Source: Streptococcus henryi DSM 19005 (GTDB lineage: Bacteria > Bacillota > Bacilli > Lactobacillales > Streptococcaceae). From it: DNA of 64,000 bases. Position numbers and translations under genes: made by a program. The stretch spans positions 62,001-126,000 of the forward strand of contig NZ_AQYA01000035.1 of assembly GCF_000376985.1 (NCBI RefSeq), given 5' to 3'. Of the stretch, positions 1 to 64,000 are shown piece by piece. Position 1 is the first letter of the stretch. The number at the start of each line of letters is the position of its first letter. The notes under the pieces were generated by a model, which made no database searches, was not told the origin of the DNA, and worked only from the letters and a program-made list of their open reading frames with translations.

Positions 1-2
1 AT

Positions 3-158
3 ATCGGAAAACGTCTTTACGATATTGAGGTCATGAAAATTGAGCTAGAGCGTCTCTATGACAATGGCTTGATTGATAAGGATGATTATATATTGGCTGA
101 ATTAATTTTGCGTCGTGAGCACAGAATAGAATTAGAAAAGGAAAGCAAACATGACTAA
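3..158 (+). CDS. yqgQ: YqgQ family protein (DUF910), 3' end
   Basis: The reading frame runs in from the left edge and encodes about 51 residues ending EKESKHD before a TAA at 156-158. The charged helical sequence (ELERLYDNGLIDKDDY, AELILRREHRIELEKE) resembles the small YqgQ/DUF910 proteins. In Bacillus and streptococci these sit directly upstream of glucokinase, as here. The stop overlaps the glcK start by 8 bases, which implies translational coupling. The biochemical role of the family is not established. The N-terminus lies outside the window. Confidence 0.75.
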   Translation: MGKRLYDIEVMKIELERLYDNGLIDKDDYILAELILRREHRIELEKESKHD

Positions 159-1119
159 AAAACTTATTGGTATCGATCTTGGTGGAACAAGCATTAAATT
201 TGGTATTCTGACTCTTGATGGTGAAGTTCAGGAAAAATGGGCAATTGAAACAAATATTCTTGAAGATGGTAAACACATTGTTCCTGATATTGTAGCTTCA
301 CTCAAACACCGTCTTGAACTTTATGGACTTACTAAAGATGATTTTGTCGGTATCGGTATGGGTTCTCCTGGAGCTGTTGATCGCGATAAGAAAAATGTCA
401 CTGGTGCCTTTAACCTTAATTGGGCACATACAGAAGAAGTGGGTTCAGTCATTGAAGCTGAACTCGGTATTCCATTTGCTATTGATAATGATGCTAACGT
501 GGCTGCCCTTGGTGAACGTTGGGTTGGAGCTGGTGCAAATAATCCTGACGTTGTCTTTGTGACTCTTGGAACAGGTGTTGGTGGCGGTGTTATTGCTGAC
601 GGAAACCTTATCCATGGCGTTGCAGGTGCCGGTGGTGAAATTGGTCACATCATCGTTGAACCTGAAGATGGATTTGCTTGTACTTGTGGTAATGATGGTT
701 GCTTGGAAACAGTAGCTTCTGCAACAGGTGTTGTGCGTGTAGCTCGTAAGTTAGCTGAAAGCTATGAAGGTGATTCATCAATTAAGGCGGCTATTGACAA
801 TGGCGAAGCTGTAAGCAGTAAAGATATTTTTGAAGCAGCAGCTAGTGGTGATAAATTTGCAGATTCTATTGTTGAAAAAGTAAGTTACTATCTAGGTCTT
901 GCTACAGCAAATATTTCAAATATCCTCAATCCAGATTCTATTGTCATTGGTGGCGGTGTTTCCGCAGCTGGGGAGTTCTTGCGCAGTCGTGTGGAAAAAT
1001 ACTTCCTTAAATATACTTTCCCTCAAGTTCGTCAATCAACAAAGGTAAAAATTGCAGAGCTTGGTAACGATGCAGGTATCATTGGTGCAGCTAGTCTTGC
1101 TAGCCAATTCGCAGAATAG
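151..1119 (+). CDS. glcK: Glucokinase, ROK family
   Basis: This 322-residue cytoplasmic enzyme phosphorylates glucose to glucose-6-phosphate with ATP. The N-terminal phosphate-binding loop is IGIDLGGTSIKFGIL. DNDAN at residues 112-116 carries the ROK catalytic aspartate. The zinc-binding signature CTCGNDGC (cysteines 177, 179, 184) and the C-terminal IVIGGGVSAAG follow. Length and motifs are standard for streptococcal/Bacillus GlcK. It overlaps yqgQ upstream and is followed 9 bases later by a rhodanese-like gene, so the three probably form one operon. In streptococci it phosphorylates glucose freed inside the cell from disaccharides and also feeds carbon catabolite signalling. Confidence 0.95.
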   Translation: MTKKLIGIDLGGTSIKFGILTLDGEVQEKWAIETNILEDGKHIVPDIVASLKHRLELYGLTKDDFVGIGMGSPGAVDRDKKNVTGAFNLNWAHTEEVGSVIEAELGIPFAIDNDANVAALGERWVGAGANNPDVVFVTLGTGVGGGVIADGNLIHGVAGAGGEIGHIIVEPEDGFACTCGNDGCLETVASATGVVRVARKLAESYEGDSSIKAAIDNGEAVSSKDIFEAAASGDKFADSIVEKVSYYLGLATANISNILNPDSIVIGGGVSAAGEFLRSRVEKYFLKYTFPQVRQSTKVKIAELGNDAGIIGAASLASQFAE

Positions 1120-1128
1120 GGAGAATCT

Positions 1129-1506
1129 ATGTATACTTTGATTTTGACACTGGCTATTGTTCTTGTTTTCTTAGCTTGGTCAGGCTTGCGCTATTTTAGA
1201 GTTCGCAAAGCTGCAAATTATTTGAACAATGCAGATTTTGAAAAAATGTATCACGGAGGTCAACTGATTGATATTCGTGAACAAGCTGCCTATCGTCAGA
1301 AACATATTCTTGGAGCACGCAATCTTCCAGCTAGTCAATTAAAACAAAGTTTGACTGCTATTCGCAAAGATAAGCCCCTCTTCATTTATGACAGCAGCCG
1401 TAGCACAAGCCTTCCAAATGCAGTTCTTTTACTTAAAAAAGAAGGTTTTACAGATATTAATGTCCTTGAAGAAGGCTTCGAATCCTGGACAGGTAAGGTT
1501 AAATAA
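1129..1506 (+). CDS. Membrane-anchored rhodanese-like protein without catalytic cysteine
   Basis: This 125-residue protein has one N-terminal transmembrane segment (about residues 3-22) followed by a rhodanese fold (DIREQAAYRQKHILGARNLP, then LLKKEGFTDINVLEEGFESW). Active rhodaneses carry a cysteine at the start of the loop after the central strand. Here that loop reads IYDSSRSTSLPNA, with aspartate in the cysteine position. The protein is therefore probably not a sulfurtransferase and may bind or scaffold instead. The gene follows glcK by 9 bases with a good RBS (GGGAGA) and ends before a strong terminator. Related proteins accompany glcK in other streptococci. Confidence 0.8.
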   Translation: MYTLILTLAIVLVFLAWSGLRYFRVRKAANYLNNADFEKMYHGGQLIDIREQAAYRQKHILGARNLPASQLKQSLTAIRKDKPLFIYDSSRSTSLPNAVLLLKKEGFTDINVLEEGFESWTGKVK

Positions 1507-1542
1507 TTTAGTTAAACTCTGTTCATTTTAAGAATTATATTT

Positions 1543-1595
1543 GTTCCATATGACTAAGAGTGAGTCGTCTCGCCAGAAGTCATATGGAACTTTTT
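1543..1595 (+). terminator. Terminator of the glcK operon
   Basis: A 13-bp perfect stem, GTTCCATATGACT with AGTCATATGGAAC, is followed directly by TTTTT. It ends the yqgQ-glcK-rhodanese transcript. Confidence 0.85.
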
Positions 1596-1614
1596 GTTTG
1601 TTAAGGAGATTTGA

Positions 1615-1764
1615 TATAGTCGAATGAAGAGCTTCCAGACCAGGATCGCTCAAACAGTCAGGGAAGTGACTGTTTGAGGTGGGTCTTAGGGAAATGTCTT
1701 TCTCTCAGCTGAGAGGACGGCAAGACGAAAGTGACCATGTATCAAAGCTCTTCAAATGACTATA
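1615..1764 (+). repeat. Family B MITE-like intergenic element, copy 1
   Basis: This 150-bp non-coding element has inverted ends: TATAGTC..GAATGAAGAGCTT on the left and AAGCTCTTCAAATGACTATA on the right. Inside is a perfect hairpin, CTCAAACAGTC with GACTGTTTGAG (1649-1678), and a second dyad around TCTCAGCTGAGAG. Related copies lie at 53879-54053 (inverted) and 62074-62187. No transposase is encoded. I infer a mobile or formerly mobile miniature element. Confidence 0.65.
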
Positions 1765-1808
1765 AATATGGATTAAACTTTCAGACTTACAGATAATATT
1801 GCAAAGGA

Positions 1809-1851
1809 ATGACTTGAACAAAAAAGTATCATACTTTTTTGCTTAAGTCAT
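1809..1851. repeat. Near-perfect 43-bp hairpin upstream of the sugar ABC operon
   Basis: Two 21-base arms (ATGACTTGAACAAAAAAGTA.. and its inverse) flank a single C, with only two mismatches. It lies between the family B element and the ABC promoter. The arm contains a T6 run, so it could act as a terminator, but the size of the stem is unusual. The rest of 1765-1937 shows no coding potential. Confidence 0.6.
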
Positions 1852-1934
1852 AAATACAAAGACTATTTCCAAATAAACAAATAAAAAAGGATTAATAGAA
1901 GTTTAAGTATTAGGAAGAAACCTATTTTTAGCTT

Positions 1935-1943
1935 TGCTATAAT
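1935..1943 (+). promoter_or_regulatory. Extended -10 promoter of the sugar ABC operon
   Basis: TGCTATAAT (TATAAT at 1938-1943) is an extended -10 about 70 bases before the lipoprotein start. No convincing -35 box is visible. Confidence 0.6.
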
Positions 1944-2014
1944 TAACTTAAAATTAATAAGGAAAAAAGGTAGTCTATTTAAAAGTCAAAATGACTAACC
2001 TGAAAGGAGAAACA

Positions 2015-3091
2015 ATGAAAAATATGAAGAAATTATGGGGTGTTATAGTAGCAGCGCTTCTTATCCTAACACTGACAGCCTGTGGTTCGTCATCATCAAG
2101 TAAGGGGAGTGATGGTAAGACTCATCTTTATGTTTTAACTGCTTCTGAAGATCATGGTTGGACAGGAAGTGTGGCAACTTTCGCCAAAGAAAAAGTTGAA
2201 GCAATTAATGAGGAAGGTAAATATACAGCTGAATTAATTACCTCATCTGATGCTTCTGAACAAATTACAACAATTGAAGATATCGTTTCAAAAGGTGAAG
2301 AAAATATTGCCATTGTGATCCAACCTTTGGATGACACTGTTCAATCTGCAGTTCAATCAATTGTAGATGCAGGCATTCCTTATGTTGCCTTTGACCGTAT
2401 TATCTCAGGTTTGGAAAGCACAGCAGTATCCAATGTAAAAGGAGATAATACAGGTATAGGGGTAGCAGCTGCTGCATACTTTGTTGAAAAAGGGTTGACA
2501 CCTGGTGAGGCTGTCTATGTTTATGAGGGAGATACCTCATCTGTAACATCACTTCGTAACCAAGGTTTTGTTGATTATTTAACTGGAAATGCCGAATTTA
2601 ATGGTGAAACTATTTCAGAAGACTTGAAATGGTCAGAAAAAGACCTTAAAGCAGTAACTTATTCTGGTGCTATGAACTGGAGCCGCAGTGATACAAAATC
2701 ATCATTCGAATCACTTATGGGTGACAGTTCAAATGCTGACATTAAATGGTTCTATGCTCAAGATGACGAATTAAGTATGGGTATTCTTGAAGCTCTTCAA
2801 GGTGGTGGTATCGATGATGCTACTAAAAAAGCCTTTCTTGCTAACAAACCAGTTATTTCAGGTTGTGGTGGCTTGAATGAATTCTATGAGGTGCTTCGTG
2901 GCAATTCATATACAGACCTTGCTTCACAACTTGGAGGTCTAGTAAGTGTAACTTACAGTCCATCGATGATTCAAACAGCTATTCAAGATATGGAAGACCA
3001 TTTAGCAGGTGAAGAAGTTGAACAAGATCACGTTATCGCCTGTGAAAATGTCACAAGTGAAAATGTAGATAATTATCAAGCATTCGATTAA
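2015..3091 (+). CDS. Sugar ABC transporter substrate-binding lipoprotein
   Basis: This 358-residue binding protein belongs to the periplasmic-binding-protein type 1 (ribose/xylose/galactose) class. The start is taken at ATG 2015, preceded by AAAGGAGA at 2003-2010, rather than the upstream in-frame ATG at 1991. The signal peptide (MKNMKKLWG... hydrophobic core) ends in the lipobox LTAC, so it should be a membrane-anchored lipoprotein. The mature part (HLYVLTASEDHGWTGS; VIQPLDDT; GIPYVAFDR) resembles XylF/ChvE-type proteins. An ATPase and a permease follow. The substrate cannot be assigned, because no sugar catabolic genes are adjacent. Confidence 0.85.
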   Translation: MKNMKKLWGVIVAALLILTLTACGSSSSSKGSDGKTHLYVLTASEDHGWTGSVATFAKEKVEAINEEGKYTAELITSSDASEQITTIEDIVSKGEENIAIVIQPLDDTVQSAVQSIVDAGIPYVAFDRIISGLESTAVSNVKGDNTGIGVAAAAYFVEKGLTPGEAVYVYEGDTSSVTSLRNQGFVDYLTGNAEFNGETISEDLKWSEKDLKAVTYSGAMNWSRSDTKSSFESLMGDSSNADIKWFYAQDDELSMGILEALQGGGIDDATKKAFLANKPVISGCGGLNEFYEVLRGNSYTDLASQLGGLVSVTYSPSMIQTAIQDMEDHLAGEEVEQDHVIACENVTSENVDNYQAFD

Positions 3092-3148
3092 TAAATGACC
3101 AAGAGGGCTTGTATCAAGAATGATGCAGGTCCTCTTGACTCAGAAATA

Positions 3149-3245
3149 AAACTCAAATTAAAATCAAACCGAGAAGTGAGACCTAGGTATACTAGAGTAT
3201 GATAAGTCGAAAGAGACATCTATCAGTTTGATTTTAAAAGAGTAT
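3149..3245. repeat. Family A MITE-like element, copy 1
   Basis: The element runs from ACTCAAATTAAAATCAAAC to GTTTGATTTTAAAAGAGTA, an inverted pair of ends. The interior, read on the minus strand, shares TCGACTT and GTCTCACTT blocks with the copy at 52465. It sits between the binding-protein and ATPase genes of the ABC operon, so it is probably transcribed and folded in the mRNA. Confidence 0.65.
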
Positions 3246-3270
3246 GAGATAGTATTTGGGGGAGAAGGCA

Positions 3271-4773
3271 ATGGCTTTGCTAGAAATGAGAAAGATTCAA
3301 AAAGCATTTAATGGTATTCCTGTTTTAAAGGGAGTGGATTTAACTGTTGAAAAAGGTCAAGTTCATGCTTTGCTAGGTGAAAATGGGGCTGGTAAATCTA
3401 CTCTGATGAATATTTTAACGGGTGTACTCACAAGAGATGCTGGAAAGATTGTTTTTGAAGGTAAGGAATTGGAAAACATTAGCATCAAACAATCTGAGGA
3501 ACTAGGCCTTGCCTTTGTCCACCAAGAACTCAATCTTTTTAATGATCTAAAGGTTTTTGAAAATCTATTTTTAAATCGTGAATATACCAAGTCATTTGGC
3601 AGGCTTAACAAAAAGAAAATGCGTCAGGAAAGTCTAGAACTATTTGAAAGTCTAGGGGTTGATATTGACCCAGACGCTTTAGTGGCAGACTTAAAAACAA
3701 GTCAAAAGCAGCTGCTTGAAATCTGTAAGGCCTTGTTATTGAATGCCAAACTTCTCATTTTAGACGAACCCACAACATCTTTAAATAATAAGGAAGTAGA
3801 ACATCTTTTTAGCATTATCAATCGTTTAAAGGAGGATGGGAAATCATTTATTTTCATTTCGCATAAAATGCCAGAAATTTTCACCATAGCTGACTGCTAC
3901 ACGGTCTTTAGAAATGGGGAGTTTATCGCTTCAGGTCTTATTTCTGAAACAAGTCCCCAAGATGTAACAAGTCTGATGGTTGGTCAGTCTTACCAATCTG
4001 AGGAGGTTTATCATCAACGTGAATTAGGTGAAGAAGTTCTTCGTATAAGCCATCTAACTGGTCAAGGTTTCAATGATATTAATTTTGCTGCTAAGCGTGG
4101 TGAGATTATTGGCCTCACAGGTCTTCAAGGAAGTGGCAGCAGTGAACTTTTGCAGGCTATTTTTGGTTCATCAAACGTTTTTTCTGGGGATCTAGTCGCC
4201 TTTGGGCAGAAAGTGCCTAAAAATTCCATTCATAAGGCTATGAAGGCAGGAATTGCTATGTTGCCTAATAACCGAAAAGAAAATAGTGTCCTTCCAGATT
4301 TGTCTATTATGGATAATATGACTGTCTCAGAGCAGACTTTGTCCAGCTTACATTTTCCAGTTGAAAAGAGGAAAGACACAGAGAAGTATGATAAATACAA
4401 GTCACTATTGAATCTAAAAGCACATAGCAGCAATGATCTCATCACATCCTTATCGGGTGGAAATCAACAGAAGGTATTCATTGCAAGATGGTTGAATACT
4501 GATTCCCAAATCCTATTATTTGATAATCCGACCCAAGGTATTGATGTTGGTGCAAAGGCTGAAATTTATCAACTCATTCTAGATTTAGCTAAATCTGGAC
4601 GCACCATCCTTATTAATAGTCTTGAAATTCCTGAAATCATGAAAGTTGCAGATCGTTGCTTAGTTTTTTATGATGGTCAAATTATTAAAGAATTGAGTCA
4701 TGATGAAATCAATGAACATAAAGTTATGCTAGCTAGTGTGGGTATTAAAGAAGAAAGAAATGAAGTGGGGTAA
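3271..4773 (+). CDS. Sugar ABC transporter ATP-binding protein (two-domain, RbsA/XylG/MglA type)
   Basis: This 500-residue protein contains two fused ABC domains. The first has Walker A GENGAGKST and Walker B LLILDEPTTS with a degenerate signature. The second has a degenerate P-loop (GLQGSGSSELL), the signature LSGGNQQK and ILLFDNPTQGID, a pattern normal for the RbsA class. I chose ATG 3271, with GGGGGAG at 3258-3264; an in-frame TTG at 3256 overlaps that RBS. It powers sugar import with the upstream lipoprotein and the downstream permease, 5 bases away. Only one permease gene follows, so the channel is probably a homodimer. Confidence 0.92.
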   Translation: MALLEMRKIQKAFNGIPVLKGVDLTVEKGQVHALLGENGAGKSTLMNILTGVLTRDAGKIVFEGKELENISIKQSEELGLAFVHQELNLFNDLKVFENLFLNREYTKSFGRLNKKKMRQESLELFESLGVDIDPDALVADLKTSQKQLLEICKALLLNAKLLILDEPTTSLNNKEVEHLFSIINRLKEDGKSFIFISHKMPEIFTIADCYTVFRNGEFIASGLISETSPQDVTSLMVGQSYQSEEVYHQRELGEEVLRISHLTGQGFNDINFAAKRGEIIGLTGLQGSGSSELLQAIFGSSNVFSGDLVAFGQKVPKNSIHKAMKAGIAMLPNNRKENSVLPDLSIMDNMTVSEQTLSSLHFPVEKRKDTEKYDKYKSLLNLKAHSSNDLITSLSGGNQQKVFIARWLNTDSQILLFDNPTQGIDVGAKAEIYQLILDLAKSGRTILINSLEIPEIMKVADRCLVFYDGQIIKELSHDEINEHKVMLASVGIKEERNEVG

Positions 4774-4778
4774 GTAAA

Positions 4779-5780
4779 ATGAAAAAATTGGGAAGAATTT
4801 GGACTGAATATAATTTTATCTTTGTCCTACTAATTATTTTCTTAATCTACATGGTTACCAGTTCAGGTTTAACTTGGAGTGGTACTATGAATATTTTCCG
4901 TCATAGCGCAGTTATTGGAATTGTAGCCCTAGGTATGGGACTCATTTGTCTAACTGGCGAGATAGATTTGTCAGTCGGGTCATCCTTAGCGCTTACAGCT
5001 GGTGTCTCTGTTATGACTTTTAATGCGACAAATAGCATTATATTGACACTACTAGTTGCTTTGGTTTTTGGAGCCCTTTGTGGCTTTATTAATGGTTTTT
5101 TTGTCGGTACTATTGAAATGCCAGCCTTTATTGTCACCCTAGCGACCATGTTAATCTATCGTTCCTTTGCCCAGTACATTAACCAGCATGTCGATAAGGC
5201 ATTAATTGGTGGTGGAAGCAGTGTTTATAAAATGGATGCTACTACTGAAGCTTATCGAAGTCTGTTTGGTTTTGGTAATGGTAAACTAGGAACGATACCT
5301 ATTGTTGGGCTTATTCTTATCTTAGTGACCCTACTTTTTGTTTTTATTGCCAGCAACACTAAATATGGCAAGAAAGTATATGCTATAGGATCTAATTCAA
5401 AAGCGGCAATTATGAGTGGGATTAATGTTCCTTTGATAAAAGTCTCAGTCTTTACAATTGCTGGTCTTTTAACAGGGCTTGGGGCATTTTTATGGATTGC
5501 CATGAATGGTAGCGCTGACCCTGCAACAACGGGGAACAGTTATGAGATGTATGCCATAGCTTCCGTTGTTCTTGGAGGCATTGCCATGAGCGGCGGACGA
5601 GGTAAAATTCTAGGCGTCCTATTTGGAGCCATGTCCTACACTGTAGTAGATAAGATTATTGTATCTTTGAAAATGGATTCACTGATTAATAATGCCATCA
5701 AAGGTGTCATCTTAATCCTAGTTATTTTGATTCAAGTAGAAGGACCAAAAATTCGTGAACGTTTGAAAATTAAACAGTAG
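4779..5780 (+). CDS. Sugar ABC transporter permease
   Basis: This 333-residue integral membrane protein of the BPD_transp_2 (RbsC/XylH) family has about eight to ten hydrophobic segments. Family landmarks are GLICLTGEIDLSVGSSLALT near the second helix, EMPAFIVTLATM, and the cytoplasmic EAA-like loop with VLGGIAMSGGRGKILGVLFG. The gene starts 5 bases after the ATPase gene and shares its operon. A family A repeat and a bidirectional terminator follow. Confidence 0.9.
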   Translation: MKKLGRIWTEYNFIFVLLIIFLIYMVTSSGLTWSGTMNIFRHSAVIGIVALGMGLICLTGEIDLSVGSSLALTAGVSVMTFNATNSIILTLLVALVFGALCGFINGFFVGTIEMPAFIVTLATMLIYRSFAQYINQHVDKALIGGGSSVYKMDATTEAYRSLFGFGNGKLGTIPIVGLILILVTLLFVFIASNTKYGKKVYAIGSNSKAAIMSGINVPLIKVSVFTIAGLLTGLGAFLWIAMNGSADPATTGNSYEMYAIASVVLGGIAMSGGRGKILGVLFGAMSYTVVDKIIVSLKMDSLINNAIKGVILILVILIQVEGPKIRERLKIKQ

Positions 5781-5794
5781 AAAGAACTTTTTTA

Positions 5795-5888
5795 TACTCA
5801 AAGAAATTCAAAATGAGACTAAGCAAGCCGCCGCAGTCATAGTGGTAGGCAGGAAGGTTTAACGACGTTTCATTTTGATTTTCGAAGA
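5795..5888. repeat. Family A MITE-like element, copy 2
   Basis: It begins TACTCAAAGAAATTCAAAAT and ends CATTTTGATTTTCGAAG. The core includes GCCGCCGCAGTCATAGTGG and TTAACGACG, which recurs at 21397 (inverted) and 44236. It is non-coding. Confidence 0.65.
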
Positions 5889-5910
5889 TTATTAGCTATT
5901 TATAGAAAGT

Positions 5911-5940
5911 AAAAAAGCCTTGGAATTCCAATGCTTTTTT
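5911..5940. terminator. Bidirectional terminator between the ABC operon and ktrA
   Basis: A palindrome of A6, GCCTTGGAATTCCAATGC and T6 lies between converging genes and can serve both strands. Confidence 0.85.
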
Positions 5941-5962
5941 CGTATTCAATAGTTGCTTGGCA

Positions 5963-6634
5963 TTAACGTAAATAACCTAAATAATCAAATTTTTCGAAGG
6001 TGTCACTGCTTGTGATAGCTACAAGGTCAGTATCAGGTTCTAAGGCTAGGTTAGGGTTAATATGGGTATTTAATTTAGCTGAGTTGCCGACACGGAGTCC
6101 AAGGACATTGATGTCGTACTTTTTACGGACATCTAACTGAGCAAGGGTTTTACCAACCCATGAATCCGGAATAGAGAAATCAATCATGGCAATGTCATCT
6201 TCCAGATGGATGATGTTTTCAATATGATGGCGGAGCAGATTAGAAGCGACAGCTTTACCAGAATCACGTTCTGGTGTGATAACTTTAGTGGCCCCAATGC
6301 CGTAGAGAACTTCTTCATAGGTTGCATTTTTAGCCTTGGCAATGATAGTTGGGACCCCAAGTTTCTTACAATGCATAACAGCTAAAACAGAAGATTCTAG
6401 GTTATTACCAGTAGCAATAACGACCGTATCACATTGATCGACACCAACTGCTTTAAGAAAGTCGCTATCAGTAATATCGCCAACTGCAGCCTTAGCTACA
6501 AAATCTGCAACTTCTTGAACATGGCTTGGCTTGTTATCTAAAGCGATAACATCCTGACCGAAATGGCTGAGTTCATCGGCGACAGTACGACCGAAAATTC
6601 CCAGACCAAGAACACCAATAATTTTTTTAGTCAT
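5963..6634 (-). CDS. ktrA: Potassium uptake protein KtrA (RCK/TrkA domain)
   Basis: This 223-residue cytoplasmic gating subunit of a Ktr potassium channel has two parts. An N-terminal Rossmann RCK domain (GVLGLGIFGRTVADEL, VIALD, VVIATG) binds nucleotide, and a C-terminal TrkA_C domain (about 140-220) follows. In related Firmicutes, KtrA/KtrC subunits bind ATP/ADP and often cyclic-di-AMP through TrkA_C. I infer the same here but cannot confirm it from motifs. It lies 85 bases downstream of ktrB on the same strand. Confidence 0.92.
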   Translation of the reverse strand: MTKKIIGVLGLGIFGRTVADELSHFGQDVIALDNKPSHVQEVADFVAKAAVGDITDSDFLKAVGVDQCDTVVIATGNNLESSVLAVMHCKKLGVPTIIAKAKNATYEEVLYGIGATKVITPERDSGKAVASNLLRHHIENIIHLEDDIAMIDFSIPDSWVGKTLAQLDVRKKYDINVLGLRVGNSAKLNTHINPNLALEPDTDLVAITSSDTFEKFDYLGYLR

Positions 6635-6719
6635 TTTATACCTCTTTTAGTAAATAAAAACGGGTGATAGGGAGCCTTCTATGAGGAAATATGATTCCTT
6701 TGATATAGTTTCAAGAACA

Positions 6720-8111
6720 CTAGCCCACACTGATATCAGTTGGAGCATAGTGAATATCTTTTCTTTTTCGTTGGAGAAGGCTAAGAAGAACTGTTATAGG
6801 CCCAACACGTCCAACGAACATCATGACAATGATAATAATACGACCTGCAGTTGATAACTGAGGGGTTAAATCCATTGAAACACCGACGGTAGCGATAGCT
6901 GAAATGGACTCAAAAATCAGTGACATGGGGTCAAGACCAGGTTCCACTTGGAGAAGCAGAATATAACCAGTAAAAAGAATAGTGAAATAAAAAATAAGAA
7001 CCGTTAAAGTTTGTTGGATAGTTTTGCTAGAAATGATACGATTACGGAAGGTTACTTCTGATTGCCCTGCTAACTCAGACTTAAAGAGCAAGTATGTAAT
7101 GGCAGCAGTTGTTACCTTGATACCACCTGCTGTTCCTCCAGGAGCCCCACCGACAAGCATCTGAAGCATATAGAGGATATTGGTGGCGGGTCTTGTATCC
7201 AGATAAGAGATAGACGCAAAGCCCGCAGTTCTCATGGTTACAGTCTGAAATAATGAGACCATTAATTGTTGAAGAGGGTTTAAATCTCCAATCGTTTTTG
7301 TGTTTCCAATCTCTGTCAGCCATGTCAAAATCGTTCCTGAAAGAAGTATGAAGCCACTTGTATATAGTACTAATCTTGTTTGATTGCTTAGTGGGCGAAT
7401 AGCAGAGCTGAAATGGCGAGGCTTTTGGCTGAAATAGCGTTTGACTGTATGAGCCAAGTCAATCCAAACAGCAAAGCCCAGCCCACCGCTGATAATCAAG
7501 CCTATAATAACCAAATTGACCAGAGGATTGAGGACAAATCCTTTTAAACTTTCAGAACCAAGATTATCAAAACCAGCATTACAAAAAGCTGAGATAGCTA
7601 GGAATATGCTGTTAAAGATTCCGTGTCCCCATCCGAAGCGAGGGATAAAATCAAACATCAAAACCAGCGCAGCTATTATTTCAATAATAAAGGTGAATTT
7701 ATAAACATGAAATAAGTAGTGTCGTAAGTTCCCGCTATCTGGTCGACTCAAGGCAGATTGTAGCAGGGTCTGTTCAGAAATATCAATTCTCTTTCTGAGT
7801 GCAAACATACTAATGGCAATGAGTGTCACCAAACCAAGTCCACCAATTTGCATGAGGCACATGATAATAACTTGACCAAGCCCATTATAAACATCAGCAA
7901 CTGGAACCACAGATAAACCTGTCACACAGACCATGGAGACAACATTGAAAAGGTGGTCCAGCAAATGTGTTTCAGGCGCATGAGCATAATGAGTGATAGG
8001 TAAGGATAGTAAGAAAGTCCCTATTAAAATGACAATAAGAAAACTAAAGCTCAGCCTTTGAGTGACTGATAATGATTTATATGATGAAAACAACTTTACA
8101 ATCCTTTCCAA
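6720..8111 (-). CDS. ktrB: Potassium uptake membrane subunit KtrB (TrkH family)
   Basis: This 463-residue membrane protein has the fourfold M1-P-M2 repeat of TrkH/KtrB transporters. Selectivity-filter-like loops are visible in VCVTGLSVVPV, AFCNAGFDNLG, MRTAGFASI and ATVGVSMD. It forms the ion pore regulated by KtrA. The length fits KtrB. Upstream on the minus strand there is a TGCTATGAT-type -10 near 8200 and a G/C-rich leader without a recognised riboswitch. Confidence 0.93.
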   Translation of the reverse strand: MERIVKLFSSYKSLSVTQRLSFSFLIVILIGTFLLSLPITHYAHAPETHLLDHLFNVVSMVCVTGLSVVPVADVYNGLGQVIIMCLMQIGGLGLVTLIAISMFALRKRIDISEQTLLQSALSRPDSGNLRHYLFHVYKFTFIIEIIAALVLMFDFIPRFGWGHGIFNSIFLAISAFCNAGFDNLGSESLKGFVLNPLVNLVIIGLIISGGLGFAVWIDLAHTVKRYFSQKPRHFSSAIRPLSNQTRLVLYTSGFILLSGTILTWLTEIGNTKTIGDLNPLQQLMVSLFQTVTMRTAGFASISYLDTRPATNILYMLQMLVGGAPGGTAGGIKVTTAAITYLLFKSELAGQSEVTFRNRIISSKTIQQTLTVLIFYFTILFTGYILLLQVEPGLDPMSLIFESISAIATVGVSMDLTPQLSTAGRIIIIVMMFVGRVGPITVLLSLLQRKRKDIHYAPTDISVG

Positions 8112-8222
8112 TAAAGAGTCTTAGTTTGTAAGTTGAGGGGAACATGTCCCAGACTTAGCCCTCTGAATGGAGGCGCTTATAAATGTCTATATCATAGCAG
8201 AAAAGATAGAAAAAGGCTAGTC

Positions 8223-8250
8223 TTGACATGATTATTTGGAGTGGTAAAAT
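8223..8250 (+). promoter_or_regulatory. Promoter of the TraX-like gene
   Basis: TTGACA (8223-8228), a 16-base spacer and TAAAAT (8245-8250) lie 34 bases before the start codon. Confidence 0.65.
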
Positions 8251-8283
8251 AAACAATTAAAAGCTAGTATCAAGGAGCAGCAA

Positions 8284-9003
8284 ATGAAAAAAATAAATGC
8301 CTTTCACTTAAAACTTATTGCTATCATTGCTATGCTTATCAATCATATTGGACATACCTTTGAATTTGAATGGAATCCCCCTTTCTGGGAATTTATTTAT
8401 CTGGTTATCGGTCTATTAACCTTTCCAATTATGGCTTATCTTTTGGTTGAAGGTTTCTTTTATAGCCGAAATCGCTGGAAATACGCTGGCCGCCTCTTTT
8501 TATTTGGTCTGTTGAGCATGATTCCCTTCTTCTTTCTTTTTGAATTTTACTGGCCCTTCTTTAATCCTGTAAACAATATAATGTTTACTCTCATGTTTGG
8601 CATTTTTATGATGATGATTTGTGAAAAGGTATCTCAACCTATTTTGCAGGCCATTATCCTGATAGCTTTTATCTTTGTCACCATTTTATCGGACTGGAAT
8701 GTATTTGGTATACCGCTAATCTTTGCTTTCTATAAAAATCATGGAAAACCAGAGCAGATTAGAAAAATAATTGTTAGTTTCTGTATTGCCATGATCTTAC
8801 TATCGATACCAGAAAATTGGGATGCATCTAGTTTGGCTCAAGTATTTTCTTCCCTTGGAATCCTTGGAGTAATTCCTCTCCTCGAAAACTACAATGGTCA
8901 GCGCGGCTACTGCCCTGCCTGGGTAAAATGGGGATTCTACGCTTTCTACCCCCTTCATATCTCAATACTTTGGCTGGTACGTTTCCTTATTTTCAAATAT
9001 TAA
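8284..9003 (+). CDS. TraX family membrane protein
   Basis: This 239-residue protein has seven to eight hydrophobic segments and begins MKKINAFHLKLIAIIAMLINHIG, the usual TraX-family opening. TraX was named for F-pilin acetylation. Chromosomal homologues in Firmicutes are presumed membrane acyltransferases of unknown substrate. It is monocistronic, with its own promoter and terminator, between ktrB and rsmG. The assignment rests on the N-terminal signature and topology. Confidence 0.8.
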   Translation: MKKINAFHLKLIAIIAMLINHIGHTFEFEWNPPFWEFIYLVIGLLTFPIMAYLLVEGFFYSRNRWKYAGRLFLFGLLSMIPFFFLFEFYWPFFNPVNNIMFTLMFGIFMMMICEKVSQPILQAIILIAFIFVTILSDWNVFGIPLIFAFYKNHGKPEQIRKIIVSFCIAMILLSIPENWDASSLAQVFSSLGILGVIPLLENYNGQRGYCPAWVKWGFYAFYPLHISILWLVRFLIFKY

Positions 9004-9009
9004 TAATCT

Positions 9010-9037
9010 TGACTCTTAGATTGATTCTAGGAGTTTT
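9010..9037 (+). terminator. Terminator of the TraX-like gene
   Basis: GACTCTTAGA and TCTAGGAGT form a stem followed by TTTTTT. Confidence 0.75.
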
Positions 9038-9044
9038 TTGCTTC

Positions 9045-9082
9045 AAAAAAATGAAGAGACGAACTCGTCTCTCCAATTTTTA
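9045..9082 (-). terminator. Terminator of rsmG
   Basis: On the minus strand GGAGAGACGA and TCGTCTCTTC pair and are followed by ATTTTTTT. On the plus strand an A-rich side precedes it, so it may act in both directions. Confidence 0.75.
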
Positions 9083-9085
9083 TAT

Positions 9086-9799
9086 CTAAAGTGGCTTTTT
9101 ATTTGGCATCCCGGCCTTACGAGGGTACTTATTTGGGGTTTCTTTTTTCTTTTCGACGATTGTTAGATTGCGGCCGTCACCATTTGGGAGGCTATAGTTT
9201 TCATTGAGGCTTACTTTGGCAAATAGCAGAGCAAGCGCATTTTTAGCGTCAGCCAGTTCCTCATCAGCTGCAGCTGCCTTGAGGGCAATCAAGCGCCCGC
9301 CAACCTTCAAGAAAGGAATGGTCAATTCAGAAAGGACCTGCATCCTGGCCACCGCACGAGCCGTTACAAGGTCAAAGCTGGCGCGGAAAGTCTTATCTTG
9401 ACCAAAATCTTCAGCTCTGCCATGGTAAAAATGAACACCCTCCAACTCTAATTCATCAGCCAAGAGGTTGAGGAAATTAATACGCTTATTGAGGGAATCA
9501 ATGATTGTTACATCAATTTCGGGGCAAAGAATCTTCATTGGCAGACTAGGAAAACCAGCTCCAGCTCCAATATCTAAGAGTCGCACAGCCTCGTTCTTGA
9601 TATGTCCTTGCAAAACTGGTGCCAGAGAATCGTAAAAATGCTTGAGGTAAACCTCATTTTTCTCAGTAATGGCCGTTAGGTTGATTTTTTCATTCCATTC
9701 AACTAGAAGTTGGAAGTAGCGTTCAAATTGTTCTTTTTGAAAATGGCTGAGCTCGAAACCAAGTTCAGCTAGTTTTTGATAAAATTCAGTAGGTGTCAT
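9086..9799 (-). CDS. rsmG: 16S rRNA (guanine527-N7)-methyltransferase RsmG
   Basis: This 237-residue SAM-dependent methyltransferase (formerly GidB) modifies G527 in the 530 loop of 16S rRNA. The SAM motif is [20 protein letters not shown], followed by [14 protein letters not shown] and a substrate-side ARAVARM. The lysine-rich tail ([14 protein letters not shown]) is typical. The gene stands alone on the minus strand between its terminator and the DUF177 gene. Loss of this enzyme in other bacteria gives low-level streptomycin resistance. Confidence 0.95.
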
Positions 9800-9942
9800 A
9801 CAGTCTCCTTATAATGCAACTCTATTTTACCATAAAGCTAGCAAGTCGCAAATAGACAGTATTTACTAATGATGCTTTGCCTTTTCTAATAGAAAAAAAA
9901 CTGCTATAATAAAGCCAAATAAGTGAGAGAAAAGAGATTTTT

Positions 9943-10479
9943 ATGTTTGTATTAACAGAATTAAAAAAACGTCCTGAAGGAATTACTTTTGATCGAACGC
10001 TAGAGTTGGATCAAGCTATTAAGGAGCGTAATCCAGAAATTTTGGACTTAAGAAACGTTCGTGTACAAGGGAGTATCTCATATGATAATGGTTTATACCT
10101 ACTTAATTATGAGCTAACTTATAATATTACTATGCCTTCAAGTCGTTCTATGCTGCCAGTTGAATGGGCTGAAAAACAGTTGGTATCAGAAGTCTTTATT
10201 GAAGAAGCTGATGTTGCCAGTAAAAAAGAACTTGTTGAAGAGGACCTAGTTCTCATTGTTGAAGGAGGAGAGATTTCTTTATCAGAAAGTGTCTTGGATA
10301 ACATTCTTCTTGCCATTCCTTTGAGTGTTTTAACTAAGGAGGAGTTGGAATCAGATGAGCTACCTTCTGGAAATAACTGGTCTGTATTGACAGAGAGTCA
10401 GTACCAAGCACTTCAACAAGAGAAAAAAGAAGAAAACAATCCTTTTGCTTCATTAACTGGTCTTTTTGATGAAGAATGA
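9943..10479 (+). CDS. YceD family protein (DUF177)
   Basis: This 178-residue cytoplasmic acidic protein is of the DUF177/YceD type (VRVQGSISYDNGLYLLNYELTY, then SMLPVEWAEKQ). Family members are usually encoded just before rpmF (ribosomal protein L32) and are linked to 23S rRNA metabolism. No rpmF follows here. An extended -10 (TGCTATAAT, 9902-9910) precedes it and a terminator follows, so it is monocistronic. Confidence 0.85.
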   Translation: MFVLTELKKRPEGITFDRTLELDQAIKERNPEILDLRNVRVQGSISYDNGLYLLNYELTYNITMPSSRSMLPVEWAEKQLVSEVFIEEADVASKKELVEEDLVLIVEGGEISLSESVLDNILLAIPLSVLTKEELESDELPSGNNWSVLTESQYQALQQEKKEENNPFASLTGLFDEE

Positions 10480-10581
10480 GAGCAATATCTCATTTTACAG
10501 TTTTTGGAGACATGAGATTCATCGTATTGTCTTGCTTTGAGGTAATTTGATAAAAATTTTAGACTTATTTAGAGATTAAAG

Positions 10582-10608
10582 GGCTGGAAATTCGTTTTCC
10601 GGCTTTTT
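10582..10608 (+). terminator. Terminator after the DUF177 gene
   Basis: GGCTGGAAA and TTTCCGGC form a wobble-containing stem followed by TTTTT. Confidence 0.7.
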
Positions 10609-11012
10609 ATTTTTAAAAACTAAAAAGATAAATATTCTATGACAGTTGTAACAAAACTGTAACAAAGCAAATGAAAGTTTTCTTTAAACTTAATGAAAAC
10701 TTGATTCTACAAGTTTTTTATTGAAATCGTTAACAATGATAAAAATGTGTTAAATAACAAATTGATTACAAAACTTAAAAACTCTATCATAAATTTGGGT
10801 TTTCTGATATACTTTTTTAGTACTATTGTTTACCTAGTGCAAAAGAATTAGTGCATTCAGGAAATAAGATTGCCTATCATCAAAATAACTTGTGGATATT
10901 TTTATAATTAATTAAGAATAAAGTGATAATATGTATTTAAAACAAGTGAAGTTGATAGTCTATTTTGGTAGTGAATGCCAAAAAATGATAAAAAAATAAG
11001 AAGGTTGGCGAG
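10609..11012 (+). other. Long AT-rich upstream region of covR
   Basis: About 400 bases without a gene precede covR. I see no ORF with an RBS. TATAAT at 10903-10908 and TGATAAT near 10922 are candidate -10 elements. In group A streptococcus the covR upstream region is long and AT-rich and is bound by CovR itself. The same arrangement is likely here, but I could not define individual operator sites. Confidence 0.4.
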
Positions 11013-11702
11013 ATGAGCAAAAAAATTCTAGTAATTGAAGATGAAAAGAATTTGGCGCGTTTTGTGTCACTTGAGTTACAACATGAAGGCTATCAGGTTA
11101 CAATCATGTCAAATGGTAAAGAAGGCCTGGAAGAAGCTCTTGATAAAGATTTTGACTTAGTACTTCTTGATTTGTTACTTCCAGAAATGGATGGTTTTGA
11201 AATCACACGTCGTTTGCATGCAGAAAAAACGACTTATGTTATGATGATGACTGGACGTGATTCAGTCATGGATATTGTAGCTGGCCTCGATCGTGGTGCA
11301 GATGACTACATTATCAAACCATTTGCTATTGAAGAGCTTTTAGCGCGTGTTCGTGCGATTTTCCGTCGTCAAGACCTGGAAACATCTAAGAAAGATTCAA
11401 GTGCCAAAGGTGATTACCAAGACTTGAAAATTAATATGCAAAACCGTTCAGTTATCCGTGAAGGGGAAGAGATCTCTTTAACAAAACGTGAATTTGATTT
11501 GCTGAATACTTTAGTAAGCAATGCTAATCGTGTGATGACACGTGAAGATTTACTTGCAAATGTTTGGAAATATGATGATTCAGTTGAGACAAATGTTGTC
11601 GATGTATACATTCGTTACCTTCGTGGAAAAGTTGACATTCCTGGAAGAGAATCATATATTCAAACTGTTCGCGGTATGGGTTATGTTGTTCGTGAAAAAT
11701 AG
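11013..11702 (+). CDS. covR: Response regulator CovR (CsrR), OmpR family
   Basis: This 229-residue protein closely follows the CovR pattern. The receiver domain holds phospho-acceptor D53 (DLVLLDLLLPEMDGFE), the switch threonine (MMMTGRD) and conserved K in DYIIKPFAIEELLARVRAIF. A winged-helix DNA-binding domain follows (LTKREFDLLNTLV...TNVVDVYIRYLRGK...VRGMGYVV). In pathogenic streptococci CovR mainly represses capsule and secreted factors in response to CovS. The gene ends 442 bases before the partner kinase instead of abutting it. Confidence 0.93.
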   Translation: MSKKILVIEDEKNLARFVSLELQHEGYQVTIMSNGKEGLEEALDKDFDLVLLDLLLPEMDGFEITRRLHAEKTTYVMMMTGRDSVMDIVAGLDRGADDYIIKPFAIEELLARVRAIFRRQDLETSKKDSSAKGDYQDLKINMQNRSVIREGEEISLTKREFDLLNTLVSNANRVMTREDLLANVWKYDDSVETNVVDVYIRYLRGKVDIPGRESYIQTVRGMGYVVREK

Positions 11703-12023
11703 GAAGTTTTCCAGAGTCTGATTTGAAAGCTAAAGAGCGACAATCAGTAATAGCTTGTAATTTTTCACCGTAGATTCTGCAGTATATTTTGTTTTTTATA
11801 ATCTTTGGATTCTAGAAAAACAGAATTAAGTAGAATAAATAATAATTTAAGTAGGAGTTCATCTGATGTAGATGAGCTCCCATTTGATGTTAGGAAGTAG
11901 GGTAAAACGTTTCATCCTTATTAAGAATAGTGGGTAAATAACATGCCTTAGAAGTCTAATTGTGATTTTTAGGCTTTTCCGAAGCCCAAGCTACCCAATT
12001 TCCATTCTTGACATCATTATTGA
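11703..12023 (+). other. Non-coding spacer between covR and the CovS-like kinase
   Basis: This spacer has no convincing ORF. A hairpin, GGAGTTCATC with GATGAGCTCC, sits at 11853-11880 without a strong T-run. In species with standard covRS the kinase gene follows directly, so this stretch plus the adjoining repeat may replace lost 5' covS sequence. I could not recognise any decayed sensor-domain codons. Confidence 0.4.
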
Positions 12024-12124
12024 TAGTCTTTGAAAATTAAAATAGTAGCTGATTAAGCATCCTTGCCTGCTTCAAAGTATGCCTTTGTTGGCTTGCTTTG
12101 ACTGATTTTGATTTTCTTTGAGTA
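12024..12124. repeat. Family A MITE-like element, copy 3
   Basis: The left end is TAGTCTTTGAAAATTAAAAT and the right end is GATTTTGATTTTCTTTGAGTA. The right end stops about 20 bases before the CovS-like start codon, so the element abuts or supplies the 5' leader of that gene. Confidence 0.6.
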
Positions 12125-12144
12125 TTGGTCTAGTGGAGAGAAAA

Positions 12145-13071
12145 ATGATGGAGACAAAAAGTTTATTTATTGCAGTGCTGCTAGTATTGTTACTTATTCT
12201 CAGTGTTTGCTTTGTAAAAAATATAAAATTGAAGTCTAAAATGTCAGCAGTCAAAGAAGTATTAGATGAGCTTTCTACTCACCCTGACCTTTTTTCAGAT
12301 TCAGAGATTTTTTCGAAAATTAATGATGAAGACTTGATTCAAAGTTTTGAAAAGTTAGCTATAGAGGTAAGTAAAGATAGAGAGACGCATCGTCGATTTG
12401 TCAGTGATGTTAACCATGAATTAAGAAATCCGATTGCTGTGATTTCAGGTCATGTTCGTCTCTTACAGCGTTGGGGGAAAGATGATCCACAAGTGTTAGA
12501 AGAGGGGCTTGAAGCTATCGCTCATGAGGCAAAACGGATGTCAATTATGGTTGCTGAAACTCTGGATACTATCCGTCTTCAAGGGACTTTTGAGGGACAT
12601 AAAGATGATACGTGTGAACTGGAATCAACGATTCAAACGGTCATGGGAAATTTTAGACTTTTAAAGGATGATTTTGACTTTCAATATCAATCATCAGTTA
12701 CATCACCTGTTATAGGGAAAGTCTATAAGACACACTTTGAACAGGCTTTGGTTATTTTATTGGATAATGCTGTAAAATATTCTGATGAAACTAAGTCTGT
12801 TAAAGTGTCTTTGAGTCAAGTTGAAAATGATGTGTGTATTTCAGTCTCTAATAGAGGTCACTTACTTTCCGAAGCTCAAATAGAACATCTTTTTGAGCGT
12901 TTTTATAGGACTGAGACAAGTCTGAAAAACCAGAATACACAAGCAGGTGCAGGTATTGGTTTATCAATATTGAAACAGATTGCAGATGCTTATCAACTTG
13001 GTATTCAAGTCAGCAGTCAGAAAGAGTCAGGGACTACTTTCTCTCTGAGAGTGCCACAGTCTCATGCATAA
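12145..13071 (+). CDS. covS: CovS-like histidine kinase lacking the extracellular sensor
   Basis: This 308-residue kinase starts at ATG 12145 (GGAG at 12134-12137). One N-terminal membrane segment (about residues 7-25) leads into a short linker and the phospho-acceptor helix RRFVSDVNHELRNP with H91. The ATPase domain follows: N box LLDNAVKYSDE and G box AGAGIGLSILKQIADAY. The HisKA region (VRLLQRWGKDDPQVLEEGLEA) resembles CovS. Standard CovS has about 500 residues, with two membrane helices, an extracellular loop and HAMP. All of these are missing here. It probably still acts with CovR, but with different or no external sensing. Confidence 0.78.
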   Translation: MMETKSLFIAVLLVLLLILSVCFVKNIKLKSKMSAVKEVLDELSTHPDLFSDSEIFSKINDEDLIQSFEKLAIEVSKDRETHRRFVSDVNHELRNPIAVISGHVRLLQRWGKDDPQVLEEGLEAIAHEAKRMSIMVAETLDTIRLQGTFEGHKDDTCELESTIQTVMGNFRLLKDDFDFQYQSSVTSPVIGKVYKTHFEQALVILLDNAVKYSDETKSVKVSLSQVENDVCISVSNRGHLLSEAQIEHLFERFYRTETSLKNQNTQAGAGIGLSILKQIADAYQLGIQVSSQKESGTTFSLRVPQSHA

Positions 13072-13259
13072 GAAGAAAGGAGCGTGTAGTTTGAACCTAC
13101 ATGCTTTTGCTATGGCGAAAAATATGATAAAATAAAGTATTAAGTAAACTTTGGTAACTTTATTTCTAAGGGGATTGAACAAGAGAAGCTGAAGTATTTT
13201 GTTTATCTGAGATGTTAAAAGAGTCTGCCTTTGAAAAATGATAGAATAGGGGTGTTTGC

Positions 13260-13754
13260 ATGCGTTGTCCAAAATGTAATTATAATAAGTCCAGTGTTGT
13301 CGATAGTCGTCAGGCCGAAGAAGGCAATACCATAAGACGACGTCGTGAATGTGAACAATGCCACACCCGATTTACGACATTTGAGCGAATTGAAGAGCTT
13401 CCACTCTTGGTGATTAAAAAAGATGGTACTAGGGAGCAATTTTCTCGAGATAAAATTTTAAATGGTGTTATTCAGAGTGCACAGAAACGTCCTGTTTCAA
13501 GTGATGATATTGAGAAAGCAATCAACCGTATTGAACAAGCCGTGCGCAGTGAATATGATAGCGAAGTATCTAGTGAAGTTATTGGAAATCTAGTAATGGA
13601 TGAATTGGCTGAGCTTGATGAAATTACTTATGTTCGTTTTGCCTCTGTTTATAAGTCATTCAAAGATGTTGATGAAATCGAAGAGTTGCTTCAACAGATT
13701 ACAGCGCGTGTCCGTAGTAAAAAGAATAATAGTGTGAACCATGAATCCGATTGA
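13260..13754 (+). CDS. nrdR: Transcriptional repressor NrdR
   Basis: This 164-residue regulator of ribonucleotide reductase genes has two parts. The N-terminal zinc ribbon carries cysteines 3, 6, 31 and 34 (RCPKC ... CEQCHTRF) and DNA-binding arginines (TIRRRRE). An ATP-cone domain follows ([19 protein letters not shown]). It senses ATP/dATP and represses nrd operons. It overlaps dnaB by 14 bases, forming the conserved streptococcal nrdR-dnaB-dnaI block. Confidence 0.96.
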
Positions 13755-14880
13755 TGATTTTTTATTTGTAAAGCACAACAAAGTGACTTATAATACCACT
13801 AGTTTGATACAGCTTTACTTTCCAATTATTGGTAGCGATGCGGCGGCAGTTTATGAATACTTAATTTCATTTTTTGATGATGGTAGACACAAACATAAAT
13901 TTAGTGAAATCTTAAACCATTTGCAGTTTGGTATGAGACGCTTAGAGGAAGCTTTAGTTGTCTTAACTGCTATTGACTTAATGGAACTTTATCAGACTAG
14001 AGATTCTTATTTGGTAAAAATGAAACCAGCTTTGGGAAATGAAGCTTTCTTGGCTGACCCAGTATACAGACGATTGCTTGAGATGCGTATTGGTGAGATT
14101 GCTGTCAAAGAACTGGAAGTCTCTATTCCAGAAGATGCTAGAAATATCTCCAAGAAATTTTCAGATGTTTTTGAGACAGATCAGAAAACTAATCCGACAA
14201 CAGCTCAAGCAAAACCAACATTTGACTTAGCAAGTTTTCAAAGGTTAATGGCGCGTGATGGTTTGACATTCTCTGAAAATGAAAAAGCAGATGTTGTTGG
14301 TCTTTATGCAATTGCTGAGAAATATCAAATGAACTGGTTTGAAGTTTATGGTTTAGCCAATGCAACAGCTATTAACCGTAAAATTTCTCTAAAACGTATG
14401 GAAGCTAAGAAACAACAGACAAATAAAGTCGCAAATGGAGATTTTACCAATAGCGAGCGGATTGTCATCGAACAGGCTAAAAGTTTAAGCTCTTTAGCAT
14501 TTCTGAAAGTTATCAAAGATTCCCGCAAGGCTGTTGTCACTAAGGCAGAACGTCAGCTTCTTGAAGCTCTGGCTCAAATGAGTTTTCTTGATGAAGTTAT
14601 TAATATTTTAGTTTTGTATACTTTTAATAAGACCAATTCTGCTAATCTGTCTAAACCTTATTTAATGACCTTGGCCAATGATTTTTCTTATCGAGAAATT
14701 GCTAGTGCTGAAGATGCTATAGTTGCGCTCCGCCATTCTCCAGAAATGCAGAAAAAAGCCAATGCTAAAGCAAGTAAAAAATCAAATGTACCTGAGTGGA
14801 GCAAACAGGAATTTAAAACGGAAGCTTCTGAAGAAGAGTTGGCAGCACTCGAGGCTTTAATCCAAGGTATGGAGGACTAA
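13741..14880 (+). CDS. dnaB: Replication initiation/membrane attachment protein DnaB
   Basis: This 379-residue Firmicute DnaB is the helicase-loading factor, not the replicative helicase. It carries DnaB_2/DDBH repeats: an N-terminal winged-helix region ([21 protein letters not shown]) and a C-terminal YxxxIxxxW-like domain. A lysine-rich linker and acidic tail ([16 protein letters not shown]) end it. In Bacillus it works with DnaD and DnaI to load the replicative helicase. The overlap with nrdR and the closeness to dnaI fit one operon. Confidence 0.92.
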
Positions 14881-14931
14881 GGCAAGAAGAGGTCTCTCTT
14901 TCGAGGTCATAATCATGTGAAAAGGAGTCGT

Positions 14932-15831
14932 ATGGAAAAAATAGGAGATACACTGAGACGTCAAGGTGCAGACGCCCAAGCCAATGCCCAACGGCTCATT
15001 CAAGAGATTTTGGCTGATGAAGATATCTCAGCTTTCATTAAGCAACAAAAACTTAGTCCCGAAGAAATCAAACGTAGCGTCCCTAAGTTCAATCAATTTA
15101 GGAATGAGCGTCAAAAATTTCAAGAGTCTGATGCCGGTTATAGTGCTAAGGGATTTCAACCGGTTCTTGTTATGAATGAAGGATATGCGGATGTTGCCTA
15201 TCTGGAAACACAGGAACATAAAGATGCAGTAGCACGTCAAGATGCCCGCAATCGAATAACACTGGTTGGGCTTCCAAGTCACTTAAGAGATATTTCAGAA
15301 AAAGATTTGGCTATGGATCCAAATCGCGTTGAGATTTATCGCTACTTACAGGCTTATATAAAAAATTTGGAAGAAAGTGGCCAAAAAGGACTTTACCTTT
15401 ATGGTAATTTTGGTGTGGGTAAGAGCTATTTGATGGCATATCTGGCTAATCGATTGTCAGTTAAGTATGGTAAACAAACAACACTCTTACATTTTCCGAC
15501 TTTCTCTGTAGATATTAAAAACGCCATTAACGATGGTACAGTTAGAGACCAAATTGAAACTATTAAAAAAGCGGAAATTCTTGTCTTGGATGATATTGGT
15601 GCAGAGCAACAAAGTTCTTGGGTTCGTGATGATGTTCTTCAAGTTATTTTACAATATCGCATGCAAGAAAATCTCCTGACTTTCTTTACTTCAAATTTTG
15701 ATTTTAAGGGCTTGGAGAAGCACTTTGCTATGTCACGTTCTGGTGATGAATCGTGGCAGGCTAAACGTGTCATGGAACGTATTCGATATTTGGCTAAAGA
15801 AATGCATTTGCAGGGCGAAAATCGTCGTTGA
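14932..15831 (+). CDS. dnaI: Primosomal helicase loader DnaI
   Basis: This 299-residue AAA+ ATPase loads the replicative helicase. I place the start at ATG 14932 behind AAAGGAG (14921-14927); the GTG at 14917 overlaps that RBS. The N-terminal helicase-interacting region is followed by Walker A (YGNFGVGKSY), Walker B (ILVLDDIGAE) and sensor 1 (LTFFTSNFDF). It ends MHLQGENRR. It lies downstream of nrdR-dnaB, consistent with helicase loading. Confidence 0.94.
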   Translation: MEKIGDTLRRQGADAQANAQRLIQEILADEDISAFIKQQKLSPEEIKRSVPKFNQFRNERQKFQESDAGYSAKGFQPVLVMNEGYADVAYLETQEHKDAVARQDARNRITLVGLPSHLRDISEKDLAMDPNRVEIYRYLQAYIKNLEESGQKGLYLYGNFGVGKSYLMAYLANRLSVKYGKQTTLLHFPTFSVDIKNAINDGTVRDQIETIKKAEILVLDDIGAEQQSSWVRDDVLQVILQYRMQENLLTFFTSNFDFKGLEKHFAMSRSGDESWQAKRVMERIRYLAKEMHLQGENRR

Positions 15832-15896
15832 TTTTCTAGTACGGGATTAGATTAATTCTGATATAAGTTTACTTTTAAAGATTTATTATTATTTGT

Positions 15897-15921
15897 AAAT
15901 AGCAGAGCTGCTCTGCTATTT
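15897..15921. terminator. Perfect 25-bp palindrome after dnaI, built from two ATAGCAGAGC copies
   Basis: AAATAGCAGAGC and GCTCTGCTATTT flank a single T. The stem is 12 bp and perfect, but no T-run follows, so termination is uncertain. Each arm contains the over-represented 10-mer ATAGCAGAGC. The rest of the 180-base gap before der has no gene. Confidence 0.5.
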
Positions 15922-16012
15922 ATTAGTGAAAGGGTGTGAAAGACGTTTCTGTCTGCCCCTAGTTAATGTGAAAGGAATTCTCTCAGCTGAGGCTGGGAAA
16001 GGTATTTAAATT

Positions 16013-17323
16013 ATGGCTTTACCTACAGTTGCTATTGTTGGACGTCCTAATGTTGGCAAGTCCACAATGTTTAACCGTATTGCGGGTGAGCGTATCTCAA
16101 TCGTTGAAGACGTTGAGGGTGTAACGCGTGACCGTATCTACACAACTGCTGAATGGCTTAATCGCAAATTCAGTATTATCGATACAGGTGGTATCGACGA
16201 CGTCGATGCACCATTTATGGAGCAAATCAAGCACCAAGCTGACATTGCGATGACTGAAGCTGATGTTATTGTTTTTGTAGTATCAGGGAAAGAAGGTGTA
16301 ACAGATGCTGATGAATATGTTGCCCGTATCCTTTACAAAACGAATAAGCCAGTCATTTTAGCTGTCAATAAAGTAGATAACCCAGAGATGCGTAATGACA
16401 TCTACGATTTCTATACGCTTGGCCTTGGTGATCCTTATCCAGTATCTTCAGTTCATGGTATCGGTACAGGTGATGTCCTTGATGCCATTGTTGAAAATCT
16501 TCCAGCTGAAATTGAGGATGAAAATCCAGATATTATCAAGTTTAGCTTGATTGGACGTCCAAATGTTGGTAAATCAAGTCTTATTAATGCTATGCTTGGT
16601 GAAGACCGTGTTATCGCAAGTCCCATTGCAGGAACAACACGTGATGCTATCGATACAAACTTTGTAGATAGCGAAGGTCAAGAATACACTATGATTGATA
16701 CAGCTGGTATGCGTAAATCTGGTAAAGTTTATGAAAACACTGAGAAGTATTCAGTTATGCGTTCTATGCGTGCCATTGATCGTTCTGATGTTGTCTTGAT
16801 GGTTATTAACGCTGAAGAAGGCATCCGTGAATACGATAAGCGTATTGCCGGCTTTGCTCATGAAGCTGGTAAAGGTATCATCATCGTTGTTAATAAATGG
16901 GACACTATTGAAAAAGACAACCATACTGTTGCGCAATGGGAAGCTGATATCCGAGACCAGTTCCAATTCTTGAGCTATGCACCAATTATCTTTGTTTCAG
17001 CAGAGACTAAGCAGCGTTTGCATAAGCTACCTGAACTTATTAAACGTATTAGCGAAAGCCAAAATCGCCGTATTTCATCATCTGTGCTCAATGAGGTTAT
17101 TATGGATGCGATTGCTATCAATCCAACACCAACAGATAAAGGGAAACGACTTAAAATCTTCTATGCAACACAAGTTGCTGTTAAACCACCAACATTTGTT
17201 GTATTTGTTAATGAAGAAGAACTCATGCACTTCTCATATTTGCGCTTCTTGGAAAATCAAATTCGTGCAGCCTTTGGTTTTGAAGGGACACCAATTCATT
17301 TGATTGCTCGTAAACGTAAATAA
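16013..17323 (+). CDS. der: Ribosome assembly GTPase Der (EngA)
   Basis: This 436-residue protein has two tandem GTPase domains. Each has a GRPNVGKS P-loop (near residues 8 and 182), DTGGI or DTAGM switch II, and NKVD or NKWD specificity motifs. A C-terminal KH-like domain (about 355-436) ends with IARKRK. Der acts in late 50S subunit assembly and is essential in most bacteria. It follows dnaI after a 180-base gap and is closed by a terminator. Confidence 0.97.
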
Positions 17324-17338
17324 TCTAATTTACATTCA

Positions 17339-17363
17339 AGCCTCTTTGAGGCTTTCTTTTTTT
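17339..17363 (+). terminator. Terminator of der
   Basis: AAGCCTC, TTT and GAGGCTT are followed by TCTTTTTTT. Confidence 0.85.
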
Positions 17364-17425
17364 ATAAAATTGGTTTATAATTCTGTTTATGTAAAACAGC
17401 ATTTGTTGAAATTGAGGTACAACCA

Positions 17426-18640
17426 ATGAAAATATTTGATAAATCATCAAAGTTAGAACATGTTGCTTATGATATTCGTGGGCCTATTTTGGATGAAGCC
17501 AACCGAATGATGGCTAATGGCGAGAAGATTTTGCGTCTAAACACGGGGAATCCAGCAGCCTTTGGCTTTGAAGCTCCGGATGAAGTAATTCGTGATCTGA
17601 TAATGAATGCTCGAAATAGCGAAGGTTATTCTGATAGCAAGGGAATCTTTTCGGCCCGTAAGGCAATTATGCAGTACTGTCAACTTAAAGGATTTCCTGA
17701 GGTGGATATTGAGGATATTTACATCGGTAATGGTGTCTCAGAAATGATTTCTATCTCACTGCAAGCACTTCTTGATGATGGCGATGAAGTACTTGTACCA
17801 ATGCCTGACTATCCTCTTTGGACTGCTTGTGTTAGCTTGGCGGGTGGACGTGCGGTTCATTATCTTTGTGATGAAGAGGCAGGTTGGTTCCCAGATATTG
17901 ATGATATCAAATCAAAGATTACATCTAATACTAAAGCTATAGTTGTTATTAATCCAAACAATCCAACGGGTGCCCTTTACCCAGATGAATTGCTAAAAGA
18001 AATTGTGGAAGTTGCACGTCAAAATGATTTAATCATTTTTGCGGATGAAATCTATGATCGCTTAGTCATGGATGGCAAAGAACATACTGCTATTGCAAGC
18101 TTGGCTCCGGATGTTTTCTGTGTATCAATGAATGGATTGTCAAAATCACACCGTATTTGTGGTTTCCGAGTGGGGTGGATGGTTCTAACTGGTCCTAAGA
18201 AAAATGTAAAAGGCTACATTGAAGGGCTTAATATGTTGGCAAATATGCGCCTGTGTTCAAATGTCCTTGCTCAACATGTTGTTCAAACCTCACTTGGAGG
18301 TTATCAATCGGTTGATGAACTCCTAAAACCAGGTGGACGTATCTATGAACAACGCAATTTTATCTATGATGCAGTCAACGAAATTCCAGGACTTTCTGCT
18401 GTTAAACCAACTGCAGGACTTTACCTCTTCCCTAAAATTGATAGAAACATGTATCAAATTGATGACGATGAAGAATTTTGCTTACAACTACTGAAGCAAG
18501 AGAAGGTTATGTTGGTTCCAGGTAAAGGGTTTAACTGGAAAGAACCTGATCACTTCAGAATTGTCTATCTACCACGAGTAGAAGAGTTGGCAGAAGTTCA
18601 AGAAAAATTGACTCGCGTTTTAAGACAATACCGACGTTAA
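17426..18640 (+). CDS. Class I aminotransferase, AlaA-like
   Basis: This 404-residue PLP enzyme resembles E. coli AlaA, an alanine-forming aminotransferase, over its whole length. Shared stretches include KSSKLEHVAYDIRGP, DIYIGNGVSEMI, PMPDYPLWTA, VINPNNPTGALY and FADEIYDR. The PLP lysine is in NGLSKSHRICGFRVGW. The likely reaction is alanine/2-oxoglutarate to pyruvate/glutamate. It is monocistronic, located before codY as in many streptococci. The substrate is inferred from family similarity. Confidence 0.85.
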   Translation: MKIFDKSSKLEHVAYDIRGPILDEANRMMANGEKILRLNTGNPAAFGFEAPDEVIRDLIMNARNSEGYSDSKGIFSARKAIMQYCQLKGFPEVDIEDIYIGNGVSEMISISLQALLDDGDEVLVPMPDYPLWTACVSLAGGRAVHYLCDEEAGWFPDIDDIKSKITSNTKAIVVINPNNPTGALYPDELLKEIVEVARQNDLIIFADEIYDRLVMDGKEHTAIASLAPDVFCVSMNGLSKSHRICGFRVGWMVLTGPKKNVKGYIEGLNMLANMRLCSNVLAQHVVQTSLGGYQSVDELLKPGGRIYEQRNFIYDAVNEIPGLSAVKPTAGLYLFPKIDRNMYQIDDDEEFCLQLLKQEKVMLVPGKGFNWKEPDHFRIVYLPRVEELAEVQEKLTRVLRQYRR

Positions 18641-18843
18641 TAGAATAACCTTTCAGATATCCAGCATGTTCGCTTCACCTAGAGTTTATGACACTACAAA
18701 TTTTGAAGTTTTGGATTTTTTGTCCAGCCTCTTTTAGTGAAATTGCCTTGAGAAATCTAGTCTTTTTCCCTGTTTTTTGTGACTATTAATCCCTTGCAGG
18801 GTAAGGGTGATGACGCTTCCAAAGAATTGTCAAAAAAAGAGGT

Positions 18844-18858
18844 AATTTTCTGATAATT
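18844..18858 (+). promoter_or_regulatory. CodY box at the codY promoter
   Basis: AATTTTCTGATAATT differs at one position from the CodY consensus AATTTTCWGAAAATT. It lies just upstream of the -35 element, consistent with autoregulation. Confidence 0.75.
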
Positions 18859-18860
18859 AT

Positions 18861-18889
18861 TTGCAAAAATTAGGCAGCTTTGTTATAAT
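18861..18889 (+). promoter_or_regulatory. codY promoter
   Basis: TTGCAA (18861-18866), a 17-base spacer and extended -10 TGTTATAAT (TATAAT 18884-18889). Confidence 0.75.
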
Positions 18890-18924
18890 TGTAATGCAAA
18901 CAATTTCAAAGGAAAAAGGAAAAT

Positions 18925-19710
18925 ATGCCTAATTTATTAAATAAAACACGTAAAATTACTTCTATCCTACAACGTTCAGTAGATAGTTTGGATACAGATT
19001 TACCATACAACACAATGGCAGCTCAACTTGCTGACATCATTGACTGTAATTCATGTATCATCAACGGTGGTGGAACATTGCTTGGTTATGCAATGAAATA
19101 CAAAACTAATACTGACCGTGTTGAAGAGTTTTTTGATGCTAAGCAATTTCCAGAAAGCTATGTAAAAGATGCTAGTCGTGTTTATGATACAGAAGCTAAC
19201 TTGTCAGTTGATAGTGATTTGACAATCTTCCCAGTTGAGTCAAAAGATATTTATCCAGATGGATTGACTACAATTGCTCCAATCTATGGTGGTGGGATGC
19301 GTCTTGGTTCACTTATTATTTGGCGAAATGACAAAGAATTCTCAGAAGATGATTTGATCTTGGTTGAAATTGCCAGCACAGTAGTTGGAATTCAATTGTT
19401 AAATCTTCAAACTGAAAATCTAGAAGAGACAATCCGTAAGCAAACAGCTGTTAATATGGCTATTAACACATTGTCATATTCAGAAATGAAAGCCGTTGCT
19501 GCAATCTTGAATGAATTAGACGGTAATGAAGGACGATTGACAGCTTCAGTCATTGCTGACCGCATCGGAATCACTCGCTCTGTTATTGTTAATGCACTTC
19601 GCAAATTGGAGTCAGCTGGTATTATTGAAAGTCGTTCTCTTGGTATGAAGGGAACTTACCTCAAGGTTATCAATGAAGGTATCTTTGATAAATTGAAAGA
19701 TTACAAATAA
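18925..19710 (+). CDS. codY: Global nutrient regulator CodY
   Basis: This 261-residue GTP- and/or branched-chain-amino-acid-sensing repressor begins [16 protein letters not shown]. The GAF domain (about 1-155) contains [10 protein letters not shown] and the sensing region. A winged helix-turn-helix follows ([20 protein letters not shown]). In streptococci CodY responds mainly to isoleucine-type amino acids and controls amino acid metabolism and transport. A near-consensus CodY box precedes its own promoter, and another lies before azlC at 31476. Confidence 0.98.
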
Positions 19711-19718
19711 GCAGAAGG

Positions 19719-19743
19719 GACTGGACCTTGTTCCAGTCTTTTT
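19719..19743 (+). terminator. Terminator of codY
   Basis: GACTGGA, CCTTGT and TCCAGTC are followed by TTTTT. The pncA RBS lies just beyond, so some readthrough is plausible. Confidence 0.75.
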
Positions 19744-19764
19744 GGTATTTAGGAGAATTAGACT

Positions 19765-20316
19765 ATGACAAAAGCACTTATTTCAATTGATTACACTTAT
19801 GATTTTGTTGCGGATGATGGCAAGTTGACAGCTGGAAAAGCTGCGCAGGCCATTGAAGAGAAAATAGTAGAGGTGACCCAAGCTGCTTACAAACAGGGGG
19901 ATTACATCTTTTTTGCTATTGATGGTCATGATGAAGGAGATAACTTCCATCCAGAAACTGCACTCTTCCCACCTCATAATATTAAAGGAACATCTGGCCG
20001 AGATCTTTATGGTAAGCTTGGTCAGGTTTATGAATCTATCAAAAATGACAGTCGTGTTTTTTGGATAGATAAGCGCCATTACTCAGCTTTCTCAGGAACA
20101 GACCTTGATATCAGGTTACGTGAACGTCGTGTAGATACAGTTGTCTTAACAGGTGTTCTGACTGACATTTGTGTCCTTCATACGGCAGTAGATGCTTATA
20201 ATCTTGGTTATAAGATTGAAGTGGTAGCAGGAGCAGTTGCTTCTCTGACACCAGAAGCATATGACTTTGCTCTAAATCATTTTGAAAATGTTTTGGGCGC
20301 TAAAATTATTAAATAA
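19765..20316 (+). CDS. pncA: Nicotinamidase/isochorismatase-family hydrolase PncA
   Basis: This 183-residue cysteine hydrolase has the full catalytic triad D9 (SIDYTYDF), K103 (DKRHYSAF) and C136 (TDICVLHTA). Metal ligands lie in DGHDEGDNFHPE. It converts nicotinamide to nicotinate for NAD salvage. Length and motifs match Firmicute PncA. It follows codY by about 55 bases, the usual codY-pncA order in streptococci, and has its own terminator. Confidence 0.9.
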   Translation: MTKALISIDYTYDFVADDGKLTAGKAAQAIEEKIVEVTQAAYKQGDYIFFAIDGHDEGDNFHPETALFPPHNIKGTSGRDLYGKLGQVYESIKNDSRVFWIDKRHYSAFSGTDLDIRLRERRVDTVVLTGVLTDICVLHTAVDAYNLGYKIEVVAGAVASLTPEAYDFALNHFENVLGAKIIK

Positions 20317-20339
20317 AACTATTTTTTAACAGACTATGA

Positions 20340-20370
20340 GATTGAGGAAGGTTGTTTCTCAATCTTTTTT
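20340..20370 (+). terminator. Terminator of pncA
   Basis: GATTGAG and CTCAATC form a stem around GAAGGTTGTTT, followed by TTTTTT. Confidence 0.85.
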
Positions 20371-20419
20371 ACGAATCGGTTAGCGACTGTCTATCAAATA
20401 TAGCTTAGATTTTCTCTAA

Positions 20420-20482
20420 TACTCAATGAAAATCAAAATTAGAGGAGGCTCAACAATCTATCATTTTGATTTTCTAAGAGTA
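20420..20482. repeat. Family A MITE-like element, copy 4 (short form)
   Basis: This 63-bp copy consists almost entirely of the two inverted ends, TACTCAATGAAAATCAAAAT and CATTTTGATTTTCTAAGAGTA, with about 22 bases between them. It looks like an internal deletion derivative. Confidence 0.7.
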
Positions 20483-20554
20483 TAAGTTAAATCCTTTGCT
20501 TATTACTATCTAGTAAGATATAATGAAGCATATTTTAGAAAAAAGAGGATGCTC

Positions 20555-20995
20555 ATGATTAAGGCACTAGAACTTTACTTGGTTACAGACAACAATGGTT
20601 TAGAGGCTGTTGATTTTTACAAAGATGTTTTTGATGCAGAAGTGACTGCATGCACAACATTTGGTCAGGCTATTCCTGATACGCCAGAAGAGAACAAAAA
20701 TTTGCTCTTGAATGCTAGTTTGAATATTGGTGGCATCCGTATGCAATTATCTGACAATGGTCCAGATTATGACTATGTTCAAGGAACAAATATGACAGCT
20801 TGTATCCAAGTGGATTCAGTTGAAGAAGCGCAAGCCATTTACCAAAAATTAGCAATTGATGCCAAACGTATTGACTTGGAGCTTCAGGAAACACCTTGGA
20901 GTCCAGCTTATGGTAATTTAGTTGATAAATTTGGTATGTCATGGCAAATCAATGCTGACATTCCTGGTTTTGTGTCTGAAAAGGTTACATTTTAA
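20555..20995 (+). CDS. VOC family protein, PhnB-like
   Basis: This 146-residue protein has the two paired beta-alpha-beta-beta-beta modules of the vicinal-oxygen-chelate fold (LYLVTDNNGLEAVDFYKDVF ... QLSDNGPDYD ... WSPAYGNLVDKFGMSWQIN). I chose ATG 20555, which sits 6 bases after AAAGAGG. The ATG at 20549 is too close to that RBS. Metal-binding residues are not clear and no substrate can be assigned. A second small VOC-like gene follows 9 bases later. Confidence 0.8.
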   Translation: MIKALELYLVTDNNGLEAVDFYKDVFDAEVTACTTFGQAIPDTPEENKNLLLNASLNIGGIRMQLSDNGPDYDYVQGTNMTACIQVDSVEEAQAIYQKLAIDAKRIDLELQETPWSPAYGNLVDKFGMSWQINADIPGFVSEKVTF

Positions 20996-21004
20996 GGAGA
21001 ATTT

Positions 21005-21373
21005 ATGTTTACTGAAACTATTGGAATTATGCTCTATGTGGATGATGTTTTAGCTGAAAAGGACTTTTGGTCTGCTATCGGTTTTACCATTCAAAATGAA
21101 CAAGATATGATGGGCTTTCCTTCTTTTGAGATGAAGTCACACCCAGAAAGTAACACTGTCTTTACAGTCTATGCTAAGGATTTTATCAAGCAAGTATCCC
21201 CTGAAGTGCTTAATAATGTGCCAAGCGTGCTTTTTGAAAGTAATGACATTGAAGCCCTTCAAGCTAAGGTTGCTGCTGTGACAGATACTGCCAGCCTCCT
21301 TCAAGAACAACCCTTCCCTAACTTTAACTTTGCCTGTCCAAGCGGAATCTACTTTGCTGTAAAAGGTATTTAG
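21005..21373 (+). CDS. Small VOC/glyoxalase-like protein
   Basis: This 122-residue protein begins MFTETIGIMLYVDDVLAEKDFWSAIGF and ends NFACPSGIYFAVKGI, the paired-module layout of glyoxalase/bleomycin-resistance-like proteins. Obvious metal-ligand His/Glu residues are lacking. It follows the PhnB-like gene by 9 bases with AAGGAGA as RBS, so the two are cotranscribed. Function unknown. Confidence 0.75.
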   Translation: MFTETIGIMLYVDDVLAEKDFWSAIGFTIQNEQDMMGFPSFEMKSHPESNTVFTVYAKDFIKQVSPEVLNNVPSVLFESNDIEALQAKVAAVTDTASLLQEQPFPNFNFACPSGIYFAVKGI

Positions 21374-21396
21374 TTTTTGGGAAATAGCAGAGCTAA

Positions 21397-21497
21397 TACT
21401 CTTCGAAAAGCAAAATGATAGATCGTTAAGTCTTCTTGCCTACCATTAGGCATGTCTGCGTCGGCTTTCCTCCTCTAATTTTGATTTTCATTGAGTA
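21397..21497. repeat. Family A MITE-like element, copy 5
   Basis: TACTCTTCGAAAAGCAAAAT on the left and ATTTTGATTTTCATTGAGTA on the right. The interior is the inverted form of the core seen at 5795. A copy of ATAGCAGAGC (21384-21393) directly precedes it. Confidence 0.7.
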
Positions 21498-21604
21498 TAA
21501 GTCTGCTTATAAAGATGAAACATGTTGTCTGTTTTTCAGAAGCATGTTTTTTCATTTGGCTTCGTATTTTTCCTATCTTCATCTGGTGAAATAAAGCCGT
21601 CTTG

Positions 21605-21613
21605 TGATATAAT
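21605..21613 (+). promoter_or_regulatory. Extended -10 promoter of gatCAB
   Basis: TGATATAAT (TATAAT at 21608-21613) lies about 100 bases before gatC. No clear -35 box is present. Confidence 0.55.
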
Positions 21614-21711
21614 ATTAAAGACTATGTGCTGCTTTTGAAAATCAAAATAATACCAATAGACATTGAATGATTTGGTTTTCGTGGCCTATAAGATTTCTAA
21701 GGAGAGAATAA

Positions 21712-22014
21712 ATGAAAATTTCTGAAGAAGAAGTTCGTCATGTGGCTAATTTGTCAAAATTAGCTTTTTCGGACCAAGAAACTGCAGAATTTGCAACAAC
21801 TTTATCAAAAATTGTTGATATGGTTGAGTTGCTAAACGAAGTAGATACAACAGGTGTGCCAATCACAACAACCATGGCTGACCGCAAAACCGTTATACGC
21901 CCTGATGTGGCTGAAGAGGGTACTGACCGCGACCAGCTCTTTAAAAATGTCCCTCAATCAGAAAACTACTACATCAAGGTACCAGCAATTTTGGAAGACG
22001 GAGGAGATGCCTAA
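21712..22014 (+). CDS. gatC: Glu/Asp-tRNA amidotransferase subunit C
   Basis: This 100-residue stabilising subunit of GatCAB begins [21 protein letters not shown] and contains the conserved [13 protein letters not shown] and LRPD-like (VIRPD) segments. GatCAB converts mischarged Glu-tRNA(Gln) (and Asp-tRNA(Asn) where needed) to the correct species. Its stop overlaps the gatA start by one base. Confidence 0.95.
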
Positions 22015-23480
22015 TGTCATTTAATAACAAGACCATTGACCAGTTGCACGACCTTCTCGTCAATAAAGAAATTTCAGTTACCGAATTGACCAAGGCTACG
22101 CTTGAGGATGTCAAATCTCGCGAAGAAGCAGTAGGTTCTTTCATTACTATTTCGGAAGAAGCTGCGCTGGCTCAAGCGCGTGCCCTTGATGAAAAAGGTG
22201 TGGATGCTGACAATGTCATGTCTGGTATTCCTTTGGCTGTCAAAGACAACATTTCAACAAAAGGGATTTTAACAACAGCTGCCTCAAAAATGCTCTATAA
22301 CTATGAGCCAATCTTTGATGCCACTGCAGTAGAAAATCTTTATGGAAAAGATATGATTGTTATCGGTAAGACCAACATGGATGAATTTGCCATGGGTGGT
22401 TCAACAGAGACATCATACTTCAAGAAAACCAAGAATGCTTGGGACCAAAACAAGGTTCCTGGTGGGTCATCAGGTGGCTCTGCAACGGCAGTAGCCTCAG
22501 GTCAGGTCCGTCTATCTCTTGGTTCTGATACTGGTGGTTCTATCCGCCAACCTGCTGCCTTCAACGGTGTTGTCGGCCTCAAACCAACCTACGGTACCGT
22601 ATCACGTTTTGGTCTCATCGCCTTCGGTAGCTCGCTTGACCAAATCGGACCTTTCTCTCAAACGGTTAAGGAAAATGCTCAGCTGCTAAACGTGATTTCA
22701 GGAGCTGATAGCAAGGATTCAACCTCTGCACCAGTTCATGTGGATGACTTTACCAGCAAGATTGGCCAAGACATCAAAGGCATGAAGATTGCCTTGCCAA
22801 AAGAATACCTAGGTGAAGGAATCGACCCTGAAGTTAAAGAAACCATCATCAATGCGGCTAAGCACTTTGAAAAATTGGGTGCGACGATTGAAGAAGTTAG
22901 CCTGCCTCACAGCAAATACGGAGTAGCGGTTTACTACATCATCGCATCTTCTGAAGCCTCTTCAAACCTCCAACGTTTTGATGGTATCCGTTACGGCTAC
23001 CGCACTGAAAACTTTAATAACCTTGATGATATCTACGTTAATACCCGTAGCGAAGGCTTTGGTGAAGAAGTTAAACGTCGTATCATGCTTGGAACTTTCA
23101 GTCTGTCATCAGGTTACTATGATGCCTACTTCAAGAAAGCAGGTCAAGTCCGTACCCTTATCATTCAAGATTTTGAGAAAGTCTTTGCTGACTACGACTT
23201 GATTCTAGGTCCAACTGCGCCAAGTGTTGCCTATGATTTGGATTCGCTTAACCATGACCCTGTTGCCATGTATTTGGCTGACCTCTTGACTATTCCGGTC
23301 AACTTGGCAGGTCTTCCAGGCATTTCAATTCCTGCCGGCTTTGCCCAAGGGCTACCAGTCGGTCTGCAATTGATTGGTCCTAAATACTCAGAAGAGACGA
23401 TCTATCAAGCAGCGGCAGCTTTTGAAGCGACAACAGACTACCACAAACAACAACCACTTATCTTTGGAGGTGAAGCCTAA
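22014..23480 (+). CDS. gatA: Glu/Asp-tRNA amidotransferase subunit A
   Basis: This 488-residue amidase-signature glutaminase supplies ammonia to GatB. The Ser-cisSer-Lys machinery is visible in [16 protein letters not shown] and [16 protein letters not shown]. It shares single-base stop/start overlaps with both gatC and gatB, so it is tightly coupled. Confidence 0.97.
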
Positions 23481-24919
23481 TGAACTTTGAAACAATTATC
23501 GGGATTGAAGTCCACGTAGAGCTTAACACCAACTCTAAGATTTTCTCTCCATCGGCTGCTCATTTTGGTCAAGACCAGAATGCCAGCACTAATATCATTG
23601 ACTGGTCTTTCCCGGGTGTTCTTCCTGTTATTAACAAGGGCGTTATCGATGCCGGTATCAAGGCTGCTCTTGCCCTTAACATGGATATCCACAAGAACAT
23701 GCATTTTGACCGCAAGAACTATTTCTACCCTGATAATCCAAAGGCCTACCAAATTTCACAATTTGATGAACCGATTGGTTTTGATGGTTGGTTAGAGGCT
23801 AAGTTGGAAGACGGGTCAACTAAGAAAATCCGCATTGAGCGTGCCCACTTGGAAGAGGATGCTGGTAAAAATACCCACGGTACAGATGGTTATTCTTACG
23901 TTGACCTCAACCGCCAAGGGGTGCCCTTGATTGAGATTGTTTCTGAAGCTGACATGCGTTCACCAGAGGAAGCTTATGCCTACTTGACAGCCCTTAAAGA
24001 AATTATCCAGTACACTGGTATTTCAGACGTTAAGATGGAAGAAGGGTCAATGCGTGTTGATGCCAACATCTCTCTTCGTCCTTACGGTCAAGAGGAATTT
24101 GGTACTAAGACAGAGCTTAAAAACCTCAACTCCTTCTCAAATGTTCGTAAGGGTCTTGAGTACGAAGTAGAGCGTCAGGCTAAAATTCTTCGTTCTGGTG
24201 GTATCATCCGTCAGGAAACGCGTCGTTACGATGAGGCAAGCAAATCAACTATCCTTATGCGTGTTAAGGAAGGCGCTGCAGACTACCGTTACTTCCCAGA
24301 ACCAGATCTGCCACTCTTTGAGATTGACGATGCTTGGATTGAGCAAGTTCGCACTGAATTGCCAGCCTTCCCAGCAGAGCGCCGTGCTCGCTATACTGCG
24401 GAGCTTGGTTTGTCAGACTACGATGCCAACCAATTGACGGCAACTAAGGCCCTTTCTGACTTCTTTGAAAAAGCCGTTGAGCTTGGCGGAGATGCTAAAC
24501 AGGTTTCTAACTGGCTCCAAGGTGAAGTGGCTCAGTTCCTTAATTCTGAAAGCAAGACGATTGAAGATATCAGCTTGACTCCAGAAAACTTAGTGGAAAT
24601 GATTGCCATCATCGAAGATGGAACCATTTCTTCTAAGATTGCCAAGAAAGTCTTTGTTCACTTGGCTAAAAACGGTGGTTCAGCTCGTGAATACGTTGAA
24701 AAGGCTGGTTTGGTTCAGATTTCTGACCCAGAAGTCCTCATTCCAATTATTCACCAAGTCTTTGCTAACAATGAAGCAGCAGTTGCTGACTTCAAGTCAG
24801 GTAAACGTAACGCTGACAAGGCCTTTACTGGATTCCTAATGAAAGCAACTAAAGGACAGGCTAACCCACAAGTAGCCCTTAAACTTTTGGCCCAAGAATT
24901 GCAAAAACTCTTGGATTAA
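23480..24919 (+). CDS. gatB: Glu/Asp-tRNA amidotransferase subunit B
   Basis: This 479-residue subunit recognises the mischarged tRNA and carries the kinase/transamidation site. It begins with the GatB signature [20 protein letters not shown] and contains [15 protein letters not shown] and the C-terminal YqeY-like tail domain. It completes the gatCAB operon. The stop codon is immediately followed by ATAGCAGAGC and then a terminator. Confidence 0.97.
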
Positions 24920-24950
24920 TAGCAGAGCGCTAAAAATAGAAATAATAATC

Positions 24951-24982
24951 AACAGTACTAGTACTTCTAGTGCTGTTTTTTC
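24951..24982 (+). terminator. Terminator of gatCAB
   Basis: AACAGTACTAG and CTAGTGCTGTT are followed by TTTTTC. Confidence 0.85.
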
Positions 24983-25020
24983 GCTGTATAGTGAGATTTT
25001 TTGATTGATAACTCTATTTA

Positions 25021-25121
25021 TACTCAGGGAAAATCAAAATCAGACAAGGAAGAAACACCAAAACAGTACTTGGCTACAACTAGTCAAAACTAACATCTAT
25101 CATTTTGATTTCAAAAAAGTA
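25021..25121. repeat. Family A MITE-like element, copy 6
   Basis: TACTCAGGGAAAATCAAAAT on the left and CATTTTGATTTCAAAAAAGTA on the right enclose a diverged interior. It fills most of the gap between gatB and the PurC-like gene. Confidence 0.65.
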
Positions 25122-25217
25122 TTATATGAGCCCTGCTTCCTTTGGTGTAAAAAACGGAATGATAGTCCGTAAAAATAAAAAAATATACGTATTTTGTAAT
25201 AAAAACACTAAAAATAA

Positions 25218-25245
25218 TTGAAAATTAGCAAAAAAAGTATATAAT
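25218..25245 (+). promoter_or_regulatory. Promoter of the PurC-like gene
   Basis: TTGAAA (25218-25223), a 16-base spacer and TATAAT (25240-25245). It gives a leader of about 65 bases. No PurR box was recognised. Confidence 0.7.
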
Positions 25246-25316
25246 AAAAGAATGTTATGAGTTCGACAGGGAATTCTGTAACTAATAAACTGACTTTAAT
25301 CCGCAGGAGGGATAGC

Positions 25317-25994
25317 ATGAACAAAATTTACACTGGTAAAACAAAAGACGTTTTTGAGCTTGATGACAAGACTGTTCTCTTACACTTTAAAGATGATGTA
25401 ACAGGAAAAGATGGCGTTTTTGATCCAGGTGAAAACCAAGTTGGTCTTCAAATCGAAGGTGCTGGACGTGCAGCACTTGCCATGACTAAATTTTTTTATG
25501 AAAAATTAAATGACCTTGGTCTTAACACACACTTTGTTTCAGCTGATCTTGATAAAAATGAAGCAGTTGTGAAGAAAGCAACTGTATTTGGAAAAGGCGC
25601 TGAAGTTATTGTTCGCTATCGTGCTGTAGGTTCATTTATCCGTCGTTATGGTGATTATATTGAGTCTGGTACAGAAATTCCAACATATGTTGAAGTAACA
25701 CTTAAAGACGATGCCAAAGGTGATCCGCTTATTACAAAAGATGCCCTTGCTATTCTTAACATCATGAGCCCTGAGACTTACGAAGAATTGGCAGACCTTG
25801 CTAAGAAAATCGGTGATGTTGTTAAGGATGAATTGGCTAAGAAAGATTTGGATCTTTACGATATCAAATTTGAATTTGGATTAATCGACGGTAAAGTTGC
25901 TCTTATCGATGAGATTTCAGGTGGTAACATGCGTGCCTATAAGGGTGATGAATATATCCTGCCTCTAGAACTTGAAAAAATTCTTTTGGGATAA
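25317..25994 (+). CDS. Short PurC-like protein (SAICAR synthase family)
   Basis: This 225-residue protein matches PurC across its length (NKIYTGKTKDVFELDDKTVLL, RAVGSFIRRYG, YDIKFEFGLIDGKVALIDEI). The start is ATG 25317 behind AGGAGG (25305-25310). It departs from standard PurC at active-site positions: the usual DE-S-PD--R-W stretch reads DEISGGNMRAY, and the early KD/NG loop differs. It also stands alone rather than in a purine operon. It may be a second, divergent SAICAR synthase or an enzyme with a changed substrate. The fold is confident; the reaction is less so. Confidence 0.75.
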   Translation: MNKIYTGKTKDVFELDDKTVLLHFKDDVTGKDGVFDPGENQVGLQIEGAGRAALAMTKFFYEKLNDLGLNTHFVSADLDKNEAVVKKATVFGKGAEVIVRYRAVGSFIRRYGDYIESGTEIPTYVEVTLKDDAKGDPLITKDALAILNIMSPETYEELADLAKKIGDVVKDELAKKDLDLYDIKFEFGLIDGKVALIDEISGGNMRAYKGDEYILPLELEKILLG

Positions 25995-26002
25995 TAAAGT
26001 AT

Positions 26003-26031
26003 CGGCTGAACATAGTTTTAGCCGTTTTTTT
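26003..26031 (+). terminator. Terminator of the PurC-like gene
   Basis: CGGCT and AGCCG form a short stem followed by T7. Confidence 0.65.
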
Positions 26032-26099
26032 CTTACTCAAATTATGTTAGAATAGGAAAGCGCTGCTGAGCGATGAAAGAATAGAGGAGTAAGGAAAGT

Positions 26100-27018
26100 A
26101 TGTCCAAAACGACTAAAGGTAGTTTAATGGTGATTATTGCTGGATCGGCCTGGGGAATATCGGGAGTAAGTGGTCAGTATTTAATGGCAAATGGAGTTCA
26201 TGTCAATTTATTGACCAGCTTAAGATTACTGATATCGGGTATTCTGATACTGAGTATTGTTGCTACACAGCAGACTCAGCAATTAAAGAAAGCTTGGAAC
26301 GACAAATCTTTTTTATGGGGGACACTTATTTTTAGTCTGTGTGGTCTAGTTATGAACCAATTTGCTTACTTACAGGCGATAGGACAATACAAACGCTGGA
26401 ACTGCAACAGTGCTTCAATATGTAACACCAGTTCTTATATTGGCTTTTGTGAGTTTGAAAAATCGCACAGCACCGACTCTGATTGAATTGCTGTCTATAT
26501 TTATGGCCATCGCAGGAACGTTCATTATCGCAACTCATGGCCAGTTTGGGAATTTAGCCATCACTCCTATCGGGCTTTTTTGGGGACTTTTTTCAGCAGT
26601 AACCTATGCTGCCTATATTATAATCCCAGTCAAACTGATTCAGAAGTGGGGGAGTTTGTTAGTTATTGGAACAGCTATGTTAATGGGAGGCTCAATTTTT
26701 TCTATAGCTACACAAGCTTGGAAATATGATGCTGCTTTTACAGTTGGACATAATGGGCTAGCGTATTTTAGAATCATTGTTATTGGTACTCTATTTGCCT
26801 ATACTGTATTCCTAAAAGGAACAAGTATTGTTGGACCTGTTAAAGGTAGCTTGTTAGCATCAGTTGAACCTGTCGCCTCTGTCCTATTAACAGTTTTAGT
26901 AATGAATGACATTTTTTATCCGATTGATTTCCTAGGAATGTTATTGATTATAGCAGCAGTGCTTTTAATATCAATTAAAGACTTAATTTCAGTTAATAGA
27001 GAAATGCTTGCAAAATAA
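26100..27018 (+). pseudogene. EamA/DMT-family exporter, broken by a +1 frameshift
   Basis: An EamA-type transporter of about 305 residues and ten membrane helices is split. The first frame (26100 on) reads through FAYLQAIG and is then thrown out of frame by one extra A in ACAATAC near 26386-26387. Removing that base gives AIG-HTNAGTATVLQYVTPV and continues to the stop at 27018 (LISVNREMLAK). Both halves are otherwise intact, so the lesion is recent or is a sequencing error. The natural substrate of the family member is unknown. Confidence 0.85.
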
Positions 27019-27021
27019 AAG

Positions 27022-27057
27022 AAGCCTTGTCACACAAAATTTGTGACAAGGCTTTTA
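27022..27057. terminator. Bidirectional terminator between the EamA pseudogene and rnjA
   Basis: AAGCCTTGTCACA and TGTGACAAGGCTT form a perfect 13-bp stem with flanking A and T runs, placed between converging genes. Confidence 0.9.
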
Positions 27058-27066
27058 AAGTCAAAT

Positions 27067-28746
27067 TTATTTATCAGGTGTTAGAATCATTGGGATAATG
27101 ATTGGTTCACGTTCAGTCTTTTCAAAGAGGAATGGACGAAGTGCGTTAACAATAGCACCATTTACTGTTTGAATGCTAGCATCTTTATTTTTCAATGCGA
27201 TTCGGATGGCATTGAAAAGGACACGTTGACTTTCGCGAATCAAATCACCAGACTCACGCATATAGATGAATCCACGGCTGAGAATATCAGGACCAGCTAG
27301 AATCATTTGTGACTCGAAATCAACGGTAGCTACAGCCAATACAACACCATCCTCAGATAGATCTCGACGGTCGCGTAAAACAGCTGCGCCAATATCACCG
27401 ATTCTATTACCGTCAACATAAACATCCTGTGCGTTAAAGTGACCAGCTAGACGAGCTGAATTAGCTGTCAAAGCTAGAACATCACCATTTTCCATGATAA
27501 AAATGTTATCTTTAGGGACACCAGTATCGACTGCTAAACCAGCATGGACTTTTTGCATACGGTATTCCCCGTGAACAGGCATAAAGTATTTTGGTTTCAT
27601 GAGGCGGAGCATAAGTTTTTGTTCTTGTTGTCCACCGTGACCAGATGTGTGGATGTTGTTGACTTTACCATGGATAACTTCAACACCAGCTTCTTGGATA
27701 GTGTTGATGAGCTTATTAACACTTGTTGTGTTTCCAGGGATTGGACTTGATGAGAAGATAACAGTATCACCAGGTTGAAGTGTAACTTGACGGTGAGTGC
27801 CGTTAGCAATACGAGCAAGCGCAGCCATTGATTCACCTTGAGATCCTGTACACATGATGAGAACTTCACTGGCGTGATAATTTTTTAACTCACTAGCATC
27901 AATGAATGTTCCTTTTGGAACTTTGATATAACCAAGTTCAACACCGTTTACGATGGCTTTCTCCATAGAGCGACCAAAGACTACAATTTTACGCCCAGTT
28001 TTAACGGCAGCTTCAGCTGCTTGTTGGAGACGGAAAATATTAGAGGCAAAAGACGCAAAAATAATACGTCCATGAATACCTTCAATGATTTTCATGATAG
28101 ACTGACCAACAACTTTTTCAGAGTTAGTAAATGTAGGAACTGTTGCGTTGGTTGAATCTGAAAGAAGACAGAGAACGCCTTCCTCACCAAGTGCTGCCAT
28201 ACGGTGCAAATCTGCTGGTTCACCAACTGGGGTAAAGTCAAATTTAAAGTCACCGGTACAGACCACATTTCCTTGTGGTGTATGGATAACAATACCAAGT
28301 GGTTCTGGAATTGAGTGAGTTGTACGGAAGAAAGTAACACTGAGATTTTTAAAAGTCAATTCAGTGTTAGCATTGATTTCATACAATTTTGCTTCTCGTA
28401 AGAGTCCGTGTTCCTCTAGCTTACCTTTGATAAGTGCAAGAGCGAGGGGGCCAGCATAGATTGGTATATTAGCTTGTTTTAGAAGGAATGGGATACCGCC
28501 GATATGGTCTTCGTGCCCGTGAGTAATAACGAGCGCTTTTACACGGTCAATATTTTCGACAATGTAAGAATAGTCTGGGATAACATAGTCGATACCGAGT
28601 AGGTCATCTTCGGGGAATTTAATACCAGCATCGACGATGATAATTTCGTCTTGGTATTCAATTCCATAAGTGTTTTTTCCGATTTCACCGAGACCACCAA
28701 TCGCATAAACCCCAACTTCTTCGGGTTTTAAATTGATTTGTGACAT
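27067..28746 (-). CDS. rnjA: Ribonuclease J1
   Basis: This 559-residue metallo-beta-lactamase/beta-CASP ribonuclease has endonuclease and 5'-3' exonuclease activity. The zinc motif is [10 protein letters not shown], followed by CTGDFKFD, the beta-CASP region and the C-terminal [20 protein letters not shown]. It acts in mRNA decay and rRNA maturation. It starts 1 base after rpoY on the same strand. Pairing with RpoY marks it as the J1 paralogue rather than J2. Confidence 0.95.
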
Positions 28747-28747
28747 A

Positions 28748-28978
28748 TTACAACTCCGTTAGGCTAAAGACACCTGATTCTTTTTCATATTCAAGGTGTT
28801 TATCAGAAAGCAATTCGATAAACTCAATGTTGTAAGGTGTTTTTTCTTCAACAAGTTTACGTGCTTTGATACGACCCTCGAGTTCGTTGTTTGCTTCAAT
28901 TTCAAGATAGAGTGCTTTAGTCTGTTCACGACGTGGGCTGCGATCTTTTCTTTCTTGGTAAAAAACTTTATAAATCAT
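28748..28978 (-). CDS. rpoY: RNA polymerase epsilon subunit RpoY (DUF1447)
   Basis: This 76-residue protein begins [20 protein letters not shown] and contains [17 protein letters not shown], characteristic of Firmicute RpoY/YkzG. It is a small accessory subunit of RNA polymerase that binds near the beta' jaw. It is encoded immediately before rnjA, the conserved pairing in Firmicutes, and they are evidently cotranscribed. Confidence 0.95.
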
Positions 28979-29014
28979 AATATTCCTTTCTTGATAACAG
29001 GTTAAATCTTAATA

Positions 29015-29052
29015 ACAAAAAGCCTGCTGAATGGTAAAAGACTACCATCAGC
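29015..29052 (-). promoter_or_regulatory. Terminator-like hairpin in the rpoY-rnjA leader
   Basis: On the minus strand GCTGATGGTA and TACCATTCAGC pair (one bulged base) and are followed by AGGCTTTTTG. It lies between the rpoY promoter and the rpoY start. No minus-strand gene precedes it, so it looks like a leader attenuator. Confidence 0.6.
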
Positions 29053-29111
29053 TCTCTTTTATGAAATTATACGAGTAATAGATTTAACCTTGATTCGTTA
29101 CAATTATTACA

Positions 29112-29117
29112 ATTATA
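29112..29117 (-). promoter_or_regulatory. rpoY-rnjA promoter (-10)
   Basis: On the minus strand TGGTATAAT forms an extended -10. It implies a leader of about 125 bases before rpoY. Confidence 0.6.
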
Positions 29118-29232
29118 CCATATCGTCACGTTTTCGTCTAACCTTAGATAGCTAAAGATCTGTAGAGAAAAACCTTGTAAAGTCACTAGCACAATGCTTG
29201 CAGAGCCTAGAGTAGAGAGGTCTTATTTTTTA

Positions 29233-29241
29233 TGATATAAT
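29233..29241 (+). promoter_or_regulatory. Extended -10 promoter of tsaB-rimI-tsaD
   Basis: TGATATAAT (TATAAT 29236-29241) lies about 33 bases before the tsaB start. Confidence 0.65.
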
Positions 29242-29274
29242 TGGAAAAGAAAATTCAAGTCAGAAGGAAATTAA

Positions 29275-29964
29275 ATGAAAGTATTAGCTTTTGATACATC
29301 AAATAAGGCCATGTCTGTTGCACTGCTAGAAGATGGACAACTCCTTGCAGATCTTACTCTTAACATAAAAAAGAATCATAGTATCAGCCTGATGCCTACA
29401 ATTGATTTTTTGGTGACATCAGTGAATTGGAAGCCTGCAGATTTAGACAGAATTGTTGTCGCACAAGGACCGGGCTCTTACACTGGACTCCGAGTAGCTG
29501 TGGCTACTGCAAAAACCTTGGCCTACACACTAAATATCGAGCTTGTTGGTGTTTCAAGCCTGTTTGCTCTTGCTGCGCCCGTCACAAATGATAGTTTAGT
29601 GGTGCCATTGATAGACGCCCGTCGTAACAACGTTTATGCTGGTTTTTATGAAAATGGCAGAGCTGTCAAAGCAGATGCCCATATGGCTTTTGAGTTAGTT
29701 CTGGAAAGCTTATCGAGTGTTGAAAATGTGACCTTTGTCGGTGAAGTAGTCAACTTCCGAAGCCAAATTGAAGAAGTAATGCCATCTGCGGCTATTCAAG
29801 AGACTTTGCCATCGGCCTATGAAATTGGGAAACTTGGTCAGACTTTTGAACCTGTAGATGTTGATACCTTTGTTCCAAATTATCTCAAGCGAGTTGAAGC
29901 TGAAGAAAATTGGCTCAAGAGTCACGATGAGAACAGTCTGGCTGACTATGTGAAGCGAGTTTAA
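29275..29964 (+). CDS. tsaB: tRNA threonylcarbamoyladenosine biosynthesis protein TsaB
   Basis: This 229-residue ASKHA-fold partner of TsaD is needed for the t6A modification at position 37 of ANN-decoding tRNAs. It starts KVLAFDTSNKAMSVALLEDG and contains VAQGPGSYTGLRVAVATAK. It lacks the metal-binding motif of TsaD, as expected. It forms an operon with rimI (1-base spacing) and tsaD. Confidence 0.95.
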   Translation: MKVLAFDTSNKAMSVALLEDGQLLADLTLNIKKNHSISLMPTIDFLVTSVNWKPADLDRIVVAQGPGSYTGLRVAVATAKTLAYTLNIELVGVSSLFALAAPVTNDSLVVPLIDARRNNVYAGFYENGRAVKADAHMAFELVLESLSSVENVTFVGEVVNFRSQIEEVMPSAAIQETLPSAYEIGKLGQTFEPVDVDTFVPNYLKRVEAEENWLKSHDENSLADYVKRV

Positions 29965-29965
29965 G

Positions 29966-30385
29966 ATGAGGACGGTAGAAGAAAAGGTTTCTGCTGTTTA
30001 TGACATCTTATCAGATGTTTACAATAAGTCGCCTTGGTCTGAAGAACAGATTTTGGCAGATATGCAGCAGGACAACGTCGATTATTTTTTCTTAGAAGAT
30101 GAGAAGGAGCTTATCGGTTTTTTGTCCGTTCAGCACTTGGTTGGAGAAGTGGAAATAACTAACATTGCGGTGAGAAAATCTTATCAGGGACAGGGGCTAG
30201 GAGCACAGCTGATGGCTTCCTTGGATGATATGGATTTCCCCATTTTTCTTGAGGTGAGGGAGTCAAACAAGTCTGCGCAAGCTTTGTACCAAAAATTCGG
30301 CTTTGAACTTGTCGGCAAACGTAAACGTTACTACCATGAACCGGTTGAAGATGCTATAATCATGAAGCGCGAGCCCAGAGATTGA
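29966..30385 (+). CDS. rimI: Ribosomal protein S18 alanine N-acetyltransferase RimI
   Basis: This 139-residue GNAT acetyltransferase has acetyl-CoA loop RKSYQGQGLGAQLM and closing motif SAQALYQKFGFELVGKRKRYY. The RimI label follows the family and the conserved tsaB-rimI-tsaD order. The true substrate in streptococci may differ. Confidence 0.88.
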   Translation: MRTVEEKVSAVYDILSDVYNKSPWSEEQILADMQQDNVDYFFLEDEKELIGFLSVQHLVGEVEITNIAVRKSYQGQGLGAQLMASLDDMDFPIFLEVRESNKSAQALYQKFGFELVGKRKRYYHEPVEDAIIMKREPRD

Positions 30386-30403
30386 GGTATTTAGAGGAGA
30401 CAG

Positions 30404-31417
30404 ATGAGAGATAGATATATTTTGGCGGTGGAGTCTTCTTGTGATGAGACCAGCGTCGCTATTTTGAAGAATGAGAATGAACTGCTGGCTAATGTCATTG
30501 CCAGTCAAGTGGAGAGCCACAAGCGTTTTGGCGGGGTTGTGCCTGAGGTGGCCAGCCGCCACCATGTGGAAGTGGTCACTACTTGTTTTGAAGATGCTCT
30601 GCTTGAAGCTGGTATCACTGCAGATGACTTGGATGCCGTAGCAGTGACTTACGGGCCAGGTTTGGTTGGGGCTTTACTGGTGGGAATGGCTGCCGCTAAG
30701 GCCTTTGCATGGGCACACCAGTTGCCTTTGATTCCTGTTAATCACATGGCAGGTCACCTCATGGCTGCGCGTCAGGTCAAGGAGTTGCAATACCCTCTTA
30801 TGGCCTTGTTGGTCAGCGGTGGGCATACTGAATTGGTTTATGTGTCTGAGCCAGGGGACTATAAGATTATTGGTGAAACACGAGACGATGCCGTAGGTGA
30901 AGCCTACGATAAGGTTGGCCGTGTTATGGGCTTGACCTATCCAGCAGGTCGTGAAATTGATGAGCTGGCCCATAAAGGGAAAGATGTTCATAACTTCCCT
31001 CGTGCCATGATTAAGGAAGATAATTTAGAATTTTCTTTTTCTGGGCTGAAGTCAGCCTTTATCAATTTGCACCATAATGCTGCACAAAAGGGTGAAGAAC
31101 TGGGCAAAGAAGATTTGTCAGCGTCATTTCAGGCAGCTGTGCTAGATATTCTTATGGCTAAGACGCAGAAAGCATTAGCAAAATATCCTGTTGAAATGCT
31201 GGTTGTTGCCGGCGGTGTTGCAGCTAATCAAGGCTTGAGAGAACGCTTAGCTGATGACATCACAGATGCTGAAGTAGTCATTCCGCCTTTGCGTCTTTGT
31301 GGTGACAATGCTGGTATGATTGCCCTAGCAGCAGCCATCGAATATGATAAGGGTAACTTTGCTGGCCTAGATTTGAATGCCAAACCAAGTCTAGCCTTTG
31401 ATGAGATGGCAGACTAG
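30404..31417 (+). CDS. tsaD: tRNA threonylcarbamoyladenosine transferase TsaD
   Basis: This 337-residue catalytic subunit transfers threonylcarbamoyl to A37. It begins [17 protein letters not shown], binds metal through the HMAGH motif ([11 protein letters not shown]), and carries nucleotide motifs [12 protein letters not shown] and [13 protein letters not shown]. Length is standard. It ends the operon before a strong terminator. Confidence 0.97.
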
Positions 31418-31432
31418 TTTTGATTACTAAAG

Positions 31433-31460
31433 AGAATCTCTTGTTTGGGAGATTCTTTTT
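31433..31460 (+). terminator. Terminator of the tsaD operon
   Basis: AGAATCTC and GAGATTCT are followed by TTTT. It overlaps the -35 region of the azlC promoter. Confidence 0.8.
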
Positions 31461-31461
31461 G

Positions 31462-31470
31462 TGATATAAT
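31462..31470 (+). promoter_or_regulatory. azlCD promoter (extended -10)
   Basis: TGATATAAT with TATAAT at 31465-31470. TTGTTT (31441-31446) with an 18-base spacer is a possible -35. Confidence 0.6.
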
Positions 31471-31475
31471 ACAGG

Positions 31476-31490
31476 AATATTCTGAAAATT
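31476..31490 (+). promoter_or_regulatory. CodY box at azlCD
   Basis: AATATTCTGAAAATT has one mismatch to AATTTTCWGAAAATT. It covers the predicted transcription start, just before the azlC RBS, so CodY binding should repress. Confidence 0.75.
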
Positions 31491-31500
31491 TAGAGGTAAT

Positions 31501-32199
31501 ATGATGAAAGAGAAAGGATTTTGGGATGGAGCAAGAGCTGCGACGCCGACGGTTTTTGGTTATTTGTCGATCGGCCTTGCCTTTGGAATTGTAGCTGCCA
31601 AAGCTGGTGTGTCACCACTTGAAACAGCTCTCATGAGTATCATGGTCTATTCTGGTTCAGGCCAGTTTGCCTTGGCTGCTTTGATTTTATCTAAAGCCCC
31701 CTTAGCTTCAATTGCCATGACTGTCTTTCTTATCAACCTTCGTCATTTTTTGATGAATCTGCACACATCTACTGTCTTTCCAACAGCCAGTCTCGGTCAG
31801 CAAGTCTTGATTGGAACCTTTATGACGGACGAAAGTTACGGTGTCATGCTTGGTGAAAATCTTCAAAACAAAAATATTTTACCCAAATGGATGTATGGCA
31901 ATAACTTCGCTGGTTATCTGACTTGGATAACAGCTACAGTGCTTGGCTGTGTCCTTGGTGGGCTCATTCCTAATCCAGATGCCTTTGGTATTGATTTTGC
32001 ATTGATTGCTATGTTCGTAGCCATCTTTGCCAGTCAGCTGGAAGGGATGGTGAGGACTGTCAAGCTGCCTAAGATTGCTTGGATTTTGGGTGCGGTCTTG
32101 CTTTCCTATTTGGTTCTTGCGATTTTTATTTCAGGTTCCTTGGCTGTTTTGATGGCAACACTGATTGGATGTACTGTGGGGGTGATGATAGATGATTGA
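31501..32199 (+). CDS. azlC: Branched-chain amino acid exporter subunit AzlC
   Basis: This 232-residue membrane protein is the large subunit of the AzlCD exporter. It has the family opening AATPTVFGYLSIGLAFGIVAAKAG and YSGSGQFALAAL, and about six to eight helices. The gene overlaps azlD by 8 bases. A CodY box at its promoter supports a role in branched-chain amino acid balance. Confidence 0.92.
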   Translation: MMKEKGFWDGARAATPTVFGYLSIGLAFGIVAAKAGVSPLETALMSIMVYSGSGQFALAALILSKAPLASIAMTVFLINLRHFLMNLHTSTVFPTASLGQQVLIGTFMTDESYGVMLGENLQNKNILPKWMYGNNFAGYLTWITATVLGCVLGGLIPNPDAFGIDFALIAMFVAIFASQLEGMVRTVKLPKIAWILGAVLLSYLVLAIFISGSLAVLMATLIGCTVGVMIDD

Positions 32200-32515
32200 T
32201 ACTTATATTTTAGCTGCCATAATTGTTTCAGCCTTAGTCACTTGGATTCCGCGTATCTTTCCTTATATCCTAGTGCGCTTTGCCAAACTACCAGACAAGG
32301 TTGTGCAATTTCTTGGCTACCTGCCCATTACCATCATCTTTGCTCTGATTCTATCTAGCATCTTTACAGTAGAGGTTGGCAGTCTTCCTCGCCTTAATTG
32401 GCTGGAGACCATCGCTGTGCTACCGACCTTCCTAGTCATCAGCAAGAGCAAGAATGTCATGCTGGCTGTTGTGACAGGCATCATTTGCATTGCTTTTTTA
32501 CGGTTGGTCTTTTAA
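32192..32515 (+). CDS. azlD: Branched-chain amino acid exporter subunit AzlD
   Basis: This 107-residue small membrane partner of AzlC has four hydrophobic segments (ALVTWIPRIFPYIL, FLGYLPITIIFALIL). It overlaps the azlC end and is translationally coupled to it. The stop is followed 5 bases later by a copy of ATAGCAGAGC. Confidence 0.92.
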   Translation: MIDTYILAAIIVSALVTWIPRIFPYILVRFAKLPDKVVQFLGYLPITIIFALILSSIFTVEVGSLPRLNWLETIAVLPTFLVISKSKNVMLAVVTGIICIAFLRLVF

Positions 32516-32584
32516 GGAAAATAGCAGAGCTGGTTGATGTTTTTATATTGATAGTACCAATCTTGTAGGCTTAAATAGAGCAGC

Positions 32585-32792
32585 GCTTGTCTTTACCAAG
32601 CAAAATCGTCCCAAGCATTTCAAGACGCTGGTTAAACAGTTCAGCAATTCATCATTGTGGAAAACGCTCAATTGGATAAATTAGCTGAGAACCTTGTTTA
32701 CAGTTTCTGGGAGAAGTATGATGACACTCACACGATTATCCGACTTGCCACAAGCTGCTCAAGATATGGAACTTTTAAGAGAAATCCTATAA
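32585..32792 (+). pseudogene. Remnant of a threonine-aldolase / beta-eliminating-lyase C-terminus
   Basis: The frame at 32657 reads VENAQLDKLAENLVYSFWEK then HTIIRLATS, a pattern like the C-terminal domain of low-specificity threonine aldolases. It then shifts by one base and continues AQDMELLREIL to a TAA at 32790-32792. The N-terminal two thirds and the PLP lysine are absent. This decayed tail fills most of the gap between azlD and the PadR gene. The family assignment is by recognition only. Confidence 0.5.
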
Positions 32793-32860
32793 TTAATGAT
32801 GCTTTTTATGTAAAAATCGCGAAATTTGTATAAATATACTTATGTCAAGACACATATTCG

Positions 32861-32869
32861 TGGTATAAT
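32861..32869 (+). promoter_or_regulatory. Promoter of the PadR-family gene
   Basis: TGGTATAAT (TATAAT 32864-32869), an extended -10 about 40 bases before the start. Confidence 0.6.
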
Positions 32870-32908
32870 GTATTGGTATAGTCAATAAAAAAGGAGTCGT
32901 CTAATTTC

Positions 32909-33454
32909 ATGCCTCAGCAACGTATTCTTCCTTATATTATTTTAGGTATTCTTAGCGGTCAGAAACAAATGAACGGAATCCAAATCACTAATGTTTTTAA
33001 AACAGAAATCGGTGAATTTTGGCGTTCATCTCACAGTCAAATTTACCCTGAATTAAAACGTATGCTTGACGATAATTGGGTTAAAGTTGTTCCCACTGAG
33101 GAAAATGATAAAGAAATCTATTATCAAATGACAGGAGATGGGCAGAACGTTTTGGATGAGTGGCTTGTGGAATCAAATACCATCCCACTTCCATCTAAGG
33201 ATCTATTTGCCTTGAAAATGTATTTTATTCAGGATAAAAATGATCCGCGTATTATACAGTTGCTTGAGGAACAGCGAGAGCTTGTTAAAGATAATATCTT
33301 GCATTTGGAAGAAAGAAATCGACTGCTCTTTTCTAAAGAAGAGACTGTTAATAGCAACTATGGGCATTTTCTTATTCTTGATAGAGCCATTAAACGTCAA
33401 AAAGGTTTTTTGAGATGGCTGAATAAACAAATCAAGCAGTATAAGGATGCCTAA
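32909..33454 (+). CDS. PadR family transcriptional regulator
   Basis: This 181-residue protein has an N-terminal PadR winged helix (ILPYIILGILSGQKQMNGIQI ... FWRSSHSQIYPELKRMLDDNWV) and a C-terminal helical dimerisation domain (about 95-181). PadR proteins repress detoxification or efflux genes and often their own promoter. No obvious target gene adjoins it. The only neighbour upstream is a decayed lyase fragment, so the original partner may be lost. Confidence 0.88.
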   Translation: MPQQRILPYIILGILSGQKQMNGIQITNVFKTEIGEFWRSSHSQIYPELKRMLDDNWVKVVPTEENDKEIYYQMTGDGQNVLDEWLVESNTIPLPSKDLFALKMYFIQDKNDPRIIQLLEEQRELVKDNILHLEERNRLLFSKEETVNSNYGHFLILDRAIKRQKGFLRWLNKQIKQYKDA

Positions 33455-33491
33455 CTGTGGGCCATAGGTAGACATTTTAAGACATATATCA

Positions 33492-33529
33492 AAGACTCAC
33501 TGGACATTTGCGACTAGGGAGTCTTTTTT
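33492..33529 (+). terminator. Terminator of the PadR-family gene
   Basis: AAGACTC and GAGTCTT pair around a long loop and are followed by TTTT. Confidence 0.7.
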
Positions 33530-33654
33530 GATGAATCTTTTAAAACATTAAGTTTTTTCTCGGTTCAGATTTTTGCTTTCTGTCCACATCATCGGGTATA
33601 CTCATAGAATGGGCGTGCCCATAAAAATCTCTTGTAAAGATTTAAGGAGAAAAA

Positions 33655-34641
33655 ATGTCTAAAGATATTCGAGTTTTACTCTATTATAAATATGTTCCCA
33701 TTGAAAATGCGGAAGAATATGCTAAAATCCATCTGGATTTTTGTAAATCAATTGGTCTGAAAGGTCGCATTCTTATTGCGGATGAAGGGATCAACGGTAC
33801 GGTTTCAGGTGACTTTGAGACGACTCAAAAGTACATGGACTGGGTGCATAGTGATGAGCGCTTTGCTGATCTCTGGTTCAAATTTGATGAGGAACCGCGC
33901 GATGCTTTCAAGAAAATGTTTGTGCGTTACAAGAAAGAAATTGTCCATCTTGGTTTAGAAGATGATGATTTTGATTCGGACATCAATCCGCTTGAAACAA
34001 CTGGAGAGTACCTCAATCCTCAACAATTTAAAGAAGCTCTGCTTGACGACGATACAGTTGTTCTTGATACTCGTAATGACTACGAGTATGACCTTGGACA
34101 TTTCCGCGGAGCTATTCGCCCAGATATCCGTAACTTCCGTGAGTTGCCGCAATGGGTGCGTGATAACAAAGAAAAATTCATGGAGAAGCGCGTGGTGGTT
34201 TATTGTACCGGTGGCGTTCGCTGTGAGAAATTTTCTGGTTGGATGGTTCGTGAAGGTTTCAAGGATGTTGGCCAACTTCACGGTGGTATCGTCACTTATG
34301 GAAAAGATCCTGAAGTTATGGGAGAGCTTTGGGACGGTGCTATGTATGTTTTTGATGAGCGGATCTCAGTGCCAGTCAACCGTGTCAATCCAACAGTGAT
34401 TTCACACGATCATATCACAGGTGAACCTTGTGAGCGATATGTTAACTGTGCTAATCCTTACTGTAATAAGCGTATCTTCATGTCAGAAGAGACAGAGGCT
34501 AAGTATGTGCGTGGCTGTTCAGCAGAATGTCGTGCTAATGAACGCAATCGTTATGTTTCTGAAAATGGGCTTAGCCGTCAAGAATGGGCAGAGCGATTAG
34601 AAGTAATCGGAGAGTCACTTGCAGAGTTAACAGGTGCCTAA
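33655..34641 (+). CDS. trhO: tRNA uridine(34) hydroxylase TrhO (rhodanese-type)
   Basis: This 328-residue protein is of the UPF0176/YceA family, now known to form 5-hydroxyuridine at the tRNA wobble position. An N-terminal acylphosphatase-like domain ([16 protein letters not shown]) precedes a rhodanese domain whose active loop [14 protein letters not shown] holds C184. A C-terminal zinc-like cysteine cluster ([15 protein letters not shown] ... CSAECRANE) is typical of the family. It is monocistronic. Confidence 0.92.
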
Positions 34642-34731
34642 AAGAAGTCAGGTTAGCTGAGCGATTGTAAATCCTTGACTTACTTAATTAGAAGAATATA
34701 ATTAAGGTATCAAGTGAAGGAGGAAGAAATT

Positions 34732-35154
34732 ATGGTTTTCGATTACACTGATAATGGTAAGAAACCTCTCGTGATTGACATGGAGGGTATTACCCTAGAT
34801 AATGACAATTATCGTACAACGCTCTGGACTGGTGATAAGATTCAATTGACAGTGATGAGCATTGAACCAGGTGATGATATTGGTTTGGAAGTTCACCATG
34901 GCATTGAACAATTTTTGCGCATTGAATCTGGCAAAGGACTCTGCCAAATGGGACCAAGTGAAGATAACTTAAACTTTGAAGTTGAAGTTAGTGCAGATCA
35001 AGCTATCTTTGTTCCAGCTGATGTTTGGCACAATGTTACAAATACTGGTGACGAACCACTTAAACTCTATACTATTTATGGTGGTCCAGATCATGTTCCA
35101 GGAACTGTTCATCCAACACATGATGATGCCCGTAATGACCCAAATGAACACTAA
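34732..35154 (+). CDS. Cupin domain protein
   Basis: This 140-residue single-domain cupin starts at ATG 34732 behind AGGAGG (34718-34723). Metal-binding cupin motif 1 is GLEVHHGIEQFLRIESGKG and motif 2 is IFVPADVWHNVTNTGDEPLKLYTIYG. Closely similar proteins are widespread in lactic acid bacteria and often labelled mannose-6-phosphate-isomerase-like, without proof. Function unknown. Confidence 0.85.
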   Translation: MVFDYTDNGKKPLVIDMEGITLDNDNYRTTLWTGDKIQLTVMSIEPGDDIGLEVHHGIEQFLRIESGKGLCQMGPSEDNLNFEVEVSADQAIFVPADVWHNVTNTGDEPLKLYTIYGGPDHVPGTVHPTHDDARNDPNEH

Positions 35155-35223
35155 TATTCTGTGAAAATAGAAGTGATAGGTCGTTCAGCCAACTTTTTGT
35201 TGAGTATAACTTTAAATAAATAG

Positions 35224-35267
35224 AAAATCCTTCATCGCAAAGCTCAATTGCTTGGATGAAGGATTTT
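35224..35267. terminator. Bidirectional terminator between the cupin gene and the flavoprotein gene
   Basis: AAAATCCTTCATC and GATGAAGGATTTT form a perfect 13-bp stem between converging genes. The 70 bases before it contain a degenerate family A end (GTTGAGTATA). Confidence 0.85.
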
Positions 35268-35274
35268 TTGAATG

Positions 35275-36468
<1,194 letters not shown>

Positions 36469-36501
36469 CTAATTTTTAAGTAGTTTAGCTACTTTGGGAA
36501 A

Positions 36502-36530
36502 TTGACAGAAAAGTGCGATTATGTTACTAT
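36502..36530 (+). promoter_or_regulatory. Promoter of the RocS-like gene
   Basis: TTGACA (36502-36507), a 17-base spacer and TACTAT (36525-36530) preceded by TG. Confidence 0.7.
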
Positions 36531-36564
36531 TCTTATTAGTAACATCAGATTAGAAGAGGAAATT

Positions 36565-37110
36565 ATGTCAATCGAAAAGACTGTCAGTGAGATTGCTGAA
36601 ATTTTGGGTGTCAGCCGTCAAGCTGTTAACAATCGTGTTAAATCACTTCCTGAAGAGGATGTGGAAAAGAATGATAAGGGTGTGACGGTTGTTAAGCGTA
36701 GTGGCTTGATCAAGCTTGAAGAGCATTATAAGAAGACAATTTTTGAAGATGAGCCAATCAGTGAAGAAGTTAAGCAGCGTGAACTTTTGGAAATACTAGT
36801 TGACGAAAAGAATACTGAAATCACGCGCTTGTATGACCAATTAAAAGCTAAAGATGCTCAAATTGCTGCTAAGGATGAACAATTGCGTGTTAAAGATGTT
36901 CAAATTGCTGAAAAAGACAAGCAATTAGACCAGCAACAACAATTGACGCTTGCAGCTATGGAAGATAGCAAACGTCTTCAATTGGAATTGAATGAGGCTA
37001 AGGCTGAAGTTGAAGAAATCCAAACTAAAGTTGAAGAAGAAATTAAATTGGAAGAAGAAACTAAAGTAGAAGCTAAAAAAGGTTTCTTTGCTCGTATGTT
37101 TGGTAAATAA
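36565..37110 (+). CDS. rocS: RocS-like chromosome segregation protein (DUF536)
   Basis: This 181-residue protein starts at ATG 36565 (RBS AGAGGA). Its layout matches pneumococcal RocS. An N-terminal helix-turn-helix (VSEIAEILGVSRQAVNNRV) is followed by a long coiled coil with near-repeats (KAKDAQIAAKDEQLRVKDVQ), then a basic amphipathic C-terminal helix (KKGFFARMFGK) that should bind membrane. RocS links the nucleoid to the membrane and contributes to chromosome segregation. The call rests on domain order and family recognition. Confidence 0.75.
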   Translation: MSIEKTVSEIAEILGVSRQAVNNRVKSLPEEDVEKNDKGVTVVKRSGLIKLEEHYKKTIFEDEPISEEVKQRELLEILVDEKNTEITRLYDQLKAKDAQIAAKDEQLRVKDVQIAEKDKQLDQQQQLTLAAMEDSKRLQLELNEAKAEVEEIQTKVEEEIKLEEETKVEAKKGFFARMFGK

Positions 37111-37116
37111 AAAATC

Positions 37117-37137
37117 GGACCCTTGAGGGTCCTTTTT
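37117..37137 (+). terminator. Terminator of the RocS-like gene
   Basis: GGACCC, TTGA and GGGTCC are followed by TTTTT. The RBS of the next gene follows directly. Confidence 0.8.
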
Positions 37138-37147
37138 AGGAGAAAAG

Positions 37148-37735
37148 ATGAAAACTTTAAAGAACTATATTGCCTTTGATTTAGAGTTCAATACTGTAAA
37201 TGACATCAGTCACATCATTCAAGTGTCAGCTGTCAAGTTTGAAGAAAATCGTGAGGTTGACCAGTTTGATACCTACGTCTACACAGATGTTCCCCTCCAA
37301 TCCTTCATCAATGGTTTGACTGGAATTACGGCTGAAAAAATTGCTAGCGCTCCAAAGGTTGAAAAGGTTATGTCAGATTTTCAAACTTTCGTTGGTGAGA
37401 CAGCCTTGATCGGTTACAATGGACTAAAGTCTGACCTTCCTTTACTTGTAGAAAATGGTTTAGACTTGACAGAACTCTATCAAGTTGATGTCTTTGACGA
37501 AGCTTTTGAACGTCGCAGTACTGATTTGAATGGTATTCGAAACCTTCAACTGCATACAGTAGCAGAGTTCTTAGGGTTTACAGGACGCAGCCATAACAGT
37601 TTAGAAGATGCTCGTATGACAGCCCAAGTCTATGAAAAATTTATGGAATTGGACGATAATAAATCTTATTTAAATCAACAAGAAGAAAGCCATGGTGATA
37701 ATCCCTTTGCTGCTTTGGGAGGATTATTTAGTTAA
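37148..37735 (+). CDS. DnaQ-like 3'-5' exonuclease
   Basis: This 195-residue DEDDh-type exonuclease has ExoI motif IAFDLEFNTVND, ExoII in LIGYNGLKSDLPLL and ExoIII HNSLEDARMTAQVYEKF with the catalytic histidine. It resembles the exonuclease domain of DNA polymerase III/PolC and RNase T relatives. The short tail HGDNPFAALGGLFS resembles the ending of the DUF177 protein at 9943 (NPFASLTGLFDEE), possibly a shared docking peptide. Physiological substrate unknown. Confidence 0.85.
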   Translation: MKTLKNYIAFDLEFNTVNDISHIIQVSAVKFEENREVDQFDTYVYTDVPLQSFINGLTGITAEKIASAPKVEKVMSDFQTFVGETALIGYNGLKSDLPLLVENGLDLTELYQVDVFDEAFERRSTDLNGIRNLQLHTVAEFLGFTGRSHNSLEDARMTAQVYEKFMELDDNKSYLNQQEESHGDNPFAALGGLFS

Positions 37736-37765
37736 TCTGGAAATTTTCAATAAAACAAAAAGACC

Positions 37766-37805
37766 CTTGAGTTCACAGTTGAAAATGTGAACTCAAGAGT
37801 TTTTT
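37766..37805. terminator. Bidirectional terminator between the exonuclease gene and ebfC
   Basis: CTTGAGTTCACA and TGTGAACTCAAG form a perfect stem followed by AGTTTTTTT, between converging genes. Confidence 0.88.
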
Positions 37806-37823
37806 TATTCATTCTTCCATAGT

Positions 37824-38123
37824 TTAGAATGGTAATTTGTTAGCAAATGCGCCTAATGATTTCTTAGTAGCTTCGTCAACTTGTTCAAGAGCATTGTTCA
37901 AAGCTTGAAGAGTCATATCTGACAAAGTTTCAATATCTTCTGGGTCGACAACAGCTGGATTAAAGCTGATGTTAGTTACTTTTTTATCACCAGTCACTTC
38001 AACTTGAACAAGGTCTTGAGCTGATTTACCATAGAAAGTAGTAGCAGCAAGCTCAGCTTGTTTAGTTTCCATTTGTTTTTGCAATTTTTGTGCCTGACGC
38101 ATCATGTTTTGCATATTCATCAT
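37824..38123 (-). CDS. ebfC: Nucleoid-associated protein EbfC (YbaB)
   Basis: This 99-residue DNA-binding dimer begins [20 protein letters not shown] and contains ITFNP-like [19 protein letters not shown], the YbaB/EbfC pattern. It is usually encoded near dnaX-recR. Here it stands alone on the minus strand. A small hairpin (AAGGCT/AGCCTT near 38141-38157) lies in its leader. Confidence 0.93.
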
Positions 38124-38639
38124 AATAGTTTTAAGATTCCTTTCGTATCAAGGCTTTGAGCCTTGTTATTAAATTATGTCGCCTTATTATTAATAAATTA
38201 TCAAAGGCAGAAGTGATTTCCTTTTCCGTTGGATAGTTTTGTTACAGTCACGTTGAGGATTTCCTTTTAGAATTCCAGTATCATGAAGTCCATTATCAAT
38301 TATATCATTTTTAGGAATTAACTCAAATCCCCTAATGACTTCTTACCTTACTTAAGACATATTTAAGTAAGAGTTTATATACTATAGTTATCCTAAAACT
38401 ATTCTTTTTCAAAATCTTCTTGAAGCAGTCTGTGCATCATGCATGGACTGTTTCTTCTTTTGTCTTTCTTGAAAATAGTTGGTTTTCAGAAAGATACAAA
38501 AGATAGTAGAATCTGCTGTCATTTTTTTACTGTACATAGGTTTTAAGCCGCTTGGAGGCCTATGTTGAAATTATAAAAAATTGACTTTTGATGCAATTCA
38601 CTACACAATTACGTTACAAAATGGAATGAGGTGATAAAC
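38124..38639. other. Gene-free AT-rich gap between ebfC and the antitoxin gene
   Basis: No ORF with an RBS is visible. The gap holds a hairpin CTTACTTAAG / TTTAAGTAAG (38347-38371), a TATACT near 38379, and a second hairpin CAGTCTGTGCAT.. / ATGCATGGACTG (38428-38452). TTGACT (38581-38586) is a possible -35 for the antitoxin gene. It may be the scar of a lost gene. Confidence 0.4.
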
Positions 38640-38927
38640 ATGGGAAAAACGGCTACAATTAACGTTCGAGTTGATGAATCGGATAAAAAATCAGCAGAAC
38701 AAGTTTTAAAGCAACTTGGAATGCCAATGTCAACTTTAATAACCAAACAAGTATCATTTACGAAAAGTGTTCCTTTTGATATTACATTGCCAGAAGCTCC
38801 AACATCAGTTAGTGTAGAAGGGATATTTTCAGATGAATTTGGACAAATGATGGTTGAGGCTTATCAAGAAGCTGAAAACAGTCAGGTTCGGTCAATAAAA
38901 GATAGATCTTTTGGAATTATAAAGTGA
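38640..38927 (+). CDS. RelB/DinJ-family antitoxin, apparently without its toxin
   Basis: This 95-residue protein starts at ATG 38640 (RBS GAGGTG). The N-terminal ribbon-helix-helix (TATINVRVDESDKKSAEQVLKQLGMPMSTLI) is characteristic of RelB/DinJ antitoxins, and a toxin-binding tail follows. The stop overlaps a GTG that opens only an 8-codon frame (38924-38950) where a RelE/YafQ-type toxin would normally begin. It is therefore probably an orphan antitoxin, which might still autoregulate or neutralise a toxin elsewhere. Confidence 0.8.
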   Translation: MGKTATINVRVDESDKKSAEQVLKQLGMPMSTLITKQVSFTKSVPFDITLPEAPTSVSVEGIFSDEFGQMMVEAYQEAENSQVRSIKDRSFGIIK

Positions 38928-38950
38928 AAGAAGTCTCTTTTAAAGTGTAG
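38924..38950 (+). pseudogene. Possible toxin start stub
   Basis: A GTGA overlap with the antitoxin stop leads to VKEVSFKV and then TAG. This position and overlap are where the toxin gene of a relBE/dinJ-yafQ pair starts. No longer toxin reading frame follows in the 80 bases before the MFS gene end. Confidence 0.35.
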
Positions 38951-39032
38951 CTCGCGTACTCTTTTGAGGTCCTTAAAAAATATTTCTAAAAAGTTGGAAT
39001 ACATCATTTAGTCCTTAATTACTTAAAGTAAT

Positions 39033-40262
39033 TTAAACTGATTCTTCCAGTTCAGAACTTGGCATGTAATTATTTAGTTTCTTGTTTAGGAAATAGATAA
39101 TAGCTATTATTGTGTAAGACAGTCCAAATGTAAGGAAAAAGAATCTTGAGCTCAGTATTTCAGTAATTGTACCCCAAAATAAAGAACCAACTGCTAATGT
39201 CGAAACGGTTAAGGTATAGAATGCTCCAAGTACTTCTCCTAACCTATATTTAGCTATTTCAGATTGTAAAATTGGTTTTTGTACAACTTGAGTAATTCCC
39301 AGAAAAATAAAAGCTATAAACCAAATTAAAATAAATACATAGGGATTAGTAACAAAACTTATTAGGCTGAAAGAGATACCAAAAAGCAAACTAAAAAGAC
39401 ATAACACTCTTCCAACAGTTAGTATTTTGATAAAAAAATTCGCTACGATGCTTGAGCCAAGTAATGTTCCAATTGAAGCAGTGGCAATAATTATTCCGTA
39501 ATACTTTGCTCCCCCCATTTGTTGTGATAAAAGTAATTGATAAATATTTAAACCTGCAAATAAAAAATTCAATAGTCCACTGCCCAATGTGATTAATAAT
39601 AGTAACTTATTTTTTATAATATACGAAATTCCACTGAATAGGGAGTTCACCCCCTCTTCATTGTTCTTCTCATTTATCACCTCTATGTTATCAATTTTTT
39701 TAAAAAGATGAACAGAAAGAATAAAAGAAAAAATATCAACTATTAAAAGATTGATGTAAGAAAAGATAGACATTAAGAAACCAGTAATCGTGCTAAATAA
39801 GTATTCGCTACCATTATAGGCTATTGACATATAAATTTCAGATTGAGCTAAGTCTTCTTTTTTAACGATTGATGGAACAAAAGCATCTTGTACGGTGTAG
39901 GTATTAATTCCTGCAATTGATGCAATAAATGCAAAAAATAAAATAGAATATAAGGCTACTTTATTTGAAGTTTTCATCATAAAAAACATTGAGAGGGTAA
40001 TCATCGTAACTGCAATACACTGAGTAACCTCTAATAAGATAAGTATTTTTTTCTTTGAAAATCTATCAATAACTTTACCTGAAATAAATGAAAATACATT
40101 TGGGAGAAAAATCAAGAAGTTTAAGATTCCTACCCAGTAAGCGTTATTTGAGTACTCTAATATATACCATGATAGAACAATAGCATATATAGTATCCCCG
40201 CAATTGCTAAGCAATCTTCCTAAAAATAAATTTGAGAAATTTTTATTTTTTAATAATTGCAT
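39033..40262 (-). CDS. MFS efflux transporter (MefA-like size and layout)
   Basis: This 409-residue 12-helix major facilitator begins MQLLKNKNFSNLFLGRLLSNCGD, an opening common to the macrolide-efflux/MFS_3 group. The motif between helices 2 and 3 is GKVIDRFSKKKIL. Codon use is markedly more AT-rich than in neighbouring core genes, suggesting acquisition. It has its own RBS (AAGGAGCT) and a TACTAT-type -10 on the minus strand. Substrate unknown; resistance cannot be claimed from sequence. Confidence 0.8.
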   Translation of the reverse strand: MQLLKNKNFSNLFLGRLLSNCGDTIYAIVLSWYILEYSNNAYWVGILNFLIFLPNVFSFISGKVIDRFSKKKILILLEVTQCIAVTMITLSMFFMMKTSNKVALYSILFFAFIASIAGINTYTVQDAFVPSIVKKEDLAQSEIYMSIAYNGSEYLFSTITGFLMSIFSYINLLIVDIFSFILSVHLFKKIDNIEVINEKNNEEGVNSLFSGISYIIKNKLLLLITLGSGLLNFLFAGLNIYQLLLSQQMGGAKYYGIIIATASIGTLLGSSIVANFFIKILTVGRVLCLFSLLFGISFSLISFVTNPYVFILIWFIAFIFLGITQVVQKPILQSEIAKYRLGEVLGAFYTLTVSTLAVGSLFWGTITEILSSRFFFLTFGLSYTIIAIIYFLNKKLNNYMPSSELEESV

Positions 40263-40598
40263 TAATGAGCTCCTTATATTTCAAATTAATCTTCTAAACA
40301 TCAGTTACTCTTATAGTAGTATCGAAACTATTAAAATAAAGAGTCTCAACTTTACCAAACTTTAGATAGTTCAAAAACTGATTTATACAAACAGTAATTT
40401 ATTATTCAGACATATGTATTTATTGTTGACTGACACGGTGTTGGTTTTATCCGCTACTTTTTTACTTCTTTAATTTTTATAAGCAGTTCTTCTTTGTGTT
40501 GCTTGCGCTTACATTATACTTTTTTTGGAATTGTCTGTCAAAAAATGTTTTTCGATTGAAATTTTTAAAGTGCTTGTTATCGGTTTATATTTTATAAA

Positions 40599-40778
40599 AA
40601 TGCAACATCTCAACGTCTGATTTTAAGGTTATCCGTAACAATTGTACCAGTCATGATTTTTATACTCATGTTATGGGGTGGCTGGATGCTATCAATCATA
40701 ATTGGATGGTTCTTCGTATTAAGATTCAATGCAAGAGAACATTTTGATATTAAAAAATCTTCTTACCGCAATTGGTAG
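40599..40778 (+). pseudogene. Fragment of an unrecognised membrane protein
   Basis: The frame reads about 59 residues to TAG 40776-40778, with a hydrophobic stretch (TIVPVMIFILMLWGG and SIIIGWFFVLRF) and a polar tail (NAREHFDIKKSSYRNW). No start codon with an RBS is evident. The end sits inside a strong terminator, as for a genuine gene 3' end. I take it as a remnant of a larger membrane protein. The preceding 40263-40598 is AT-rich and empty apart from the MFS promoter region. Confidence 0.35.
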
Positions 40779-40790
40779 GAAGATTTTTTA
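40752..40790. terminator. Strong terminator hairpin
   Basis: AAAAAATCTTCTTACC and GGTAGGAAGATTTTTT pair over about 16 bp with one wobble. It can act in both directions. The next 140 bases before the pepX end show nothing else. Confidence 0.8.
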
Positions 40791-40930
40791 GAATCCAAAT
40801 ATGATATTAATAGATTCCGTCTTAAACGGCTCTGCATTAGGCAGTTGTTGATGCAACTGATTTATCTATTTTCATTAGAATACTTATGGTCTAATTGCAA
40901 ATTTGAACATTTCTTGGTTCTTATGTCTTC

Positions 40931-43210
40931 CTATTTCTCCACCGGGATTTCCAGGCTTGATTGGTCTAAATCGACGGTAAGGTCATAGCTGGAATTGTCG
41001 CGGATGGTGTGTTCGAAGTCTGTGGTGTAGAGGAGGACGCGGACTTTGTCTCCTTTGCTTAACTTGTAGATACTTGGTTGGAGTTTAAAGTCGATGGTCA
41101 TCCACTCATTAGCTGGGATGTCTTGGACAGTCAGCAAGTCGCTTCGATTTTGTAGGTTGAGGACACCTTTTGCTACAACACGATAAGGAGTTTCCTTGAA
41201 AGGTAATTCACGTAAGGCTTCACGAGAGAAGTTGCGTCCATTGTCAATGGTATTAAGAGATAGGATAGCAGGCGTATCTGTAAAGCGCTTCTTCTTACCA
41301 AAATCTAAAACTTGAGCAGATAAGATACCCTTGTTTTCACTTGATTTGAGGGTTAGATGAAGGGTCATTTGCCCATTGACATGAATATCTTGGTCTAGTG
41401 TCACATCTAGGCAAAGGGCATTGGTTTTATCAGCAAACAAGTCAGTCTTGAAAAGATTGAAGTCCTTGCCATAACGGGTAAAATCTTCTTGGTCATAGTA
41501 GTTGTCAATTATATGGTTTCCTTGACCAAGTTTTAGGCTAAGGCTATCATCAGTCCCAAATTGATCCAGCGCTAGCCAATTTTGCTCCTGACTATTGTCT
41601 TGCCAAAGAATAGTTGGTAGCTCGAAGTGACTATCCTGCGCCAGCATTTTCTCAGACAAAAGAGCATTCATGCTTTCGCGGAAATCGATAGACTGCCAAT
41701 TATGGAGATAGACATGCTCACCGTTATGGAGGAAGGCGTGTTTTTGGATGGAAGATGGCAGTGCTTTGAGGATGTTATAGACCTGACCAGGTTTAACATT
41801 CCAGTCTTGCAGGCCATGTGTATAAACGGCAGTGCAGGTCACCTTGTCAGCATGAGGGAGATAGTTGCGGTCATGCCAAAATTGGTTATAATCTCCGCTC
41901 TTACGGTCGAGCTCAGCCGATTGAGCATCCAAGAGCTCCTGATAATGAGCATTATTGCGGAGGTAGTCACCAGCCAGTAAGTTACGTGAATAAGTCAGTT
42001 CAGTCAAGACATCCAAATCTTCACCAGGATAGCCGCCAGGGCTGCAGACCAAACCATTTTCACGGTAGTAGTCATACCAAGATGAGATGGCTGACTCAGC
42101 GATGATGACTTTGAGTCCCTCGACACCAGTTGTTGCTAGTGCTGTGGACATGGTGCCTAGATAAGATTTACCTGTGGTGCAGACTAGTCCGCTTGCCCAG
42201 CTTGCCAAGACCTGTTTGTCACGGCGGTGACTAGAAAAGGCAAGAGCTCTGCCATTGAGCCAATCAATAACGGCCTTAAAGCTTTCCACCTGGGCGTAGT
42301 CACCAGAAGTCATGAAGCCGTCAGAGCCAGCAGTTCCGACACCTGAAACGTAGATGTTAGCAAAACCACGAGCCAAGAAGTAGTCGTTGAGGCTGTAGCT
42401 GTCGATATAAGAGAAAGTTTGATCGGCTTCAGTCACAGCTAGGTCACAGTCAGGTGTTTCAAGTGCCTTAAAGTTACGCGTCTCAACAGTGATTTTCCCG
42501 GCTTCCTTAATAGCAAGCTGACCTTCCATCTTGTAAAGTTTCTTGTCATTGGCTGGTCCATTGATACCTTCGTGGTAGGGACTTGCGGTCATCATTGTGG
42601 GAATGGCATGCGCTGTTTTGGGACGGATAATGTTAACTTTAACCAGATCTAGTTGACCATCGCCATCTGTATCAAGCGGTGCTTGTACATAAACAACTTC
42701 ACGAACAAGGTCATTGGTGTCAAAAGTAGCCAGTGATTTCCAGTTGAAGAAGTGGTAATCGTTATCAACTGGAATCAGACCACGACTAACCAAATCATCA
42801 AGCAAAGTCATTCCTTTCTTCATGCGGCTTGCAAGCAAGTGATGAAGATTTTTGATAATGTCCTTTTCGCTATAAGAAATTGGGAACTTGATTGTCTTTA
42901 AAAATTCTTGGCTATCTGTAAAATCAACATTTGGTATAAAGTCAAGTATTTGCAGAGCCAGAAGATTGAAGATGTCTTCTGTTAAGGGCTGATTGGATTG
43001 GAAGAAGCTCAGCAAATCTGTTTGGCTGTCCGCGATGAGGTTTGATAGAGGATAGTCAGTATCTGAGTAGTTGAAAAAGACTTTGCGGATAAAGATTTCT
43101 AGATTATCTTTGGCTGAATAGTTTTGCTTGATATTGAATCCCAAAGCTTGTAATTCCTGCTCTGCTATTTCCAAAGAAACGGGAATGTAAGAGTATTGAT
43201 TATATTTCAT
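40931..43210 (-). CDS. pepX: Xaa-Pro dipeptidyl-peptidase PepX
   Basis: This 759-residue serine peptidase (family S15) releases X-Pro dipeptides from proline-rich peptides such as casein fragments. The catalytic serine lies in [11 protein letters not shown] (near residue 350). The acid is in [11 protein letters not shown] and the histidine in [13 protein letters not shown]-terminal jelly-roll domain follows. Length is standard for streptococci. It is divergent from gla, the same neighbourhood as in Lactococcus, with a cre-like site in its leader. Confidence 0.96.
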
Positions 43211-43226
43211 GGATTTTCCTTCCTAT

Positions 43227-43244
43227 AAAGTAAACGTTTTTATT
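43227..43244. promoter_or_regulatory. cre-like site between pepX and gla
   Basis: AAAGTAAACGTTTTTATT matches 15 of 18 positions of the perfect cre before glpK (55727). It lies in the pepX leader and about 85 bases upstream of gla. Confidence 0.55.
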
Positions 43245-43328
43245 TCAGGCTTGTTCTTTACTTTATCTATTATACTTGATAAAATGTTACTTGTCTAAAT
43301 CATTATTAATATGGAGGAAAAAAGACAC

Positions 43329-44192
43329 ATGGATGTTACATGGACAGTGAAATATATCACTGAATTTATCGCAACTGCTTTCTTGCTCATCTTGGGTAAC
43401 GGTGCCGTTGCTAACGTTGACCTTAAAGGAACTAAAGGAAATAACTCAGGTTGGGTTATTATTGCCCTTGGTTACGGTTTTGGTGTTATGATGCCTGCGC
43501 TTATGTTTGGTAACGTATCTGGCAACCACATCAATCCAGCCTTTACTCTTGGTCTTGCAATCTCAGGACTCTTCCCATGGGCACACGTTGCGCAATACAT
43601 CATTGCACAAGTTCTTGGTGCTATCTTTGGTCAATTGGTGGTTGTTATGGTTTACAAACCATACTACTTGAAAACAGAAAATCCAAACCATGTTTTGGGA
43701 TCATTCTCAACCATTTCAGCTGTTGATGATGGTACTAAAGAAAGCCGCAAAGCTTCATGGATTAACGGTTTCTTGAATGAGTTCGCTGGTTCATTTGTTC
43801 TTTTCTTCGGAGCTCTTGCTTTGACTAAGAACTACTTTGGTCACGAAGCTATCCTAGCTACTGTGAAACAATATGCTGGCGCAGTAACTGAGTCTGATTT
43901 CTTGGCACAAAATCCATCTGCATCATTGATGGCTGGCGGAAGCTTGGCAGTTGCTCACATCGGGATTGGTTTCTTGGTGATGACTCTTGTAACATCTCTT
44001 GGTGGTCCTACAGGTCCTGGTCTTAACCCAGCGCGTGACCTTGGTCCACGTCTTGTTCACCACTTCTTACCAAAATCAGTACTTGGCCAAGCTAAAGGCG
44101 ATTCTAAATGGTGGTATGCTTGGGTGCCAGTTGTGGCTCCAATTCTTGCATCAATCGCTGCAGTAGCTTTGTTCAAATACTTGTATCTATAA
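43329..44192 (+). CDS. gla: Glycerol facilitator-aquaporin Gla
   Basis: This 287-residue MIP channel starts at ATG 43329 (GGAGG at 43313-43317). It opens MDVTWTVKYITEF, as in Lactococcus Gla. The two pore motifs are HINPAFTLG and GLNPARDLG. A large extra loop (GTKESRKASWING and the region after NYFGHEA) matches the Gla subgroup, which conducts both glycerol and water. It likely supplies glycerol to GlpK (54207). Position next to pepX is conserved with Lactococcus. Confidence 0.92.
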   Translation: MDVTWTVKYITEFIATAFLLILGNGAVANVDLKGTKGNNSGWVIIALGYGFGVMMPALMFGNVSGNHINPAFTLGLAISGLFPWAHVAQYIIAQVLGAIFGQLVVVMVYKPYYLKTENPNHVLGSFSTISAVDDGTKESRKASWINGFLNEFAGSFVLFFGALALTKNYFGHEAILATVKQYAGAVTESDFLAQNPSASLMAGGSLAVAHIGIGFLVMTLVTSLGGPTGPGLNPARDLGPRLVHHFLPKSVLGQAKGDSKWWYAWVPVVAPILASIAAVALFKYLYL

Positions 44193-44202
44193 GATAAATT
44201 AA

Positions 44203-44223
44203 AGAGGCTCCGGCCTCTTTTTT
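44203..44223 (+). terminator. Terminator of gla
   Basis: AGAGGC, TCC and GGCCTCT are followed by TTTTT. Confidence 0.82.
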
Positions 44224-44235
44224 AATGTCTAAATT

Positions 44236-44485
44236 TGAATGTTATGGCTCAGTGACAGGCTAGACGAACCGCCGTAAGCATACCTAGTTGTAGGAAAGCG
44301 GTATTAACGACCGTTCATTTTTTACTCTTTTAAAATCAAAATGCTACATTATCAGTTTAAACTTGCCCTACTGCAGTTGAGAGAAACATAGTTTCTTCAA
44401 TTTCCAAGCTTCAAGAGTCTATTCCCATACTCTTGGAGCTACCTTGGTCTCACTTCCTCGTCTGATTTTGATTTTATTTGCCTAT
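44236..44485. repeat. Family A MITE-like elements, copy 7 (compound)
   Basis: A left portion (44236-44322) carries the core of the copy at 5795 (ACCGCCGTAAGCATACCTAG, TTAACGACC). A full element (44323-44485) starts TACTCTTTTAAAATCAAAAT and ends GTCTGATTTTGATTTTATTT, nearly identical to the copy at 52465. Two elements appear joined or nested. Confidence 0.65.
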
Positions 44486-44570
44486 TATTTTCACATAGTG
44501 TAGGAGCACATAATTTCTTGTCAAAATTCCTCTTTTTGTCTAAAATAGAATAGACTGTAAGGAGGAAGAA

Positions 44571-45323
44571 ATGACGTTATTAGAACAGATAAGATTTAAT
44601 CATCCCGTTTTGCGCGTGAATAACCGCGATAGAAACATAGATTTTTACGAAAAGAGCCTTGGATTCAAATTAGTTAGTGAAGAAAATGCCATTGCTATCT
44701 TTTCAGCTTGGGAAAATCCTGACGCTAGCTTTATCATAGAAGAATCACCTTCAATGCGTACACGCGCGGTAGAAGGTCCTCAAAAAGCTAATAAGATTAT
44801 TATCAAAGCCTCTAAAGCTAGGGATATTGCCGCTTTGTTGGGAAATGGCGCAGCTGCTAGCCAAGTTTTCCAAGGTAAAAATGGATACGCCTATGAGACT
44901 GTTTCCCCAGAGGGAGCCCTATTTCTCTTGCATGCTGAAGATGACCTAGATAGTCTGACAGCAATTGAACGTCCAGACTTAGCTCAAGAGCCATCAGTTA
45001 AAGGACTTTCTGATTTTACATTTGAGAAAATTGTCTTGAACGTCCAAGATGTTGAACTATCAAAAGCATTTTACCAAAATACCTTTGACGGACAATTTCC
45101 ACTTAATCTTGATTTCCTTCAAGCTCAAGGAGATGACTTGGCTGTTGAACCCAATGTGACTTGGGATTTAGAAATTTTGGAATTCCAAGTTCCCCAAGAT
45201 TATCCATTAGCAGAACTCAAAGCTTATTTGGAAAGCAAGGGCTTGTCAGTTTACTTGGATAAAAAAGAAAGAGTCCTTGTTATCTCTGACCCAAGCAAGA
45301 TTGAAATCTGGTTCATCAAATGA
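44571..45323 (+). CDS. cppA: CppA family protein (VOC fold)
   Basis: This 250-residue protein closely resembles streptococcal CppA (VLRVNNRDRNIDFYEKSLGF, EESPSMRTRAVEGPQKANKI, GKNGYAYETVSPEGALFLLH). It has an N-terminal VOC-type domain and a C-terminal CppA_C domain. CppA was named as a C3-degrading protein in pneumococcus, but the fold and lack of a signal peptide suggest an intracellular role. The stop overlaps the start of the following serine hydrolase gene (ATGA). Confidence 0.88.
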   Translation: MTLLEQIRFNHPVLRVNNRDRNIDFYEKSLGFKLVSEENAIAIFSAWENPDASFIIEESPSMRTRAVEGPQKANKIIIKASKARDIAALLGNGAAASQVFQGKNGYAYETVSPEGALFLLHAEDDLDSLTAIERPDLAQEPSVKGLSDFTFEKIVLNVQDVELSKAFYQNTFDGQFPLNLDFLQAQGDDLAVEPNVTWDLEILEFQVPQDYPLAELKAYLESKGLSVYLDKKERVLVISDPSKIEIWFIK

Positions 45324-46245
45324 TAAGCCCATCACTAGCTCTTATTGAGCAGCAGATGGCTGAGGGCCTTTACCATGGTGCTAGTCTTGCTCTCTATAAA
45401 AATGGCGGATGGACAGAGCACTATCTGGGAACAATAGATGGATTAAGCCCTGTTAATGAGGGCTTAATTTACGATTTGCATCTGTTTCTAAGGTAGTTGG
45501 TGTTGGAACTCTGGTTATTTTTATGGTCAATAGCGGAGCTTTGGATTTAGATCAGCCCTTAACAGCCTACTACCCAGACTTTCATGATTCATCTGTCACT
45601 TTGCGCCAGCTATTAACCCATACCAGTGGCATAAATCCCTTTATTCCTAATCGGGATCAGCTGACAGCTGATCAACTCAAAACTGCCATCAATCATATTA
45701 CTGTGACGAAAAATAAAAAGTTTCACTATACAGATATTAATTTCTTGTTGCTGGGCTTTATGTTGGAAAAAATTTATGGTCAATCGCTGGACCAGCTTTT
45801 TCAAGAAAAAATCTTTGAGAGATTTGGCATGTCTGAAACCTCTTTTGGTCCAGTTCAGGAAGCTGTTCCGACAATCAAAGGAGTATCAGATGGTCTTGTC
45901 CATGACCCAAAAGCTAAAGTCTTTGGAGTTCATGCCGGTTCAGCTGGTCTCTTTTCGACTATTAAGGATTTGGAAATCTTTTGCCAACACTATCTGCAGG
46001 ATGATTTTGCCAAAAAGCTTTGGAGTAATTATGGGGGTCCAGATAAGACACGCTCCATCGCTTGGGATTTAGATGGTTCTTGGATAAGTCATACAGGTTA
46101 TACTGGTCCCTTTATCATGATTAACCGAAAAGAACAGCAGGCAGCCATCTTTCTGACTAATCGCACCTTTGAATACGATGATAGACCGCTTTGGATTGAA
46201 AAGCGTCGTGATATTTTTGAAGCCATAAAGAAAGAGATGGACTGA
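45320..46245 (+). pseudogene. Beta-lactamase-class-C-like serine hydrolase, broken by a frameshift
   Basis: The gene starts at ATG 45320, overlapping the cppA stop, and reads MISPSLALIEQQMAEGLYHG up to LIYDL. A missing G near 45478 shifts the frame to an early TAG. Restoring it gives IYDLASVSKVVGVGTL, with the catalytic SVSK (SxxK) right at the lesion, continuing to 46245. Later motifs (HYTDINFLLLG, HTGYTGPFI) are intact. A downstream start at 45523 would lack the nucleophile, so the product should be inactive. A sequencing error is possible. Confidence 0.85.
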
Positions 46246-46249
46246 TAAA

Positions 46250-46789
46250 ATGCGCTATGCACTATTACTAAGGGGTATTAATGTTGGTGGAAAAAATAAG
46301 GTGTCTATGGCAGAGCTAAAAGCAACTCTCACAGAACTTGGATTGTCTGAAGTGGCCTCTTATATTAACAGTGGCAACCTCTTTTTTAGTAGCGACCGAC
46401 CGCAAGCTCAGATAAGAGAGATGCTAGAGCAATTTTTTTCGAGCCACTATCCCTTTGTAAGTTCCTTTTGTCTCTTGAGTTTTGAAGATTATATGCAGGA
46501 CTATGACAAGCTCCCAGATTGGTGGCAGGATGATTTAGCTCGAAAAGATGTTCTCTTTTACACTAGGAGTGACCAGAAGGAGCTTGCACAAGATATGGTA
46601 GGTGAGATGAATTTGACTGATGAGGTTGTTCACTTCGGCAGCTTTGCTATTTTCTGGGGAAAATATAATGAGACTTCTTATTCTAAAACTGCTTATCACA
46701 AAGAATTAATTAAGACCCCTCTCTACAAGCAAGTGACTATACGCAATGGTAGAACTTATGAGAAATTGAAATCCTTTCTTGAGAAATAG
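46250..46789 (+). CDS. DUF1697 family protein
   Basis: This 179-residue protein begins MRYALLLRGINVGGKNKVSMAELK and contains ASYINSGNLFFSS, the DUF1697 signature. The function of the family is unknown. It starts 4 bases after the serine hydrolase stop, so it belongs to the cppA transcript, and ends at a terminator. Confidence 0.88.
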   Translation: MRYALLLRGINVGGKNKVSMAELKATLTELGLSEVASYINSGNLFFSSDRPQAQIREMLEQFFSSHYPFVSSFCLLSFEDYMQDYDKLPDWWQDDLARKDVLFYTRSDQKELAQDMVGEMNLTDEVVHFGSFAIFWGKYNETSYSKTAYHKELIKTPLYKQVTIRNGRTYEKLKSFLEK

Positions 46790-46791
46790 GA

Positions 46792-46821
46792 GCTGAGAAT
46801 TTACTTTTTCTCAGCTTTTTT
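46792..46821 (+). terminator. Terminator of the cppA-DUF1697 transcript
   Basis: GCTGAGAA and TTCTCAGC are followed by TTTTTT. Confidence 0.82.
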
Positions 46822-46831
46822 CTATCCAAGG

Positions 46832-46864
46832 TGGTATAATGAAAATAAAGAAAGCGCTTGCTTT
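46832..46864 (+). promoter_or_regulatory. Promoter and cre-like site of the DUF1269 gene
   Basis: TGGTATAAT (TATAAT 46835-46840) is an extended -10. AAAGCGCTTGCTTT (46851-46864), a cre-like palindrome, lies over or just after the expected start site, where CcpA would block elongation. Confidence 0.5.
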
Positions 46865-46885
46865 ATTGGTGAGGAGGATTATCTT

Positions 46886-47500
46886 ATGGCAAATGTATTA
46901 GTTGCAATTTTTGATGTTCATAGTGAAGCTTATCAGGCATTTTCAGAATTGAAGAGCTTCAAGCAAGATGATCAAACGCAGATTGCCCAAATTGCTTTGG
47001 TTAAGAATGATTCAGGGAATGTCAGCATCAAGGATTCTGTTGATTTTGATGACGCAACGCGTGATTATGCAACAATCGGTGGCATTGTTGGTGGGTTGAT
47101 TGGTATTTTATCAGGACCTTTAGGAGTTATTTTCGGCTCTGGTCTAGGTGCTTTGGCAGGTGCAGCAAGTGGTTCAATGACTGACTCAACAGATAATGGT
47201 TTGATTGAAGATGTCACAACAAAATTATTGGATGGCGAAATTGCTGTCATTGCCTTGGTTAGTGAAAAAGATGAGAGCGTGCTTAATCATGTTTTTGCTC
47301 CGTTTAAAGCCAATATTATGCGCTGGGATGCCTTAGCTGTAGGGCGAGAAGTGGAGTTGGCAGGACAAGTTCAAGATGACCTTTATGACAAGGTACAAGC
47401 TGATTTGAATCAGCGCCGTATCAATCACTTAAAAGATCAAGGAACTGAAATCGCAGATGCAATAAAAGCTACATTCCGTCGCTTGCGAGGGAAGAAGTAG
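46886..47500 (+). CDS. DUF1269-like protein with glycine-zipper segment
   Basis: This 204-residue protein has an N-terminal ferredoxin-like part (MANVLVAIFDVHSEAYQAFSE), a glycine-rich hydrophobic hairpin (IGGIVGGLIGILSGPLGVIF) and a charged C-terminal tail ending FRRLRGKK. Similar proteins are annotated as general stress or DUF1269 membrane proteins. Function unknown. A cre-like site at its promoter suggests catabolite control. Confidence 0.75.
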   Translation: MANVLVAIFDVHSEAYQAFSELKSFKQDDQTQIAQIALVKNDSGNVSIKDSVDFDDATRDYATIGGIVGGLIGILSGPLGVIFGSGLGALAGAASGSMTDSTDNGLIEDVTTKLLDGEIAVIALVSEKDESVLNHVFAPFKANIMRWDALAVGREVELAGQVQDDLYDKVQADLNQRRINHLKDQGTEIADAIKATFRRLRGKK

Positions 47501-47570
47501 GCTTGGGGAGTAATATATAAAAATTTGTTGATTTTTTAACTCAAAATCCCATTGATGTTAATGCATTGAT

Positions 47571-47672
47571 ATGACTAAGTATCATGCTATTATAGCTTCA
47601 AAAGGGAATGAGAGGCTTCCAAAATTTCACCTGATGAATACCAGCTATGAGGAGTTGTTGGACAAGGTGTAA
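47571..47672 (+). CDS. Possible 33-residue ORF, unrecognised
   Basis: The frame reads MTKYHAIIASKGNERLPKFH.. and ends ELLDKV at TAA 47670-47672. There is no convincing RBS and no family I recognise. It could be the remnant of a longer gene. It precedes a terminator. Confidence 0.2.
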   Translation: MTKYHAIIASKGNERLPKFHLMNTSYEELLDKV

Positions 47673-47687
47673 CAGACTTAGTTAGCA

Positions 47688-47720
47688 AAAAAACTGCAGT
47701 TCAAATTGGACTGCAGTTTT
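47688..47720. terminator. Bidirectional terminator before the FAH-family gene
   Basis: AAAACTGCAGT and ACTGCAGTTTT flank CAAATTGG, with A and T runs outside. Confidence 0.85.
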
Positions 47721-47722
47721 TT

Positions 47723-48559
47723 CTATTCTGATTTTAAGATATTGTCTAACTGACCAATACCTGTAATGCTGATTGAGATTTGGTCACCATCTTTTAGCCA
47801 GAACCATTTGGCTTCATTATCTCCGAGGATGACACCGCTTGGTGTTCCTGTGAAGATAATATCCCCTTCTTGTAAGGTCATAAATTGAGAAAGATAGGAG
47901 ATGATTTGGGCAGGTTTAAAAATCATTTGCTGTAAGCTAGCCTCTTGACGAATTTGACCATTGACCTTGGTTGTAATCCTAGCATTATCAAAGTCAAAAT
48001 CGTCAGCTGTCACTAGACTTGGTCCGATAGGTGCGAAACCATCCAGAGTTTTTCCTAAAATCCACTGGCTTCCCCTGAATTGCAGATCACGAGCAGAGAA
48101 GTCGTTACCGATGGTGTAGCCTAGGATATAGTCGTCAGCATTCTCTTCAGAGACATACTTAGCTTCCTTACCTATAATAATGACCAACTCTCCTTCATAA
48201 TCATACTTCTTAGCGTAAGGGGACATGACGATTGGTGCCTCATGACTATTGAGAGCTCTAGTTGTTTTAGTGAAAATTTCTGGAAAGTCTGTCTTCGCCA
48301 AACTGGTCTCAGCAATGTGATCCTGATAATTGAGACCGATACAAATAATATTTTTGGCTGAGGATAATAGCGGAGCTGCTTTGTAATTATCAAGAGATAA
48401 GATGAAGTCAGCATCCTCATAGTCTTCTATGTGGTTCAGAAGAGCTTGCCCTCTTTCCAAGGCCTGACTGTCAATATCACCACCTAAGGGCAACCAACCA
48501 CGATCTGTTTCAATAAGTGTTACAATGTCATTTCCTCTATAAATTCTAGTCAATTTCAT
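47723..48559 (-). CDS. Fumarylacetoacetate hydrolase family protein
   Basis: This 278-residue protein starts at the ATG complementary to 48557-48559, with GAGGTGA as RBS; the upstream GTG overlaps that RBS. The FAH fold is shown by ICIGLNYQDHIAE, the metal ligands in YDYEGELVIIIGK and NDFSARDLQ, and FTGTPSGVILG. Members include acylpyruvases and oxaloacetate tautomerases/decarboxylases. The exact substrate here is not determinable. It is monocistronic on the minus strand. Confidence 0.87.
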   Translation of the reverse strand: MKLTRIYRGNDIVTLIETDRGWLPLGGDIDSQALERGQALLNHIEDYEDADFILSLDNYKAAPLLSSAKNIICIGLNYQDHIAETSLAKTDFPEIFTKTTRALNSHEAPIVMSPYAKKYDYEGELVIIIGKEAKYVSEENADDYILGYTIGNDFSARDLQFRGSQWILGKTLDGFAPIGPSLVTADDFDFDNARITTKVNGQIRQEASLQQMIFKPAQIISYLSQFMTLQEGDIIFTGTPSGVILGDNEAKWFWLKDGDQISISITGIGQLDNILKSE

Positions 48560-48689
48560 AAAAATCACCTCATTTTTTATATTATAACATGGATTGGACG
48601 AGCATCTTTCTTGCTTCTTTCTAATTTTTTGAAAAAATTTAGGAATGTTTTTGATAAAAACTTACGAATAGATTCTATAGGAGGTGCAG

Positions 48690-49064
48690 ATGCTATTTAC
48701 GTATCACAGAAAATCTCTGTTTTAGCTTAAACTGATGGTTCTTTCTTTCATATTTATTATTTTTTCCTTATTGGGCTTAATAGCAGAAGAGGATTTGTTT
48801 TCCTTCTCTAGAATTTATAAAATCATTTTTTTCTTCTATAGCTCTGTCTTTATCTTATCGCTGGCTAGTCTAAGTGTTCGACCCCTTCACTATTATGACC
48901 TGATTGGCTTACTCAAGCCCACTTATGTTGGGGAAAATGGCTATCGCTTCTATGATGATGAACTTATGCCACGATTACAGGAGATGATATTAAGGAAATT
49001 TTGGGAATATCACAGTAAAATTCCCCATTTTACACACTCCAATCAAAGTGCTATAATAAGTTAG
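48690..49064 (+). pseudogene. Small membrane protein with an in-frame amber stop
   Basis: A strong RBS (AGGAGGT, 48679-48685) precedes ATG 48690, which reads MLFTYHRKSLF, then TAG at 48723-48725. The same frame continues LKLMVLSFIFIIFSLLGLIA to 49064. The whole would be about 124 residues with two hydrophobic segments and an acidic tail. A downstream ATG at 48735 lacks an RBS. The gene therefore looks inactivated by one nonsense change. I do not recognise the family. Confidence 0.6.
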
Positions 49065-49128
49065 AAAAAAATGTCATAGCTCTGCTATTGTCAAAAATAA
49101 AATTCTGAAAGATAAAAAGGAGACTCCC

Positions 49129-49845
49129 ATGGGACGTAAGTGGGCAAATATTGTTGCTAAGAAAACTGCTAAAGACGGTGCTACTTCAAAGGTTTATGCT
49201 AAATTCGGTGTTGAAATCTATGTAGCTGCAAAACAAGGTGATCCAGATCCTGAGACAAATGCTGCTCTTCGCTTTGTACTTGATCGTGCCAAACAAGCTC
49301 AAGTGCCAAAACACATCATCGATCGTGCTATCGACAAGGCTAAAGGAAATACTGACGAGACTTTCGTAGAAGGTCGTTATGAAGGATTCGGTCCAAATGG
49401 ATCAATGATTATCGTTGATACTTTGACATCAAATGTTAACCGTACAGCTGCAAACGTTCGTACTGCTTATGGTAAAAACGGTGGTAACATGGGTGCGTCT
49501 GGATCTGTATCTTATATGTTTGATAAAAAAGGTGTTATCGTTTTTGCTGGTGACGATGCTGACGCAATCTTCGAAATTTTGCTTGAAGCAGATGTTGATG
49601 TGGATGATGTGGAAGCAGAAGATGGATCAATCACTGTCTACACAGCACCAACTGATCTTCACAAAGGTCTTGAAGCTCTTCGTGCTAACGGCATCACTGA
49701 ATTCCAAGTGACTGAACTTGAGATGATTCCACAATCAGAAGTGACTCTCGAAGGGGAAGATTTGGAAACTTTTGAAAAATTGGTTGATGCTCTTGAGTCA
49801 GATGATGATGTTCAAAAAGTTTATCACAACGTAGCAGATTTCTAA
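49129..49845 (+). CDS. YebC/PmpR family protein
   Basis: This 238-residue protein begins [21 protein letters not shown] and contains [23 protein letters not shown], the family signature. It was long called a transcriptional regulator. Recent work in bacteria links YebC relatives to translation through proline stretches. Streptococci carry the shorter YeeN-type form, as here. It is monocistronic with its own terminator. Confidence 0.92.
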
Positions 49846-49866
49846 GTCGTTCTATTTCATAATATA

Positions 49867-49896
49867 AAGTGGTGGATTGTTTCTGCCACTTTTTTA
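49867..49896 (+). terminator. Terminator of the YebC-family gene
   Basis: AAGTGG and CCACTT pair around GTGGATTG.. and are followed by TTTTTT. Confidence 0.7.
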
Positions 49897-49974
49897 TTAG
49901 ATATGAGATGAAGTTTATCCTAAAAAAGTTATGAACTATTGTTTCGCAAAAATGAAAAGGTCTGAAAAATATAC

Positions 49975-50003
49975 TTGACGAAGGTCAGATTTTAAGGTAA
50001 AAT
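49975..50003 (+). promoter_or_regulatory. tRNA-Cys promoter
   Basis: TTGACG (49975-49980), a 17-base spacer and TAAAAT (49998-50003), a dozen bases before the mature 5' end. Confidence 0.75.
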
Positions 50004-50015
50004 ATTCTTTGTTAT

Positions 50016-50086
50016 GGCGGTATAGCCAAGTGGTAAGGCACGGCTCTGCAAAAGCTTGATCGTCGGTTCAAATCCGTCTACCGCCT
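50016..50086 (+). tRNA. tRNA-Cys (GCA)
   Basis: This 71-nt cloverleaf has acceptor arms GGCGGTA and TACCGCC, D-arm GCC/GGC, anticodon loop CTGCAAA (anticodon GCA) and T-loop TTCAAAT, with discriminator T. CCA is not encoded. Two stem positions do not pair as expected: the top of the anticodon stem (C opposite T) and one pair of the T stem (T opposite T). A T-run follows directly. Confidence 0.93.
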
Positions 50087-50122
50087 TTTTTAAAAGGATG
50101 TATTCCTCATTTATTCTTATTG

Positions 50123-50149
50123 AAAAAGCTCGAATTTCGAGCTTTTTTT
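50123..50149 (+). terminator. Terminator downstream of tRNA-Cys
   Basis: AAAAGCTCGA and TCGAGCTTTT with a T7 run. The following 170 bases (50150-50319) show no feature. Confidence 0.8.
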
Positions 50150-50319
50150 CATTTTTAATTTATTCAAGTCTTCTGAATTTTATTTCAAGGAGACAGTGAT
50201 TCTAATAAATATTGCCCCTGTTGAAGTAAGCAGGAAAAAGTAAAAATCTTTGAATTCGATAATTGAACAAAATGTCCTCATTTTCTTAGAGGAATTTTCT
50301 TAAATAGGCATTAAAATCC

Positions 50320-50348
50320 TTGCTATTGAGCTTATATTTTGCTATACT
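50320..50348 (+). promoter_or_regulatory. rpsB promoter
   Basis: TTGCTA (50320-50325), a 17-base spacer and extended -10 TGCTATACT (TATACT 50343-50348). Confidence 0.65.
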
Positions 50349-50378
50349 ATTGTAGTTGTGCAAACAACAAATACTCAT

Positions 50379-50434
50379 CTCAAACTGATTGTGGACAGGT
50401 TGCCGAAAGGTCTGCCTGCAAGATGAAGTTTGAG
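50379..50434 (+). promoter_or_regulatory. Structured rpsB leader RNA
   Basis: CTCAAACT (50379-50386) pairs with AGTTTGAG (50427-50434) and closes an inner stem formed by GACAGGTTGCC and GGTCTGCCTG. The structure lies between the promoter and the rpsB RBS, as expected of a ribosomal-protein autoregulatory leader. Confidence 0.6.
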
Positions 50435-50468
50435 AGAGGGAAAAAACATTTAAAAGGAGAAACTACTC

Positions 50469-51236
50469 ATGGCAGTAATTTCAATGAAACAACTTCTTGA
50501 GGCTGGTGTTCACTTTGGTCACCAAACTCGTCGCTGGAACCCTAAGATGGCTAAATACATCTTCACAGAACGTAACGGTATCCACGTTATCGACTTGCAA
50601 CAAACTGTAAAAATGGCTGACACAGCTTACGAATTCGTTCGTGATGCTGCTGCAAACGATGCTGTTATCTTGTTTGTTGGTACTAAAAAACAAGCTGCTG
50701 AAGCTGTTGCTGAAGAAGCTACACGTGCAGGTCAATACTACATCAACCACCGTTGGTTGGGTGGAACTCTTACAAACTGGGGTACAATCCAAAAACGTAT
50801 CGCTCGTTTGAAAGAAATCAAACGTATGGAAGAAGAAGGTGTCTTCGAAGTTCTTCCTAAGAAAGAAGTTGCACTTCTTAACAAACAACGTGCTCGTCTT
50901 GAGAAATTCTTGGGCGGTATCGAAGATATGCCACGTATTCCAGACGTAATGTACGTTGTTGACCCACATAAAGAACAAATCGCAGTTAAAGAAGCTAAAA
51001 AACTTGGTATCCCAGTTGTAGCTATGGTTGATACAAACGCTGATCCAGATGATATCGATGTTATCATCCCAGCTAACGATGACGCTATCCGCGCCGTTAA
51101 ATTGATCACTGCTAAATTGGCTGACGCTGTTATCGAAGGCCGTCAAGGTGAAGATAACGAAGTTTCATTCGAAGCAGCTGCAGAAGCAGAATCAATCGAA
51201 GAAATCGTTGAAGTTGTAGAAGGCGACAACAACTAA
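50469..51236 (+). CDS. rpsB: 30S ribosomal protein S2
   Basis: This 255-residue protein begins [27 protein letters not shown] and contains [12 protein letters not shown] and [17 protein letters not shown]. Codon use is strongly biased to highly expressed codons. It has a structured leader and is followed by tsf after a partial terminator, the usual rpsB-tsf operon. Confidence 0.99.
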
Positions 51237-51265
51237 TTCTTAGTTTGTCTTTGACACAAGAAACA

Positions 51266-51303
51266 AAAACGGGGCAGATGCAAACCGCTCTGTCTCGTTT
51301 TTC
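51266..51303 (+). terminator. Partial terminator between rpsB and tsf
   Basis: AAAACGGGGCAGA and TCTGTCTCGTTTT pair imperfectly and are followed by a short T-run. It probably adjusts the S2:EF-Ts ratio rather than ending the operon. Confidence 0.65.
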
Positions 51304-51340
51304 TTATTTGAAATTCATATAAAACTTGGAGGAACCACTA

Positions 51341-52381
51341 ATGGCAGAAATTACAGCTAAACTTGTTAAAGAGTTGCGTGAAAAATCTGGTGCCGGCGTT
51401 ATGGACGCTAAAAAAGCACTTGTAGAAACTGATGGTGACATCGAAAAAGCGATTGAATTGCTTCGTGAAAAAGGTATGGCTAAAGCAGCTAAAAAAGCTG
51501 ACCGTGTCGCTGCTGAAGGTTTGACTGGTGTTTACGTTGATGGTAACTTTGCTGCAGTAGTTGAAGTAAATGCTGAAACTGACTTTGTTGCTAAAAATGC
51601 TCAATTCGTTGAATTGGTAAACGAAACTGCTAAAGCTATCGTTGAAGCTAAACCAGCTAACAACGAAGAAGCAATGGCTATCAAATTTGCTTCAGGCGAA
51701 ACTCTTGAAGAAGCATACGTTAACGCAACTGCTACAATCGGAGAAAAAATCTCATTCCGTCGTTTTGCTTTAGTTGAAAAAACTGATGCACAACACTTCG
51801 GTGCATACCAACACAACGGTGGCCGTATCGGTGTTATCACTGTTATCGAAGGTGGCGACGATGCTCTTGCTAAACAAGTGTCAATGCACGTTGCAGCTAT
51901 GAAACCAACTGTTCTTTCATACACTGAATTGGACGAACAATTTGTTAAAGATGAATTGGCTCAATTGAACCACGTTATCGACCAAGATAACGAATCACGT
52001 GCAATGGTTAACAAACCAGCACTTCCACACTTGCAATACGGTTCAAAAGCTCAATTGACTGACGAAGTTATCGCAGCTGCTGAAGAAGCTATCAAAGCTG
52101 AATTGGCTGCTGAAGGTAAACCAGAAAAAATCTGGGACAAAATCATCCCAGGTAAAATGGACCGCTTCATGCTTGACAACACAAAAGTTGACCAAGCATA
52201 CACACTTCTTGCTCAAGTTTACATCATGGACGACAGCAAAACTGTTGAAGCGTACCTTAACTCAGTAAACGCTAAAGCAGTAAGCTTTGCACGTTTCGAA
52301 GTTGGTGAAGGTATCGAAAAAGCTTCAAACGACTTTGAAGCTGAAGTTGCAGCTACAATGGCAGCAGCTCTTAACAACTAA
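51341..52381 (+). CDS. tsf: Translation elongation factor Ts
   Basis: This 346-residue nucleotide exchange factor acts on EF-Tu. The start is ATG 51341 after GGAGG (51328-51332). The N-terminal UBA-like domain ([20 protein letters not shown]) precedes the TDFVAKN core contact motif and HVAAMKP. Codon bias is high. Confidence 0.98.
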
Positions 52382-52412
52382 TTTTAAAAATTAGATTCAT
52401 TTATTAATTGAG

Positions 52413-52440
52413 GGACTGGTCATTTTTGCCCAGTCCTTTA
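52413..52440 (+). terminator. Terminator of rpsB-tsf
   Basis: GGACTGG and CCAGTCC are followed by TTTATTTTT. Confidence 0.8.
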
Positions 52441-52464
52441 TTTTTGATATTTAATACAGCCTAA

Positions 52465-52566
52465 TACTCTTTTAAAATCAAAATGATACATCGTCAGTTT
52501 CGACTTGCCGTACCCTAGTACTGACTTCGTCTCACTTCCTCGTCTGATTTTGATTTTATTTGAGTA
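52465..52566. repeat. Family A MITE-like element, copy 8
   Basis: TACTCTTTTAAAATCAAAAT on the left, GATTTTGATTTTATTTGAGTA on the right, with interior TCGACTTGCCGTACCCTAG and GTCTCACTTCCTCGTCTG. It is the best-preserved copy in the window. The rest of the gap to 52712 shows no gene. Confidence 0.72.
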
Positions 52567-52712
52567 TAAATCTATCTTGGGAATTTTGTCTTCAGAAAAG
52601 GAAATTTTCTATTTTTTCTTTGATTATTACCCAACTAGATTAATGCTGATTTAAACACACGTTTTATCAAAGTTTAATATTCCCAAATGTGTTAGGGAGA
52701 TAAGGTATTACA

Positions 52713-53864
52713 ATGAAAAATAATAAATGGTTAAAGTTTTCTTTATTATCCATTTCACTTTTTATAATGTCCCATGTGGCTATAGCGCCAGCTATTCCAA
52801 AGTTGTATGATGTTTACCATGCTCAGGATGCCTCAGTTAGCTTGGCATCTGTAGAGACTTTGGTGACAATTCCAGCTATGATGATTATGGTAGCAGTTGT
52901 TTTATCTAATGTGCTTGTGACTAAATTAGGTAAGAAAAGAACAGTTGAACTTGGGCTAGCCTTGATTTTTATTTCAAGTTTAGTCACTTTTCTAGCTAGT
53001 TCATTTCAGATTGCCTTAATTGGTCGCCTGCTTTTAGGTTTAGGGATTGGACTATATAATCCTCTTTCAATCTCGATGATTAGCGATTTTTACAAGGATG
53101 AACAAAGAGCCAGTATGATTGGTTTACGTACGGCGACCATGAATATAGGAAAAACAATCACTACTTTTATTGCAGGTTACGCTATGTTACTAGGAACACG
53201 TTACATTTTCTTAGTCTATTTGTTGGCTGTTCCTGTTTTGATTCTTTTTCATGTATTTGTGACAGAAGTTCCTTTTGAAGAAAAAGAGCTATCGAAGATT
53301 ATTATCTTTGATCGTGATGTTATCTTGTGGATGCTTATCACATTCTTTATTGGGATGGCCTATATTGGTGCGACTGTCAAGATTCCATCCTTGCTTGTGA
53401 TGCATTATGGTTATGATGAAATGGTCTCAAGTTATCTTTTGACTTTACTTGCCTTTAGTGGGATCATGATTGGAGTTTTCTTTGGTTATGTTTCAAAGTT
53501 ATTGAAAGGTCAAACGTTGACTTTAATGTTAGCCATGATGGCTCTTGGGAATTGTTTCTTTGTTTTAGGCAATCAGCTAGTCTTTTTCTACATCGGTGCC
53601 GTTTTAATTGGTGCCAGTTTTGTAGGTGGGATGTCTGCGATTTTTGATGCGATTGCGCAGCATTATCCCAGAGAACAAATTAATTTTGTGACAAGTATGG
53701 CTATTACGGCTGGAAATGTCGGTGTTATTTTGACACCACTAGTTCTGACTAAACTGCTTGGACTTTTGTCTTTGGAAACTTTCGTGACGCCATTCTACAT
53801 TACTGCAGGATTAATGCTACTTAGTCTTGCTATATATGCCATGCTTAAGGTTAAGAAGAAGTAG
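52713..53864 (+). CDS. MFS transporter
   Basis: This 383-residue protein has about twelve hydrophobic segments. The loop 2-3 motif is KLGKKRTVELG and the helix 4-5 region is RLLLGLGIGLYNPLSISMISDFY. RBS GGGAGA precedes ATG 52713. The substrate is unknown. It stands alone between two repeat elements. Confidence 0.85.
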   Translation: MKNNKWLKFSLLSISLFIMSHVAIAPAIPKLYDVYHAQDASVSLASVETLVTIPAMMIMVAVVLSNVLVTKLGKKRTVELGLALIFISSLVTFLASSFQIALIGRLLLGLGIGLYNPLSISMISDFYKDEQRASMIGLRTATMNIGKTITTFIAGYAMLLGTRYIFLVYLLAVPVLILFHVFVTEVPFEEKELSKIIIFDRDVILWMLITFFIGMAYIGATVKIPSLLVMHYGYDEMVSSYLLTLLAFSGIMIGVFFGYVSKLLKGQTLTLMLAMMALGNCFFVLGNQLVFFYIGAVLIGASFVGGMSAIFDAIAQHYPREQINFVTSMAITAGNVGVILTPLVLTKLLGLLSLETFVTPFYITAGLMLLSLAIYAMLKVKKK

Positions 53865-53878
53865 TGTATGAGACGAAA

Positions 53879-54053
53879 AGTCAATTGAAGAGCTTTAATA
53901 AATCATTACTATCGGCTTGTCCCGCTTTCGGCTGAGAGACAGTCCTTTCCTTAAGACCTACCTCATGCAGTCGCTTCCCAGACTGTTTAGTGAACTGACT
54001 TAGGTCAGTTTTCATTTCCCACCTCAAACAGTCGCTTCCCTGACTGTTTGAGT
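53879..54053. repeat. Family B MITE-like element, copy 2 (inverted, partly duplicated)
   Basis: It starts AGTCAATTGAAGAGCTTT, the inverse of the right end of the copy at 1615. It contains CGGCTGAGAGACAGTC and AAGACCTACCTCA from the same core, and ends in the perfect hairpin CTCAAACAGTC / GACTGTTTGAG. The CAGTCGCTTCCC segment occurs twice, indicating internal duplication. The outer left end is missing. Confidence 0.6.
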
Positions 54054-54130
54054 TATCTACACATCTGTTGCTTGTCTAAAAGTTAAATCACTCAACAATA
54101 ATATCTTTTAATAAGACGACGTAAGAATAA

Positions 54131-54199
54131 AACCTCATGTTTCTACTGTCAGTTTGGAAATTTCTTTCCAGTTCTGCTAGTGGGGACTTGAGGTTTTTA
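54131..54199 (-). terminator. Terminator of glpK
   Basis: On the minus strand AAAACCTCA and TGAGGTTTT enclose a further pairing (CTGGAAAG / TTTCCA). It lies just after the glpK stop. Confidence 0.65.
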
Positions 54200-54206
54200 T
54201 GTTCTA

Positions 54207-55709
54207 TTAGTCTTCTTGAGCAAAGAGTCGGGTCGCCTTGACAGCTTTTAGCCACCCTTTATAGAGTTTTTGGCTGGCTTCTTTTGAAATTTGTGGGGTA
54301 AAGTGATCGCCTTGTGCGAAGATGCTTTTAAGTTCTTCTGTATCCTTCCAGTAGCCGACTGCTAGCCCTGCTAGGAAGGCGGCTCCGAGTGCGGTGGTTT
54401 CGAGGTTAGCTGCTCTTTGAACATCTGTTTGCAGGATATCTGCTTGGAATTGTAAGAGGTAGTCATTTTTAGCAGCTCCGCCATCTACATGGAGGACGGG
54501 GATGGTGATACCAGTATCCAATTTCATGGTTTCGACCACATCTTTGGTTTGATAGGCTAGGGATTGCAGTGTCGCTTTTGTGAAGTCGTCAGCACTTGTT
54601 CCTCGTGTAATACCAAAGACAGCTCCTCGAGCTTTGCTATCCCAATAAGGAGCACCTAGCCCTGTAAAAGCGGGAACTACATATACTTCGTTATGGCTTT
54701 GAGAGCGCCTAGCTGCTGTCTCAGACTCAGGAGATGGGCTGATTAGTTTCATTTGGTCACGGAGCCATTGCAGAGCTGAACCAGAGACAAAGACTGAGCC
54801 TTCTAGGGCATAGGTAACCTTGTCATTTAGGGCATAACCAATGGTGGTCAATAAGTTATTTTTAGAAATAACGGGCTTATCGCCGGTGTTCATGACGATG
54901 AAGGAGCCAGTGCCATAAGTATTTTTAACCATACCTTCTTTGAGAGCTAGCTGTCCAAAGAGTGCTGCCTGCTGATCGCCAGCCATTCCTGAAATAGGTA
55001 CTTTTGTACCGGTGAATAGGAAGTTGCTAGTATGCCCATAAATTTCAGAATTGCTGCGAACCTCAGGCAAGATGGCTTCAGGGATGTTTAGTAAATCTAG
55101 TATTTCTTTGTCCCAACATAAATCGTGAATGTTGAAAAGCATGGTGCGGCTAGCATTAGAGTAATCGGTCACGTGGACCTTACCAGCTGTCATTTTCCAG
55201 ACTAGCCAGCTATCAATGGTGCCAAAGAGCAGTTCGCCACGCTCAGCCCGCTCCTGAGCTTCAGGGATTTGATCTAGTAGCCAACGAATCTTTGTAGCTG
55301 AGAAATAGGCATCGATGACCAGTCCGGTCTTTTGGTGAATCATGTCGGCATAACCATCATTTATCAATTGGTCAGCCAGCTCGCTGGTTTGACGGGATTG
55401 CCAGACGATAGCGTTGTGTATAGGCAGTCCAGTTTCTTTATCCCAGATAACTGTAGTTTCGCGTTGATTTGTGATGCCAATCCCTGCAATTTGGTCAGGT
55501 CGAATATCAGATTTGATAAAGGCACTGGCGATTGTGGATAAGACAGCATTCCAAATCTCATTAGCATTGTGTTCTACCCATCCAGGTTGTGGAAAATACT
55601 GTGGAAATTCACTTTGGGCTTCAGCAACTTTCTTTCCTTTACGATTAAAAATAATAGTTCGTGTACTGGTTGTGCCTTCGTCGATTGCCATAATATAGGT
55701 ATTAGTCAT
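54207..55709 (-). CDS. glpK: Glycerol kinase
   Basis: This 500-residue FGGY kinase forms glycerol-3-phosphate. It begins [21 protein letters not shown] and contains [24 protein letters not shown] and [15 protein letters not shown]. Firmicute GlpK is activated by HPr-dependent phosphorylation of a histidine; I did not map that residue. A perfect cre palindrome precedes the gene. No glpO or glpF adjoins it, but gla (43329) could supply glycerol. Confidence 0.97.
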
Positions 55710-55726
55710 GGGGGTAACCTCACTTT

Positions 55727-55744
55727 AAAGAAAACGTTTTCTTT
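55727..55744 (-). promoter_or_regulatory. cre site of glpK
   Basis: AAAGAAAACGTTTTCTTT is a perfect 18-bp palindrome with the CcpA core GAAAACGTTTTC, 18 bases before the glpK start. Confidence 0.85.
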
Positions 55745-55815
55745 AATTGTAATACATTTTTGAAGAATGCACAAAGTCAAGCTTGCGATTTTTGTAGAAA
55801 ATCCTAGAATATAAA

Positions 55816-55845
55816 AAACAGAGACTGATATCGCTCAGCCTCTGT
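55816..55845 (-). terminator. Terminator of exoA
   Basis: On the minus strand ACAGAGGCTG and CAGTCTCTGT pair and are followed by TTTTTT. Confidence 0.82.
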
Positions 55846-55879
55846 CTTCCAATTTTCTAGTAGCAGTTACTTTTGAATC

Positions 55880-56710
55880 TTATAAATCAATATCGAGCAG
55901 AATAGGTGTATGGTCTTGGCGTGCACCAGAGTCAATCATTTCAGATTTACTGATTTTATCTGCGATACGGTCAGATGTGAGCCAATAGTCAATTCTCCAG
56001 CCTGTATTGTTGATTTTGCTGGTTTTACTGCGTTGTGCCCACCATGAATAGACTGATGGCACGTCACCATGAATATAGCGGAAGCTGTCTGTGAAGCCTT
56101 TGGCAAGAAGGTTAGTAAATCCTTCTCTTTCTTCATCAGTAAAACCTGCAGAGCGACGATTAGTTGCTGGATTTGCCAAGTCGATTTCCTTGTGGGCAAC
56201 ATTGTAATCACCTGTAGCAAGGACAGGTTTTTGGCTGTCAAGCTCTGCTAGGTAGTCTGCGTATTTTTGGTCCCAAACTTGACGCTCTTCCAATCGTCTC
56301 AAGCCATCTCCAGCATTAGGGGTATAAACTTGGGTCACGTAAAATTGGTCAAATTCCAAGGTAATAATGCGGCCTTCCCTGTCCATTGTGTCAGGGGCAC
56401 CGATTTCTGGATAGGTGATGGCTGGTTCTGGTAAAGTGTTTTTGTAGAGGAACATGGTTCCAGCGTATCCTTTGCGCGCAGGCTCAACCGATGAACGCCA
56501 AGCGACATGGAAATCAGGGAAGAAGTCTTTGAGGATGCTAAGGTGCTTCTTAGTTGGTCCTTTAGCAGAGAGTTTTGTTTCTTGAATAGCGATGATGTCG
56601 GCGTCTTGCGCAACCAGTGTGTCAATAACAGCACGTGAGAGGAGAGCGCGTGGGGAATCGCTGGTTAAAGCAGCGTTGAGGGAATCAATATTCCAGGAGA
56701 TGAGTTTCAT
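55880..56710 (-). CDS. exoA: Exodeoxyribonuclease III / AP endonuclease
   Basis: This 276-residue enzyme starts at the ATG complementary to 56708-56710, behind AAAAGGTAAAG. A longer in-frame start at 56761 has no support. Motifs are SWNIDSL, IIAIQETKLS, GYAGTMF, GDYNVAH and the C-terminal DHTPILLDI. It acts in base-excision repair by incising at abasic sites. Length matches pneumococcal ExoA. Confidence 0.95.
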   Translation of the reverse strand: MKLISWNIDSLNAALTSDSPRALLSRAVIDTLVAQDADIIAIQETKLSAKGPTKKHLSILKDFFPDFHVAWRSSVEPARKGYAGTMFLYKNTLPEPAITYPEIGAPDTMDREGRIITLEFDQFYVTQVYTPNAGDGLRRLEERQVWDQKYADYLAELDSQKPVLATGDYNVAHKEIDLANPATNRRSAGFTDEEREGFTNLLAKGFTDSFRYIHGDVPSVYSWWAQRSKTSKINNTGWRIDYWLTSDRIADKISKSEMIDSGARQDHTPILLDIDL

Positions 56711-57155
56711 GTCTTTACCTTTTCTAGTTTTTCTTTTTTCCATTTTACCAAAAAATAGCAAAGCAGGCGAGTTTGTTGCTTTCGGCTAACTATAAAACTA
56801 GCAAGAAACTAGAGAGAAAGTACTTAATATGTAATAGAGTCTAGTAGAATTTGTTGGATTCTGGCTCTTTAGTTTCTCTTGCTGGGCAAGCGATGGCAGC
56901 CCACCTAACTAACTGTTCGGATACAACTAATTGATAATATATTTTTTTGAAAATGTTTTCAAAAAATATTGAAAATATATTCATTTCAGTTTATAATTAA
57001 AATATGAAAACGCTGTTTCAGGGCGTTTGATATTGGAGATTTACTTTAACAATTTAACATTATCATATTTATTTTTAGCTAAATTCAAATATAAAGACAT
57101 CTAGTTTAAGAGTGATAGAAATAATATGATAGCAACATAAGGTCATTCAAGTGGT
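56711..57155. other. Upstream region of the cyclic-di-GMP genes
   Basis: This AT-rich stretch has no ORF. It holds a small hairpin AAACGC / GCGTTT (57008-57028) with TATAATT-like sequence just before it near 56991, a possible promoter. No family A or B repeat occurs here. I could not match a cyclic-di-GMP riboswitch. Confidence 0.4.
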
Positions 57156-57184
57156 CTCCTAAGTAGGAAGGGTTTACTAGGAGG
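57156..57184 (+). promoter_or_regulatory. Hairpin sequestering the RBS of the GGDEF gene
   Basis: CTCCTAAGTA (57156-57165) pairs with TACTAGGAG (57175-57183). The second arm contains the AGGAGG ribosome binding site for ATG 57191, so folding should block translation. Confidence 0.6.
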
Positions 57185-57190
57185 TTTTCT

Positions 57191-58345
57191 ATGACATTAT
57201 TAGAAACGATCATCTCTTATGTAGAAATGAATTTCATTGTTTTTACTGGCATCGTGTATATGTTACTTCATCTAAGTTTTAATGATGAAATCAATAAGAG
57301 AGGAAAGTTCTTTTTTATTTTGGCAACTATTATGATGTTGCTAGATATGCTTAGTTTTAATTTTGAACAGTATCTTGCTGCTCAGCCTATGTTTTCAATT
57401 TGGAGACAATTTTGGTCGGTGATTGGCTACAGTTGCCGACCCATTATTTTTCTGGCAATAATATTTTTGAATGACGCTTCTGAAAAATGGACACGCCAGA
57501 AAGTTATCGTTAGTGCAATGGCACTAATCAATCTTTTTCTTTCATTTTCAACTTTCTTTTCTAAAATAGCTTATTGGTACACGATTGATAATCGTTATTA
57601 TAGAGGTCCGCTAGGCTATTACAGTTATATTATTCTTTTAGTTTATCTATTGATACTAGTTATCCAACTATTACATTTGTATAAATCCTATCGATTAACC
57701 TTACAAGTTGTTGTTGGAGGCTATTTAGTTTTACTAACTCTTGCTGGTATTTATTTCAATGCCTTATATACTAGCTCAGGAATTTCAAGAGGATCAATGA
57801 TTGCGGCCATAGTGTTTTACTACGGTTATTATAATTCGGTTCAATATAAAGCAGAGCATCAAAGATATTCTCAAATTGCTAGTCAAGATGGTTTGACTGG
57901 CTTATCTAACCGTTATGCCTATAATCAAATTATCAATGAATTGAAGTTATCAGATGAACCAATTGGATTTTTGATGCTAGATATTGATAAATTCAAGGCA
58001 ATTAATGACGAGTGTGGACATGATATAGGAGATCGTATTTTAAGTAAAGTAGCAGATTATTTACGAATTACTTTTAATGAGACCGAATATGTCTTTCGTA
58101 TAGGAGGAGATGAGTTTGTGGTGTTATTCACCGAACTCAATCAGGATGAGGTTGAACGTATCAGTGATAAGATTGATATGATTAACAAGATGCTTTTAAC
58201 TGAAAATGATACTCTGCCAATCACAAGCATTAGTGCGGGGCTAGTAACTTCGGGTTCAAATAGAATTGAAAAACTTTATGTAGAAGCAGACCGTGCCCTC
58301 TATATAACGAAAAGTAATGGCGGAGCTGGCTGTACGATATTGTAA
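57191..58345 (+). CDS. Membrane GGDEF protein, putative diguanylate cyclase
   Basis: This 384-residue protein has an N-terminal membrane domain with six to seven helices (residues 1 to about 215) and a C-terminal GGDEF domain. The domain starts DGLTGLSNRYAYNQI, has FLMLDIDKFKAINDECGHDIGD, and an intact catalytic motif RIGGDEFVVLF (GGDEF at 305-309). The inhibitory RxxD I-site upstream is absent. It should make cyclic-di-GMP from two GTP, with the membrane domain as a sensor. Its RBS lies in a hairpin. A large GGDEF/EAL gene follows after 208 bases. Such genes are uncommon in streptococci. Confidence 0.85.
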   Translation: MTLLETIISYVEMNFIVFTGIVYMLLHLSFNDEINKRGKFFFILATIMMLLDMLSFNFEQYLAAQPMFSIWRQFWSVIGYSCRPIIFLAIIFLNDASEKWTRQKVIVSAMALINLFLSFSTFFSKIAYWYTIDNRYYRGPLGYYSYIILLVYLLILVIQLLHLYKSYRLTLQVVVGGYLVLLTLAGIYFNALYTSSGISRGSMIAAIVFYYGYYNSVQYKAEHQRYSQIASQDGLTGLSNRYAYNQIINELKLSDEPIGFLMLDIDKFKAINDECGHDIGDRILSKVADYLRITFNETEYVFRIGGDEFVVLFTELNQDEVERISDKIDMINKMLLTENDTLPITSISAGLVTSGSNRIEKLYVEADRALYITKSNGGAGCTIL

Positions 58346-58553
58346 AAAATTCTTTTGATAAATATTTGTAATAAAAAACGAATAATAAGAAAGTAGGAAA
58401 TTTATAAACAGGAGGACACTCCAATTAGTGTAAGTAAAAATATAGTGAATGCTATTTTTCAAATGCATTCAATTAAAATTTCCCAATAAACCATTATTGG
58501 TTGAAAAGTTACACTTTCAAGAAGTTATATGTTATGTGGGAGGTTTTATTTAA

Positions 58554-61500
58554 ATGAGTGATAACTCAATGAAAAAGTTGGATTATCTTCCTGGAGCAGT
58601 TCTTGTCTACCGTGCTGATGAGACCCAAGAAATATTGTATGCTAATCAGAATGTTATTGAACTATTTGGTTGTAATGATATTGATGATTTTAAAGATTAC
58701 ACTGGGAATAGTTTTACAGGTTTAGTCAGTGACGATGAGCTAGAAGGAACTCTTTTTAATATTAATAAACAGATAAATGACGAAACAAGTAATAATTACG
58801 ATCACGTCTTTTATCATATTCAAACCAAGCAAGGTGAGAAGATATACATTGAAGATTATGGGAAGCTTGTTGATGATGAAGATTTTGGTTTAGTTTACTA
58901 TGCTTTTCTTGTTTTGCCTAAGGTGAAATTGACTGAAGCTTCAAGGGATGAAGTGACCGGATTATTAAATATGCGTTATCTGTTAAATATCATGGATAAG
59001 AAGCGACAATCGAATACTAAACAGTTACTTGATAAAACAGTTAAGCATGTTGCGATATATTTTAATATCTTAAATTTTAAAATGTATAATCGTTATTATG
59101 GATTTGAACAAGGTAATAATTGTTTGAAGGAGATAGGAGATATCCTAACAGATGTCTTTAAGGTCAATACTATAGCTAGATTTTCAGATGATCATTTTGT
59201 TGTTCTATATGATGGTAATGATGAGATTGAAAATATTAAGGAAGTACACAGACGTGTAGCTGCTTTAGATGATAGATTTCAATTATACATTGATGCGGGT
59301 GTTTATTATTCAGATTACACTAATCCAACAAGTTTAGATTGTGATTTAGCAAAATTAGCCTGTGATAGTATTAAGAATTCTTTGACAGACTATTATGCTG
59401 TTTATAGTGACAAGCTTAAGGAAGTGCAAGAATTAAGAAAATACATTACTGATAATATTGATAAGGCTATTAAAAATGGTTATATTAAAATATATTTTCA
59501 ACCAGTTGTTCGCGCTTTAACTGGCGAACTTTGCAGTATGGAGGCTTTGACAAGATGGATAGACCCTGAACATGGTTTTCTATCACCTGGCGACTTCATA
59601 CCAATTCTTGAGGAAAATAACCTTATTTACAAGTTGGATTTATTTGTTATCAATGAGGTTGCAAAACATTTAAAAGAGCAAAACGATAATAACAAACCAA
59701 TTGTTCCTGTATCCCTCAATATTTCACGAATGGATTTCGCCATGTGTGACCCTTTTGCAGAGGTTGAAAAAGTAGTGACTCAATATGGTCTCGTCCGTGA
59801 ATGGATAACTGTCGAGATTACAGAATCAGCTATTGCAACTGATGCTGAAACAATACAATCTGAAATTGAAAAATTTCATAAAGGCGGATTCGATGTCTGG
59901 ATGGATGATTTTGGAAGTGGCTACTCTTCGCTTAACACCCTAAAAGATTTTGATTTTGATGAAATCAAGATTGATATGGCTTTTTTGCGAAATATGAACG
60001 ACCGTTCAAAAAAAATTCTGTCCTCGGCAGTTCGAATGGCTAAACAAATTGGTATCCACACACTTGCTGAAGGTGTCGAGACAAAGGAACATGTTGATTT
60101 CCTTAGAGAAATTGGCTGTGAGAAAATTCAAGGATACTTTTTTGGTAAGCCAGCCCCTTATGAAGAAGTAATGCAGCATATTAAAGATCAAGGAATAGAA
60201 GTTGAAACTCAAACAATGAAGGCTTTTTATGAAAAAGTTGGAATGGTTGACTTTATGACAGATCGTTCACTGGCCCTATTTTATGACGATGGTAAAAAGT
60301 TTAAAACTGTTTTTGTGAACAGAGAATACTGGAATGACTTGGGGTCACGTGAAGCCATTATGGCCATGTCTGATGATATTATAAATTCAGCAGACTCCAT
60401 GTTGAGACCTTCAATTCGTAACTTAGCAGAGAAAGCCAAAAAAAGTTCTAAAGATGAGTCAATTGATTTGGTTTATAATGGTCGTTACTATCGTTTACGA
60501 ATGAAAGTAATTGCTAACAGTATTGATGGCTGGATGCATCGCGTTTCATTAGAAGATATTACTTTTAATGAGATAAAAGAGCGAACATCAGCTTTAAATA
60601 GCGTTGTAAGAAATGTCGCTACACTCTATGAATCAATTTATCATGTTGATTTTGCAACTGATAAGGCTGAATTAGTTTATACAAATAGAGATGACCAGAG
60701 CGTAGGTGATTTTTATGAAAGCTTTACCAAAGCTCACATAGTCCAACACTTAGAATTTTATGACGGAGACCGTGAAAAGTATGAAAATTTCCTTACTTTA
60801 GATACCATAACACGTCGTATTTTAGAGGTTGGAGAAGCTCATGTGTCAGATATTTTCCGAATTAAGGGACGAGACGGCAATTACCATTGGAAAGAGATTA
60901 TTATCATTGCTTTACCTAGTCCTAGCCGTACGCAATTTTTATTGTGTATCAAACCATCAGTTTTAGAAGGAAAAGCTGATATGACCGGTCTGACAAGCAA
61001 AGATTCGGAGACTTCAAGAAATAATAATCAGCTTAAAGCAAACCCAGCTCAGAGTTGTAATTATTGGAAAGAATTGATGAAGAAGACTGACATTAAGTTT
61101 TTCTGGAAGGATAAAGAGCGTCGCTTTCTTGGTGCAAGTCAGTCATTCCTAGATTACTACAATATAAAATCTATAGATGAAATTATTGGTAAAACTGATG
61201 AGGACTTGAAGTGGCATATTGATGACATTAACTACAAGTCTGATGAAGAGGCTGTTTTGGCTACTGGGAAACCTATCTATCATTCTGCTGGCCAGAATAT
61301 CATAAATGGTGTTATTCATAACGTTTCAGCCACTAAAGTTCCAATGTATGATAATGGAAAAATATCAGGTATAATCGGCTATTTTATCGATATTGACGAA
61401 GTTCTTTCTGAAAATGAGAAAAATTTCCAAGAGTTACATATTGACACTTCTACCGGTGTTATGAATTCACGTGGATTTTTAATGTCTTGTATTCAGTACG

Positions 61501-61910
61501 AGGACAATTATCGCATACACAACCAAAATTATAAACTTGTTATTTTGGAAATAAAAGGTTACCATCATATGTTGACGTCATATGGGAAAGAAGTGGCTGA
61601 ACACATGATGCAAGAAGTTGCTTCAATCTTACAAAAACATTCACAAAGAGGTGCTACGATTTCAAGGATTGGTAGTTGGCATTTTGCTATACTGGAAAAA
61701 GGTAGTAATTTTACTGAAATGGACAATTATGTTCAAAATGCGATTGAAGAAATTATGGCAGTGAGGACAATAGATGGATTTAGAGCGACACTTTATGTCA
61801 ACTCGTGTATGATTTTGGGATCCGATCAAGAAAGTTCAATTGGATTTATCCACTTAATTGATCAAATCTTCTCAAATATTAATGCTGATAAAATAGAGAA
61901 TATAAAATAA
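58554..61910 (+). CDS. Multidomain PAS-GGDEF-EAL-PAS-GGDEF protein, putative cyclic-di-GMP phosphodiesterase
   Basis: This 1118-residue soluble protein contains, in order: a PAS-like domain (about 1-120), a degenerate GGDEF (motif replaced by SDDHF, 211-215), a complete-looking EAL domain (EAL 330-332, EITES, DDFGSGYSS with D451-D452, EGVET 506-510, QGYFFGKP), two to three PAS-like regions (about 570-960), and a second degenerate GGDEF (GSWHF, 1040-1044). The EAL residues for metal and catalysis appear present, so hydrolysis of cyclic-di-GMP is likely. The GGDEF domains may bind GTP or serve for dimerisation. It pairs with the upstream cyclase. Confidence 0.85.
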   Translation: MSDNSMKKLDYLPGAVLVYRADETQEILYANQNVIELFGCNDIDDFKDYTGNSFTGLVSDDELEGTLFNINKQINDETSNNYDHVFYHIQTKQGEKIYIEDYGKLVDDEDFGLVYYAFLVLPKVKLTEASRDEVTGLLNMRYLLNIMDKKRQSNTKQLLDKTVKHVAIYFNILNFKMYNRYYGFEQGNNCLKEIGDILTDVFKVNTIARFSDDHFVVLYDGNDEIENIKEVHRRVAALDDRFQLYIDAGVYYSDYTNPTSLDCDLAKLACDSIKNSLTDYYAVYSDKLKEVQELRKYITDNIDKAIKNGYIKIYFQPVVRALTGELCSMEALTRWIDPEHGFLSPGDFIPILEENNLIYKLDLFVINEVAKHLKEQNDNNKPIVPVSLNISRMDFAMCDPFAEVEKVVTQYGLVREWITVEITESAIATDAETIQSEIEKFHKGGFDVWMDDFGSGYSSLNTLKDFDFDEIKIDMAFLRNMNDRSKKILSSAVRMAKQIGIHTLAEGVETKEHVDFLREIGCEKIQGYFFGKPAPYEEVMQHIKDQGIEVETQTMKAFYEKVGMVDFMTDRSLALFYDDGKKFKTVFVNREYWNDLGSREAIMAMSDDIINSADSMLRPSIRNLAEKAKKSSKDESIDLVYNGRYYRLRMKVIANSIDGWMHRVSLEDITFNEIKERTSALNSVVRNVATLYESIYHVDFATDKAELVYTNRDDQSVGDFYESFTKAHIVQHLEFYDGDREKYENFLTLDTITRRILEVGEAHVSDIFRIKGRDGNYHWKEIIIIALPSPSRTQFLLCIKPSVLEGKADMTGLTSKDSETSRNNNQLKANPAQSCNYWKELMKKTDIKFFWKDKERRFLGASQSFLDYYNIKSIDEIIGKTDEDLKWHIDDINYKSDEEAVLATGKPIYHSAGQNIINGVIHNVSATKVPMYDNGKISGIIGYFIDIDEVLSENEKNFQELHIDTSTGVMNSRGFLMSCIQYEDNYRIHNQNYKLVILEIKGYHHMLTSYGKEVAEHMMQEVASILQKHSQRGATISRIGSWHFAILEKGSNFTEMDNYVQNAIEEIMAVRTIDGFRATLYVNSCMILGSDQESSIGFIHLIDQIFSNINADKIENIK

Positions 61911-61946
61911 AAACCATTTCGTATAGGGTTTGTAACATAAAAATGA

Positions 61947-61975
61947 GGTTAGGGACTTTTTCCTAGCCCTTTTTG
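61947..61975 (+). terminator. Terminator of the cyclic-di-GMP module
   Basis: GGTTAGG and CCTAGCC pair (one wobble) and are followed by CTTTTT. Confidence 0.72.
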
Positions 61976-62073
61976 ATGAGATATTTATTTACTGATATGC
62001 TAGATATTAGTAAATAAAAAAAACGGAAATTGATACAAAAAATGAAAACTTATTAATTTCGTTAAAATTGCCA

Positions 62074-62187
62074 ATATCATCGAATGAAGAGCTTAAAGAC
62101 AAGGAACAGAAGTGGAAAATTAAGGAGAGGTCATTCTCTCAGTCGAGAGTGACAATGTATCAAACATACTAATTCAAATGACTATAT
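62074..62187. repeat. Family B MITE-like element, copy 3
   Basis: TATCATCGAATGAAGAGCTT on the left and AATTCAAATGACTATAT on the right, with internal TCTCAGTCGAGAGTGACAATG. It is shorter than the copy at 1615, lacking the CTCAAACAGTC hairpin. Confidence 0.6.
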
Positions 62188-62226
62188 ATTTCTACTTGTC
62201 TCATTTTATTGTCATGGAAAAGCAAT

Positions 62227-62255
62227 TTGCAAATTTATAGCGCTTACTATATAAT
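62227..62255 (+). promoter_or_regulatory. Promoter of the LLM oxidoreductase gene
   Basis: TTGCAA (62227-62232), a 17-base spacer and TATAAT (62250-62255). Confidence 0.72.
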
Positions 62256-62370
62256 TGAATAATATTACTATTTTCGATTAATTTTGACTTAACGCAGGAC
62301 AATTTGAGTGTCAATACTATATTAGGAATTGAGTTACTCTATAGTAACCTAGTGGAGAAATCACTTTATT

Positions 62371-63411
62371 ATGAAATATTCTGTTTTAAATCTTGTGCCG
62401 CTTTATGAAGGAAATCATTATAAGGATGCTATAGATTCCATGATTCACTTAGCTAGAAAAGTCGAGGAGCTAGGCTATGAACGGTATTGGATAGCTGAAC
62501 ACCATAATATGAAATCCATTGCCAGCTCAGCAACACAACTTTTGATACAACATACTTTAGCTAATACACAGACTATTAAAGTAGGCGCAGGTGGGATTAT
62601 GTTGCCGAATCATAGTCCCTATCAAGTAGCTGAACAATTCGGTTTTTTAGAAACTTTGTACCCTAATCGTGTTGATTTAGGAATTGGCAGAGCTCCTGGA
62701 ACAGATGGTGTGACAGCAGAGGCGCTTTATCGAAGAGACGACACAATTTCCCAGTTTTCAAAAGATATAGCAGAGCTTTCGGGCTACTTTGAGGATACAA
62801 ATGTAGTGAGCGCCTATCCTGCAGCTGGCCTATCAGTTCCATTTTATATTCTTGGATCTAGCGTAGAATCAGCTTATTTAGCTGCAGAGTTAGGATTTCC
62901 TTATGCTTTTGCATCACACTTTGCACCTCAAATGATGGAAGAAGCGGTAGCAATTTATCGAGAAAATTTTAAACCGTCAAGCCAACTCCAATTTCCTTAT
63001 GTCATATTAGGAGCTAATATATCGATTGCTGAGACTGATGAAGAGGCCCAGAGGCTTGCGACTTCTCAAATCCAAGCATTTTTAAATATTATTACCGGGC
63101 AGGAACATGCGATACAGCCGCCTTTAGAGTCGGCAGAAAAAATCTGGCGTGCCTTCGTAGTTGCATCTGATGTCCCGCATTTTGGACCGATTTCTTTCTC
63201 AATGGAAACAATTGAAAGAAATGAAAAACAGGTTGTTGAGGAGATGTCACGCGTTTCACTCATTGGTAATCCTCAAACTGTTTCTAAACAAATTAATGAT
63301 CTGAGAGATCGTGTTGTTTTTGATGAGTTAATGGTTTGTTCTTACATCTATGATAAAGAAGCTCAATATAAAGCTTATGAATTATTAGCACAAGTTTTGA
63401 GGGAAGATTAA
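62371..63411 (+). CDS. LLM class flavin-dependent oxidoreductase
   Basis: This 346-residue bacterial-luciferase-like protein has LARKVEELGYERYWIAEHHNM, GGIMLPNHSPYQVAEQFGFL and VDLGIGRAPGTD. It probably uses reduced FMN. Members of this subgroup are often named luciferase-like monooxygenases without known substrate. It is monocistronic, with its own promoter and terminator. It contains two ATAGCAGAGC-like sequences. Confidence 0.9.
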   Translation: MKYSVLNLVPLYEGNHYKDAIDSMIHLARKVEELGYERYWIAEHHNMKSIASSATQLLIQHTLANTQTIKVGAGGIMLPNHSPYQVAEQFGFLETLYPNRVDLGIGRAPGTDGVTAEALYRRDDTISQFSKDIAELSGYFEDTNVVSAYPAAGLSVPFYILGSSVESAYLAAELGFPYAFASHFAPQMMEEAVAIYRENFKPSSQLQFPYVILGANISIAETDEEAQRLATSQIQAFLNIITGQEHAIQPPLESAEKIWRAFVVASDVPHFGPISFSMETIERNEKQVVEEMSRVSLIGNPQTVSKQINDLRDRVVFDELMVCSYIYDKEAQYKAYELLAQVLRED

Positions 63412-63492
63412 ACCATCTTTAAAAACTTTATTTTTGGTGTTAAGTGATTTTAAGATTGTTCGGGTTAATGATATTATGACTTTAAGAATAAT

Positions 63493-63533
63493 AACGGAAG
63501 GAAGTAGAACACCTTCTGTTTTTTTTTTTTTTT
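63493..63533 (+). terminator. Terminator of the LLM gene
   Basis: AACGGAAGG and CCTTCTGTT pair (one wobble) and are followed by about fifteen T residues. Confidence 0.85.
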
Positions 63534-63579
63534 GCCACATAAAATCGCCAAACCTATTTAGAAAAACATCGAAATATCT

Positions 63580-63608
63580 TTGACTGTTAAATTCCAAAGT
63601 GCTATAAT
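63580..63608 (+). promoter_or_regulatory. Promoter of the CPBP-family gene
   Basis: TTGACT (63580-63585), a 17-base spacer and extended -10 TGCTATAAT (TATAAT 63603-63608). Confidence 0.78.
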
Positions 63609-63632
63609 CTATTTAGAAAGTTTTCTAAATAG
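63609..63632. promoter_or_regulatory. Operator-like palindrome at the CPBP promoter
   Basis: CTATTTAGAAA and TTTCTAAATAG form 11-bp inverted arms that abut the -10 and cover the start site. A half-site CTATTTAGAAAA also occurs upstream near 63554. The regulator is unknown. Confidence 0.65.
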
Positions 63633-63649
63633 AAAGAAGGTTGGCTGTA

Positions 63650-64000
63650 ATGAAAAAAACATCTATCTATATTCTTCTAAGCTACGGTTTGGCTTGGTTT
63701 ATCTGGATAGGCTTGTGGCTAGCTGGTGTTCAGTTAGGTCAGCCACTAAGTCTGCTGGGAAGTACTTTGGGCATGTGGATTCCAGCCTTAGCATACGGTA
63801 TCTTGCGTAAAATCAATCCTGACAAGTATAGGTTGGATGCTGGTTTTGCTTTAAATTTTAAGAAGGACTGGAAGTATTATCTGCTAGCCATGTGGGGACC
63901 TGCCCTCCTGACTTTGTTAGGCATGGCGCTTTATTTCGTGATTTTTAGAAATCAATTTAGTTTGCAATTTCCAGTCATCAAGCAGATGTTGGAAGAAGCA
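63650..64000 (+). CDS. CPBP-family membrane protein, 5' part
   Basis: The reading frame starts at ATG 63650 (RBS AAGAAGG) and runs off the right edge after 117 codons. It begins MKKTSIYILLSYGLAWFIWI and shows at least three hydrophobic segments (GMWIPALAYGIL; WGPALLTLLGMALYFVIF). The layout suits the N-terminal part of CPBP (CaaX protease / bacteriocin-processing) membrane proteins. The catalytic EExxxR motif would lie outside the window, so the assignment is provisional. Confidence 0.6.
   Translation, partial: MKKTSIYILLSYGLAWFIWIGLWLAGVQLGQPLSLLGSTLGMWIPALAYGILRKINPDKYRLDAGFALNFKKDWKYYLLAMWGPALLTLLGMALYFVIFRNQFSLQFPVIKQMLEEA

Follow-up and report, generated by a model that had tools for sequence, protein, structure and literature searches.

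The adjacent genes at 57191-61910 of the window, by which we mean the whole stretch of 64,000 nucleotides analysed here, raise the question of what a pair of cyclic-di-GMP enzymes does in a streptococcus, where it came from and through what receptor it would act. Because streptococci are described in a 2014 paper as lacking cyclic-di-GMP pathways (PMC4125290), and a 2023 paper states that production of this messenger has not been found in lactic acid bacteria (PMC10243994), the premise of the original prediction that such enzymes are rare in the genus stands in print, at least in the passages of these papers that bear on the point. The following features have been assigned to the first gene.

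57191..58345, + strand, diguanylate cyclase gene (ORF of 384 aa; Pfam GGDEF; solved GGDEF proteins)
57209..57751, + strand, six predicted membrane spans, cyclase residues 7-187 (hydropathy scan)
57878..58321, + strand, catalytic GGDEF domain, residues 230-377 (Pfam, solved structures, motif reading)

This ORF coincides exactly with that of the original prediction, which had described a membrane protein with an intact GGDEF motif at residues 305-309, and the description was confirmed by the ORF, by Pfam, by reading of the motif and by hydropathy. The match to the Pfam GGDEF profile (E 2.6e-32) covers positions 1-158 of 161, so the domain is full as well as intact in its active-site motif, and solved GGDEF proteins are also matched (e.g., 6zxm, E 3.4e-22). 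Pfam reports GGDEF alone for the protein and has no match in the membrane region. The RxxD inhibitory site, whose position was taken from the alignment to 6zxm, is replaced by NETE; this site is common in GGDEF cyclases and is not required, and the 12 cyclases of the genus with an intact motif likewise lack it. The gene product very probably makes cyclic-di-GMP. Its six spans would anchor it in the membrane and, since it has no product-inhibition site, it should stay active for as long as its signal lasts and the product is not drained by the phosphodiesterase.

The second gene is larger, and its features are as follows.

58554..61910, + strand, cyclic-di-GMP phosphodiesterase gene (ORF of 1118 aa; Pfam; relatives nearly full-length in 5 of 40 loci)
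58602..58883, + strand, N-terminal PAS domain, residues 17-110 (Pfam PAS_3 and PAS_9; strand pattern in the model)
58938..59402, + strand, degenerate GGDEF domain 1, residues 129-283 (Pfam GGDEF at 129-242, motif, model)
59454..60152, + strand, EAL phosphodiesterase domain, residues 301-533 (Pfam, residue conservation, solved relative DosP)
60273..60956, + strand, two further PAS-like segments, residues 574-801, the second of low confidence (secondary-structure pattern in the AlphaFold2 model; without Pfam match)
61095..61391, + strand, C-terminal PAS-like domain, residues 848-946 (AlphaFold2 model, pLDDT 68-91 per ten-residue block; without Pfam match)
61443..61823, + strand, degenerate GGDEF domain 2, residues 964-1090 (second Pfam GGDEF stretch, motif, model)

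Its ORF, too, is exactly the one given earlier, and the claim of a complete EAL domain in the 1118-residue protein held: Pfam matches EAL at E 2e-64 over positions 3-236 of 236, together with two GGDEF stretches and a PAS domain, and the catalytic set is full. Residues E330, N389, E421/E424, D451, D452, K472, E506 and Q526, which we take from knowledge of the family to be the catalytic EAL positions, are all present and are invariant across an 18-row alignment. The N-terminal PAS domain is above the cut-off for PAS_3 (E 2.4e-06) and below it for PAS_9 (E 1.7e-05), while the naming of the segments without Pfam match as PAS-like follows the strand pattern in the AlphaFold2 model. With a mean pLDDT of 76.8 and a pTM of 0.47, this model allows the domains to be read and leaves their mutual arrangement unreadable. 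Residues 129-539 match the solved DosP at E 1e-45, and the order of GGDEF followed by EAL is shared with DosP-type PAS-GGDEF-EAL proteins (9cmf, 9bgv); the present protein is longer than that type by about 570 residues, which hold PAS-like domains and another degenerate GGDEF domain. SDDHF at residue 211 and GSWHF at residue 1040 stand in the place of the GGDEF motif, so that neither of the two domains, which the original prediction did not mention, has the intact motif of which a bifunctional GGDEF-EAL enzyme needs at least one. Because both are degenerate, the protein is by sequence a phosphodiesterase and not a bifunctional enzyme, and it very probably breaks down cyclic-di-GMP. We picture it as a soluble multi-sensor, in which the PAS domains and the two dead GGDEF domains would tune the EAL domain.

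An intact cyclase and a complete EAL phosphodiesterase thus lie side by side as had been proposed, on the evidence of the exact ORFs and Pfam. The arrangement of candidate signals around them bears on their expression.

56969..56997, + strand, promoter-like site TTGAAA, 17 nt, TATAAT, upstream of the cyclase gene (consensus scan, 11/12 positions)
58346..58553, + strand, phosphodiesterase leader of 208 bases, in which a predicted hairpin takes in the ribosome-binding site (folding)
61947..61968, + strand, terminator-like hairpin after the phosphodiesterase gene (9-pair stem, then T run)

Consensus scans for promoters and terminators are weak evidence: the site before the cyclase gene is the best of 35 promoter-like sites in the region where shuffled sequences have a mean of 29.8, and is suggestive only, and there are 5 terminator-like sites in the region against 2.0 in shuffles, three of those other than the hairpin at 61947-61968 lying inside the cyclase gene. 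The region scan listed no terminator-like site between the two genes, and co-transcription is plausible; the pair would probably be read as one transcript. Taken together with the opening bases of the gene (58346-58570), the phosphodiesterase leader has a predicted folding energy of -44.4 kcal/mol (z -3.0; 1 of 200 shuffles equally good). For the sequence upstream of the cyclase gene, folding is at chance level (z -0.95). No Rfam family was found for the leader, the search of the locus with Rfam giving one match at chance level.

The original prediction regarded the two genes as a self-contained on/off pair, and the rest of the genome contradicts this with a second GGDEF cyclase and a second EAL protein. 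The genome has four GGDEF matches above the cut-off, i.e. the window cyclase, the two degenerate domains and a PAS-GGDEF cyclase on contig C22, and two EAL matches, i.e. the window phosphodiesterase and a 650-aa protein on contig C14. Each of these two further enzymes follows a tRNA gene: the C22 cyclase comes after a tRNA-Ser and is flanked by trmB and rimP, and the C14 protein comes after a tRNA-Arg and is flanked by rplS and aroA (these gene names were read from protein sequences). The C14 protein has a hydrophobic N-terminus and an EAL domain that keeps the catalytic motifs, both judged by eye, and the frames of both enzymes are open. The network would therefore comprise four enzymes, namely two cyclases (that of the pair and that on C22) and two phosphodiesterases (that of the pair and the second EAL protein).

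The distribution of these enzymes was surveyed in 284 genomes of the same genus, the window's genome included, and the counts ignore kinship among the species. The genus is taken to be Streptococcus because the module published for it occurs there and because the gene content agrees. GGDEF is above the cut-off in 14 genomes and EAL in three (this genome, G150 and G151), so the rarity of cyclic-di-GMP enzymes in streptococci was borne out. At E 0.001 the numbers are 16 and 5, respectively; the two weak GGDEF matches in G048 and G282 were recognised by eye as GdpP-type DHH proteins and were dropped from the cyclase count. The EAL frames of the other genomes are short (130-271 residues). More than one GGDEF match is confined to this genome among the 284, and so is a large GGDEF-EAL protein. 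The pair has been seen in one genome only and so gives no sign of selective upkeep.

In the genus, GGDEF usually comes with PilZ, which has a match in 11 of the 284 genomes, all of them among the 14 with GGDEF above the cut-off. The cyclase loci of all 13 other GGDEF genomes were compared. The cyclase directly follows trmB in 8 of these loci, and tRNA-Ser, which was sought in two, was found in one (L073) and not in the other (L072). The typical operon, examined in full with Pfam at one locus (L073), consists of the cyclase, a GT2/GtrA protein, a synthase of about 745 aa that ends in a PilZ domain, and a large membrane protein that Pfam does not match, and the RxxxR...[D/N]xSxxG motif of PilZ is present in 11 of the 13 loci. 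Besides this genome, only G003 and G081 have GGDEF without PilZ, and they are also the two loci without the motif; in G003 the synthase ORF runs off the contig end, and in G081 the cyclase and synthase frames are broken. According to a passage in a 2023 review citing Liu et al. 2020, this trmB-rimP module at tRNA-Ser was transferred horizontally into Streptococcus (PMC10333796), and in S. gallolyticus the same operon is described, in the part concerned, as a putative hemicellulose locus (PMC12445087). The earlier suggestion of a new pathway for streptococci is accordingly not supported, in view of the joint occurrence of PilZ and GGDEF in 11 of the 284 genomes and of the network in print in the relevant passage of PMC10333796. 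The same passage describes for S. henryi two cyclases, one of them in a distinct context, and a complex phosphodiesterase of several domains, which is what this genome has; the enzyme set fits that species rather than the S. salivarius group named earlier. Since no other of the 284 genomes has such a set, the present one most likely belongs to S. henryi or to a close relative of it.

A rival reading places the pair itself within the streptococcal module already described, with the PilZ polysaccharide synthase as its target, the target that it has in other species. The coincidence of PilZ with GGDEF genomes and the EAL genes adjoining the cyclase in two of the PilZ genomes (G150 and G151) would favour it. 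Against it, the whole assembly has no Pfam match to PilZ (the same search was positive in 5 of 14 control genomes), which bears out genome-wide the original statement that no PilZ protein is seen, and no Pfam match to Glyco_trans_2_3 (positive in 12 of 14 control genomes); a protein query with the PilZ synthase, run without a positive control, also found no homologue. Nor do the matches listed for the interval from the C22 cyclase to rimP include a remnant of the synthase operon; they are rimP itself, the end of that cyclase, short matches, and 24 residues on the opposite strand hit by three cyclase rows (E 3e-4 to 1e-3), which we read as chance. Action of the pair on that synthase is thus very improbable. 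As a target within this assembly, PilZ was ruled out, short of a synthase hidden in an assembly gap, with PilZ, the synthase homologue and Glyco_trans_2_3 all without a match. On our preferred reading, the genus-typical cyclase would persist at trmB-rimP without the PilZ polysaccharide synthase.

The two cyclases of the genome appear to differ in ancestry. Aligned over 251-350 residues, the C22 cyclase shares 45-54% identity with its counterparts at 9 of the 13 other loci; with the other four, identity is 37% (G003), 32% (G150 and G151) and, in two pieces, 50% and 44% (G231, whose cyclase contains a stop). It occupies the same place as the cyclase of the trmB-rimP module and is its orthologue. 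The window cyclase, on the other hand, shows no match to the genus cyclases before about residue 187 and about 28-34% identity beyond it, and is 38-41% identical to clostridial cyclases over 154-179 residues. In a 28-row tree of GGDEF domains, from which the G231 cyclase was left out, the C22 cyclase falls with the 12 genus cyclases in a supported group (98/99) that excludes the window cyclase, long branches being flagged beside the window row so that its joins are possibly false. The window pair, moreover, is found not between trmB and rimP but between a gene of the Exo_endo_phos family and one for a luciferase-like (LLM) oxidoreductase. It includes a phosphodiesterase and is without the module's GT2/GtrA protein, PilZ synthase and large membrane protein. 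The tree suggests that cyclases entered the genus at least twice, by separate routes.

Relatives of the phosphodiesterase were found at 40 loci in named genomes, a listing that may omit the window's own genome. Five of the 40 extend from residue 20 or earlier to residue 1092 or later, and are labelled Butyrivibrio, Acetitomaculum and, in three cases, Lachnospiraceae, with 33-38% identity in the best segment; one of these five is split in two ORFs. Partial relatives include those of Oscillospiraceae, Coriobacteria, a MAG labelled Succinivibrio and other gut and rumen lineages. The pair was most likely acquired laterally from gut clostridia of the Lachnospiraceae type, separately from the genus-typical cyclase, and the low GC of 57001-62000 (31-36%) is in keeping with this. 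The donor is unsure, since in the loci compared neither protein has a relative closer than about 33-40% identity. When 40 related genomes were compared in order to find an empty site, only G078 had the downstream oxidoreductase in a close copy (66%), and there the context is different, so that the comparison yielded no view of the insertion site. A mobile-element origin found no backing either: a search of plasmids and phages with the window cyclase gave no place covering 80% of the query, the matches listed reaching at most 50%.

Such mostly clostridial relatives of the phosphodiesterase would also be expected if the contig were chimeric or contaminated by clostridial DNA. The pair, however, lies amid ordinary chromosomal genes inside a contig of 201,092 bases (the genome has 2,422,509 bases in 37 contigs), the listed contamination is 0.23%, identity to the full-length relatives is no higher than 38%, and a like enzyme set is reported for S. 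henryi in the passage cited above (PMC10333796). Contamination is therefore scarcely credible, and we keep to acquisition by a streptococcal chromosome.

If both enzymes work, the remaining question is what reads the signal. MshEN has no Pfam match in the genome (5 of 14 control genomes positive), Pfam finds no GGDEF protein in the genome beyond the two cyclases and the window phosphodiesterase, and class I/II cyclic-di-GMP riboswitches have no match in the genome, in a search to which the control genomes were equally silent. There is a pel locus on contig C28, for which Pfam confirms the deacetylase, PelF-type glycosyltransferase, PelG, CotH, VTC and DUF4956 genes; PelD and PelE were named from place and size only, and a GalE-like gene by eye. 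For S. thermophilus and S. salivarius, the parts consulted of two papers connect pel with biofilm and adhesion (PMC4452758, PMC7112168), and exopolysaccharide production through this locus would be the leading candidate for the output.

Control of Pel exopolysaccharide by cyclic-di-GMP, through a diverged PelD or another Pel subunit, is suggested by the presence of the locus and by the role of PelD as Pel's receptor for cyclic-di-GMP in B. cereus (PMC7112168). The relevant section of the same paper reports streptococcal PelD without the GGDEF receptor domain, and its authors conclude that streptococcal Pel must be regulated otherwise or not post-translationally. PelD of the present genome agrees with this report: Pfam finds no GGDEF in it up to E 5, and a weak single-sequence hhalign test of its C-terminus against GGDEF gave nothing, with shuffles scoring as high and without a positive control. 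A C-terminus without GGDEF speaks against Pel as the direct target, and we regard such control as doubtful.

The genes might instead be recent arrivals without a working output and heading for decay. An architecture found in 1 of 284 genomes, the low GC of 57001-62000 (31-36%, below most of the window), the lack of any receptor match and the decay of the trmB-rimP module elsewhere (broken frames in G081, the cyclase stop in G231) are all consistent with such a fate. Both frames, however, are intact over 1502 codons together, with neither the GGDEF motif nor any of the listed EAL residues lost, and the same genome encodes two more enzymes in open frames; we consider decay unlikely.

Considering these results together, we think it probable that both genes are functional, the one making cyclic-di-GMP and the other degrading it, and that they were acquired from outside, joined a network of four enzymes and act through a receptor outside the searched families, the output not passing through the PilZ synthase of other streptococci. 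A further step may be offered only tentatively: a four-enzyme network without the genus-typical PilZ synthase would have to use a type of receptor that is absent from the family libraries. Under that reading the receptor might be PelD in a diverged form, another Pel subunit or a transcription factor, and a structured RNA, for example the phosphodiesterase leader, could also serve.

Comparison with Firmicutes in which such a network has been described, as given in the relevant parts of the papers, shows where this one departs. Lactobacillus acidophilus, likewise a lactic acid bacterium, has genes for a cyclase and an EAL phosphodiesterase in its dgcA-pdeA operon with gts, and its receptor is PdeB, a degenerate EAL protein beside a BcsA-like synthase (PMC6123363); here, both EAL domains keep their catalytic motifs and no Glyco_trans_2_3 synthase was found. 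In Listeria monocytogenes, PssA-E form a network that drives exopolysaccharide, with PssE, a GGDEF protein with an I-site, as the receptor (PMC4125290), whereas Pfam finds no extra GGDEF protein here. Systems of the kind to which the pair belongs are known, and the pair itself has already been noted in print if the species is right, although the S. henryi passage of PMC10333796 gives no sequence and does not speak of adjacency, the second EAL protein or the missing synthase. No functional study of S. henryi genes was found in the literature searched, which was thin in subscription papers. New here are the missing PilZ synthase, the Lachnospiraceae-type relatives of the phosphodiesterase and a pel locus whose PelD is without GGDEF.

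As a record of cyclic-di-GMP in streptococci, this locus adds little beyond what is in print. What deserves attention is the mismatch between four enzymes with open frames and the failure to find a standard receptor. The C22 locus suggests that an enzyme of this kind can stand without its usual target, and two cyclases and two phosphodiesterases without standard receptors make this genome a small and tractable place in which to seek a new receptor.

Besides the cyclase and phosphodiesterase gene pair of the window, the same S. henryi genome carries three further loci, each on another contig:

L028:7493-8587 (contig C22), cyclase gene of the type found in the genus
L027:6613-8565 (contig C14), gene for a second EAL protein, 650 aa
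L115:4976-16920 (contig C28), Gram-positive pel locus

The C22 cyclase is the orthologue of the cyclase that lies between trmB and rimP in the genus. The three polysaccharide genes that follow it in the genus module (GT2/GtrA protein, PilZ synthase, and large membrane protein) are absent beside it, and a gap of 344 bases separates it from the rimP ORF. The C14 gene lies between rplS and aroA with a tRNA-Arg ahead of it, and its product, as judged by eye, has intact EAL motifs and a hydrophobic N-terminus. No large EAL frame like this one was found in the other genomes by the EAL search of the 284 Streptococcus genomes. The pel locus contains PelD and PelE, both assigned from their place in the locus, together with deacetylase, PelF-type, PelG, CotH, VTC, DUF4956, and GalE-like genes.

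In the window, the leader of the phosphodiesterase gene (58346-58570) has an unusually good fold (z -3.0), and the ribosome-binding site is predicted to lie inside its long hairpin. This leader is possibly a translational switch.

Elsewhere in the window, within a low-GC stretch at 38-41 kb, one match only just exceeded its Rfam gathering score (49.5 against 49):

40793-40877, minus strand, RatA-like RNA antitoxin match

In two other Streptococcus genomes, G150 (L078) and G151 (L080), the gene for a PilZ synthase shares one cluster with a cyclase gene and short EAL genes, of which G151 has two; trmB does not adjoin the cyclase in either genome.

Both the cyclase and synthase frames are broken in G081 (L077), and the cyclase frame is interrupted in G231 (L082). 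Judging from these reading frames, the cyclase-synthase module is in decay in some species.
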